Assembly: GCA_002239025.1 (NCBI GenBank)
Contig: MPNM01000027.1
Coordinates: 1 to 39,693, forward strand
Direction of reading: 5' to 3'
DNA: 39,693 bases
DNA from: Chloroflexi bacterium bin125
Lineage (GTDB): Bacteria > Chloroflexota > Dehalococcoidia > Bin125
Shown here: one piece after another, positions 1 through 39,693 of the stretch
Layout of the letters: the number at the start of each line of letters is the position of its first letter
Numbering within the stretch: position 1 is the first letter of the stretch
The notes under the pieces: generated by a model
What the model saw: only the letters and a program-made list of their open reading frames with translations
The model's database searches: none
What the model was told of the DNA's origin: nothing
Made by a program: the position numbers and the translations under genes

Positions 1-56
1 AGCAACGGAGCCAGCCGCGCGTACTGAGCGTCGCTCAACTTCTTCTGGTTGCTCAT
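1..56 (-). CDS. IS5-family transposase, N-terminal 18 residues (partial)
   Basis: The minus strand from 56 reads MSNQKKLSDAQYARLAPLL and then leaves the window. The 'LSDAQYARLAPLL' block is the usual opening of IS5-family (IS427 group) DDE transposases, which bind the element ends and cut and paste it. Only the N-terminus is visible, so neither the catalytic residues nor intactness can be judged. The start sits 69 bases inside the element end, a normal spacing for these small elements. Confidence 0.6.
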   Translation of the reverse strand, partial: MSNQKKLSDAQYARLAPL

Positions 57-125
57 CTGGTCACCAGGACCGCGCCGCCAACTGTCCCCACTCTGCCACA
101 ACTACGCCCCGAAGTGAACAGACCC
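1..125 (-). mobile_element. End of an IS5-family (IS427-like) insertion sequence, cut by window edge
   Basis: The first 125 bases are the 5' end of an insertion sequence read leftward. The transposase start lies at 56, and the end of the element reads GGGTCTGTTCACTTCGGGGC from 125 inward on the minus strand, similar to IS5/IS427-group termini. The adjoining TAA at 126-128 would fit the 3-bp TNA target duplication known for that group, but the other end is outside the window so this cannot be confirmed. The homologous unbroken sequence near 709-738 continues across the same point, which supports 125/126 as the insertion junction. Confidence 0.6.
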
Positions 126-154
126 TAACAGAGCGGTCCAATACCGAAACTTCA
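126..154 (-). pseudogene. 5' stub of a third small lipoprotein gene, broken by the IS
   Basis: From 154 leftward the minus strand reads MKFRYWTALLG and then runs into the IS end at 125. It matches the first residues (MKFRYRITLLG) of the intact lipoprotein at 259-738, and the upstream flank also matches. This is a duplicated copy whose remainder was separated or lost when the IS inserted in the signal-peptide codons. Confidence 0.6.
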
Positions 155-243
155 TGCCGAAGCCTCCATCATGCCCGACATCGTGAGTTGCAACACCAAC
201 CTCGCCACCATCATGATCGGCGAGCGAGTGGGGGAGTCACTTC
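155..243 (-). repeat. Duplicated upstream region, copy 1 (copy 2 at 739-828)
   Basis: About 90 bases upstream of the stub are nearly the same as the bases upstream of the intact lipoprotein gene at 739-828. Both contain AGTTGCAACACCAACC and CATCATGATCGGCGAGCGAG. With the matching start codons this shows a tandem duplication of the gene together with its upstream (probably promoter-bearing) region. No clear -35/-10 pair was recognised in it. Confidence 0.75.
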
Positions 244-258
244 TGGATGAATGAGAGT

Positions 259-738
259 TCACCCGCATGGCCGGGCAAGATAATGCTCGGGGATCGACCA
301 GATGCGACTGCCGTCCTCGTCCTCGATCAAGACGACCTCCATGGCATGAACGAACAGCGGCTTGCTTTCATCCATAGGCGAGGCGGAGAACAAGACAATA
401 CGAGCTTCTCCAAACCAGCGATGTTCATATTCCTCTATAGGCCAGCCAAGCTCCTCTACAGCCTCAATCAACGACACTGGCAACGCGGATTCAGCTGTCA
501 CATTGTGCGGCACTCTCTCACCGCTATAGGTCGAAAAGACATCCGTACCGCAGAATCCGCCTTTGGGCGATGGATCTACGTATTTGGAAGTACCTAATTC
601 TTCCACTACGACATCCCGCTCGTCCTCTGGTAGGGGCATCAGCGCGACCGGCTCATTCGATCCGATCCTACACGCGACCGCGCACCCTCCGATTGCCAGA
701 ATGACGCCTAACAGAGTGATCCGATACCGAAACTTCAT
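259..738 (-). CDS. Small exported lipoprotein, unknown function (paralogue of next gene)
   Basis: Protein of 159 residues. A charged N-terminus (MKFRYR) is followed by a hydrophobic stretch and a lipobox-like AIGGC with the Cys at residue 19, so it is probably lipidated and held on the outer face of the membrane. The rest has no recognised domain. Its C-terminal half (YEHRWFGEARIVLFSASP...) aligns by eye with the neighbour at 852-1433 (VEHRWVVEDRLILFKVSP), including similar spacing to a Cys near the end, so the two are diverged paralogues. A truncated third copy starts at 154. No good Shine-Dalgarno sequence precedes the start; it was chosen because it gives a complete signal peptide. Function unknown. 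Confidence 0.7.
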   Translation of the reverse strand: MKFRYRITLLGVILAIGGCAVACRIGSNEPVALMPLPEDERDVVVEELGTSKYVDPSPKGGFCGTDVFSTYSGERVPHNVTAESALPVSLIEAVEELGWPIEEYEHRWFGEARIVLFSASPMDESKPLFVHAMEVVLIEDEDGSRIWSIPEHYLARPCG

Positions 739-828
739 GCCGAAGCACCCATCATGCGCGACTTCGTCAGTTGCAACACCAACCTTACCGCCATCATGAT
801 CGGCGAGCGAGTGGCTGAGTCGCTTCTA
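739..828 (-). repeat. Duplicated upstream region, copy 2
   Basis: Upstream flank of the intact lipoprotein gene, matching 155-243 with scattered substitutions. It probably carries the promoter of the gene at 259-738, since the duplication unit includes it. Confidence 0.75.
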
Positions 829-851
829 CAATCGTGACACCTTCAGAGACC

Positions 852-1433
852 TCAGGCGCAGTAGAGGGCAAACCCAGCCTCTGACACTGCCCAACCGGGA
901 GGGATCGATAATCGTTGAACTTCGATCGCCGCCGCTGCAATTGACTCCCCACCGTCAGTCCACGGGCTCACCTTGAACAAGATCAGCCGATCCTCCACAA
1001 CCCAGCGGTGCTCGACGGTATCAACATCCAGATTGAACTCATCCAATAGGAACGTGCGCAAGGCATCCGGCATTTCGTCATGACTCTCCAGACCCAGAGA
1101 AATCACAGTGTCAAACTCGAGTTCGCTGCTGAACAACACTTGCTCCGGACAGAGAACTCGATCCGCGAGCCACACAACATGCCCGCCTGACATCAGTCCC
1201 TCAACTGTGACATGTACATCGCTTTCCGGAACTGGACGTAAATTGCTCGGAGTCGCGCGTCTATCGGGGGAACTTTGCTCACGCTGAGCGACCCTTGACG
1301 TGGCCTCTTGTTCGTCACCGTTGTGACTCACGGAATTTGAGTCACAACCGATGTATGAAAGAGCAACCACTATGGAAGCGACATTCACTAACCAGTAGAT
1401 GGCAGCGGGGTGCTTACTCAGCTTCGCCAGCAA
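852..1433 (-). CDS. Small exported lipoprotein, unknown function
   Basis: Protein of 193 residues with an N-terminal hydrophobic segment (about residues 10-29) ending in a lipobox-like SYIGC (Cys 30). A low-complexity polar linker follows (about residues 31-70, rich in Ser, Glu, Arg), then a C-terminal domain similar by eye to the protein at 259-738 around 'EHRW...RLILF.VSP'. It is likely an envelope lipoprotein. The two genes point the same way with 113 bases between them. Some of that gap resembles the duplicated flank, so each gene may have its own promoter. No enzyme motif was seen. Confidence 0.7.
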   Translation of the reverse strand: MLAKLSKHPAAIYWLVNVASIVVALSYIGCDSNSVSHNGDEQEATSRVAQREQSSPDRRATPSNLRPVPESDVHVTVEGLMSGGHVVWLADRVLCPEQVLFSSELEFDTVISLGLESHDEMPDALRTFLLDEFNLDVDTVEHRWVVEDRLILFKVSPWTDGGESIAAAAIEVQRLSIPPGWAVSEAGFALYCA

Positions 1434-1918
1434 TTGTTAGTTCCTCAAGGGCACTGGACGACCATCCTCATCGCAGGGATACGTCATTTCATAATGGGAA
1501 CATCCCTTTTGGGAACGCTCTGAGCAAGGTCATTGATTGGCGGTTACGATCCTAGCAGGCTGCTGACAAAAGGGTATGTGAGATCATGGCGGAGGTGTTG
1601 AGCCGATAGGCGAAAGAGGTCTGCGATGCGCGGCGAGTCAGAACGGCAGGCGACGATGATGTTAGGGCTGACGCTGGAGGGTTTCGTGCCGATGGACCGC
1701 CCGCTGCGCCGGATCAACCCCCTGGCCGACTCGGCCTTGCAACGTATGTCGCCGTTGTTCGACGAGCTCTACGCGGACAACGGATGGCCCTCGATTCCGC
1801 CCGAGCACCTACTCAAGTCGAGCCTGCTGATTGCCTTCTTCACGATCCGCTCGGAGCGCCAGTTCTGCGAGCAGCTGCGCTACGACGTCTCATTCAAATG
1901 GTTCCTGGACCTCAATAG

Positions 1919-1944
1919 CCTGCCCCACACCTGATGCGAGGTGG
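1919..1944 (-). repeat. 26-bp dispersed palindromic element, copy 1
   Basis: Reverse-oriented copy of a short palindrome with GC-rich arms and GGGGCAGG at one end. Deleting exactly these 26 bases joins 'DLN' to 'REQPFHLTTFTKNRERL' and repairs the transposase frame, so it is a discrete insertion. It is the most diverged copy in its arms. Confidence 0.7.
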
Positions 1945-2185
1945 AGAACAACCCTTCCACCTGACGACCTTCACGAAGAACCGTGAACGGCTCATGGCGG
2001 CGGACGCGGCGCAGGTGCTGCTCAAGGAAGTCGTGCGCGAGGCGCGCCGACGCCAGCTGCTCTCGGCTGATCACTTCACCGTCGACGGCACGCTGCTTGA
2101 CGCCTATGCCTCGCACAAGAGTTACCGACCGCGCGTCGAGCGACCGACGGATGATGGTCGGCGCGGCCGGCGCAACTGGCCCCGC

Positions 2186-2211
2186 GACCCCCGGTCAAGC
2201 CGGGGGCAGGC
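2186..2211 (+). repeat. 26-bp dispersed palindromic element, copy 2
   Basis: Reads GACCCCCGGTCAAGCCGGGG followed by GCAGGC. It has the same arms and core as the other copies. The surrounding transposase frame stays open across it, adding Pro/Arg/Ser/Gly-rich residues between 'RRNW' and 'FKGERRRRETHAS'. Confidence 0.7.
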
Positions 2212-2376
2212 CTTCAAAGGCGAGCGCCGCCGCCGCGAGACGCACGCCTCGTCCACCGACCCGGAGGCGCGGCTCTACCGCAAGGGCAAGCAGCAAGGCG
2301 CACAGCTCTGCTATCTCGGCCATGTGCTCAGCGAAACCGGAACGGCCTGGTGGTCGATGTCGATCTGACCGAGGCA

Positions 2377-2402
2377 GACCCCTGGGCCAGCCAGGGGCAG
2401 GT
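2377..2402 (+). repeat. 26-bp dispersed palindromic element, copy 3
   Basis: Reads GACCCCTGGGCCAGCCAGGG followed by GCAGGT. Removing these 26 bases joins 'DLTEA' to 'GYAERDADLSMLKRS' in one frame, so here too the unit behaves as a precise insertion that broke the gene. Confidence 0.7.
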
Positions 2403-2449
2403 GGCTACGCCGAACGGGACGCCGACCTGTCGATGCTCAAACGCAGCAG

Positions 2450-2475
2450 CCTGCCCCGCACTTGATGCGGGGTCA
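2450..2475 (-). repeat. 26-bp dispersed palindromic element, copy 4
   Basis: Reverse-oriented copy with arms CCTGCCCCGC and GCGGGGTC around ACTTGAT, the reverse complement of the ATCAAGT core of the forward copies. It lies between the 'MLKRSS' and 'ANLGAERAYDTRDF' segments of the broken transposase. The exact edges are uncertain by a few bases. Confidence 0.65.
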
Positions 2476-2994
2476 GGGGGTCGGGCCAATCTGGGCGCGG
2501 AGCGAGCCTACGACACGCGCGACTTCGTCGGGGATCTGCGCGAGCTGGGGGTGAGGCCCTCTATCGCTCAGAACGAACAAGGCCCGTGCACCGCGATCGA
2601 CCGGCGCACGACCAGACCTCCGGGCTAGGCGCGGAGTCAGCACCGTCGCAAGATCGCCGAAGAGGTCTTCGGCTCAATCAAGACGGTCGGCGTCGGCGGC
2701 AAGCTGCACTACCTCAGCCGGACACGCTACAAGCTCTGGTTCGAGCTGACCGCCGCCGCTTGCAACCTCACCCGCCTCGCCGACATCGAGGCGGCCGCTG
2801 CGTAGCTGTACGGCGCGGCCGGGCCTCAAGCGTCAGATCCAACACTCGAGATCCTGCCCGTTCACTTACTGGACCTGCGCGCGATCCCTGCTCGGCGTGC
2901 GTCCACTCGTCGGCGATGGCCAGCTTGACACCTGCAATCCGTCGTTCAGCAGCCTGCTAGGGAACCATCCGATCACGCGCAGCGTCTTGTTGGT

Positions 2995-4887
2995 ATGCGG
3001 ACACATACCACTTGGATCCTCACCCTCGCAACACTGTTTGCGCTACTGGTCACGGTCTCGGCTTGCGCGAGCGACCAACCGCCCGTCGCACCGACCTCGG
3101 CGTTGCCCGCAGAGCAAACCACTGACGACAGCGAACCGCGCGATGCTCCCGTGGTCGCCGATGCTCAGCCAGCAGAGCCGGATGCAGACTCATCCGCATC
3201 CGAAGTGACCGCCGAGCCTCCGTCAGCACCGTCCGACGACCCGTCGCGAGTCAGTGGTGTGCAGATCATCAGGCTCACGGCGGCTGCCGATCTGTTCCCA
3301 GGGCCAAGCGATGATTGGCTGCCCGAACGACGTGTCGGACCGCACACCCTGCTGATGACGGACGGCTATCACGAGCTCGCAAACGGGACGATCTGGCTCC
3401 GCCTCGATCTCAACAATGACCAAGTGGGGTGGATGCGACTCAGCGACTCGCCGCTGACCCGATCACAAGCTCAGCAGCTGCCCGCTGTCGACGCGCCGAA
3501 GCTGCCGACTATCGATTTGACGACAACGGCTGGAGAGACGGTCACCGTGACGTTGCTCGGCCAGCTGCCGAATAGCCGTCGCGTGGCGCTGCGACCACCA
3601 GGGGGCGGGGCTGAGCCAGTGTGGGTCGAGCGTCGAGTGTTACCGCGCGACGCCCCGATTGACGCGCTGCCCACATACGTCGGTCCGCTCGCCGGGAAAT
3701 GGTCCGAGACTGAGCGGTTCGCGTCCCCCGCCTTCGTGGTAGTGGGCCAACCCGGCCTCACGCTCTACGCGAGACCAGAGGGGCCGCCAATGGACCACGG
3801 CGTCGCCTGGGGAGAGTATCCCGTGCTGGGTCGCTCGATTGATGGCGCATGGATTGCACTGTTTGTCGACCAGTTGGTGCCGCCCGTGGTTTGGATACCC
3901 CTCGAGCGGGTCGATCTCCCAATCGATCCCACTGACATCCCAATCATGCTCAGCTCCGGCTTTCAGATCTTCCAGCTCTCAGACGAGGGCGGTCTCACCA
4001 CGCTCATCCAATCGGAGGAGCCGGACGCGTGGCGATGGGTTGATGCGGCAACCCTGTTGGTCTTTCGCTCCGGGTCCGGAACCTCCCTCTTGGATCTGGC
4101 AACCGGTGAAGAGCGTTGGGTCACGGAGCACCATGTGTATGACGTTTCACCAGACGGCGCCTACGCCCTCAGGACGTTTATCCCCGAATCGGATGGCACA
4201 GACGGCGCGAGCAATGACCAACGCGTCATGGTGGTTTCGCTGGAGAGCGGCGACACGCAGCAGTTCGAAGGTGTGTATCGACCTCTGGGCCGCTGCGGCA
4301 GCCACGGCGGCCCAGTGACGCTCCTGCGCTGGTCACCCGACTCTCGATGGTTGCTCAGTATGGTCCATCCCGATGAGGAGGGCGAGCGGAGTCGCACATT
4401 CGCGCTCTCGGTGCTCGGCGAACAGATCGAAATCTTGACGCCGGACGAGGACCTCTATCTGTACGACTGGCGCTCGCTCTACGACCTCGAGCAAGCGGGG
4501 GTCGAGTTGCGCTACGTCAACAGTGCCGGTGAACAGGTCGAACGCCCATGGTCGGTGGAGATGCTCGCGGCAAGTGTGCAGACTGAGACGCCCGCGGTGG
4601 AACTGCCTGACGGCTGGTGGTCCGGGGCGGCGACAAGCGAAGGGCAGTTCACTCTGGCACACCGTTCGAGTAGCTCGGAAGCGGTTGGCGCTGATGGCTT
4701 TGCCACGCTCCCGTCGAGTCATGGCGGTTGGAGTCTGAACGAGTTCGGCATGTTCGACTCTGACGGCAATCTGCTGCATTCGTTCCGCAGCTTCGGGATT
4801 GGCTGTGGAATGCGGGGCAGTCGTGTCGAGCTCTCTCCTGATGGCCGGACGCTCGTCATCGGCACGAAGTGGCTGAGCTGCGCCTAG
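2995..4887 (+). CDS. Large exported lipoprotein with SH3-like and propeller-like regions
   Basis: Protein of 630 residues with a signal peptide ending in VSAC (Cys 24), so probably a membrane-anchored lipoprotein. Residues 25-85 are a Pro/Ala/Glu-rich linker. Residues about 90-150 look like a bacterial SH3-type fold ('WLPERRVGPHTLLM...GTIWLRLDLNNDQVGWMRL'), possibly repeated near residues 240-310. The second half has repeated 'Y.VSPDG.Y' and 'WSPDSRWLLSMV' strands of the TolB/WD40-like beta-propeller kind, ending in 'LSPDGRTLVIGTKWLSCA'. It shares this plan with the frameshifted gene at 18465-20557. It begins 33 bases after an IS end and no clear ribosome site is visible, so its expression may depend on a promoter brought or moved by that insertion. 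Role unknown; ligand binding or envelope sensing is a guess. Confidence 0.75.
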   Translation: MRTHTTWILTLATLFALLVTVSACASDQPPVAPTSALPAEQTTDDSEPRDAPVVADAQPAEPDADSSASEVTAEPPSAPSDDPSRVSGVQIIRLTAAADLFPGPSDDWLPERRVGPHTLLMTDGYHELANGTIWLRLDLNNDQVGWMRLSDSPLTRSQAQQLPAVDAPKLPTIDLTTTAGETVTVTLLGQLPNSRRVALRPPGGGAEPVWVERRVLPRDAPIDALPTYVGPLAGKWSETERFASPAFVVVGQPGLTLYARPEGPPMDHGVAWGEYPVLGRSIDGAWIALFVDQLVPPVVWIPLERVDLPIDPTDIPIMLSSGFQIFQLSDEGGLTTLIQSEEPDAWRWVDAATLLVFRSGSGTSLLDLATGEERWVTEHHVYDVSPDGAYALRTFIPESDGTDGASNDQRVMVVSLESGDTQQFEGVYRPLGRCGSHGGPVTLLRWSPDSRWLLSMVHPDEEGERSRTFALSVLGEQIEILTPDEDLYLYDWRSLYDLEQAGVELRYVNSAGEQVERPWSVEMLAASVQTETPAVELPDGWWSGAATSEGQFTLAHRSSSSEAVGADGFATLPSSHGGWSLNEFGMFDSDGNLLHSFRSFGIGCGMRGSRVELSPDGRTLVIGTKWLSCA

Positions 4888-4970
4888 CCCCACCGCAATC
4901 CCGCGATTGCCCGTCGGGCTGGACTGGATCCGATTGCTCTGCGTAGGGGCTGAGCGCCGAGGGAATGTGC

Positions 4971-5135
4971 ATGGGTCTGCTGGATCGGGCGAAGAAGCGG
5001 GCGGGGTCGCTGATTGGCGATGCCGACGCGCGTGAAGTGAATCGCCTCTCGGGCGCCATGGAGGCCGTCACAGAGTAGGAGCCCACACTCAAGCGTATGA
5101 CTGACGACGAGCTGTACATCGCCAGGAACTATTGA
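4971..5135 (+). pseudogene. secA: 5' remnant of secA (preprotein translocase ATPase), one in-frame stop
   Basis: From an ATG at 4971 the frame reads MGLLDRAKKRAGSLIGDADA, then REVNRLSGAMEAV, a TAG at 5076-5078, and in the same frame 'EPTLKRMTDDEL' before ending at 5133-5135. This matches the opening of SecA, where a short N-terminal helix precedes 'REVKRL' and a later 'EP.F..LSDEEL' block. Real SecA is over 800 residues; here homology stops at about 5114, just before a repeat that starts near 5118. It is a non-functional fragment; a full secA must exist elsewhere in the genome. Confidence 0.6.
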
Positions 5136-5191
5136 CCACTTCGCCAGGGTCTTGACCAGATCGACCGGCGCGAGACCAGATCAGCTGCCGG
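5118..5191 (+). repeat. Diverged direct repeat, copy 1 (copy 2 at 6228-6298)
   Basis: Both copies start ATCGCCAGGAA, continue with ATTG(A/G)CCACTTCGCCA and (A/G)GGTCTTGA, and end near GATCAGCT..CCGG. The TTGGCCA-type steps within copy 2 resemble the multiple short repeats at the ends of IS21-family elements, so these may be solo IS ends; that is inference. Copy 1 begins exactly where the secA remnant stops matching. Confidence 0.55.
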
Positions 5192-5833
5192 TCAAACGAC
5201 GATCGCTGCTCCTCTCGGACGCAGCGATGATTGCCATCCCGGCGACCAACATGGCTCAATGCCTGGCGAAGCGGCCTAAAGACCCTGGTGATCTTGCAGA
5301 TTGGTGCTCATTGATCTTGGCGATTTACAGTGTGTCAGGACTTGACAAGTGCGCAGGCCTGTCACACATTTCATCAGAACACGCCCACAGCGCGGGCTGA
5401 AAGGGAACGACGGCAGCAGTGCAACCAGCAGCAGGCTGGGCGAGCCGGGATCGCCCTATGCAACAGCCTCTGGCGGCAGATGAGCAGGGCAGCGCGGCGT
5501 TCCGTGGAGCGTGGGTTGTATCGTGACAGGTGCGCACTGGACTGCACGACTAATGCGCTCGACAAGCAGAAGCTGTCGCACGAGCCCTCTTGCGGTCCGA
5601 TGGGACTTAGCAGGTGGGATGAGACGGACGGTGACGCAGTCGGAAGAGGCGCGTCGTTGCCTGTAGGAGAGGGTGAACGGGGGGGACGTGAGAGGGTCAA
5701 AGGCTGCTGAGGCACTGAGCCTGATCTAGCACCTTGCCCGGCACGTGCTGACGTTCGACAAAGCGGAATGTAGGATCCGACGCGCGAATCGATCAGCGTC
5801 CTGATACGAGTCACGACTACTGGGGGTGCTTCG
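5192..5833 (+). other. Non-coding stretch, no supported gene
   Basis: About 640 bases with only short overlapping ORFs that have unbalanced composition and no family resemblance. No RNA gene, riboswitch or terminator was recognised. It may be decayed coding sequence. Confidence 0.5.
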
Positions 5834-6184
5834 ATGCTAGAGATTCGTATCTCGATTGAGAAAGTCTCCAAGAAGAAGCCGTTGCGCCGAAGGATGGTGT
5901 TCAGTTGGGACGACCAGGGCGACGTTGGAGCCAACGGGCAACACTTCGATGGCCTATTGGTGGTCCAGATAGAAAGCTGGGCAGAGCGCTTCAGGGTCGC
6001 AGCCAGATTGTCTGCTGGATTGGCGCACGCACACGGGGCGTCCGAGTTGAGCCTGACCTTCACGGGGAGCAGGAACGCCTGGGGCAAGTGGTCCCACTGG
6101 AAGCGGAATGGTAAGAGTGAGGTGCTCAAGGAGATGGAGCGGGTGAGTCCCGCCCTAGCTGCCCGGATCAACTTTGACGAGTGA
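5834..6184 (+). CDS. Small protein of unknown function (116 residues)
   Basis: Starts MLEIRISIEKVSKKK and has a basic N-terminus, a middle 'FDGLLVVQIESWAERFRVAARLSAGLAHAHGASEL', and a Trp-rich 'AWGKWSHWKRNGKSEVLKE' segment. No signal peptide or membrane segment. Balanced amino-acid composition favours a real cytoplasmic protein, but no family is recognised. A weak purine-rich stretch (TGGGGGTG) lies about 8 bases before the start. It is isolated between non-coding regions, so no operon context helps. Confidence 0.5.
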   Translation: MLEIRISIEKVSKKKPLRRRMVFSWDDQGDVGANGQHFDGLLVVQIESWAERFRVAARLSAGLAHAHGASELSLTFTGSRNAWGKWSHWKRNGKSEVLKEMERVSPALAARINFDE

Positions 6185-6227
6185 CAGTGGGCTGGTCAGT
6201 CGCGGCTTCGGTACAGATTGTTTGTAA

Positions 6228-6298
6228 ATCGCCAGGAAGTATTGGCCACTTCGCCAAGGTCTTGAGCACTTGGCCAGTGGCACGATCAGCTCGCCGGG
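6228..6298 (+). repeat. Diverged direct repeat, copy 2
   Basis: Second copy of the 5118-5191 repeat. It contains TTGGCCACTTCGCCAAGG and, 17 bases on, TTGGCCAGTGG, a spacing that suggests repeated transposase binding sites at an IS end. No transposase gene lies beside it. Confidence 0.55.
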
Positions 6299-7164
6299 AC
6301 CGTTGCTTGCGACACCCTTGATCAGGCCGGACAGCGGGATTGCCACGTTGGAGTACGGGGCGTGTACAGGAATCTGGACTCGATTGACAATTGCAATCGG
6401 GGCCGGATCTCCAGTCCTGGACTGGACTTGACCCTTCCTAGAGGAGGTAGTTGGCCACCAGTGAGGGGTCAGGGCTCCTTCCCCCGGATTGCAGTACTAG
6501 CCAGGTTGTCCGCGGCTTGTGCAGGGTTCTGGACAGCGAGCGGACACAGGAGGCCTGTGTTTACGCAATAGGAGGGGAGGGGTCGGATGAGTCGGCGGGG
6601 ACGCGAGGGGGCGCGCCCAGCGACGAACAGTTGCTGGCGGGGCTGGGACCGGTTGGTCCAGGTCGAGGGCATCGTCAAGGCGGGCAAGCATCTCTGAGTC
6701 AACTACCTCGCGACGGCTGCTTGCGAAGAGTCGCGACACTTTAGCCAACGAATGCGTTCATCGGAATTGCATGAAGTCTACATCTTCACTTTTATGGATA
6801 CACACCGTACACTAACGGGCGGTTGTGGGATTATGCCCTAAGGAACTCGGCTCAGTCGCGATTCGCCTTATGGCTAACACCCAACACGATCTTGCAGGAA
6901 GAGCAGAAGCGCATGACCGACTGTCCACAGCCGTTAGGGCGTGTCCAGTTCTCAACGCAGAATGCCTTCACAGATGGAGTTCTCCTGGTTTCGCTGTCTA
7001 CTCCGTGGGCGCGGGCGGCCGAGCTGTCGAGAACCTGTGCTACGCGCTGACAGATCTTCGCACATGAGGATTGGGAGGCGTGTACATCAGCTCAAGTGAT
7101 AGGTGCTACAGACTCGGGAGCGGCAAGGACACAGCCGCTCCGGCAGTTTGCCACAACAGAAGAG
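6299..7164 (+). other. Non-coding stretch upstream of the cas operon
   Basis: About 860 bases without a convincing gene. A possible mini-ORF starts at 6588 after GGAGGGG (MSRRGREGARPATNSCWRG...) but stops after about 36 residues, and readable sequence continues in frame beyond the stop, so it is more likely a decayed gene. The promoter of the cas operon should lie here; an AT-richer patch at about 6767-6800 is the best candidate, but its -35/-10 spacing is poor. Confidence 0.45.
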
Positions 7165-8367
7165 ATGGGGTATGAAGTGATTGATGTTGAACGACTGTTG
7201 CGCGGCTGCGCAGACGACGGTTTCGACGACGGCGTCCGCATCGATGTAGAGCTCCAACCACTTTCGGGAGCCGGCGGACCAGTGAAACCCGCCGTCTACG
7301 AAGGCGGAAAGTACCAACTGGACCGACGCTGGTCCGATTCGCGTGATGAGGCGTCCGTGCCGGTCATCGTCGTCGACAACGTGCCATCGCAGGCGAATCG
7401 CTTGGAGCATGCCCTGTGGCGTGATCGACAACAGATCGGCATTCCCGAGTTCATCCTCGACCTATCGGACATGCCCTGGTTGCCGGCGCATTTGCCGCGC
7501 TCTATCTCCAGCCTCAAATTCCCACACCGCAACGCGGATGCGTACCTCAGAGACGCCATGTTGGGCGGCCAACCCTTCTCCAAGACCGATCTGGGACAAG
7601 CCATCCTTGCAGCCACGGCGCAGGAGTGCGGTCCGCTGATGTCCTGGTTCCCTCAGGCCCTTCTGTACGGATTCTGGCAATCCCATCTTGGCAAGAAGCG
7701 CCACAACAGCAAACACGCCCGAGCCTGGGTGTCCGAGATCATCGGCTGGCAGCCTGCGTCCATAGAGACGCGCAGCTTTGGTCTCAAAGGCGATCCGTTG
7801 AACCTGAACACCGATGACGTGGTCACCTCGAATCCGGATGATCGAACGCAGTGGCACATTGGCCAGGGGGCGAAGGTCGAAGGCGGAAAACGCGACAAGC
7901 TTTCGGAGATGGGGCACGGCCAGGTGCCGTTCATGGGTGAAGCTGCCGCCGCTGCCGCCGTCTCATTCAGTCGTGTGACCCAGCGGGCAACCGTTTCCTT
8001 CGCACAGCTTCGCCGTGTGGGTCTGGGACGTGACGCGTCCCCGGAAGTTGACGCCGCCGCGCGAGCCCTGTTGGTCGCACTGGGGATCCACGCGCATCAA
8101 CTCGCGTTCGGACGCGCGTTCGCGCTGCGCTCCGGCGCCGATCTGCGACCAAGCGTGACGGCTGCGACCTGGCTCAGCGGTTCGGACGATCAAGAGTGCG
8201 CTCTTGGCGACGTTGACGAAACGCGCACATTGCTATTGGACTGCCAACGCCATGCAGCAACTGTCGGCGTACCTCTTGAAGGTTGGAATCAACCTGCAAT
8301 CGTTCTGCAGCCGGGAGACGCCCTGAGCAATGCGATTCGCTCGACCTGGCCGGAACGGGACGACTGA
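7165..8367 (+). CDS. csb1: Type I-G CRISPR backbone protein Csb1 (Cas7, GSU0053 family)
   Basis: Forms the repeated backbone of the type I-G (formerly I-U) Cascade that coats the crRNA. The sequence has the Csb1 pattern 'PVKPAVYEGGKYQLDRRW', then 'VPVIVVDNVPSQANRLEHAL', 'DLPWLP'-like 'DMPWLPAHLPRSISSLKFPHRNADAYLRD', 'GFWQSHLGKK', and a C-terminal 'LRSGADLRP' block. With ATG 7165 it is 400 residues; an in-frame GTG at 7096 would add 23 residues that look unrelated to the family, so 7165 was chosen, though neither start has a strong ribosome site. It is first in the operon and its TGA shares a base with the ATG of csb2. Confidence 0.88.
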   Translation: MGYEVIDVERLLRGCADDGFDDGVRIDVELQPLSGAGGPVKPAVYEGGKYQLDRRWSDSRDEASVPVIVVDNVPSQANRLEHALWRDRQQIGIPEFILDLSDMPWLPAHLPRSISSLKFPHRNADAYLRDAMLGGQPFSKTDLGQAILAATAQECGPLMSWFPQALLYGFWQSHLGKKRHNSKHARAWVSEIIGWQPASIETRSFGLKGDPLNLNTDDVVTSNPDDRTQWHIGQGAKVEGGKRDKLSEMGHGQVPFMGEAAAAAAVSFSRVTQRATVSFAQLRRVGLGRDASPEVDAAARALLVALGIHAHQLAFGRAFALRSGADLRPSVTAATWLSGSDDQECALGDVDETRTLLLDCQRHAATVGVPLEGWNQPAIVLQPGDALSNAIRSTWPERDD

Positions 8368-9803
8368 TGCTCTCGATCTCTGTCGAGTTCTTGCATGGCA
8401 CGTTTCGCGGGGACCCGAGCGGTGCTGCCAACACCGGTCGCTTGGATCGCGGCGAGTGGCCGGCATCGCCAGCGCGACTGTTCGCCGCCTTTGTTGCCGC
8501 TGATGGCACGGGAGCCGCCTGCCGGGTCACCGACGGCGCGGAACTGGAGTGGTTCGAACAGTTGCCGCCGCCGTCAATCTACGCCGATGCAGCTCCGCCG
8601 CACCAGCCACTTGAACCTCGGTTTGTTGTTCGCCAGGGTGGTGGCGTTTCGAAGGGAACTCATCAGGAGTACGTGGGCCGGGCGACGGCGACCAATCGCG
8701 CGGGCGTACGGGTCGCCCCCAATGCTCCACGCATCGTCTATGCGTGGGACTGCGACTCACCGCCGGACGCCATCCTCGATGCGCTCCGCCGTCGTGCCGC
8801 TCGGGTAGGCTACCTCGGCAGTGCGGATTCGCCGGTGCGCGTCCGCGTCGTCACAGAGTTGCCTCGCTCGGCAGAACTGGCCGAGGCGTTTGTACCTGAT
8901 CCGGTCGGCGACACGCTGATCAATGTGACCCAGGCTGGCGACCTTGAACACTGGGATCGCCTGTATAGGCAGTGGTCGGTACGGGGCGCCTCGGCCAGCC
9001 GTTCGCAGTACCCGGCGCTGGTACACGCCGCCCGCTATCGATCACCAAGAGCGGCGAGAGTCCAAGACGACGGAGAAGTCGTGGCCTGGCTGCGGCTTGC
9101 CAGCGCCGTCTCTGGGCGTCGGATCGCGGCGCTCACAGCGCTGTTCAAGGACGCCGTCCTGAGTCAACACCAGCGCATCCACGGCGCCCCACCGGCCGCG
9201 CTGCATGGACACGGATTCGCCCGGACGGGTTACGACATCGCGCGGTATCTAGCACTTCCCGACGCGGGCTACGCCCGATCGCGAGGACTGATCCACGGCT
9301 TGGCCCTTTGGCTGCCTCCGGGCACCGAGTCGGAGGTGCGTCGGAGTGCGCGGGATGCAGCACGGTCGATACGCAGGCTCACAGGCGTCGGCATCGATGT
9401 GGCCGTCGCGCCTCACGACGATGAGCCACGTCCATTTGCCGCCCATCCCGATCGCTGGTTGCAGTCCTCCCGCAGCTGGTCCACGGCGATCCCGGCGATC
9501 CACGAGCGTCGGCGAGCACTCGACCTTGAGGAAGTATCGCGATGGTGCCGGCACGCTGGGTTACCCGACCCGGTTGCGTTCCGCTCGGAGCGTGCGCCGC
9601 TGATTCCAGGCGCGCTTGAGCTAGCGCCGATTGAAGTAAACCGTTCGGACCGACCTCCGCTTCCCTACTCGCACATCGAGCTCAGGTTCAATCGGCCGGT
9701 TTCGGGGCCGTTTGCAATCGGTTCTGGACGGCAGCGTGGCTTTGGGCTCTGCGTTCCAATTCATAACGGTCCTGACAATCAACCTCACACAGAGAAGCAA
9801 TGA
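8367..9803 (+). CDS. csb2: Type I-G Csb2, Cas5-Cas6-like fused RAMP protein (GSU0054 family)
   Basis: 478 residues. Members of this family are thought to combine a Cas5-type subunit that caps the 5' end of the crRNA with a Cas6-type part that cuts the precursor in the repeat. The N-terminus 'MLSISVEFLHGTFRG' and 'WPASPARLFAAFVAA' is the typical RAMP opening of the family. The C-terminus 'GPFAIGSGRQRGFGLC' is a Gly-rich loop like that of Cas6 proteins. Candidate catalytic His residues cannot be assigned with certainty by eye. The ATG overlaps the csb1 stop (TGATG), and the stop overlaps the cas3 start (ATGA), indicating coupled translation. An upstream in-frame ATG at 8283 lies deep in csb1 and is rejected. 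Confidence 0.88.
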   Translation: MLSISVEFLHGTFRGDPSGAANTGRLDRGEWPASPARLFAAFVAADGTGAACRVTDGAELEWFEQLPPPSIYADAAPPHQPLEPRFVVRQGGGVSKGTHQEYVGRATATNRAGVRVAPNAPRIVYAWDCDSPPDAILDALRRRAARVGYLGSADSPVRVRVVTELPRSAELAEAFVPDPVGDTLINVTQAGDLEHWDRLYRQWSVRGASASRSQYPALVHAARYRSPRAARVQDDGEVVAWLRLASAVSGRRIAALTALFKDAVLSQHQRIHGAPPAALHGHGFARTGYDIARYLALPDAGYARSRGLIHGLALWLPPGTESEVRRSARDAARSIRRLTGVGIDVAVAPHDDEPRPFAAHPDRWLQSSRSWSTAIPAIHERRRALDLEEVSRWCRHAGLPDPVAFRSERAPLIPGALELAPIEVNRSDRPPLPYSHIELRFNRPVSGPFAIGSGRQRGFGLCVPIHNGPDNQPHTEKQ

Positions 9804-12580
9804 GCGTGCCGCACGCAACGTTCTCCGACTTCTACCAGGCCGTCCATGGCCACCCGCCGTTCCCTTGGCAGGAGCGGCTGGCCGAGCAGATCGCACGAAC
9901 CAACGTGTGGCCCACCGAGATTGGCGTACCCACCGGACTAGGCAAAACGGCTTGCCTGGATATCGCGGTCTGGTGGCTGGCATCCCAGGCAGACCGCCAG
10001 CCGGACCAGCGGACCGCCCCGACCCGGATCTGGTGGGTGGTCAATCGGCGTCTGCTGGTCGATTCGACGGCCGCACACGCCGAATGGCTGGCCCAGATGC
10101 TGGCGGCTCCTGCATCGGCCGGATTGGATGAACGAGCAACGGCTGCGGTCGACGAGGTAGCCAAACGCCTCACTCGTCTCTCGACCATTCCAGACCTACC
10201 TCCGCTGGACGTGATTCGGTTGCGCGTCGGTGTGGCCTCCCGCGCCCCGACCGACCCATCACGCCCGACCGTGATCCTCTGCACCCTGCCCATGTTCGGC
10301 TCGCGGCTCTTGTTTCGCGGATACGGTTCCCGCCAGCGACCGATCGACGCCGCGATGGCGGGCACTGATAGTCTCGTCCTGCTCGATGAGGCCCATCTGG
10401 CTCCGCACCTGAAGTCCCTGATCTCAGCGCTAGGCGAATGCACGCCCGGTGCGGAGGCGATTCTTGGCGCGTCTCGCTCGAGCGCCAGATTGATCTCGCT
10501 GACCGCGACAGGCGATCCTGCGGGCGTGAGATTCGATCTAGACGAATCGGATGAAACGAATCCAATCGTGAGCGAGCGGCTCGATGCGGCGAAGCCGCTG
10601 GAGGTCAGGCGGTTCAAGGGAGGCGAGAGCGCCCAGCGCCTTGCCGACGCCGCACTCGAACTGCTGGTGCAAGCAGCTTCGCCGGCAGCCTGCCTGGTCT
10701 TCGCCAATACTCCGAAGACGGCACGGGAGACGTTCGGCTACATACAGGGCAAACTGCCAGAGGCAGAGGCGGAACTGTTGTTGCTCACCGGGCTCGCCCG
10801 CGAGCGAGAGGCGGAACAGATCCGTGCGCGCATCCTCGATCTGGCTGAGGGCATGGCCGCCAATCGTAGAGAAGACAGTCCGCGCCGGCGGCACCTGATC
10901 GTCGTTGCCACGCAGACGCTTGAGGTGGGAGCCGATCTCGATGCCGAATATCTTGTCACCGAGGCTTGCGGCGTACGGGCGCTGACTCAGCGCTTAGGCA
11001 GGTTGAACCGTCTCGGACGTCACTCTCACGCTCGGGGGATATACATCCATCTCCCTCCGCCGAAGCGGCGCAGCGGTACAACAGCCGATGAATGGCCTGT
11101 ATACGGTGCGGAGCCAGCAGCAGTCCTGCAGCGATTGGAGCAGGCCGCTGCTGGGAGTGATGCTCCTGTCGTGGTGCTATCCCCCCGGCGGATCGCTGAG
11201 GTACTTGGGCTTCCAGACGACGATCCCGGACGGGCGCCCGAAGTCTTACCGGGCATCCTCTGGGAGTGGATCAAGACGACGACACCGCCCGATGGCGAGG
11301 CGCCGGTCGAGCCCTATTTCAGCGGCATTGCCGGCGCCGACTACGCGGTGTTGCTCTGCTGGCGCGTCCACGTCCCGGACGAGGGCGAACGCCTCTGGCC
11401 ACGGATGAGCGACCGCGAACTGATTGATGTTCCGATCAGGCAAGTGCGGGAAGTACTACGTGAAGATGAGGGGATTCACCGACTGGCGGCTGATGGGGCC
11501 ACGGTCGAAGTGACGCAAGTCGGTCAGCTTCGCCCCGGCGACCAACTCGTGATTCCAACCGATCGAGGGCTATTGGACGGTTTCGGCTGGAATCCGAATG
11601 CCACAGAGCGGGCCGTGGACGCTTCTCTGACTGGCCAGGGGCTGCCGCTCGATGGAACGGCCATCGAGCGACTGTGCGGCCTACAGTTGGGTTCGCAGGT
11701 TCAATCAGCGCTGCAGACCGACGACGATGGCGAGCTTGACCAGGAACGACGCGATGAAGCGGTGGCGACAATTCTGGAGCAACTTCGAAGTGCGGACACG
11801 CCGGATGGTTGGCAACGCGATGAATGGATCGACTTCACCGGCGGGCTGTCTTCGCTGGTTGAGGAGGCGCGCGATGAAGTCCCTCGGTTGCAAGTCCTCA
11901 ACGGGGCGTCTCACCGTCCCAGCAGCGACCTGGGCAGCGACTTCGATGAACTGTCACTGCATTCAGCGTCGATCGGACTCGACGACCACGGCCGGGCTGT
12001 CGGCGCGTTGGCCCGCTCAATCGCGCAGAACATCGGGCTAGCGGATGACCTTGCTGAGGTAGCGGAACTTGCGGGAACCCTGCACGACATCGGAAAGACG
12101 GATGAGCGATTCCAGCGCTGGCTGGATCCAGACGACCAGCATGGAGTATTGCTGGCCAAGTCCGATACGCCCCGGCATCGCTGGGAGGCCACTCGCGCTG
12201 CAGCCGGGTGGCCGAGGGGCGGACGACATGAAGACCTGTCGGCTCGTCTCGTCCAGGCCTGGCTCGAACAGAACCCGGCCTGGGGTGATCCAGCACAACA
12301 CGATCTGTTACTGCACCTCGTAATCAGCCATCACGGTAAGGGTCGCCCGTTGGTGTCGCCTGCCGTTGACGGCGCCGCTAGCTTGATCTCCGCTGAAGTG
12401 AATGGCTCAACCGTCGAGGTGCCAGCGGATCTCGCCATCGTCGACTGGAGTCAGCCGCGGCGCTTCCGGCGGCTCAACGACCGGTTCGGTCCCTGGGGAC
12501 TGGCGCTCTTGGAGTCGATTGTGCGATTGGCCGACCATGCGGTTTCGGCCGGCGTGGATGTGACACGAAAGGAGGCTTGA
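9800..12580 (+). CDS. cas3: Cas3 helicase-nuclease, type I-G arrangement with C-terminal HD domain
   Basis: 926 residues. Cas3 is recruited by Cascade to unwind and degrade target DNA. The SF2 helicase lies first: Walker A PTGLGKT at residues 44-50, DEAH at 196-199, a 'SLTATG' motif III near residue 235, and a C-terminal helicase region with 'VVATQTLEVGADLDAE' and 'QRLGRLNRLGR'. The HD nuclease follows: 'LHDIGK' with H762-D763 and 'SHHGKGRP' at about 843-850. Helicase before HD is the order known for the GSU0051-type Cas3 of this subtype and the reverse of most Cas3 proteins. All key residues seen are present, so it looks active. Confidence 0.93.
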   Translation: MSVPHATFSDFYQAVHGHPPFPWQERLAEQIARTNVWPTEIGVPTGLGKTACLDIAVWWLASQADRQPDQRTAPTRIWWVVNRRLLVDSTAAHAEWLAQMLAAPASAGLDERATAAVDEVAKRLTRLSTIPDLPPLDVIRLRVGVASRAPTDPSRPTVILCTLPMFGSRLLFRGYGSRQRPIDAAMAGTDSLVLLDEAHLAPHLKSLISALGECTPGAEAILGASRSSARLISLTATGDPAGVRFDLDESDETNPIVSERLDAAKPLEVRRFKGGESAQRLADAALELLVQAASPAACLVFANTPKTARETFGYIQGKLPEAEAELLLLTGLAREREAEQIRARILDLAEGMAANRREDSPRRRHLIVVATQTLEVGADLDAEYLVTEACGVRALTQRLGRLNRLGRHSHARGIYIHLPPPKRRSGTTADEWPVYGAEPAAVLQRLEQAAAGSDAPVVVLSPRRIAEVLGLPDDDPGRAPEVLPGILWEWIKTTTPPDGEAPVEPYFSGIAGADYAVLLCWRVHVPDEGERLWPRMSDRELIDVPIRQVREVLREDEGIHRLAADGATVEVTQVGQLRPGDQLVIPTDRGLLDGFGWNPNATERAVDASLTGQGLPLDGTAIERLCGLQLGSQVQSALQTDDDGELDQERRDEAVATILEQLRSADTPDGWQRDEWIDFTGGLSSLVEEARDEVPRLQVLNGASHRPSSDLGSDFDELSLHSASIGLDDHGRAVGALARSIAQNIGLADDLAEVAELAGTLHDIGKTDERFQRWLDPDDQHGVLLAKSDTPRHRWEATRAAAGWPRGGRHEDLSARLVQAWLEQNPAWGDPAQHDLLLHLVISHHGKGRPLVSPAVDGAASLISAEVNGSTVEVPADLAIVDWSQPRRFRRLNDRFGPWGLALLESIVRLADHAVSAGVDVTRKEA

Positions 12581-13476
12581 TGAGCGAGATCATCTGTGCC
12601 GGTTGGCCTGCGTCATGGATCAACGCCTGGCTCGCGGCGGTCGGGGCCGCCGTGCTTGACGAACGCATCCGCTTGAGTTGGACTTACGATCATGAACCTG
12701 TCGCTGTGCTCTCGGCTGAAGCGGCCGATCCGGCCGCCATTCTGAGCGAGTCGTGGCCTAGCAACGAAGCCGTGCTTGGACTACCGATCGCCAGACATCT
12801 ACAGGGATTTTGTGAACTCAAACGGACGGTTCCTTGCGAAGTATTCGTCGAACGCGCGCGAACTGCGCGTAGGCATGCGTCTTCTTGGGCACTGTCATCA
12901 ACTTTGACCGATCTTGCCGTTGACGAGGGTGGAATGGCTCAGCATGCGCCCTTTGACCCGAGCGTGCCGAAGGGTCTCACACTTCATGATCGGCTAACGA
13001 CGATCCACGGACATGTTGACTTGTGTACGGAACAACTCCAATCCACGTTGTCCGGTCATGCTAATCGTGTCCAGGCCAATGGACTGGGATTCGACCACAC
13101 AAGGGTTGGTTCCCTACAGGATGCAACAGATCCGTGGGTCGATCCGGTTGTTGAAGCGCTCGCCTTCTTTGCTCTCGCCATCCTGCCTGTACGCGGGCAA
13201 GGCGTTGACGGTCAGCTTGACCGTTCCGCCAACGTACGTGTCCGGCAGAACGGATGGCGGCGACTCCTCGATAGTGATGGGTCTTTGAGTTTCTGCTGGC
13301 CCGCGTGGCGCCAGCCACTTGATCGCTACGGGATCGACGCCTTGCTCGATGCGTGGACCCCTGAGCGACAAGCCGCTTGGCCGCAGTTTGGGATCTGCGC
13401 GGCGTGGAGGACGGTCCAGTTTCGCCCCACAACGAAGAGAGATATGACGAGGGCATTCGGATCCGCGCGGCTATGA
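12580..13476 (+). CDS. Compact type I-G effector subunit, Csb3/Cas8-like position
   Basis: 298 residues from the ATG at 12580, which has an excellent ribosome site (AAAGGAGG, 4 bases before) and shares one base with the cas3 stop. It occupies the slot of the large subunit but is far shorter than Csx17 (usually over 600 residues). Hydrophobic 'WPASWINAWLAAVGAAVL' opens the protein, with 'ALAFFALAILPVRGQG' near residue 200 and a C-terminal 'WRTVQFRPTTKRDMTRAFGSARL'-type tail rich in basic residues. That plan resembles the Csb3 family of some I-U/I-G loci, but the family call is tentative. Its stop overlaps the cas4 start (ATGA). Expected role: completing Cascade and recognising the PAM or stabilising the R-loop. 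Confidence 0.65.
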   Translation: MSEIICAGWPASWINAWLAAVGAAVLDERIRLSWTYDHEPVAVLSAEAADPAAILSESWPSNEAVLGLPIARHLQGFCELKRTVPCEVFVERARTARRHASSWALSSTLTDLAVDEGGMAQHAPFDPSVPKGLTLHDRLTTIHGHVDLCTEQLQSTLSGHANRVQANGLGFDHTRVGSLQDATDPWVDPVVEALAFFALAILPVRGQGVDGQLDRSANVRVRQNGWRRLLDSDGSLSFCWPAWRQPLDRYGIDALLDAWTPERQAAWPQFGICAAWRTVQFRPTTKRDMTRAFGSARL

Positions 13477-14090
13477 CCCTAGAGCCTGTCGTCCAAATCT
13501 CGGCAATCGAGCACTTTGTCTATTGCCCGCGGCAGTGCGCGATCATCCACTGCGACGGCGTCTGGAGCGACAACGCCCACACGGTGAGAGGCGCCCGCGC
13601 ACATCGTCGCGTGGACAGTGGAGAGCACCGTCGCGAACGCGGCCGGCAGGTGCTGCGCGCAATCCCGCTCTGGTCGGAGGATCTCGGGCTATCTGGGCGC
13701 GCTGACGCAGTGGAAATGCAAGGCGGGATGGTCTGGCCAGTGGAGTACAAAGCCGGAGTTCGCCACGGCAACGCCGCGGACCTGCAACTGTGCGCGCAAG
13801 CGCTCTGTCTTGAAGAGATGCTCAATGTCGAGATTGGACATGGTTTTGTTTGGTACGGCGGACCCAGAAGACGCGTGCGGATTGAGTTCACGGAGACGCT
13901 ACGTCGCGAGGTGTGCGATGTGATTGCCGCAATCCGGGAGCAGCTCTTGACGTTCAAACTGCCGGATGCGCCAAACGACGAGCGCTGTCGCGAATGTCAA
14001 CTCTTGCAGTACTGCTTGCCAGATCTCACCAGCGCTCCGCGACGGGTCAACGACTACTTAGAAGACATCGTCTTCCGATGCGATACCTAA
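13473..14090 (+). CDS. cas4: Cas4 exonuclease for spacer acquisition (unfused)
   Basis: 205 residues from ATG 13473, overlapping the previous stop by 4 bases. Cas4 trims prespacers and helps choose those with a correct PAM. It has the RecB nuclease signature 'LSGRADAVEM' and 'VEYKAG', plus cysteines for a 4Fe-4S cluster: C18 or C22 in 'VYCPRQC' and C172, C175, C181 in 'RCRECQLLQYC'. In many type I-G loci Cas4 is fused to Cas1; here the two are separate but overlap by 13 bases (cas1 begins at 14078 inside the last codons of cas4). A longer reading from 13377 lies wholly within the preceding gene and is rejected. Confidence 0.9.
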   Translation: MTLEPVVQISAIEHFVYCPRQCAIIHCDGVWSDNAHTVRGARAHRRVDSGEHRRERGRQVLRAIPLWSEDLGLSGRADAVEMQGGMVWPVEYKAGVRHGNAADLQLCAQALCLEEMLNVEIGHGFVWYGGPRRRVRIEFTETLRREVCDVIAAIREQLLTFKLPDAPNDERCRECQLLQYCLPDLTSAPRRVNDYLEDIVFRCDT

Positions 14091-15094
14091 GCACCGTCTA
14101 TGTCCGAGACCATCAGGCTCGAATCCGGCACAGAAGAGGATCGTTGGTGGTCTCTTCAGCAGAAGGCAGCAAGCGAGTCCCTCTCGAAGCGGTCGATGGG
14201 TTGGTCCTGCTCGGTGGGGCGCAGATCACGACTCAGGCCCTGGATGCCTGTGTGCGCCGCGGGATTCAAGTCACCGCGCTCCAGATGAGCGGCGCCGTTC
14301 GCTTTGTCGTGAGCGGACCGACCAGCGGGAATGTGCACCTCCGCACCGCACAGTTCGAGGCATTAGCCGACGATGGCCGCTCAATGGCAATTGCGAAGGC
14401 CATCGTTGCGGCGAAACTGCAAAACAGCAAGCAGGTCGTTGGACGCTGGGCGAGGGACGAAAAACATCCGCACGAGGCCGAACAACTCGCAAATCGGGCA
14501 GCCCAGATTGGCGAGCGGGTCGCTCGTCTGCCGCAGGCCGCATCGGCGAACCATATCCGCGGCATCGAAGGCGATGCGGCCAGGATCTACTTCCGAGCAG
14601 TGCGGCAGGTGCTTGCTTCGAGTGCGCTCGAGTTTTCTGGCCGCACACGGCGGCCGCCGCGAGACCCGGTCAATGCGCTCATGGGGTTCTGTTACGGGAT
14701 GCTTGTGACTGAGTGCATCGGCGCTGCTGAGAGTGCCGGCCTGGACTACCAGATGGGTTGCTTCCACCGACCCCGTGCTGGCCGACCTTCACTCGCGCTC
14801 GACCTGGCCGAGGAGTTTCGCGCGCTTACCGACCGATTCGTCGTATCGCTCGTCCGGCGGAGGCAGATTGACCCTGAGGACTTTGATCACACGCCGGGAG
14901 GCGCCGTGTATCTCAGTGACGACGGCAGGACCAAGCTGCTCGCTTCCTGGGAGAAGCACAAGGAAACTGAGCTTCAGCACCAGCTGTTAGGGCGGCCGGT
15001 CGAACGATGGGCGCTGCCGTCCATCCAAGCCACGCTCCTCGCCCGCCATCTACGAGGCGACCTGCCGGCCTATCCGCCGTTTGTGCTGACCTAG
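14078..15094 (+). CDS. cas1: Cas1 integrase
   Basis: 338 residues from ATG 14078 (MRYLSTVYV). With Cas2 it inserts new spacers at the leader end of the array. Metal-binding residues are visible: E164 in 'GIEGDAARIYF', H230 in 'GCFHRPRAGRPSLALDL', and the acidic cluster D242/E245/E246 in 'DLAEEFR'. An N-terminal beta domain ('PLEAVDGLVLLGGAQITTQAL') precedes the helical catalytic domain. Length is normal for Cas1 alone. The start is set by matching the conserved N-terminus; the open frame continues upstream to 13913 only because it overlaps cas4 in another frame. It ends 4 bases before cas2. Confidence 0.93.
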   Translation: MRYLSTVYVRDHQARIRHRRGSLVVSSAEGSKRVPLEAVDGLVLLGGAQITTQALDACVRRGIQVTALQMSGAVRFVVSGPTSGNVHLRTAQFEALADDGRSMAIAKAIVAAKLQNSKQVVGRWARDEKHPHEAEQLANRAAQIGERVARLPQAASANHIRGIEGDAARIYFRAVRQVLASSALEFSGRTRRPPRDPVNALMGFCYGMLVTECIGAAESAGLDYQMGCFHRPRAGRPSLALDLAEEFRALTDRFVVSLVRRRQIDPEDFDHTPGGAVYLSDDGRTKLLASWEKHKETELQHQLLGRPVERWALPSIQATLLARHLRGDLPAYPPFVLT

Positions 15095-15098
15095 CCCC

Positions 15099-15389
15099 AT
15101 GGACGTCATCGTCACATATGACATCGCCGACACAGAAGGGCCAGGCCGGGTGCGGCTGAGGCGCGTCGCGGACATCTGCGGCAAGTACGGCCACCGCGTG
15201 CAGTTCTCAGTCTTCGAATGCCGCCTTTCCAGGACGAAACTGGCCCGCATGATCGGCGAGATTGAGGATGTGATCGATCGGCACAAAGACTCGGTGATCG
15301 TGTACCGGTTCCCTGGAGCCGCTGAGGATGCCAAGATTCGCTTGGGCCGAACCGAATCGAGAAAACTCGGGGAGCCTTGGGTATTCTGA
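15099..15389 (+). CDS. cas2: Cas2 adaptation protein
   Basis: 96 residues, beginning MDVIVTYDIADTEGPGRVRL with the ferredoxin-like beta strand and the conserved Asp in 'TYDI', followed by 'YGHRVQFSVFECRL' and 'SVIVYRFPG'. Cas2 dimers bridge two Cas1 dimers in the integration complex. It is the last gene of the operon, 153 bases before the first CRISPR repeat. Confidence 0.93.
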   Translation: MDVIVTYDIADTEGPGRVRLRRVADICGKYGHRVQFSVFECRLSRTKLARMIGEIEDVIDRHKDSVIVYRFPGAAEDAKIRLGRTESRKLGEPWVF

Positions 15390-15541
15390 ACGCTGCTGCG
15401 AACCTCCAGTGATTCGGTCCCTGGTTGGACCGAATCGCCGGATATCAGCGAAGGCGAGCCCTCAAATCGCGCTCAATAGCATTCGAGTCGCTTCAAACAG
15501 GGTCTTTTCGTCCAGCCTTTACAAAAGAATACGATTTAGGG
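15390..15541 (+). promoter_or_regulatory. CRISPR leader
   Basis: The 152 bases between the cas2 stop and the first repeat are the expected leader, which carries the array promoter and signals for Cas1-Cas2 integration. They hold a perfect hairpin (15411-15436) and an AT-richer end (CCTTTACAAAAGAATACGAT at about 15519-15538). Leader polarity is supported by degenerate repeats at the far end of the array only. Exact promoter boxes cannot be fixed. Confidence 0.65.
15411..15436 (+). terminator. Perfect 10-bp hairpin after cas2 (terminator or leader element)
   Basis: GATTCGGTCC at 15411-15420 and GGACCGAATC at 15427-15436 form a perfect stem around the 6-base loop CTGGTT. No T-run follows, so it is not a classical intrinsic terminator. 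It could end the cas transcript by another route or be a binding site in the leader for integration factors. Confidence 0.5.
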
Positions 15542-17046
15542 GTGTCGCCGGGGTTCAGGCCCCGGCCTTCGTTGAGCGGGCCCTGAGGTTGCGAAGGTGC
15601 GGGAGGTCCGGACGGGTGTCGCCGGGGTTCAGGCCCCGGCCTTCGTTGAGCGCCTCTAAATCGCGTCTCAGGTGTCCAGGTGGCTTAGGGTGTCGCCGGG
15701 GTTCAGGCCCCGGCCTTCGTTGAGCGAGCATCTTCGCGAGCTCGAGCATTCGCGGTCCGACGCGTGTCGCCGGGGTTCAGGCCCCGGCCTTCGTTGAGCG
15801 TTTGCTCATCGCCTCATCACGATTCGTGTAGAAGAAGTGTCGCCGGGGTTCAGGCCCCGGCCTTCGTTGAGCGCGATACATCATCGAAGCGCTTCCGGGA
15901 TTTCCTGGTGTCGCCGGGGTTCAGGCCCCGGCCTTCGTTGAGCGTTGTAGACGATCCGGTCCCGGTACAAGTAGGCCGTCTGTGTCGCCGGGGTTCAGGC
16001 CCCGGCCTTCGTTGAGCGGCTCACTTGCGAGAGATCGCAGAGAAGGCGGGCCGGTGTCGCCGGGGTTCAGGCCCCGGCCTTCGTTGAGCGACGCTTCGCG
16101 TGTGTGCTGCTCTCCGAGCGCGCACGAGTGTCGCCGGGGTTCAGGCCCCGGCCTTCGTTGAGCGCTATTGCCCTCAGGAGCGCGGGCATGCCCGTCCTGC
16201 GTGTCGCCGGGGTTCAGGCCCCGGCCTTCGTTGAGCGAGATCGAACGGGATGCGCTGAAACGCCACCGGGCCGGTGTCGCCGGGGTTCAGGCCCCGGCCT
16301 TCGTTGAGCGTTCATCATCATTGCCGGCCGTAATCCGAGCTTGTCTAGTGTCGCCGGGGTTCAGGCCCCGGCCTTCGTTGAGCGTCCTGCTCGCCGACGA
16401 ACATCAGCTTCGCGTTGACGGTGTCGCCGGGGTTCAGGCCCCGGCCTTCGTTGAGCGCGCCGCTGATTGGAGCCAACCCGCGCGCTTCCAGCTGTGTCGC
16501 CGGGGTTCAGGCCCCGGCCTTCGTTGAGCGACTGAGACCCCTGAGCCAGTACAGAAGGAGCCCGACGTGTCGCCGGGGTTCAGGCCCCGGCCTTCGTTGA
16601 GCGGCGCCGTCAGCGGGCACGGCGAGGGCGTTCATGGGTGTCGCCGGGGTTCAGGCCCCGGCCTTCGTTGAGCGTGCGAGCGAGCGAACCGGATTGCTTC
16701 GCGTCTCGAGGTGTCGCCGGGGTTCAGGCCCCGGCCTTCGTTGAGCGCTGCTCGCCCAGGCCTGGAGCCGCGAGCACCGATCACTCGTGTCGCCGGGGTT
16801 CAGGCCCCGGCCTTCGTTGAGCGGTCTTCCAGCAGCGGCGCAAGCTGGCGCCCTACGCCAAGCCGTGTCGCCGGGGTTCAGGCCCCGGCCTTCGTTGAGC
16901 GCGGAACACCGAGACGGGTGTACGTCGCGATGAACGGTGTCGCCGGGGTTCAGGCCCCGGCCTTCGTTGAACGTGCCACGTGTCGTCCGAACGCAGCGTC
17001 TGGGTGCGCGTGTCGCCGGGGTTCAGCCCCCGGCCTTCATTGAGCG
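15542..17046 (+). CRISPR. CRISPR array, 21 repeats of 37 bp and 20 spacers
   Basis: Repeats start with GTGTCGCC and end with GTTGAGCG; period is 71-78 bp. Each contains a 7-bp stem GCCGGGG/CCCCGGC around loop TTCAGG, which suits cutting by the Cas6-like part of Csb2. Repeat starts: 15542, 15616, 15690, 15764, 15837, 15908, 15982, 16054, 16128, 16201, 16274, 16348, 16421, 16494, 16567, 16638, 16711, 16787, 16865, 16937, 17010. Spacers are 34-37 bp except two old ones of 39 and 41. The first 19 repeats appear identical; repeat 20 has one change near its end, and repeat 21 has changes in the loop and tail, so the old end is at 17046. I noticed no spacer matching elsewhere in the window. Confidence 0.98.
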
Positions 17047-17370
17047 TCGTTTGCCTCCGCGGTGAGCTACGTCGACCGCTGGTGTTCTGATCGCTCTTGA
17101 TCTAGGCCAGTTGATCGGACTAAGGCTAGGCCACTCGGAGGGGGTCGTGGTCTCTCCCGACGGTGGTTGCCAGGCCTCACCTCCCGGCTGCTGCGGCGAC
17201 GTGGTTGTTGGCCGCGGGTGCCTGGTCAGGTAGGACTGATCGCGGGTGGTGAGGTTTTGGGCGTGGTGGCCGGCGATCCAAAGACCGTCCTGGAGTTTCC
17301 CGAGCGGTACCATTGGTAGCGAAGTGCAAACGAAGGAAGCGCTCTACCTGTGAGTTGCAAGGAGGTCGCC
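17047..17370 (+). other. Intergenic stretch after the array, no supported gene
   Basis: 324 bases with no recognised RNA or protein. A minus-strand frame (17313 to 17023) stays open for 96 codons, but it enters the last CRISPR repeat and has a Pro/Thr/Ser-heavy composition, so it is not called. The promoter of the gene pair at 17371 probably lies in its last part. Confidence 0.5.
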
Positions 17371-17637
17371 ATGGCTAGGCGTCGCACGCCCGAAGAAACC
17401 GGTCGCCTCGGAGATGCGATCTATCAGCGGCAAATCCGAGAGCAGGTAGAGGCCACGCATTTTGGCGAGATTGTTTCGATTGATGTCGAAAGTGGTGAGT
17501 ACGCTCTTGGTGACAGCGTTATCGCTGCGACCGACCGCTTACGGAAACGATGTCCCGACGCTGATATCTGGAGCCTGCGCATCGGCTATGGCGTTCTACG
17601 GCAGTTCGGAAGCGGTTTCCTACGGAGGTCGGGGTGA
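17371..17637 (+). CDS. Small protein paired with an aspartic protease, unknown function
   Basis: 88 residues from the ATG at 17371, which follows a strong AAGGAGG 6 bases upstream; an in-frame earlier start at 17350 is less likely. It opens 'MARRRTPEETGRLGDAIYQRQIREQVE', then 'GEIVSIDVESGEYALGDSVIAATDRLRKRCPDADIWSLRIGYGVLRQFG'. Short proteins with 'D..SGEY......AA..RL....P.A....R.GY' often stand directly before retropepsin-like genes in bacteria (recollection of gene neighbourhoods, not checked). Its stop overlaps the next start by 4 bases (GTGA), so the two are made together. It may be a partner or substrate of the protease. Confidence 0.75.
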   Translation: MARRRTPEETGRLGDAIYQRQIREQVEATHFGEIVSIDVESGEYALGDSVIAATDRLRKRCPDADIWSLRIGYGVLRQFGSGFLRRSG

Positions 17638-18005
17638 TCGAGGGCATCGTGAATGAACATCACGAAGCGGTTGTTGCGCTGTCAGTGCAAGGGTCTTCCG
17701 GGCAAACACACGAGATCGAGGCAGTAATCGACACTGGCTACAGCGGAATGTTGACGCTGCCTCCATTGATGGTTAGTGAATTGGACCTCGCCTTCCGCAG
17801 CAGCGGGAGGGCCATGATGGCCAACGGGGCTGAGGAAGTTTTCGGCACCTACGACGCCTTAGTGCTGTGGGATGGCGTCATGCGAGAGGTGGAAGTGGAT
17901 GCATTAGGACCAACGCCGCTAGCTGGAATGGCGTTGCTTGATCAGCACAGACTGTGCATTGTTGTGACCGATGGCGGGCAAGTAACCATCGAAGCAAGTC
18001 GCTGA
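17634..18005 (+). CDS. Clan AA (retropepsin-like) aspartic protease
   Basis: 123 residues from a GTG at 17634 with a good ribosome site (CGGAGG about 8 bases before). The catalytic motif is D33-T34-G35 in 'EAVIDTGYSGMLTLP', followed by the expected hydrophobic 'GMALLDQHRLCIVV' near residues 97-110, equivalent to the second conserved turn of retropepsins. One DTG per chain means it should act as a homodimer. There is no signal peptide, so it is likely cytoplasmic. Bacterial single-domain clan AA proteases have poorly known substrates. It is coupled to the preceding small gene and lies between the CRISPR array and a field of broken genes. Confidence 0.8.
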   Translation: MIEGIVNEHHEAVVALSVQGSSGQTHEIEAVIDTGYSGMLTLPPLMVSELDLAFRSSGRAMMANGAEEVFGTYDALVLWDGVMREVEVDALGPTPLAGMALLDQHRLCIVVTDGGQVTIEASR

Positions 18006-18464
18006 GGCACTCCTCAATCACTGTTTGTCCGGCCTCACCCACGGACGAGGAGAGCAAGAACTGATGGCTTGTAGCAGTCTGGGTTAGCAAGATCGCTTGT
18101 CCGACGGGTTGCCAAAAGGCAACCCCCCATTCGAACGTTCGCAGCTGGGTACGCGACGGTCATCTAGATCCAACCTGCGTGTACTGAATCGCGAACCTAA
18201 TCTCTCCATGCGTGGACCGTTCAGGCCTGACTCACCAGGAGTTGAATGTCAGGACCCCCGTGGCTTTAGGAACTGGCTCGACATCGCCCGGCGGGCCCAA
18301 ATGGGAGAGTCGGTCCAAGGAGGAACGGATGCCATCTCTAGAGTGTGGGTCTGGCCGACGACGTTGTTTGGATGCCGGGCTGTAGGACTGTAGGTTGGCG
18401 TCGGCTGTCAAGTGCCTAGCAACAGTTCAGGAACATTCGCCGTAGTCACTACGTTCTATTCTTG
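18006..18464 (+). other. Intergenic stretch, no supported gene
   Basis: About 460 bases. A 98-codon frame at 18097-18393 has no family likeness, no ribosome site and uneven composition. Nothing else was recognised. Confidence 0.5.
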
Positions 18465-20557
18465 ATGAGACAACACTTGGCTGCGATTGCGCTGTTGATG
18501 ACAGCCGCCCTTTCGGCGTGCGACGGCGACGAGCCGTCGTCGGTGTCGGAACCTGCGACGCAGCCGCAGCATGATGCTCAGCGGCAAACAGCCCCCCAGG
18601 TATCAGCGCCGCGTGAGGACGCGGACCGCTCGCCGGACTTACGAACGACGGCAGCGTTCGAGATTGAGCGTGAGGAAGCGCCGCCCGTGGCAGCGTCGGA
18701 TGAAGCGCGGGCTGCACCAGAGTCCGAACAGCAATCAAGCGATGCGGTTGTGCAGGACTCGGTAGGAGTTGAAGCAGAGGAACAGGAACCCGCCGAGCCG
18801 CCTCAAGGCTTGACCGAACTGCCGGGCGCGGTTGTGGAAGATACCGATATTCGGGTGCGGCCGGGTCTGGCCTGGGGGGCGATAGACCGGCTGAAGGCGG
18901 GGGCGTCGGTGGTGGTGCTGCACGGGCCGGCGGTTGGTATCGGGTCAGGTATGGAGAAGAGTTGGAAGGTTGGATTCGCCCGACGATGCTTGACCTACGA
19001 GAGGTCGAGGAGCGGCAGGTGCTGGAAGAAGCGGCGCCACCGCTGATCGCGGAGTGGCGGGGCGAGGAGTATGGGGTGATGGGTCAGTCGGCTGATGGGA
19101 CTGCAGTCCGGCTGCTGAAGATGGAGAACGAAACGTCGAGCATCATCGGCGCGCCAACTGACGAAGTGACCCTGCTGGGCGATGACGTCACACTGCGAGA
19201 CCTACCCATCCTGATTGGCGACGAGACCGTTGTGTTCCCCGGCGACGATTTCCGCGTCGGACAGGGCAAGATCCTGCCGAAGGCGAATGAGTGGATGTGG
19301 CTGCCCTGGGGCTGGTTGCTGGCGCACAACGATACGCACATCTGGCAGTGGCGTCCGAAGACGGATGAGTTGGAGTTCATCCGGCGGCCGCCGGGATTTG
19401 CGAAGTTGTCGCCGAGAGGCGAGAGTCTGGCGATTCTGACTTGCGGCGGCGAGGAATCTTGCTTTCCCTATCTGGACGTGACGCTCCTGCCCCTCGACGG
19501 AAGGCCGATGGTTAGGCTCCTGAACCATGCAGAAGTCAGCCAGACTCTGGGTAGGTTGAAAGCGATTGACATCGTGTCGAGCGACGATTTCATCTGGACC
19601 AGCGACGGGCGAGGGCTGCTGATCCCGTTGGTACCAGAGGCCGCAGCGTTTGCCTCTGCCGCGAGCCTGCTTCACACCGAGAGACCGATTGTCACATTCG
19701 ACCCGCGGTCTCGTTCTTCCGGCTTGCCCGGACACTGTCGTCCGGCTGCAAGTCCCCGCGGATATGGTTGGCGACTCCGCTCGAATGACCTTGTCGCGTT
19801 CCGCGTCCGTTGTCAGGGCGACGACCGTGAGTTGACGGCTTTCTATGATGCTTCGGAACAGTCCATCACGTTGGACACGGCAGCCTCGGTCGAACCGCAA
19901 GTCTCTACGGCGGCGTTGGCTCAGGCCGAGACGTTCGGCCAGCTTAGCGATAGCGCGTACGAGCTTCGCGGCAGCACGGATCGGCATTCGATAGTCGTGG
20001 ATCCTGCAGTACGCAAACTGTTCATCTTCGACCAGGCAGAGAATCACATACGGGCGATCAACGCCGATCCGTACCTAACACCCGATTGGCTTTGGGAACT
20101 CCTGGACCTAGGGCCTGGGTATGACTACCAGCACTTGAACCTCTATCAGTCAGGTGACAACCACGTCGCGGTCATCTGGATGACCAACTACACTCATGTC
20201 GCAGCGGCGTATGTGATCGATCTCACCACGACCGCTGCGTTCCCGCTGCCCATCGGGGCCGTCCGAACATGGCCCTGCTATCCCACCGGTGGCTGGAGCC
20301 CCGATGGGGCGATCTTCCAGATCGAGTTTGAGAGCCACGCCAGCGATCGTCTGCATAGCCGTTGGACCGACGGCCTGGCACTCGTGCGGCGTCATCTGTA
20401 TCAGCGCCAGTTCGTGAGTTCCGAAGGCGAGATAGTCAGCGTCCTCAGGGCCACGGATTATCGCGACGCCAACTACCCGGCACACATGGCGCGGTGGTCG
20501 CCGAACGGGCATTGGCTGGAGATCGGCGGGCACCAAGATCGCCACCATTGCTGGTAG
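18465..20557 (+). pseudogene. SH3/propeller lipoprotein gene split by one frameshift
   Basis: Frame 1 from ATG 18465 gives a lipoprotein signal (LSAC, Cys 19), a long Ser/Glu/Ala linker, and the first half of a bacterial SH3 domain: 'TDIRVRPGLAWGAIDRLKAG' then 'ASVVVLHGPA'. At about 18930 the SH3 domain continues in another frame as WYRVRYGEELEGWIRP, and that frame stays open to 20557 with propeller-like strands such as 'WSPDGAIFQI' and 'WSPNGHWLEIGG'. A single-base indel near 18920-18935 therefore splits one gene of about 697 codons. It has the plan of the intact gene at 2995-4887. The rest of the gene is undamaged, so the change is recent or a sequencing error. Confidence 0.75.
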
Positions 20558-20866
20558 TGTCAACACTTGCGGTGTCGAGCGAACACGTCCGCGTAGTTGT
20601 TCAACGAAGGTGTCACTCGGCTGCTCCATTGGCTGGTCATCTTCGCGCCGAAACGGTCGAAGACCTGAAGCGGGTTCCGCCGCGGTCCGGTCAGCGGCAT
20701 TGAGCCGTACCGCCAGCCGCAATCCTGCCAGACCTGAGCCCCGGCGGACGAGGCGACCAATGTACCCCCCTGGCCTCACGGATATGCGGGCGCCCCTCCT
20801 ACTCGGCGACTGTCCTGCTTGGAGCCGATCGCGACTAGAGCGGGCCAGGGCACTCATCGATGTCCA
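20558..20866 (-). other. Probable decayed coding sequence, unidentified
   Basis: On the minus strand, short phrases such as 'NPLQVFDRFGAKMTSQWSSR' and 'VTPSLNNYADVFA' (20760 to 20560) read like protein, but stops and frame changes surround them and no family is recognised. It may belong with the fragment at 20867-21167. Confidence 0.3.
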
Positions 20867-21167
20867 ACCGTTTGGTCGTGCGCAGTCGGAAGCGCAGGTT
20901 GGCGGCGGAGAGCATCGGTCCCTAGCGCGGGACACCGATGGAGCGACCGCCGGAGAGCGTGAGCAGTGCGTCGTAGGGTCCCTGGCGGTAGAGGTCGACC
21001 CGCAGCGGCGGCTGTTCAGGGTCGGCCTGGGCGACCAATGTGGCTCGGCAGTAGAGCACGGCGACGGCGTCGAGCCGCTCGGCCACCAATTTGAACCACT
21101 GCTTCGAGACTGGGTAGATGAGCAGCATGCGCTCCAGGAGGGTTCGCCGTCGTCCACCGACCGCATC
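20867..21167 (-). pseudogene. Fragment of an unidentified protein with one in-frame stop
   Basis: The minus strand from about 21167 reads 'GGRRRTLLERMLLIYPVSKQ' then 'WFKLVAERLDAVAVLYCRAT', 'DLYRQGPYDALLTLSGGRSIG', a TAG near 20922, then in the same frame 'GPMLSAANLRFRLRTTKRLD'. The composition is protein-like and the reading continues through the stop, which marks it as a decayed gene. The 'RTLLERMLLIYPVS...WFKLVAERL' opening suggests a DNA-binding replication-relaxation-type protein of plasmids and integrated elements, but this is a weak guess. Confidence 0.4.
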
Positions 21168-21591
21168 CTGGCGGCGGTCGGGAAGTAGCGCGGGCGGGGA
21201 CTGGGGCCGAGCGCGTCAAGGCGGACGCTGCATTGAATGAGTTTGCCGGATCATTGGATGCAATGCCGTGAACCAGAGAGGAATCGACTCCACGAAACCA
21301 CTGCTGTTGGCGGTCGAGAGCGGCCTGCCACGAGGGATTGGAACGGTTTCCGGTGAACATCCAGTTGACTGCGCGAAGAGCCGCAACCGCTGAAGCCCTC
21401 GAAGCCCCATTCGACTAGCCGAGGTAGAGCACAGCCCCAATTGCATACGATCTACACGAGGGATTTCGGACAACGACACTCCTGTGCATGTGGCGAAGCG
21501 GCACAATGGGTGGTGATCGTCGGCGCCATGTTTGTCATCTACGGTGCTGCGTCAGCGCGCTATCGTGGCGGCGCGATTTGGAGGAGGCGAT
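21168..21591 (-). other. Mostly non-coding; possible further protein fragment
   Basis: A minus-strand phrase 'VNWMFTGNRSNPSWQAALDR' continuing 'QQQWFRGVDSSLVHGIASND' (about 21385 to 21240) looks like coding sequence but has no start, no known family and stops on both sides. The last 100 bases hold the ribosome site and presumably the promoter of the gene that begins at 21592. Confidence 0.3.
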
Positions 21592-24463
21592 GTGAGCAGA
21601 CCAGGTGCACGGGCTGTTGAACGAACGCTGGTCCTGATTGCCCTCCTGATTGCCTGTTTCGCTGGCTCGGCCGTTGTGGCGCAAGAGACGGTGAGCGTCT
21701 CTGGACAACTCTTCGATCCGGATGGCCATCCGTCGCCGGCGATGTCCGTCGAACTCTGTACGGAACTGGCTTCAGGGTGCTTCAAGGCGGAGACGGACTT
21801 CGACGGCCGGTTTGTGTTCACTGCGTCTCCCGGCTCCTATCTGATTGCCGTCGAGGACCCTTTGAGCGGACGGCGCCTCTTCTATCTCGTGGGCGGCGAC
21901 GGCAATCTCTGATGGGAGAGCGACAGCCTCAGCCGAATCGAAATCGGCTCAGCCGACATCTCAGCGCTTGAGATTACGCTTCCCTCGCTGACCGAGGTCT
22001 CAGGTGTGGTGCTTGACGCAACCGGCGGTCCCCAGGCCGGCGTGATTGTCTTTCTGTGTCGGCCGCCGAGTGGCTCGTGTGAGGACGCCACAACAGACAT
22101 CGAGGGAAGATTTCGGGTTGCCGTCCCGCGTGACGATTACTTTATCGTGATCCAGGCTCCGGTCACCCATGAGGCGGGCTTCTATGACTCCGACTCACCG
22201 GTTGGACTCGCTCAGGATTTTGAGCTGGCCGAGATATTGAGGGTACGAGCCGCGCCCGTTGACGGTATTGAGATGATGCTGCGCTCGGCTCCTGACCGGG
22301 CTCAGCGCACCGTCAGCGGGCGGATCACGGACTCAGAGGGAATGGCTCTGGTCGACGCGTTGGTTCGCGTCTGTCCGACATCCAAGCGGACCTGCCACTC
22401 TGTCAGCACCGATGAAAACGGCGACTTCCTCTTCTCGCTCGACATCAACGGTGAGGAGTACGAGCTCAGAATCGAGGTCGCGGGGGTTCCCAGCTTTTAC
22501 AGCGCGGTCGACAGGTTCGTTCAGCGGCTCCGCCGCTCTGAGCACAACCGTGACGGTCGCTGCTGGATCGATCAGCGGGCTCGAAATCGTCGTCCCTCTG
22601 CCGAACCGGGTCGCAGGCCGGATCCTGGGGACCGACGGCTCGCCGTCGGTCGAGACGATGGTTCACGTCTGCCGCGAGTTTCCCATTGACTCCTGCGTGT
22701 GGACCGAAAGCGATAGGGACGGACGCTTTGCCGTAGACGTGCCGAGCGGCGATCACTATGTGGCATTCACGATCGCCTCGAACGAGCGATAGTACTACCA
22801 CGCCCCGTCCACGGGACGCTTGATCCGTACCGGCCGACGGCCAGAGCGGACGTTCATCAGCGTTCCAAGCGCGGAAGCTGTCAGCCTCCAAGTCCGGCTC
22901 CCGCAACGGGATTTCGTTCAGATTCTCATCAGCGAGGCCCAACCAGGCGCCCAAAGCGACGCGCCGGTCAGCGTTACGGCGTGCCGCGAACCAGGGACCT
23001 CGGCGTCGTTCCTGCCCGCCTGCATCTCGCTGACTGAGGCCGCGCCCCTCGACCCCACCGTCAGGCGCGTGTTGTCGCCGCTGATTGATGAGCCGCACTA
23101 TCTCAGGTTCAGTTTCGACGGGCACGCCTTCGGAGGTCCGGTCAATTGGTACTACGACCGACACAGTCCGTCTGGACTGACCACCGACCTCACCCGGGCC
23201 ACGATTTTTTCACGTGACGATCGGCTGCCTTCGACGCTGCGGGTGAGATTGCCTGACCTGCCTCGCACGATTCCAGTCACGCTGCGGCTTCGACCGGGCG
23301 CGAACCTCGTCGGATGGCCGGGCGGAACGATCTCGCTGGCTGAGCTCGCCCGTCAGCTGCCGGCCTTGAAGGGCGTGGTCACCGTTCACCCAGACCAAGA
23401 GGGGAACAGGAGCGTCTATGCGGTCGGGAATCCCGATGCGCCGGACCTCACCACCCATAGCCGTTGGAGGTTCTACGTCGCCGTGCAAGAGCCGATCACG
23501 ATTGTGATCGACTCGCCAGCCGAGGGCCATCCGTACCCCTCGTATGGACTGACCATTGAAGCGGGCCAGTCGTATCTGGTCTGGGCCGATCCGCGCTCCA
23601 CGACCCTCAAACAAGCGACCGCCGGTCTGGGCCGCCTGCGTTCGCCTGCCCGCCTGCTGCGCTGGACCGGATCCAGCTTGGAGTATGCCGGCTCCGGTCT
23701 CGTTCGCCAAGGAGACGTCATCTGGATTGACTCACCGCGCCAGTTCCATGCGCAATAGCCGTTACCGCTGCAGCCCTTCTTCGCGCTCCACGGTGCCCCA
23801 GACGATCATTGGCAGTATCTGCCGCAGCGCTTTGCGGACGTTCAAACGTTCTTCTGGGAGGAGTACGGCGTCCTCAGGAACGGCCTCCGGGTGCACTACC
23901 GAACCGCGATCGAAGATGAGCGATTGAGCTTCGTCCCCGATGGTCAATGCGGTTCAGCCTGGATCACGATTACGTTGGTGTGCGGTGAGCCGCATGCCAT
24001 CGCCAAGTTCTACTTCCGTTATCTGCAGTGGAATATGAGCTACATCCTCAACCGTCCCGGTTGGTTGATCGAAGGGGCGATGGAGTACTCCGCGGCGAGG
24101 TACGTCCAGCACGCGCAAGGTCGCAGCGGCGATCCGTTGCACTTTCACCGCCGGTCTGCACGCGACGACACCAGCGAGCAGCGGACGCTGCACCAGCTGC
24201 CGACTTACATCCAACATTGGGGCGACGATCCCTCCGCCACGAGAATGGCCGCGTTAGCCGTCGATTGGCTCGTGCGCCACAGCGGTGATCCAAACTCGCT
24301 GTTCGACGTGTTCCGCCGTGTGTCCGACTACTTCCGCACGCCGCTGCGGAATGATCACGACTGGGAGCGTGCATTCGAGGAGGCCTTCGGCATTGCGGTA
24401 GAGGACTTCTACGAGCGGTTCGCGGAGTACCGAGCCAATGGCTTCATCCTCGACCAAGAGTAG
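21592..24463 (+). pseudogene. Secreted CnaB-repeat / peptidase-like protein, broken by three stops and a frameshift
   Basis: A GTG at 21592 after GGAGGAGG starts a signal peptide ('LVLIALLIACFAGSAVVAQ'). CnaB/carboxypeptidase-regulatory-like domains follow ('VSGQLFDPDGHPSPAMSVEL', 'VSGVVLDATGGPQAGVIVFL', 'VSGRITDSEGMALVDALVRV', 'VAGRILGTDGSPSVETMVHV'), then 'GANLVGWPGG', then a peptidase-like region ending 'DFYERFAEYRANGFILDQE'. The reading is interrupted by TGA 21910-21912, a frameshift near 22510, TAG 22790-22792 and TAG 23756-23758, yet the protein is recognisable across each. In the peptidase-like region the zinc motif is replaced by HAIAK, while the downstream 'GWLIEGAMEY' Glu is kept. 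Its intact relative at 28834-31509 has the same parts in a different order. Confidence 0.8.
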
Positions 24464-24579
24464 ATCGGCGGCGGTCGCGCTCTACAACAGACGCCGAGCC
24501 GGCAACCGCGGGCTCGCTGAGCGTCCGGGACGCGGCCAGCCGACCGGAACCGCAGCAGACCAACCGGCCCCCCGATGGC

Positions 24580-24925
24580 CAGCGCCATCTCCGACGCCTC
24601 TATCGTCAACGAGCGCGGGACCGAGTAGGTCTCTCTGACCGGCGAATGCAGCAACCCCGACTCAGACGCACCCATGATCACAGCCGACACCGTGGAGGAA
24701 CAGGTGGCCAGGGTCCCGGTCGCCGCGGCGCCGCCTGAGGAGCCGGAGGACGAAGCGGAGTCCTCGCCGGCCGCTGAACTGTCGCTCATCTCCGCGCTCA
24801 GCTACGCCAAGGTCAATGGCAAGATCGACTTCTCGGTGTACCGCTAGGCGGTTAACGGCTACCCGGCCGGGAAGATCAGCGACACGGAGCTGCTGGAGGT
24901 GGTGATGGCCTACCGGCTCCATTGA
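24580..24925 (+). pseudogene. C-terminal fragment of a secreted protein (dockerin-like tail)
   Basis: One frame, with TAG near 24616 and TAG at 24846, reads an acidic Pro/Glu linker ('APPEEPEDEAESSPAAEL'), then 'NGKIDFSVYR' stop 'AVNGYPAGKISDTELLEVVMAY' and ends at 24923-24925. The pattern NG.I......AVN.Y..G.I....LLEVV..Y is like the short C-terminal module found on many secreted Dehalococcoidia proteins, where it may mediate attachment or sorting (recollection, unchecked). It could be the detached tail of a neighbouring secreted gene. Confidence 0.45.
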
Positions 24926-25022
24926 AGCGGTCGGCTACCTGCAGCCAACCGGGGCGAGTCGCTACCGCTTGGATGGGTTGTTGCTGCGTCCGCCGCCGAA
25001 GGGCTTGCTCGTCGATCGCTAA

Positions 25023-25190
25023 GAGCGACGCTCCACGACCCTCAACACCAACCTCGCATTCTCTGAATGGGTCCAGGTCTTCGGCGACGAGAAGATCACT
25101 ACCGCGCTGCTCGACCGCCTCGGCCACCACGCCCACATCCTCACGATCAGAGGCTAGTCCTACCGGACTCGTCCTTTCACCAAGGCCTGA
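25023..25190 (+). pseudogene. istB: IS21 istB C-terminal relic, copy 1
   Basis: The frame reads '[20 protein letters not shown]' then '[20 protein letters not shown]', a TAG at 25155-25157, and 'SYRTRPFTKA'. This is the end of an IstB-type ATPase, the helper of IS21-family transposition, where 'TTNL.F.EW..VFGD..(L/M)TTALLDRL.H' is conserved. The N-terminal part with the Walker motifs and the istA gene are absent. Confidence 0.7.
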
Positions 25191-25341
25191 ACGGAGGCAA
25201 GGCCGGCCACGCACCGACCACTTCCACCACTCCAAGCGGATCACTTCTTCACCGATGAGGTTGTCAACGAGCAGGACATGACGAATGCCGTGAGCGAACC
25301 GGCGAGGGGAACTTCACCACCTCAACTAGCGTCTTCCCTGT

Positions 25342-28122
25342 ATGCGACGTTTGCGTTCGCTCGGTTCTGCTCTGTTGGCTGCCTGCGCGCTGCTTGTTGC
25401 CAGCGCAGCCGCCATCGCGGAAGAGCCGGAACCACTCACGCTCACGGTCAGTTCCGTCCGCGAGATCTGCACGTTCGGATCAGTGACCGCGTTGGATTAC
25501 GCGATCGACGGTGGGCAGCCGCCGTATCAGCTGAGGGTTGATGGTCGCCGCGTTGAACGATCGTCAGACCCCAACTACATCCCCTGTCGCCCTTCCGCTC
25601 TCTGGACTCGCTTGGGCGCTCCGGGCGACGAAGTCGTCCAGCGGATGATTGCGAGCGTCAGCGACGCCACGGGCGCTCGCGCCTTCGCGGTCGCCGAGCT
25701 TCGGCTCGTCCCGCCCCTGCCCGCTCTCAGGCATTTGAGGGTGTCCAGTGGGGTGGATGGACGCTCCGCCGCGCATGTGTCGGCTGAGTGGAGTGTCCCC
25801 TATCTGCCGCGGGAGCAACGGACCGAGGACTTTGCCATCCGCTGGCGTGTTGCGGGCGCCAGCGAGTGGAATGTTGAACATCATCGTGGGGAGCAGGGTC
25901 CCGTCCTCTCGTTTCGCACATCCTGGACGATTGATGCACCGCCCACGGGCGAGCAGCGAGAGGTGCAGATCGCACAACTTCGGCACATCCACGATCTTCA
26001 GGCGCCGCAAGCATTGCTCTGGTCACCAACAGCGTTGGTGACCACGGCGGCGACTCCGCACGAGTTACAAGCCGAAGCGACGCACGACGCGATCACACTG
26101 AGATGGGGCCCGCACGCTCCCGGTCTGAGATACGGGGCAAGGCTGTCTGCCGTTGGTCCAGGTGGGTTTGATTCGCCGCGAGGTATTCGGGTCTCGGATG
26201 GACCGGTGTTTGAGGAACGGTTCGATGATCTGCTTCCGGACACGCTGTATCGCGTGGAGGTCTATCTGAACCAGGAGAGCCGATACAGGTATAGTTCCGC
26301 ACTTGTACAGCATCGGTTCGAGATACGCACTGAACAGGCGCCCGCCGGTTGGCGGTCACCGTCACGGTCGCCGACCAACATCACCGCGAGGCTGATTGAC
26401 GGCGAACTGGAAGTGACATGGACTCCGCCTTCAACGGGTTCACGCCACGACACACTGGTGTGTGCGCACCCTCCTGAATACAGATTGTTGAGAAGCTGCG
26501 ATCGGGTGGCTCCAGGCGAGGCACGCGTACGGATTCCCTTGCAGAGGTGGCTAGCGGGTGGCACATTCGCAATCGAGGTCGAAACAGCAACGGCCCCCGC
26601 CGGCGTGACCGAAGTGGATCTGCACGTTCCCTCATATGACCCGGATCTGACCACGCGAGGCGCTGCTCCGGAGTCGCCACAGTTCTTCAAGGTGAGCTGG
26701 TCGCATCTCCATCATGACGACCCTAAACCAGCTCGCTGGAGACTCCAGTGGAACGACCAAGACGCCGACCTGGCCGAAGTGACCTGGCAGGAAGGCGATC
26801 GGCAGATCATTCGCGAAACCAGCGAAAGTGAGTTTTCGATCTCTCTTGGGCATGGACAAACGCCGGGGGTAGTTCGGATCCGGTTGCTGAAGGATGGTGC
26901 GTGGACACCCTGGTCAGCGGAGGCCGATGTTGCGCGCATCTCCAACTCGTATCGAAATGTCCGACTCGTCGAGCGTGCCGAAGTCGTGGAGGTTTACTGG
27001 GAACCGCCCGACGACGACGCCGATGTGGTCGGGTACCGGCTCTACGTCAGGCGCAACTATGAAGGGTATGGAGAGGAGGAAGTGATCGATGTTGGGCCAC
27101 AGGTCAGTGCCGAGATTCCCATCCGACCGACCGATCAGGCGCTACACGTGAATGTCGCGACTCTGTATGAAGGACCACTCGAAGTAGTCCACGTCTTTCA
27201 TCATCATTGGCATGAGCTCAGGCGGCAGCCCGAACCGCTCGAACGCGGCATGACATTCGACCTGTACGCGGAATCTTCGCCATGCCCGCCGTGGAGGCGT
27301 GCGCCGTTGAGAGTCGAATGGAGGATTCGCGGCGGCACAGCGCCGTTTACCCTCTCGATCGCGGATCGGCTGGGATTCGAGAGCGACGAGCGCGACGGCT
27401 CAACCGTGGTCGAGTGTCAAACCGGGGACGATGGCGAGCTGATTGAGATATCGGCACAGGTCATTGATTCGGACGGACGGACCGCAGTCGACGCCATTAG
27501 CGGCTCGAGCGGTTGGGGCGGCATGTCGGATCCTGACGAGAGCCCCTTCGAGATCACGTCCAGCTTTCGCAGTGTGCATCGTGATCGAGTCTTGCTGAGC
27601 TGGAGTTGCCGCTACTGGCCCTTCACGGCGGTCCTGCGCTGGCGTCTAGCAGGAGAGGCTGAGTGGACCTACACGGTCGACTTCCCCCAGGCGCGCGACG
27701 AAGACTGGCGCTGCCGCGGAACCTGGGACGGTCGGGACCCGGTGACCACATACGAGTATCAGCTCGCCCGACTCGAGCGGCCCGCCCAGCTGCGCAGTCT
27801 GGAACAGCTGCACTGGACTGAGTCTCAGACGGTGTCGACGCTCGGTCCGCCCCAACAGCTCTCGATCGAGCGACACGGGGATACGGTCACGGTCCAGTGG
27901 CATCGGCAGCCCGATGCCTGGGCCTATGTCGTCGGCTTGCGTACTGCCGGCCGCTCGTGGTGGAAGCGATACGAACCGAGCGGTGAGCCGACCGAAACTG
28001 TGTACTTCTACGCGGTGCCCAGCGAGCTCAGTCTTCGCGTCGAACTGATGAGTCCTCCTCGGAGAGATGGCGAGGAGTTGAGACCTCGATGGTTCGACGC
28101 CAACATCCCCTCTGGTCACTAG
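25342..28122 (+). CDS. Large secreted fibronectin-III-like protein
   Basis: 926 residues with a signal peptide ('LLAACALLVASAAAIAEE', cut near residue 27). Two similar halves are visible. Each begins with an Ig-like segment ('DYAIDGGQPPYQLRVDGRRV' near residue 52, and 'VEWRIRGGTAPFTLSIADRL' near residue 658) in which Cys and Asp positions correspond. Fibronectin type III-like domains follow, with Trp-rich strands such as 'DAITLRWGPHAPG', 'ELEVTWTPPSTG', 'VVEVYWEPPDDDADVVGYRL' and 'DTVTVQWHRQPDAWAYVVGL'. No catalytic motif or anchor is seen. It is probably an extracellular binding or matrix protein. It is the only undamaged long gene between 18.5 and 28.8 kb. The ribosome site before ATG 25342 is weak. 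Confidence 0.78.
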   Translation: MRRLRSLGSALLAACALLVASAAAIAEEPEPLTLTVSSVREICTFGSVTALDYAIDGGQPPYQLRVDGRRVERSSDPNYIPCRPSALWTRLGAPGDEVVQRMIASVSDATGARAFAVAELRLVPPLPALRHLRVSSGVDGRSAAHVSAEWSVPYLPREQRTEDFAIRWRVAGASEWNVEHHRGEQGPVLSFRTSWTIDAPPTGEQREVQIAQLRHIHDLQAPQALLWSPTALVTTAATPHELQAEATHDAITLRWGPHAPGLRYGARLSAVGPGGFDSPRGIRVSDGPVFEERFDDLLPDTLYRVEVYLNQESRYRYSSALVQHRFEIRTEQAPAGWRSPSRSPTNITARLIDGELEVTWTPPSTGSRHDTLVCAHPPEYRLLRSCDRVAPGEARVRIPLQRWLAGGTFAIEVETATAPAGVTEVDLHVPSYDPDLTTRGAAPESPQFFKVSWSHLHHDDPKPARWRLQWNDQDADLAEVTWQEGDRQIIRETSESEFSISLGHGQTPGVVRIRLLKDGAWTPWSAEADVARISNSYRNVRLVERAEVVEVYWEPPDDDADVVGYRLYVRRNYEGYGEEEVIDVGPQVSAEIPIRPTDQALHVNVATLYEGPLEVVHVFHHHWHELRRQPEPLERGMTFDLYAESSPCPPWRRAPLRVEWRIRGGTAPFTLSIADRLGFESDERDGSTVVECQTGDDGELIEISAQVIDSDGRTAVDAISGSSGWGGMSDPDESPFEITSSFRSVHRDRVLLSWSCRYWPFTAVLRWRLAGEAEWTYTVDFPQARDEDWRCRGTWDGRDPVTTYEYQLARLERPAQLRSLEQLHWTESQTVSTLGPPQQLSIERHGDTVTVQWHRQPDAWAYVVGLRTAGRSWWKRYEPSGEPTETVYFYAVPSELSLRVELMSPPRRDGEELRPRWFDANIPSGH

Positions 28123-28195
28123 CCAACGGCTGGCGAAGTAGCAAGTCGATCGACAGATCTTGGACTCACCCGCACGAAACACGGCGTAGTCACCA

Positions 28196-28783
28196 GTGAT
28201 TCCTCGGCGGAGAAGACGAGCGTGGTGTCGTGCAAGGAAGGGTCGCCCAGCGTGCGCACGGCACGCCATGACCCATGCCCGCGTCGACCACTCCGTCGAA
28301 AAGACCTTCCGCAGCTTCCTCAGCCCCGACCTGCCGATCCTCGACGATCTCGGCCTGCACCGGCTTGACCATCAGCAGTCGATCGACCTCTACGAACTGG
28401 TCATCGCCCGCCACTGCACGGCCAGCACCGTCATCACCTCCAATCGCTCCGTCGAAGAATGGCTCGGCCTGTTCGACGCCCCGATCCTCGCGGGCAGCGC
28501 CCTCGACCGGCTGGCCAGCGCCAGCTATCAGATCGTGGTCGAGGGCGAGAGCTTCCGCCAGTGGTTCTCGAATCAACGAGCCCTGCTTGAACAGAAGGAC
28601 GTGCTTGACCCGCCAACCGCCCACCAACATCCAACCATCTACCGGCCGCTCACCTGGTCAAATGACCGTGGCGATGGGTGGTCAAATGACCCTGGCTATC
28701 GACACCGAACATTGCCAACTTCACAGACTCAGTGCGGCAGCCTGCTGGCTTGCAGGACCGCCATGGGCGAACGCCGAGATTGA
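28196..28783 (+). pseudogene. istB: IS21 istB C-terminal half, copy 2
   Basis: From the ATG at 28268 the protein reads 'THARVDHSVEKTFRSFLSPD', 'LPILDDLGLHRLDHQQSIDLYE' in two parts, 'STVITSNRSVEEWLGLFDAP' and 'ALDRLASASYQIVVEGESFR'. These are the Walker B (ILDDLGL) and sensor (ITSNR) regions and the C-terminus of IstB. The N-terminal Walker A part is missing and the frame runs on through the IS end repeats to a stop at 28783, so it is a truncated relic. Residues before 28268 are not IstB-like. Confidence 0.75.
28655..28702 (+). repeat. IS21-type terminal repeats (two units, 24-bp period)
   Basis: TGGTCAAATGACC occurs at 28655 and again at 28679, each followed by a similar TGGC(G/T)AT. Multiple short repeats at fixed spacing just past istB are the transposase binding sites at IS21-family ends. 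They mark the right end of the element whose istB remnant precedes them. Confidence 0.65.
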
Positions 28784-28833
28784 TAGACGAGCCTGTTTAG
28801 CGGCTCCAGGGTGCCTCGCCGCGATGATGTCCA

Positions 28834-31509
28834 TCAGTTGTCCAGACAGACGACCTCCCTCGGCACGCGGAGGATCACGCCGACGACATCGGCGCCCGCC
28901 ATCACGACCTGGGTCGCGTACCTCGTCCGATGATGGCTGTAGCCGCATCGATCAGGTTCTGAACCATCCCAGACGGCCGTGCCCAGGGCAATGGAGATCT
29001 CCCCCTGGTAGGGGACAAAGAGCGAGAACTCGCCAGTGGCATCGGTCTTGACGAAAGCGCCGCACTGGCTGCCGATGTGCGGCGCGCTGGTCTGACAAGC
29101 TTGGACGTAGAAGCCCGCCAAGGGAGCGCCTCGCAGGTCGGTCAGGAGTCCGCTGACCGTGAAGCGGCACAAAAGCGGCGGCACCTGCCAGGCGATTGGC
29201 GCGTGACCCTGCTCGTTCAACACCACCTCACTGAACAGGAAGGCGGTGCCGTATCGGTACTCGATCTGGCAGTGCATTTGCGGCTGGCCCGTGATCCAAG
29301 ACCGCGCGCCGAGCTGGAGCCTGTAGCTGCCCGGGCCAACCACCTTGGCCACGAACCTGCCATCGGACTTAATGACTGCATCGATCAACTTGCCGCCGCG
29401 CTCAGGTATGACTTGCAGCCTGACTTGATTGTTGGGCAGGCCCATCATCAGCATGTGCGGGGCGCTCGGTGGCAGACCCAGCAGCCTGCCGCGGATCTGG
29501 TAGCCGCAGATTGGCCTGGGAACCTGCACCTCAAGGACTGTGACTGAAGCGGCGTCAATGGCGAGGCGTTCTGCCGAGTTGAGGCTTGCGACTGTCCCGC
29601 CCTGGCGGTAGTAGACTGAGCAAGTCCCTTCCGCCTCGGAAACATGCAGCACGTACTCCCCTGGAGCGGGAACTGCCAGCCGGAACGTCCCAGATTCGTC
29701 TGTTTCGGCTTCGGTGCAGCGCGTGCCCCGATCGCAGAGCGTCAGCTGGAGGCCAGAGTAGGCTGCTCCCTCGGAATCGACGACGCTACCGGAAACCGAT
29801 GTCGCGCAAAAGTCGACGGGCAAGCGCAGCGTCGCCTCACGAATGCCGTCGGCATCCAGTTCGAACCAACGGTCGGCCAGGTTGCGGCCTGCGCCGTCAG
29901 CCACAGACAGATACGCGGTACAGCGCCCATCGGGTGACGCGACCGCGAATCGATAGCGCCCGTGGACCGGAGCTGCCGTGCGAAACGATCCGTCGGCCGA
30001 CACTTCGATCCGCGCGCCGGGCAAGGCGCTCGGTCCGAGCAGCGAGACGTACAGGTCGTGCGGCCGCAGCGGCGGCGAGGTCACGATCCTACCCTGGATG
30101 AAGGGATACCGCGCTCTGATCCAGGACTCGTACTCGCGATACAGGTCGTCCACGCTGATCGGGAAGGCGGCGGCGAACACCGTCTGCCAGTCGGCCGCCT
30201 GTAAGTCGGTACGCATGAACGTTCGCCAGAGTCGGATGTGGGCATTCTCGCCGAATCGTTCCTGCAGCCACAGCGTGACTGCATGTCCGACGGCATGGGT
30301 CGGGGAGATGCCGAGTGCTTGATCATGTGTGGAGGGATTTTCCAGATAGGGAATCGAATCGCGGCCCAACTGGTAGCGCGCCGCGATCTCAAGATCCGCT
30401 AAGTGATGCCGGACCTGCGGGCGCATTCGGCTCTGCAGCCAGGTTGGGCCCGCCTCAACCAGCCAGTTCGGCATCTGGTGTAGGTGTCGGCCTGCCAGAT
30501 GCGCTTGGACCGCGTGATAGTACTCGTGCAGGAGCACCAGTCGGCCACTGACGGCGCGGCCCGTGACCGGATCAACGATGCTTGGCCCCCACTCATGAAC
30601 GGGCATCAAGATGGTGGTCCGTTGCGAGAGCGGGTCAGGCGGAACGCTCGTGAGGGTCGTATGGCGAGGCCATACGCGTGTGTCCGGTCCGAAGGCGTCT
30701 TGGGGTTCGGCCGCGACGATGATTTCCAAGAGTTCAGGCATCGCCTCGACGCCGAAGCGATGCCTGAACTGCGACGCGACCCAACGCGTGTCGGCCGTGA
30801 CCTGTGCGCGGACCTGGTCGGGCAGTTCGCCCAGGAACGTCAACCGGGGCGAGGCGCCGGTCGGTTGTCGCCAGTCGAGCGGATGCCGAACGATGACCCC
30901 GATCGCCTGACCCCGATGGAGATCCAGCCGGGTCGACTTGAGCGGCGGGCGGCGGGTCTGGGGATTGGGCTGATACAGGTCGAAACCGCTCGGCGCCGCC
31001 GGTGTCCAGACCCTGAATCGTTGGCCGATCGGATCCCAGTTGTAGGCCAGAGTGAGGCCATCCGATACGCCGCGGATCGCGCTGGCGAAGGGCATGCCGT
31101 CCAGGCCGCCCCAGGCGACAAGGTGGCGTCCGGGCTGCAGGGATACCCGTGAGGAGCCGGCAGCCGGGCGCTGCTGCCATATGATCGGATCGGAGGCGGC
31201 GATCTCGAACCAATATCCGCGACCCGTCTCCAGGACACGCAGCGCTCCAGTGGCGCCATTCGAACTGTCTCGCCTCCGCGCGGCTGCGCCGCTGCCATCG
31301 GATATGGCGCGAAGCTCGGGAATCCGGTCGAAGACCTGAGGCACCTCGCTATCCGCTTCCAGCCAGCCGACCAGATTGGGACCGGGAACCAGGATCATCC
31401 TGGTCCGTTCAGCGGAGCTGGTGTCCATGCGAGCGTTCGCGGGGACGCCCAGGAGCAACGTGCCGGCGATCATCGCCAGGAGCGTCGGCAGCAATCGGTA
31501 TCGGGTCAC
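28834..31509 (-). CDS. Secreted gluzincin metalloprotease with CnaB-like repeats
   Basis: 891 residues from a GTG at 31509 (GAGGA about 10 bases before), chosen because it places the signal peptide ('LLPTLLAMIAGTLLLGVPANA') at the N-terminus; an upstream ATG at 31677 would put it 56 residues inside. First comes a 'LVPGPNLVGWLE' domain, with a second copy of the type near 'GRHLVAWGGL'. The peptidase domain has HEYYH at residues 328-332 with a downstream 'NWLVEAG' Glu (about residue 352), the gluzincin HExxH...E zinc site. The C-terminal 400 residues hold about four CnaB/carboxypeptidase-regulatory-like domains ('VSGSVVDSEGAAYSGLQLTL', 'IRGRLLGLPPSAPH', 'VSGLLTDLRGAPLAGFYVQA') with paired cysteines. 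It probably works outside the cell; substrate unknown. Confidence 0.82.
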   Translation of the reverse strand: MTRYRLLPTLLAMIAGTLLLGVPANARMDTSSAERTRMILVPGPNLVGWLEADSEVPQVFDRIPELRAISDGSGAAARRRDSSNGATGALRVLETGRGYWFEIAASDPIIWQQRPAAGSSRVSLQPGRHLVAWGGLDGMPFASAIRGVSDGLTLAYNWDPIGQRFRVWTPAAPSGFDLYQPNPQTRRPPLKSTRLDLHRGQAIGVIVRHPLDWRQPTGASPRLTFLGELPDQVRAQVTADTRWVASQFRHRFGVEAMPELLEIIVAAEPQDAFGPDTRVWPRHTTLTSVPPDPLSQRTTILMPVHEWGPSIVDPVTGRAVSGRLVLLHEYYHAVQAHLAGRHLHQMPNWLVEAGPTWLQSRMRPQVRHHLADLEIAARYQLGRDSIPYLENPSTHDQALGISPTHAVGHAVTLWLQERFGENAHIRLWRTFMRTDLQAADWQTVFAAAFPISVDDLYREYESWIRARYPFIQGRIVTSPPLRPHDLYVSLLGPSALPGARIEVSADGSFRTAAPVHGRYRFAVASPDGRCTAYLSVADGAGRNLADRWFELDADGIREATLRLPVDFCATSVSGSVVDSEGAAYSGLQLTLCDRGTRCTEAETDESGTFRLAVPAPGEYVLHVSEAEGTCSVYYRQGGTVASLNSAERLAIDAASVTVLEVQVPRPICGYQIRGRLLGLPPSAPHMLMMGLPNNQVRLQVIPERGGKLIDAVIKSDGRFVAKVVGPGSYRLQLGARSWITGQPQMHCQIEYRYGTAFLFSEVVLNEQGHAPIAWQVPPLLCRFTVSGLLTDLRGAPLAGFYVQACQTSAPHIGSQCGAFVKTDATGEFSLFVPYQGEISIALGTAVWDGSEPDRCGYSHHRTRYATQVVMAGADVVGVILRVPREVVCLDN

Positions 31510-31932
31510 TGGGAAGATTCCTCGGCTACTAGGACTGGCCGCAATCCCGCTATTGCTATTCAATCCCGAATCAACATAGCGAAACCCATATCCATGCCCG
31601 AGTGCTGTCAGCGACGCTGGGCTTGGCAGTGCGAACGTGCCCGTAACAGCGGGGAAGTGACCCGAAAGCATATCCATCTTCTTGAACGACTCGTTGTTCG
31701 CCTGCGACGGCGGGTAGAGCGTTCAGTCAGCCGCGCTTTGCAAACTTGATAGATCAGACCTCGGTGCAGGAGGGCATTGAGCCGGTGAGCGATCGTGCCG
31801 TTCTTGGCGATGAAGGCAGCGGCGGCTTCGCAACCCCTGGAGAATGTCAACGTCGCTTATGAGGGCATGCAAGTTTGGGACAGAGAGCAGGTCAGACGGG
31901 AGCAGCCAGCAGACGCGCGAGGCTGCGTGTGA
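31510..31932. other. Divergent upstream region, no supported gene
   Basis: Contains the upstream region of the minus-strand protease gene. A minus-strand phrase 'CEAAAAFIAKNGTIAHRLNA' continuing 'LLHRGLIYQVCKARLTERS' (31830 to 31700) is protein-like but has no clear start, and its end turns into an Arg-rich run; it may be a remnant. No regulatory site was recognised. Confidence 0.35.
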
Positions 31933-32400
31933 CCCGAGCTGATCGCCGAGCTGGCGGAGCCGGGCGAGGATCTGGTCTACGGCGCGGCGGCTGGCCTGGT
32001 CGTCGAGTGGCGTCATGCCTGGGCGGAACGCAAGGCAGCGCGCCACACCCTGGGCTGGCTGAAGGTTGAGAAGAAACGACTGACACTTGAGCTTCGGCTG
32101 GTCGGGGAGTTCGGGCTGACTCCGCCCCCGGCTGACGCGCCCTGGCGTGAACGGCGTCGTGTGCAGGAACTGGACTGGCGCCGACGGGCGCTCAGACGGC
32201 TGCGCTGGCAGCTGCCCTTGACCTGGTGCTTGCACTGGCTGCTGCGCGCGCTCACGCTTGTGTTGTGGGGACGGCGGGCTCATCCCGCCGAGGTTGGGCG
32301 ATCCGCGAGCTTCCGGGAGGCGTCCATGGTTCTGACCGGGATCTTCCTCGCTCTTCCGGGCTCTCGGTGCTTCAGCACCGCACCCACGCCATGGGAGTAG
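31933..32400 (+). pseudogene. C-terminal fragment of an unidentified basic protein
   Basis: Open frame of 155 codons after a TGA at 31930-31932, with no usual start codon until 32011. It reads 'PELIAELAEPGEDLVYGAAA' then 'GLVVEWRHAWAERKAARHTL', 'GWLKVEKKRLTLELRLVGEF', 'APWRERRRVQELDWRRRALR' and 'WCLHWLLRALTLVLWGRR', a basic helical protein with a possible membrane segment near the end. It looks like the tail of a longer gene whose start is lost. No family recognised. Confidence 0.35.
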
Positions 32401-32482
32401 GTCAAGTTCGGTCCCGGCGGCCCAAGCGCGTTACCGTTGAGAACAGCGGCGCCATGCGCCGACGGCTGAGACGAGGCCGGTC

Positions 32483-34303
32483 ATGGTTCGGCTCGTTGGC
32501 GCCATTGCCGCGCTGGTCCTCTGCCTTGTGACGCTCAGCGCCTGTGCCGATGACGTCGAGACCTGGCAGCCGCCGGCGGAACTTGGGATCTGTGCAAGGA
32601 CGCTTGCCGTACGCGAGGCGATTGTCGCTCAGACCGACCGCGTGCACAGCTGCGCGTTCATTGATGCGGACGACCTGGACGCGATCCGAACACTGAACCT
32701 CGGCGGTCGCGACATCACGGCGCTCCAGGCCGGCGACTTCAAGGGATTGCGCCGGCTGCGGGAGTTGCGGCTGAACGGCAACGCCCTGCGCGCGCTGCCC
32801 CACGGCATCTTCGACGGATTACCCATGCTCCGCCTCGTCCACCTGCACGACAATCCCGGCGCCCCGTTCCCGCTGCGCATCGATCTGCGAGTCGGCCAGG
32901 AGCGCGACGAACGATGGCTCTACCTGCGACTGCCGCTGCGGCCGCCTGGACGCGTCGTCGCCCATCTGCAGAGCGACGGCCTGCTGCTCACGCAGCTTGC
33001 CACCACGATCGATGCGGGCAGCTATGTCGGCCGCGGGATCAACATCGAACGGAGCAACACGGCGGCGGGGACGGCGCGGGTGCTGCGCGTGGCAGTTGAT
33101 CGGGAAGTAGCAGACTGCGGCCCGGAGGCCTGCTGGACCGGGATCGTGCTGATTGGACAGCGCGATGCTGTCGAGATCCCTGCGTTGGCAGGCGACGGCG
33201 AGCCGCCCCAGGGTTTACCGACGCTGGTGCTGCGCGTTGATTCGCAATCGTTCGTCCACGACACCGTCGTCGAACGGGGCGTCATTTCCGGTTCGGGAGG
33301 CTGGCGTTACTACCACTACGCCGAACGACCTGATGAAGACGACATCAGCGTTGATTGCACGGTCAGCGCGTACAACTTCGTCACAAGTGGCGGTGGAGGC
33401 AGGGGCGGCCCGCGTCAGTACGACGGCCATTGCCGGCTAGCGATGGGTAGCGGATCGAGCACTCCCGCGTATGAGTTGCCGGCGAGGCGGATCGAGGCGG
33501 GCGCCGGCCAAGGTATGGCACCGGACCAGCGCAGCGGCGACCCCTGTCTTGCGTCGACTGATCTGCGGATCGAGGCCGACGCCGCGAGTCTCGGTAAGAT
33601 CGAGCGGATCGATGCCGTCAACGCAGATGCCGAGAGCCGCTGCTACTACTACATCAGCGTGGCGCAGGATCCCAATCGAGCCGCGCCGTTCCGCTTTGCC
33701 GAGGGCGAGTCATGCGTCGTCGAGGTCGTCGACGGCCGGATTTCCGCGACCGGCTGCCAGGAGCTGGTCTGGTGGGGCGGCTGGGGGTTCGGCGGCATCG
33801 ATTCGCCGGCCGAGGCGCGCGCCGACGCCGCACTGACACGCCCGTATGTCGACGGCGAAGAGCACCTCAAACGGCTGGCCGCAATCGCCGCCTGTGAGAC
33901 CCTGCCCGAGCTGTCGCTCAGGCTGGACGAGGATTCGTTTCGCGAGTCTCCATTCCACTTCCAGTCAGTGAGCGACGAGCAAGGGCTCTGCGAGCTGAGC
34001 ATGACGGCCATGGCTCCGAAGGATGCGCTCGCCGTAGGTGAACGCTGCGTGGTCTCCGCCAGGTTTGCGTCGGCGAGCGCCTACGGGGCGGTCCCGACTC
34101 GACAGTCGGGCAACTGCGATCAGATTGTGCATCAGGCAAACTGGTCGCAGCCAAGCGGCCGCTGGAGCGAGGAGGAGCAGCAGGCGTTCGCCGAACAATT
34201 CGCATCACAACTGGAGTCCTTGAGCGACGCAGACTGGCAGCGGCTGCGTGAGGGTCACTTCTGCATTGACGACATCTGCACGCCGCTGCCGACAGAACAG
34301 TAA
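32483..34303 (+). CDS. Exported lipoprotein with leucine-rich repeats
   Basis: 606 residues, signal peptide ending LSAC (Cys 21). Residues about 65-135 form a short leucine-rich-repeat block ('IRTLNLGGRDITALQAGDFK', 'LRRLRELRLNGNALRALPHG', 'LRLVHLHDNPGAPFPLRIDL') of the treble kind found in bacterial surface proteins. It is followed by about 450 residues of unknown beta-rich sequence with many Trp, Gly and paired cysteines. Two segments look related ('LVLRVDSQSFVHDTVVERGV' and 'LSLRLDEDSFRESPFHFQSV'), suggesting an internal duplication. Probably lipid-anchored at the cell surface and used in binding; ligand unknown. Ends with a short Cys pair (CIDDIC). Confidence 0.78.
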   Translation: MVRLVGAIAALVLCLVTLSACADDVETWQPPAELGICARTLAVREAIVAQTDRVHSCAFIDADDLDAIRTLNLGGRDITALQAGDFKGLRRLRELRLNGNALRALPHGIFDGLPMLRLVHLHDNPGAPFPLRIDLRVGQERDERWLYLRLPLRPPGRVVAHLQSDGLLLTQLATTIDAGSYVGRGINIERSNTAAGTARVLRVAVDREVADCGPEACWTGIVLIGQRDAVEIPALAGDGEPPQGLPTLVLRVDSQSFVHDTVVERGVISGSGGWRYYHYAERPDEDDISVDCTVSAYNFVTSGGGGRGGPRQYDGHCRLAMGSGSSTPAYELPARRIEAGAGQGMAPDQRSGDPCLASTDLRIEADAASLGKIERIDAVNADAESRCYYYISVAQDPNRAAPFRFAEGESCVVEVVDGRISATGCQELVWWGGWGFGGIDSPAEARADAALTRPYVDGEEHLKRLAAIAACETLPELSLRLDEDSFRESPFHFQSVSDEQGLCELSMTAMAPKDALAVGERCVVSARFASASAYGAVPTRQSGNCDQIVHQANWSQPSGRWSEEEQQAFAEQFASQLESLSDADWQRLREGHFCIDDICTPLPTEQ

Positions 34304-34386
34304 TCAGCGAGATTGCCCCCCGACCCGGTCTCGGCTCGGCTGGATCCCTCGCAGCGAACGCCCGGGGCTGCTCAAGCTCGGAGCGG
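34304..34386 (+). other. Short gap between lipoprotein gene and IS21 relic
   Basis: No gene, hairpin with a T-run, or other site was recognised here. Confidence 0.4.
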
Positions 34387-34605
34387 GTGATGGGCGGATT
34401 CGCGGCCGTTGCGCACGGCTTCAACTGCGTCGCCGTCGCCTCCAACGCGCCCTTCTCGGAATGGGGCCAGACCTTCGAAGACCCCCGGCTCGCCGCCGCC
34501 GTCGTCGACCGGCTCACCTTCCGCGCCCACATCGTCGAGACCGGCTCCGACTCCTACCGGCTCCGGCTCTCCGAGTCCGCCAAAGGAGGTGCTCCCCACG
34601 ACTGA
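34387..34605 (+). pseudogene. istB: IS21 istB C-terminal relic, copy 3
   Basis: The frame reads 'VASNAPFSEWGQTFEDPRLA' then 'AAVVDRLTFRAHIVETGSDS' and 'YRLRLSESAKGG', a good match to the last 60 residues of IstB proteins, followed by a normal stop at 34605. Residues before about 34430 do not match. Walker motifs and istA are missing. It is a different subfamily from the relics at 25.0 and 28.3 kb, so at least three separate IS21-type insertions decayed here. Confidence 0.75.
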
Positions 34606-34620
34606 ACCCGACCGCAAGGT

Positions 34621-34668
34621 GGGGCCAGTTACGATGATCAAATCGGGGCCAACTTAGATCATCATTCC
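34621..34668 (+). repeat. IS21-type terminal repeats (two units, 24-bp period)
   Basis: GGGGCCA starts at 34621 and again at 34645, each followed by a similar A/G-TT...GATCA stretch. Two units at 24-bp period directly after the istB stop are the element's right-end binding sites. The same period is seen at 28655-28702 with a different sequence. Confidence 0.6.
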
Positions 34669-34908
34669 CAGCAGGCCAGTAGGTTGTTGCGGGCCCCGAT
34701 CAGCATGCGAGCAGCCCTCAGGTTCAGTTCCTACGTTGAGCATCGATCCACTCCGGTGATCATTTCGGACTCCTTTGTTAATCTTCTCCACTGTCAGGCC
34801 CGTGATCGGTGTTGCGTCCCGCCTTGCTCCCTGCTCGGCGCAACCCGACACCCGATTCCCGGTCTGACCACAGACACCGATCGTTGTCAGGAAGGGAGCC
34901 CCGCCGCC

Positions 34909-36366
34909 GTGCCCTGGCGAGAACTCAACCGCCTCCAAGGTTGGCTGATGCCGCCGACGATGGACGAGTTGCTACCCGAAGATCATCCGGCCCGCGTCGT
35001 CGCCGCCTTCGTCGATTCGCTCACGCCCGAGGACTGGACGGCGATGGGTGTCGCGCTTGAACCGCAACGCATGGGCGTGCCGGCCTACCATCCCCGCGCC
35101 CTGCTCGGGGTCTGGCTCTACGGCTTCATGACCGGCGTGCGCTCCTCGCGCAAGCTGGAGGCGGCCTGCCGCGAGCAGCTGCCCTACCTCTGGCTGGCCG
35201 GCGGACAGCAGCCCGACCACAACACGCTCTGGCGCTTCTACCAGGCCCACCGCGCGGGCATGCGCGGCCTGCTGCGCAAGACGATCGAGGCCGCCGCCGT
35301 GCTCGACCTGATCGACTGGGACCTGCAGGCGGTGGACGGCACTAAGATTCAGGGCGACGCCTCCAATCGCTTGACGTTCAATGAGGAACAGTTGCAGCGG
35401 CTTGAAGAGCGCACGCTGCGCGAGATTGACCATCTGGAGGCGGCCCACGACATCGGCAACGCCTCGGCGCCGAACCTGACCGCGCCCATCGCGGAGGCGC
35501 GCACGTCCTTGCACCGGATTCGGATGGCGCAGCATCAGCTGCAGCTCTCCGCCAACCAGCATTTTGTCAGCCTGGTCGACGCGGACGCTCGGATGATGCG
35601 CCGCCCGCACGGCGGCACGGTGACCGGCTACAACGCCCAGGCCGTCTCGGCGCGCCTGCGGGCCAAGGGGCGGGAGGGCGAGAGCCTGCTGCTGCTCGCG
35701 GCCGAGGTCACGCAGTCGCCGGTCGACACGGGCGAACTGCCACGCCTGGTCGATGCGGCCGCCGAGGTCGGACGAGCGCAGCTGACTGTGGCCGACGCCG
35801 GCTACTTCAGCGCCGACACGCTGGGCCTGCTGCGCGAGCGCGGCATGCCGGTCGTGATGCCCGAGGGCCGCACGTTCAAGGACCATCCCTACCACTGGCG
35901 GCACTTCCGCTACGAGCCCGAGCGGGACCGCTACATCTGTCCTGAGGACAAGCTGCTGAAGCGCCGCCAGCAGAAGTTCACCCGTCAGACCCCGGCCAAG
36001 CTCTACGGCGCCGACCCGGCCGACTGCCGTGTCTGCCCGGCATTCGGCGACTGCACGACGTCGGAACTGCACGGACGCACGATCACGATATCCGAACAGT
36101 CCGAGGTGCTGGAGCAACACCGGCGCTGGATGCAGACGGAGCGAGCCGACGCTGCGCTGCGCCGCCGTCCGGGCCTGATCGAATCGGTCTTCGGGATCAT
36201 CAAGGAGCGTCAGGCGGGCCATCGCTTCCTGCTGCGCAGCATCGAGGCGGTGGAGGCGGAATGGTCGCTGCTGGCGACGGCGTTCAACCTGCGCGCGCTG
36301 AGCAAGCACTCACGGCGCTTGCTCGAGCTGCTCGCCTCAGAACCGCCGACGCCGGCGACCGAGTAA
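34909..36366 (+). CDS. IS1182-family transposase, apparently intact
   Basis: 485 residues from a GTG at 34909; in-frame codons back to 34684 are open but look unlike the family start, and an ATG at 34948 is an alternative. N-terminal 'LLPEDHPARVVAAFVDSL' and 'YHPRALLGVWLYGFMTGVRS' is the DUF772 region. DDE residues are visible as D in 'AVDGTKIQGDASN', D in 'TVADAGYFS' and E in 'GLIESVFGIIKERQAGHRFL'. A Cys-rich 'CPEDKLLKRRQQKF' to 'CRVCPAFGDCTTSELHGR' insert, typical of IS1182, lies between the second D and the E. No frame damage. Terminal inverted repeats were not identified by eye, so the limits of the element are unknown. Confidence 0.88.
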   Translation: MPWRELNRLQGWLMPPTMDELLPEDHPARVVAAFVDSLTPEDWTAMGVALEPQRMGVPAYHPRALLGVWLYGFMTGVRSSRKLEAACREQLPYLWLAGGQQPDHNTLWRFYQAHRAGMRGLLRKTIEAAAVLDLIDWDLQAVDGTKIQGDASNRLTFNEEQLQRLEERTLREIDHLEAAHDIGNASAPNLTAPIAEARTSLHRIRMAQHQLQLSANQHFVSLVDADARMMRRPHGGTVTGYNAQAVSARLRAKGREGESLLLLAAEVTQSPVDTGELPRLVDAAAEVGRAQLTVADAGYFSADTLGLLRERGMPVVMPEGRTFKDHPYHWRHFRYEPERDRYICPEDKLLKRRQQKFTRQTPAKLYGADPADCRVCPAFGDCTTSELHGRTITISEQSEVLEQHRRWMQTERADAALRRRPGLIESVFGIIKERQAGHRFLLRSIEAVEAEWSLLATAFNLRALSKHSRRLLELLASEPPTPATE

Positions 36367-36557
36367 TGAGCGCGCTTGCCGCTGTCGGGATCTGCTGAAC
36401 GACGGTGCGATGCACGCTCGTTTGGTGGTTCGCACTCGGTGTGAAGGGCTGGATCCAACCTCGAGACCGACGTTTGCAACGGTATCGCTTCAGCCATGCT
36501 GAGTTGTCGGTGCTCTGACGCCAGAGGGCTCGCGCCCTAGAGTGGAGCGAGGATCGC

Positions 36558-39503
36558 TTGGCTCGGGGCATCTCACAAGTCTGCGGTCGCATCGCTCCGC
36601 GAAACAGCTCTGGAACTCTTGCGCGCAAGCGCACGAGGTTGAGACTGTCTCACTTGACAGCTCTGGCGGTGATGATTGCCCTGGTCGGGGCAATGTTCGT
36701 CTCGCTCGGGCCGGCTCGTGCGGGCACGTATGACGTATCAGCCACAGCTGGCTACTGCCTTGCAGCAGGCACTGGGGACGATGCGGGTCACTACATCAGC
36801 AGCTCGGAAGATGCCCCCACAGTTCCGCAAACAGATTTCAGCGCTCCAGCGGACGCGACTGCGAATAGGATCACCGTTGAGCTTGAGGATGACGGCGCCA
36901 CTGCCGACGATGGCCGCGACGATGACACTGACGCCGATCACGTCTTGCTGACTTGCTCCGCCGCGAACGTCAACAAGGCGGTCACCGTCACGCCGAACGG
37001 TTCGCGTACCCCGTCCGTGACCTACCACGACCCGGAAGTGGTCGTCAGCTTTGGCGCCGCCGCGCAGGCCGGCTCGTCCGTCCCCATTCAGGCCTACGTC
37101 AAGTACCAGAAGGCAGGGGTCGATTACAGCGTTGACAATGCGGACTACTCGGCGACCGTTTCGCCGACAACCGGCGTATCGATTCCGACCCCTGTTGGAG
37201 CCACTGATACTGTGGACGCAGCGACTGCCGCCGCCCCAGTGACCATCGGGAGCTTGATCCTGCTGCCATCGGCAACAGGCGAGTACACCGTCACGGTCAA
37301 CATCAAGGCTGGTACGGCTGGATTCGTCGCTGGTCAGAACACCGTCACGGTCGGCGAAGCAGCTGCCGTGGTCGATTCGAAGGTCGCGACAGTAACGCTG
37401 GAGTTGGGTAACGAGGTCGAGGAAGATCCGCTCACGTCAAAGACTGACCTGATAGCGGAAGACGACACGGAACCAGCCGACGGCGGCGACATCTGGTTGA
37501 AGCTGACCGTTCTGAACTCGCTCGACAAGCCGGCTCTGAAGGGCGACCTTAAGTCGCTAGTTGTCTTTGGTCGCGGCGCGACGCTTGAGATCAACAGGGC
37601 GAACCCTGCGAGCACTATGCCCCTGATCGTGGCAGACTCGACCGCATCGGACGAATTGCTCGGCACTGCGGCAGGTAACAGTGTGACCTACATGACCCCT
37701 GCAGAGATACCTGACCCTGACATCGTTTCCATCACGCACACGATGTTCATCAAGGTCACGGCCATCGACAGCAACCCTGCCCAGGTGCCGGTGACCGCCT
37801 ACATCAACGGCGTGGCGAGTAACACCCTTGATCTCACCTTCACGGGTTCGGTCGCCTCGATCAGTGTGAGCGAAGCGGCCAAGACGCTGAAGTCGAAGGA
37901 TGGCACGCTCAAGTTCATCGTGACCGGCATGGACAGCGCCGACAATGAGGGCGTCAAATTGAGCGAGGGGTTAGTCAACCACCGTGTGTTGGATGCGGAC
38001 GGTGACCCCGTTGCGTCGAACCCGTCGGTTGCCAGGGCGCAGACCCCAGCCCCCACCACAGGTGACACCAACCGGACCGATCCGAAGTCGGTGACCCTGA
38101 CGGTGACCACCAACGCCACCACGGCAGCGAAGTCTGGCACCTACACCCTTGAGGTGACACTCGGCGCCAACGCCAAGACCACCCAGACCGTGACGTTCAA
38201 CGTCGCCGGTCCGCCGGCCAACATCGAGCTGACCGCAGACCCGGAGATGGGCAGCATGGTCAGTGAGACAGTCAGCGTGACCGCGACCGTGACCGACGAA
38301 GCCGGTGTGGCCGTGCCGGACGGCACCGAGGTTACCTTCGCCAACACTGCCGGTGGCGGCACTGCCAGAATCAGCGGCGCGACTGCCACGACCGTCGACG
38401 GTGTGGCCAAGGGCCTGTTCGGCGTGTCCGGTCCCGGCACGACCTTCATCTACGCCACGTCCGGCGACGCCAATGCGACGCTGACCTTCGTCAGCACCGC
38501 TGGCCACGTCGAAGCACCGCAGGTGACGGCCGCCGCCAGTGTGACGCTGGCCGAGGTTGAGGCTGAACTCTCCCATGGCGACGGCGTGACGGTGTCCGCG
38601 ACAGTGGCCGACGCTGACGGCGCCCCGGTGCCTGATGGCACGCTGGTGACCTTCTCGCTGGCTGGCGGCGGCACGCTGTTCAGCCCGCGCACGGTCGGCA
38701 CCATTGACGGCAACGCTTCGGCTGACATCGTCAACCTGACCGACGACATCTGGGTGCGCGCCTTCTCCGGCACCGCCAGTTCCGGAACGCAACGCGTGTC
38801 GGTTGAAAGCGAAACCGAAGAGACCGCCCGCTTGGCCCAGGAGGCCGAGGACGCCCGCATCGCAGACGCCGAGCAGGCTGCCGCTGACGCAGCAGCCGAC
38901 GCTGCTGCAGAGGCCGACAAGGCAGCAACCGCTGCTGAGGCCGCCGCTGACGCCGACTCGCCAGAGGACGCGCAGAGCGCCGCCGCCGACGCTGCTGCTG
39001 CCGCCACGGCTGCGCAGACCGCCGCCGACTCCGCGCAGGGGTCCGCTGACGACGCCGGCACCGACGCCGCGCAGGCATCCGCTGACGCCGCCCAGGAGTC
39101 CGCCGACGCCGCCCAGGCCGACGCTGACGCCGCGCAGGCGTCCGCTGAAGCCGCCCAGGCCGACGCCGACGCCGCTGCCCAGGCAGCCGCTGACGCCGAA
39201 GCCGAGGCCGAGGCCGCGCGCCAGGCAGAGATCGCTGCCGGCGTTGAGGCTGCCCTTGAGGCTCAGGTTGACGAAGTCAGCCTCGACTGCCTCAGCGCGG
39301 TGAGCGGTTTCTCGACCTGGACCTGCAACGTGGACTCGACGGCCTCTGTGGTCTTCGACCTGCTCGCAGACCGCGGCGCGACCGCCATCCACCTGTGGAA
39401 CGGCAGCGCCTGGGTCCGCTTCTCAGTCGTTGATGGTGCGCAGATTCCGGGCTCGAGCGACTTCGATGTCACCGAGAACGACATCCTCTTCATCAGCAAC
39501 TAG
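36558..39503 (+). CDS. Large surface protein: Ig-like domains, Ala-rich coiled coil, C-terminal cap
   Basis: 981 residues from a TTG at 36558; the start is uncertain (TTG 36639 is an alternative), because the signal peptide 'LTALAVMIALVGAMFVSLGP' would begin 32 residues in. Beta-rich domains follow, including two invasin/Big-like units ('VTDEAGVAVPDGTEVTFANT' and 'VADADGAPVPDGTLVTFSLA', about residues 575-740). Residues about 755-900 are an Ala/Asp/Glu-rich coiled coil, partly in exact 7-residue units. The end is a compact domain with two Cys ('LDCLSAVSGFSTWTCNV') and 'AIHLWNGSAWVRFSVVDG', ending 'FDVTENDILFISN'. It is probably a cell-surface or S-layer-like stalk protein. It is followed by a strong hairpin and then another exported protein. 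Confidence 0.78.
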   Translation: MARGISQVCGRIAPRNSSGTLARKRTRLRLSHLTALAVMIALVGAMFVSLGPARAGTYDVSATAGYCLAAGTGDDAGHYISSSEDAPTVPQTDFSAPADATANRITVELEDDGATADDGRDDDTDADHVLLTCSAANVNKAVTVTPNGSRTPSVTYHDPEVVVSFGAAAQAGSSVPIQAYVKYQKAGVDYSVDNADYSATVSPTTGVSIPTPVGATDTVDAATAAAPVTIGSLILLPSATGEYTVTVNIKAGTAGFVAGQNTVTVGEAAAVVDSKVATVTLELGNEVEEDPLTSKTDLIAEDDTEPADGGDIWLKLTVLNSLDKPALKGDLKSLVVFGRGATLEINRANPASTMPLIVADSTASDELLGTAAGNSVTYMTPAEIPDPDIVSITHTMFIKVTAIDSNPAQVPVTAYINGVASNTLDLTFTGSVASISVSEAAKTLKSKDGTLKFIVTGMDSADNEGVKLSEGLVNHRVLDADGDPVASNPSVARAQTPAPTTGDTNRTDPKSVTLTVTTNATTAAKSGTYTLEVTLGANAKTTQTVTFNVAGPPANIELTADPEMGSMVSETVSVTATVTDEAGVAVPDGTEVTFANTAGGGTARISGATATTVDGVAKGLFGVSGPGTTFIYATSGDANATLTFVSTAGHVEAPQVTAAASVTLAEVEAELSHGDGVTVSATVADADGAPVPDGTLVTFSLAGGGTLFSPRTVGTIDGNASADIVNLTDDIWVRAFSGTASSGTQRVSVESETEETARLAQEAEDARIADAEQAAADAAADAAAEADKAATAAEAAADADSPEDAQSAAADAAAAATAAQTAADSAQGSADDAGTDAAQASADAAQESADAAQADADAAQASAEAAQADADAAAQAAADAEAEAEAARQAEIAAGVEAALEAQVDEVSLDCLSAVSGFSTWTCNVDSTASVVFDLLADRGATAIHLWNGSAWVRFSVVDGAQIPGSSDFDVTENDILFISN
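39066..39170 (+). repeat. Five tandem 21-bp coding repeats (7-residue heptads)
   Basis: Units start at 39066, 39087, 39108, 39129 and 39150 and encode AAQASAD, AAQESAD, AAQADAD, AAQASAE and AAQADAD. Period 21 bp is one coiled-coil heptad. Neighbouring sequence on both sides is similar but less regular, so the stalk probably grows and shrinks by unit changes. Confidence 0.8.
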
Positions 39504-39504
39504 C

Positions 39505-39549
39505 AACCGCTAGCGGTTCGCCGCTCCCGACTCGTCGGGGGCGGCGAAC
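39505..39549 (+). terminator. Strong hairpin after the surface protein gene
   Basis: Arms at 39516-39531 and 39534-39549 pair over 16 positions with one G-T pair and a loop of only 2 bases. The preceding AACCGCTAGCGGTT (39505-39518) is itself a perfect 14-base palindrome that shares bases with the left arm, so two alternative stems are possible. There is no T-run, so termination is likely but not classical; it may instead stabilise the 3' end of the message. Confidence 0.65.
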
Positions 39550-39562
39550 ACCGCCGATGTAC

Positions 39563-39588
39563 AGCCCCTGATCAAGTCAGGGGCAGGC
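39563..39588 (+). repeat. 26-bp dispersed palindromic element, copy 5
   Basis: Reads AGCCCCTGATCAAGTCAGGG followed by GCAGGC, the same family as the four copies inside the broken transposase at 1.9-2.5 kb, 37 kb away. Here it is intergenic, between the hairpin and the ribosome site of the next gene. Confidence 0.7.
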
Positions 39589-39609
39589 GACCTCAGAAAG
39601 GACGCTGAC

Positions 39610-39693
39610 ATGCAACGATTTGGAATGATGACTCGAGTCATCGGAGTTGCGCTGGGTGTCGTGATTGCGATCGCAGCAGTTGCTTCGGCCTCT
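39610..39693 (+). CDS. Exported protein, N-terminal 28 residues only (partial)
   Basis: ATG at 39610 with AAAGGA 8 bases upstream. It reads MQRFGMMTRVIGVALGVVIA then IAAVASAS, a typical signal peptide, and leaves the window. Function cannot be told. It follows the large surface protein by 106 bases that hold a hairpin and a palindromic element. Confidence 0.65.
   Translation, partial: MQRFGMMTRVIGVALGVVIAIAAVASAS

Follow-up and report, generated by a model that had tools for sequence, protein, structure and literature searches.

The four short palindromes that interrupt a transposase pseudogene in a 3.68-Mb genome of Dehalococcoidia-type Chloroflexota are probably copies of one non-autonomous mobile DNA hairpin, which carries a CCTG tag, inserts precisely and would be moved by an enzyme acting in trans. 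All four have the tag CCTG, a 7-bp stem and the loop CTTGA (altered in one copy), and all lie in one IS5-family pseudogene in the window, which is contig 17 of the genome and the whole stretch of DNA analysed (39,693 nucleotides). Its relevant features are the following, with ^ marking the insertion junction.

1626..2805, plus strand: IS5-family transposase pseudogene that holds the four copies (DUF772 in Pfam; alignment to intact relatives)
1917..1940, plus strand: site 1, 24-bp unit AGCCTGCCCCACACCTGATGCGAG, target AAT^GTGG, with an in-frame TGA inside
2189..2212, minus strand: site 2, 24-bp unit in reverse orientation (GGCCTGCCCCCGGCTTGACCGGGG), target GAA^GTC
2380..2402, minus strand: site 3, copy of 23 bp, reverse orientation, with CTGGC as its core where the others have CTTGA, target GCC^GTCGG
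2448..2471, plus strand: site 4, 24-bp unit AGCCTGCCCCGCACTTGATGCGGG, target AGC^GTCA
39565..39587, minus strand: fifth copy in the window, near the contig end, 23-bp core CCTGCCCCTGACTTGATCAGGGG

A first-pass annotation of this DNA had described related palindromes in both orientations, and they are present, at 1919, 2188, 2379 and 2450, with 0.00 chance matches expected in the window. The Rfam search of the window matched no known RNA family. Near its start, positions 124-244 and 706-827 form a direct repeat of ~122 bp and high identity, which overlaps the start of a small minus-strand ORF (259-738) with a lipoprotein-like leader and looks like a duplicated gene start.

The four segments are insertions, since other copies of the IS in the same genome and relatives in other species are empty at exactly these points. 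Site 1 is empty in L005, L190, L176, L177 and L179 and filled in L002, L004, L178 and L204; site 2 is empty in L002, L004, L005, L190, L176 and L177 and filled in L003. At site 3 the empty loci are L002, L005, L190, L176 and L177 and the filled ones L003 and L004, and at site 4 they are L002, L190, L176 and L177 (empty) and L003, L004 and, from another species, L041 (filled). Three relatives (L190, L176 and L177) are empty at all four sites in the alignment. L190, from another species, is intact, with 359 aa and a protein match to NF033581 (IS5 family) above the cut-off. L003, an IS copy of the same genome, has a fifth insertion site of its own, and all five IS sites read ^GTC or ^GTG. For the fifth window copy, at the contig end, the search for an element-free homologue found none.

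A 24-bp insert leaves the frame unshifted, and the damage at site 1 is the TGA within the element. Cutting exactly 24 bp at 1917-1940 regains the protein match no further than residue 102, the point at which a separate, unrelated 1-bp deletion begins. At site 2 the protein reading keeps one frame across the insert, and the gene stays open as had been said of the copy placed at 2186. The annotation had given the unit 26 bp and reported that removing 26 bases repairs the gene. The frame is indeed regained in this way at sites 1 and 3, but comparison of empty and filled sites gives an insert of 24 bp, or 23 at site 3. The 26-bp cut works at site 1 because it also compensates the 1-bp deletion, and at site 3 because 26 and the net insert length of 23 bp are equal modulo 3.

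The inserted unit reads AGCCTGCCCC-nnn-CTTGA-nnn-GGG, is 24 bp and sometimes 23 bp long, and is set 5' of a G. From 159 flanked copies the unit AGCCTG...GGG was removed and the joined flanks were searched for an element-free homologue. A homologous stretch spans the junction for 132 of them, with a minority of the best matches of low quality; the net difference is exactly 24 bp in 98 cases and 23 bp in 27. Empty homologues with long flanks were found at 33 sites by a loose automatic rule that lets in some doubtful cases. The empty/filled pairs have no target duplication, and the G found 3' of the junction already belongs to the empty site. Filled and empty sites together thus demonstrate mobility, the length of the unit and the absence of target duplication. 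AG precedes CCTG in 43 of the 60 independent host contexts.

The stem varies in a coordinated way. In 168 copies picked by their left half only, the three variable positions of the stem form Watson-Crick pairs in 165, 163 and 155 cases, respectively. Of 21 distinct arm types, 14 have pairs at both outer positions, where shuffling would give 3.3 (maximum 9). This covariation supports recognition of the element as a folded hairpin. The CCTG tag accompanies 165 of 196 CCCC-stem CTTGA hairpins, where GTAG is not among the four commonest tags, and the CTTGA loop occurs in 207 of 1160 seven-pair, five-loop hairpins of the fetched DNA, a set enriched for the element by the fetching itself. As the tag is confined to one side, the unit is directional. 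Several forms of the element sequence had no match in the literature searched.

Searching the genome for the motif, a check proposed by the annotation, found it abundant. Pattern searches with the strict pattern CCTGCCCCNNNNTTGANNNGGGG counted 87 copies (55 exact and 32 with one mismatch; 0 with the reversed-pattern control). The proposal of tiny mobile palindromes comparable to REP units is supported by these 87 copies together with the empty sites and the stem covariation. A preference for this IS is not established, with 7 of the 87 listed copies in it; the IS itself is multi-copy, decayed and tolerant of inserts.

Genomes of the genus hold 0 to 70 copies, and in an even sample of Chloroflexota the element occurs in 23 of 400 genomes and 8 of 224 genera. 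With one genome taken per species, the exact 23-mer CCTGCCCCGCACTTGATGCGGGG was found in at least 117 stretches. The matches listed include Chloroflexota, Alphaproteobacteria (among them Bradyrhizobium, Rhodoplanes and Rhodospirillales), Deltaproteobacteria, Nitrospirota, Nitrospinota, Bacteroidota and Fibrobacterota, with Fibrobacteria, a complete Sphingobacteriales chromosome and an Aliiglaciecola isolate also among them. Copies were counted in 31 of these carrier genomes and number 1 to 81 in each. Contamination of bins does not explain the spread across phyla, because several carriers are isolates (e.g., Bradyrhizobium erythrophlei and Aliiglaciecola). The patchy colonisation of several phyla points to horizontal spread followed by local amplification. 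Carriage by viruses was considered and rejected, a 25-mer being found on only 1 viral contig.

Sixty different host contexts were counted. The host sites include intrastrand-triplex repeats (CCCTCTCCC..GGGAGAGGGTTAG^GGTGAGGG), CGTC-type REPs, Bradyrhizobium repeats (two of them with the junction AA^GTGG) and a related hairpin; a related host repeat reads GGGGGAGATGCCGAA^GGCAGAGGGGG. In the carrier genome G065 an insertion lies in the loop of a CGTC-type REP. The related hairpin family, GATGCCCC-GTG-CTTGA-CAC-GGGGCCCAGA, is a target in its own CTT^GA loop (L043, L071, L101, L165 and others). At the junction an MFE hairpin loop is predicted in 37% of cases and in 27% of shuffles, and targeting of loops only was rejected on this weak excess.

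Some copies within one host repeat have probably spread with that host instead of by separate insertions, and independent events are for this reason fewer than copies. In G065 a dispersed repeat of ~270 bp (L108, L129; loci such as L063, L117 and L131) is filled in 16 fetched copies and empty in 2, which suggests that the filled repeat itself has spread. The same genome has head-to-tail tandem hairpins at exactly 23-bp spacing (L220 1479-1524, L221 1560-1605, L222 1294-1339 and L225 1521-1566), possibly formed by insertion beside an existing copy or by slippage. Neighbouring elements 1.5-60 kb apart have the same orientation in 14 cases and the opposite in 11 in the genome G000, and in 13 and 14 cases in G014. 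A lagging-strand bias was rejected on this lack of a regional orientation bias, and GC skew in 8-kb loci gives a weak tilt (39/116) confounded by gene orientation and repeated loci.

It is unlikely, though worth weighing, that the hairpins are relics, once mobile through an enzyme since lost, and that today's copies are propagated solely along with host repeats and IS copies and by gene conversion. The patchy distribution, the lack of a dedicated gene and the many copies at the same host junction agree with such a history, and lost enzymes have been proposed for CGTC REPs (Di Nocera et al., PMC3733652). Set against this, exact 23-mers are undecayed, several arm variants occur at one host position and copy number ranges from 0 to 70 within the genus, all of which suggest recent activity.

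The REPtron/REPIN model, in which ordinary REPs are moved by a REP-associated tyrosine (Y1) transposase of the same genome, is an improbable account here. The size, the single-stranded tag next to a hairpin and the constraints on the loop do resemble those of TnpA-REP substrates (PMC8266576). The search for a REP-type transposase, also suggested by the annotation, succeeded once in this genome, where the only Y1 gene (L039 1396-2079, minus strand) encodes a protein of 227 aa that matches NF047646 at 59 bits, under the cut-off of 80. In the other 14 genomes of the genus neither the profile search nor the protein search found one, although one of these genomes has 70 copies and four have 17-20; 14 of 15 genus genomes are thus without Y1. 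Y1 genes are present in 15 of 29 other carriers and missing from 14. The 3.2-kb locus around the resident Y1 gene has no pattern-matching CCTG copy. Furthermore, the tag is CCTG in place of GTAG, and one hairpin instead of a doublet forms the mobile unit. RAYT was accordingly rejected as a required mover for most genus carriers and for the 14 of 29 others, from which the family is missing.

Two further candidates were rejected. G000 and G014, the two genomes of the genus richest in the element, have no reverse transcriptase. An autonomous copy flanked by hairpins was sought between close hairpin pairs in three G065 regions; the enclosed genes (ClpP-, trigger-factor- and PurM-like, and others) look housekeeping and include no transposase. 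Close pairs occur in G014 as well. The Y1, reverse-transcriptase and partner-gene searches together found no dedicated moving enzyme for the CCTG hairpin.

A selected protein-binding site or transcription terminator that arises repeatedly, with identity across phyla due to convergence, is a very improbable account: GC-rich hairpins can act in RNA and stem covariation fits any structure-based function, but both the CCTG tag and the CTTGA loop persist where the element lies in an IS pseudogene or in another repeat, and the empty sites with a net 24 bp show arrival of the whole unit and not stepwise evolution, of which no intermediates were seen. Normal transposase coding sequence or local slippage, for which the open frame at site 2 might speak, can be dismissed: on alignment with the transposase relatives, a comparison the annotation had also called for, the segments are missing at precisely these positions from intact and decayed relatives alike, and the same sequence occurs in unrelated loci and phyla.

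For the mobile hairpin, the preferred reading, the following course can be proposed. The 24-bp unit comprises a 5'-AG, the unpaired CCTG tag, the 7-bp stem, the loop CTTGA and three Gs; the stem combines an invariant CCCC/GGGG with three covarying pairs, and the three terminal Gs are completed by the G already in the target. Insertion 5' of a G without target duplication is seen directly in the empty sites. The form recognised would be the folded hairpin, because the tag and loop are strand-asymmetric and the stem is kept by compensatory changes. The target may be transiently unpaired DNA, because most host sites are repeats able to fold (intrastrand-triplex motifs and other palindromes). The mover would act in trans, and in the genus carriers richest in copies it is, by the searches above, neither a resident REP-type Y1 enzyme nor a reverse transcriptase. 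An HUH-type hairpin-processing enzyme acting in trans would be the likeliest mover, on the analogy of TnpA-REP (PMC8266576). It may be that such a nuclease/strand-transferase is brought in transiently, or that the enzyme is one not yet recognised, and we hold this with somewhat less than even confidence. More tentatively, the single 24-bp hairpin could be the complete substrate of a phylum-spanning system that can do without the known REP transposase and that also moved CGTC-type REPs.

Several known systems resemble the element in part. Rickettsia palindromic elements, with which the annotation had compared it, are also palindromes inside genes, but they sit in frame in likely functional proteins, whereas here the host is a pseudogene and site 1 adds a stop. 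The likeness is not close: the unit is 24 bp long, may contain a stop codon in frame and here is not retained as coding sequence. MITEs have terminal inverted repeats of 15-30 bp and a target duplication, whereas the whole element is 24 bp and makes none. Small dispersed repeats of cyanobacteria, the subject of work by Elhai et al. in 2008, are reportedly mobile and ~21-27 nt long; comparisons reportedly reveal their insertions, and an enzyme that moves them is not known. By this description they are the closest behavioural match, in a different lineage. Intrastrand triplex repeats of bacteria are the target of many insertions and not the element; the host sequence CCCTCTCCC...GGGAGAGGGTTAGGGTGAGGG matches Table 1 of their description (PMC4666352).

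Most REPs were sorted into GTAG- and CGTC-tagged families, the latter without a dedicated transposase (Di Nocera et al., 2013; PMC3733652). GTAG REPs and REPINs with RAYT (TnpA-REP) are likewise tagged hairpins, non-autonomous and similar in size, that presumably move in folded, single-stranded form. Unlike them, the element has no GTAG tag and is a single unit with precise 24-bp empty sites in place of doublets, and about half or more of the tested CCTG carriers have no resident Y1 transposase. CGTC REPs share with it the small hairpin, a four-base tag, a 5-nt loop within the 4-5 nt of their definition, alternative paired stem residues, occurrence in many phyla and the lack of a known transposase. 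They are defined by a CGTC (or TGTC/CCTC) tag, a stem of 8-9 bp beginning AT and a CCA tail (PMC3733652), whereas the element has the tag CCTG, a 7-bp stem beginning CCCC and variable sequence after the stem, with no CCA tail. An 11-base core, nnnCTTGAnnn, is common to the CCTG element and the CGTC-like repeats of carrier genomes. In G065 and G086 the two coexist with the same inner arms and loop (GTA-CTTGA-TAC and GCA-CTTGA-TGC), and the window's genus has 0-1 CGTC-like copies versus up to 70 CCTG copies.

The element behaves like a REP but is outside both described tag classes, GTAG and CGTC; both tags and the CCA tail are missing and the stem is shorter, so it is not filed under either. We read the CCTG-tagged hairpin as what looks like a sister family of the CGTC-type REPs. 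What is new is, in our best judgement, a CCTG-tagged variant of REP-like mobile hairpins whose single-unit mobility is evident from empty sites; it would rank with the smallest DNA units that have been shown to move. The spread of REP-like palindromes is unsettled; the base-level definition given here of the mobile unit, its ends, its junction rule and many empty sites makes an enzyme search and a transposition assay directly testable.
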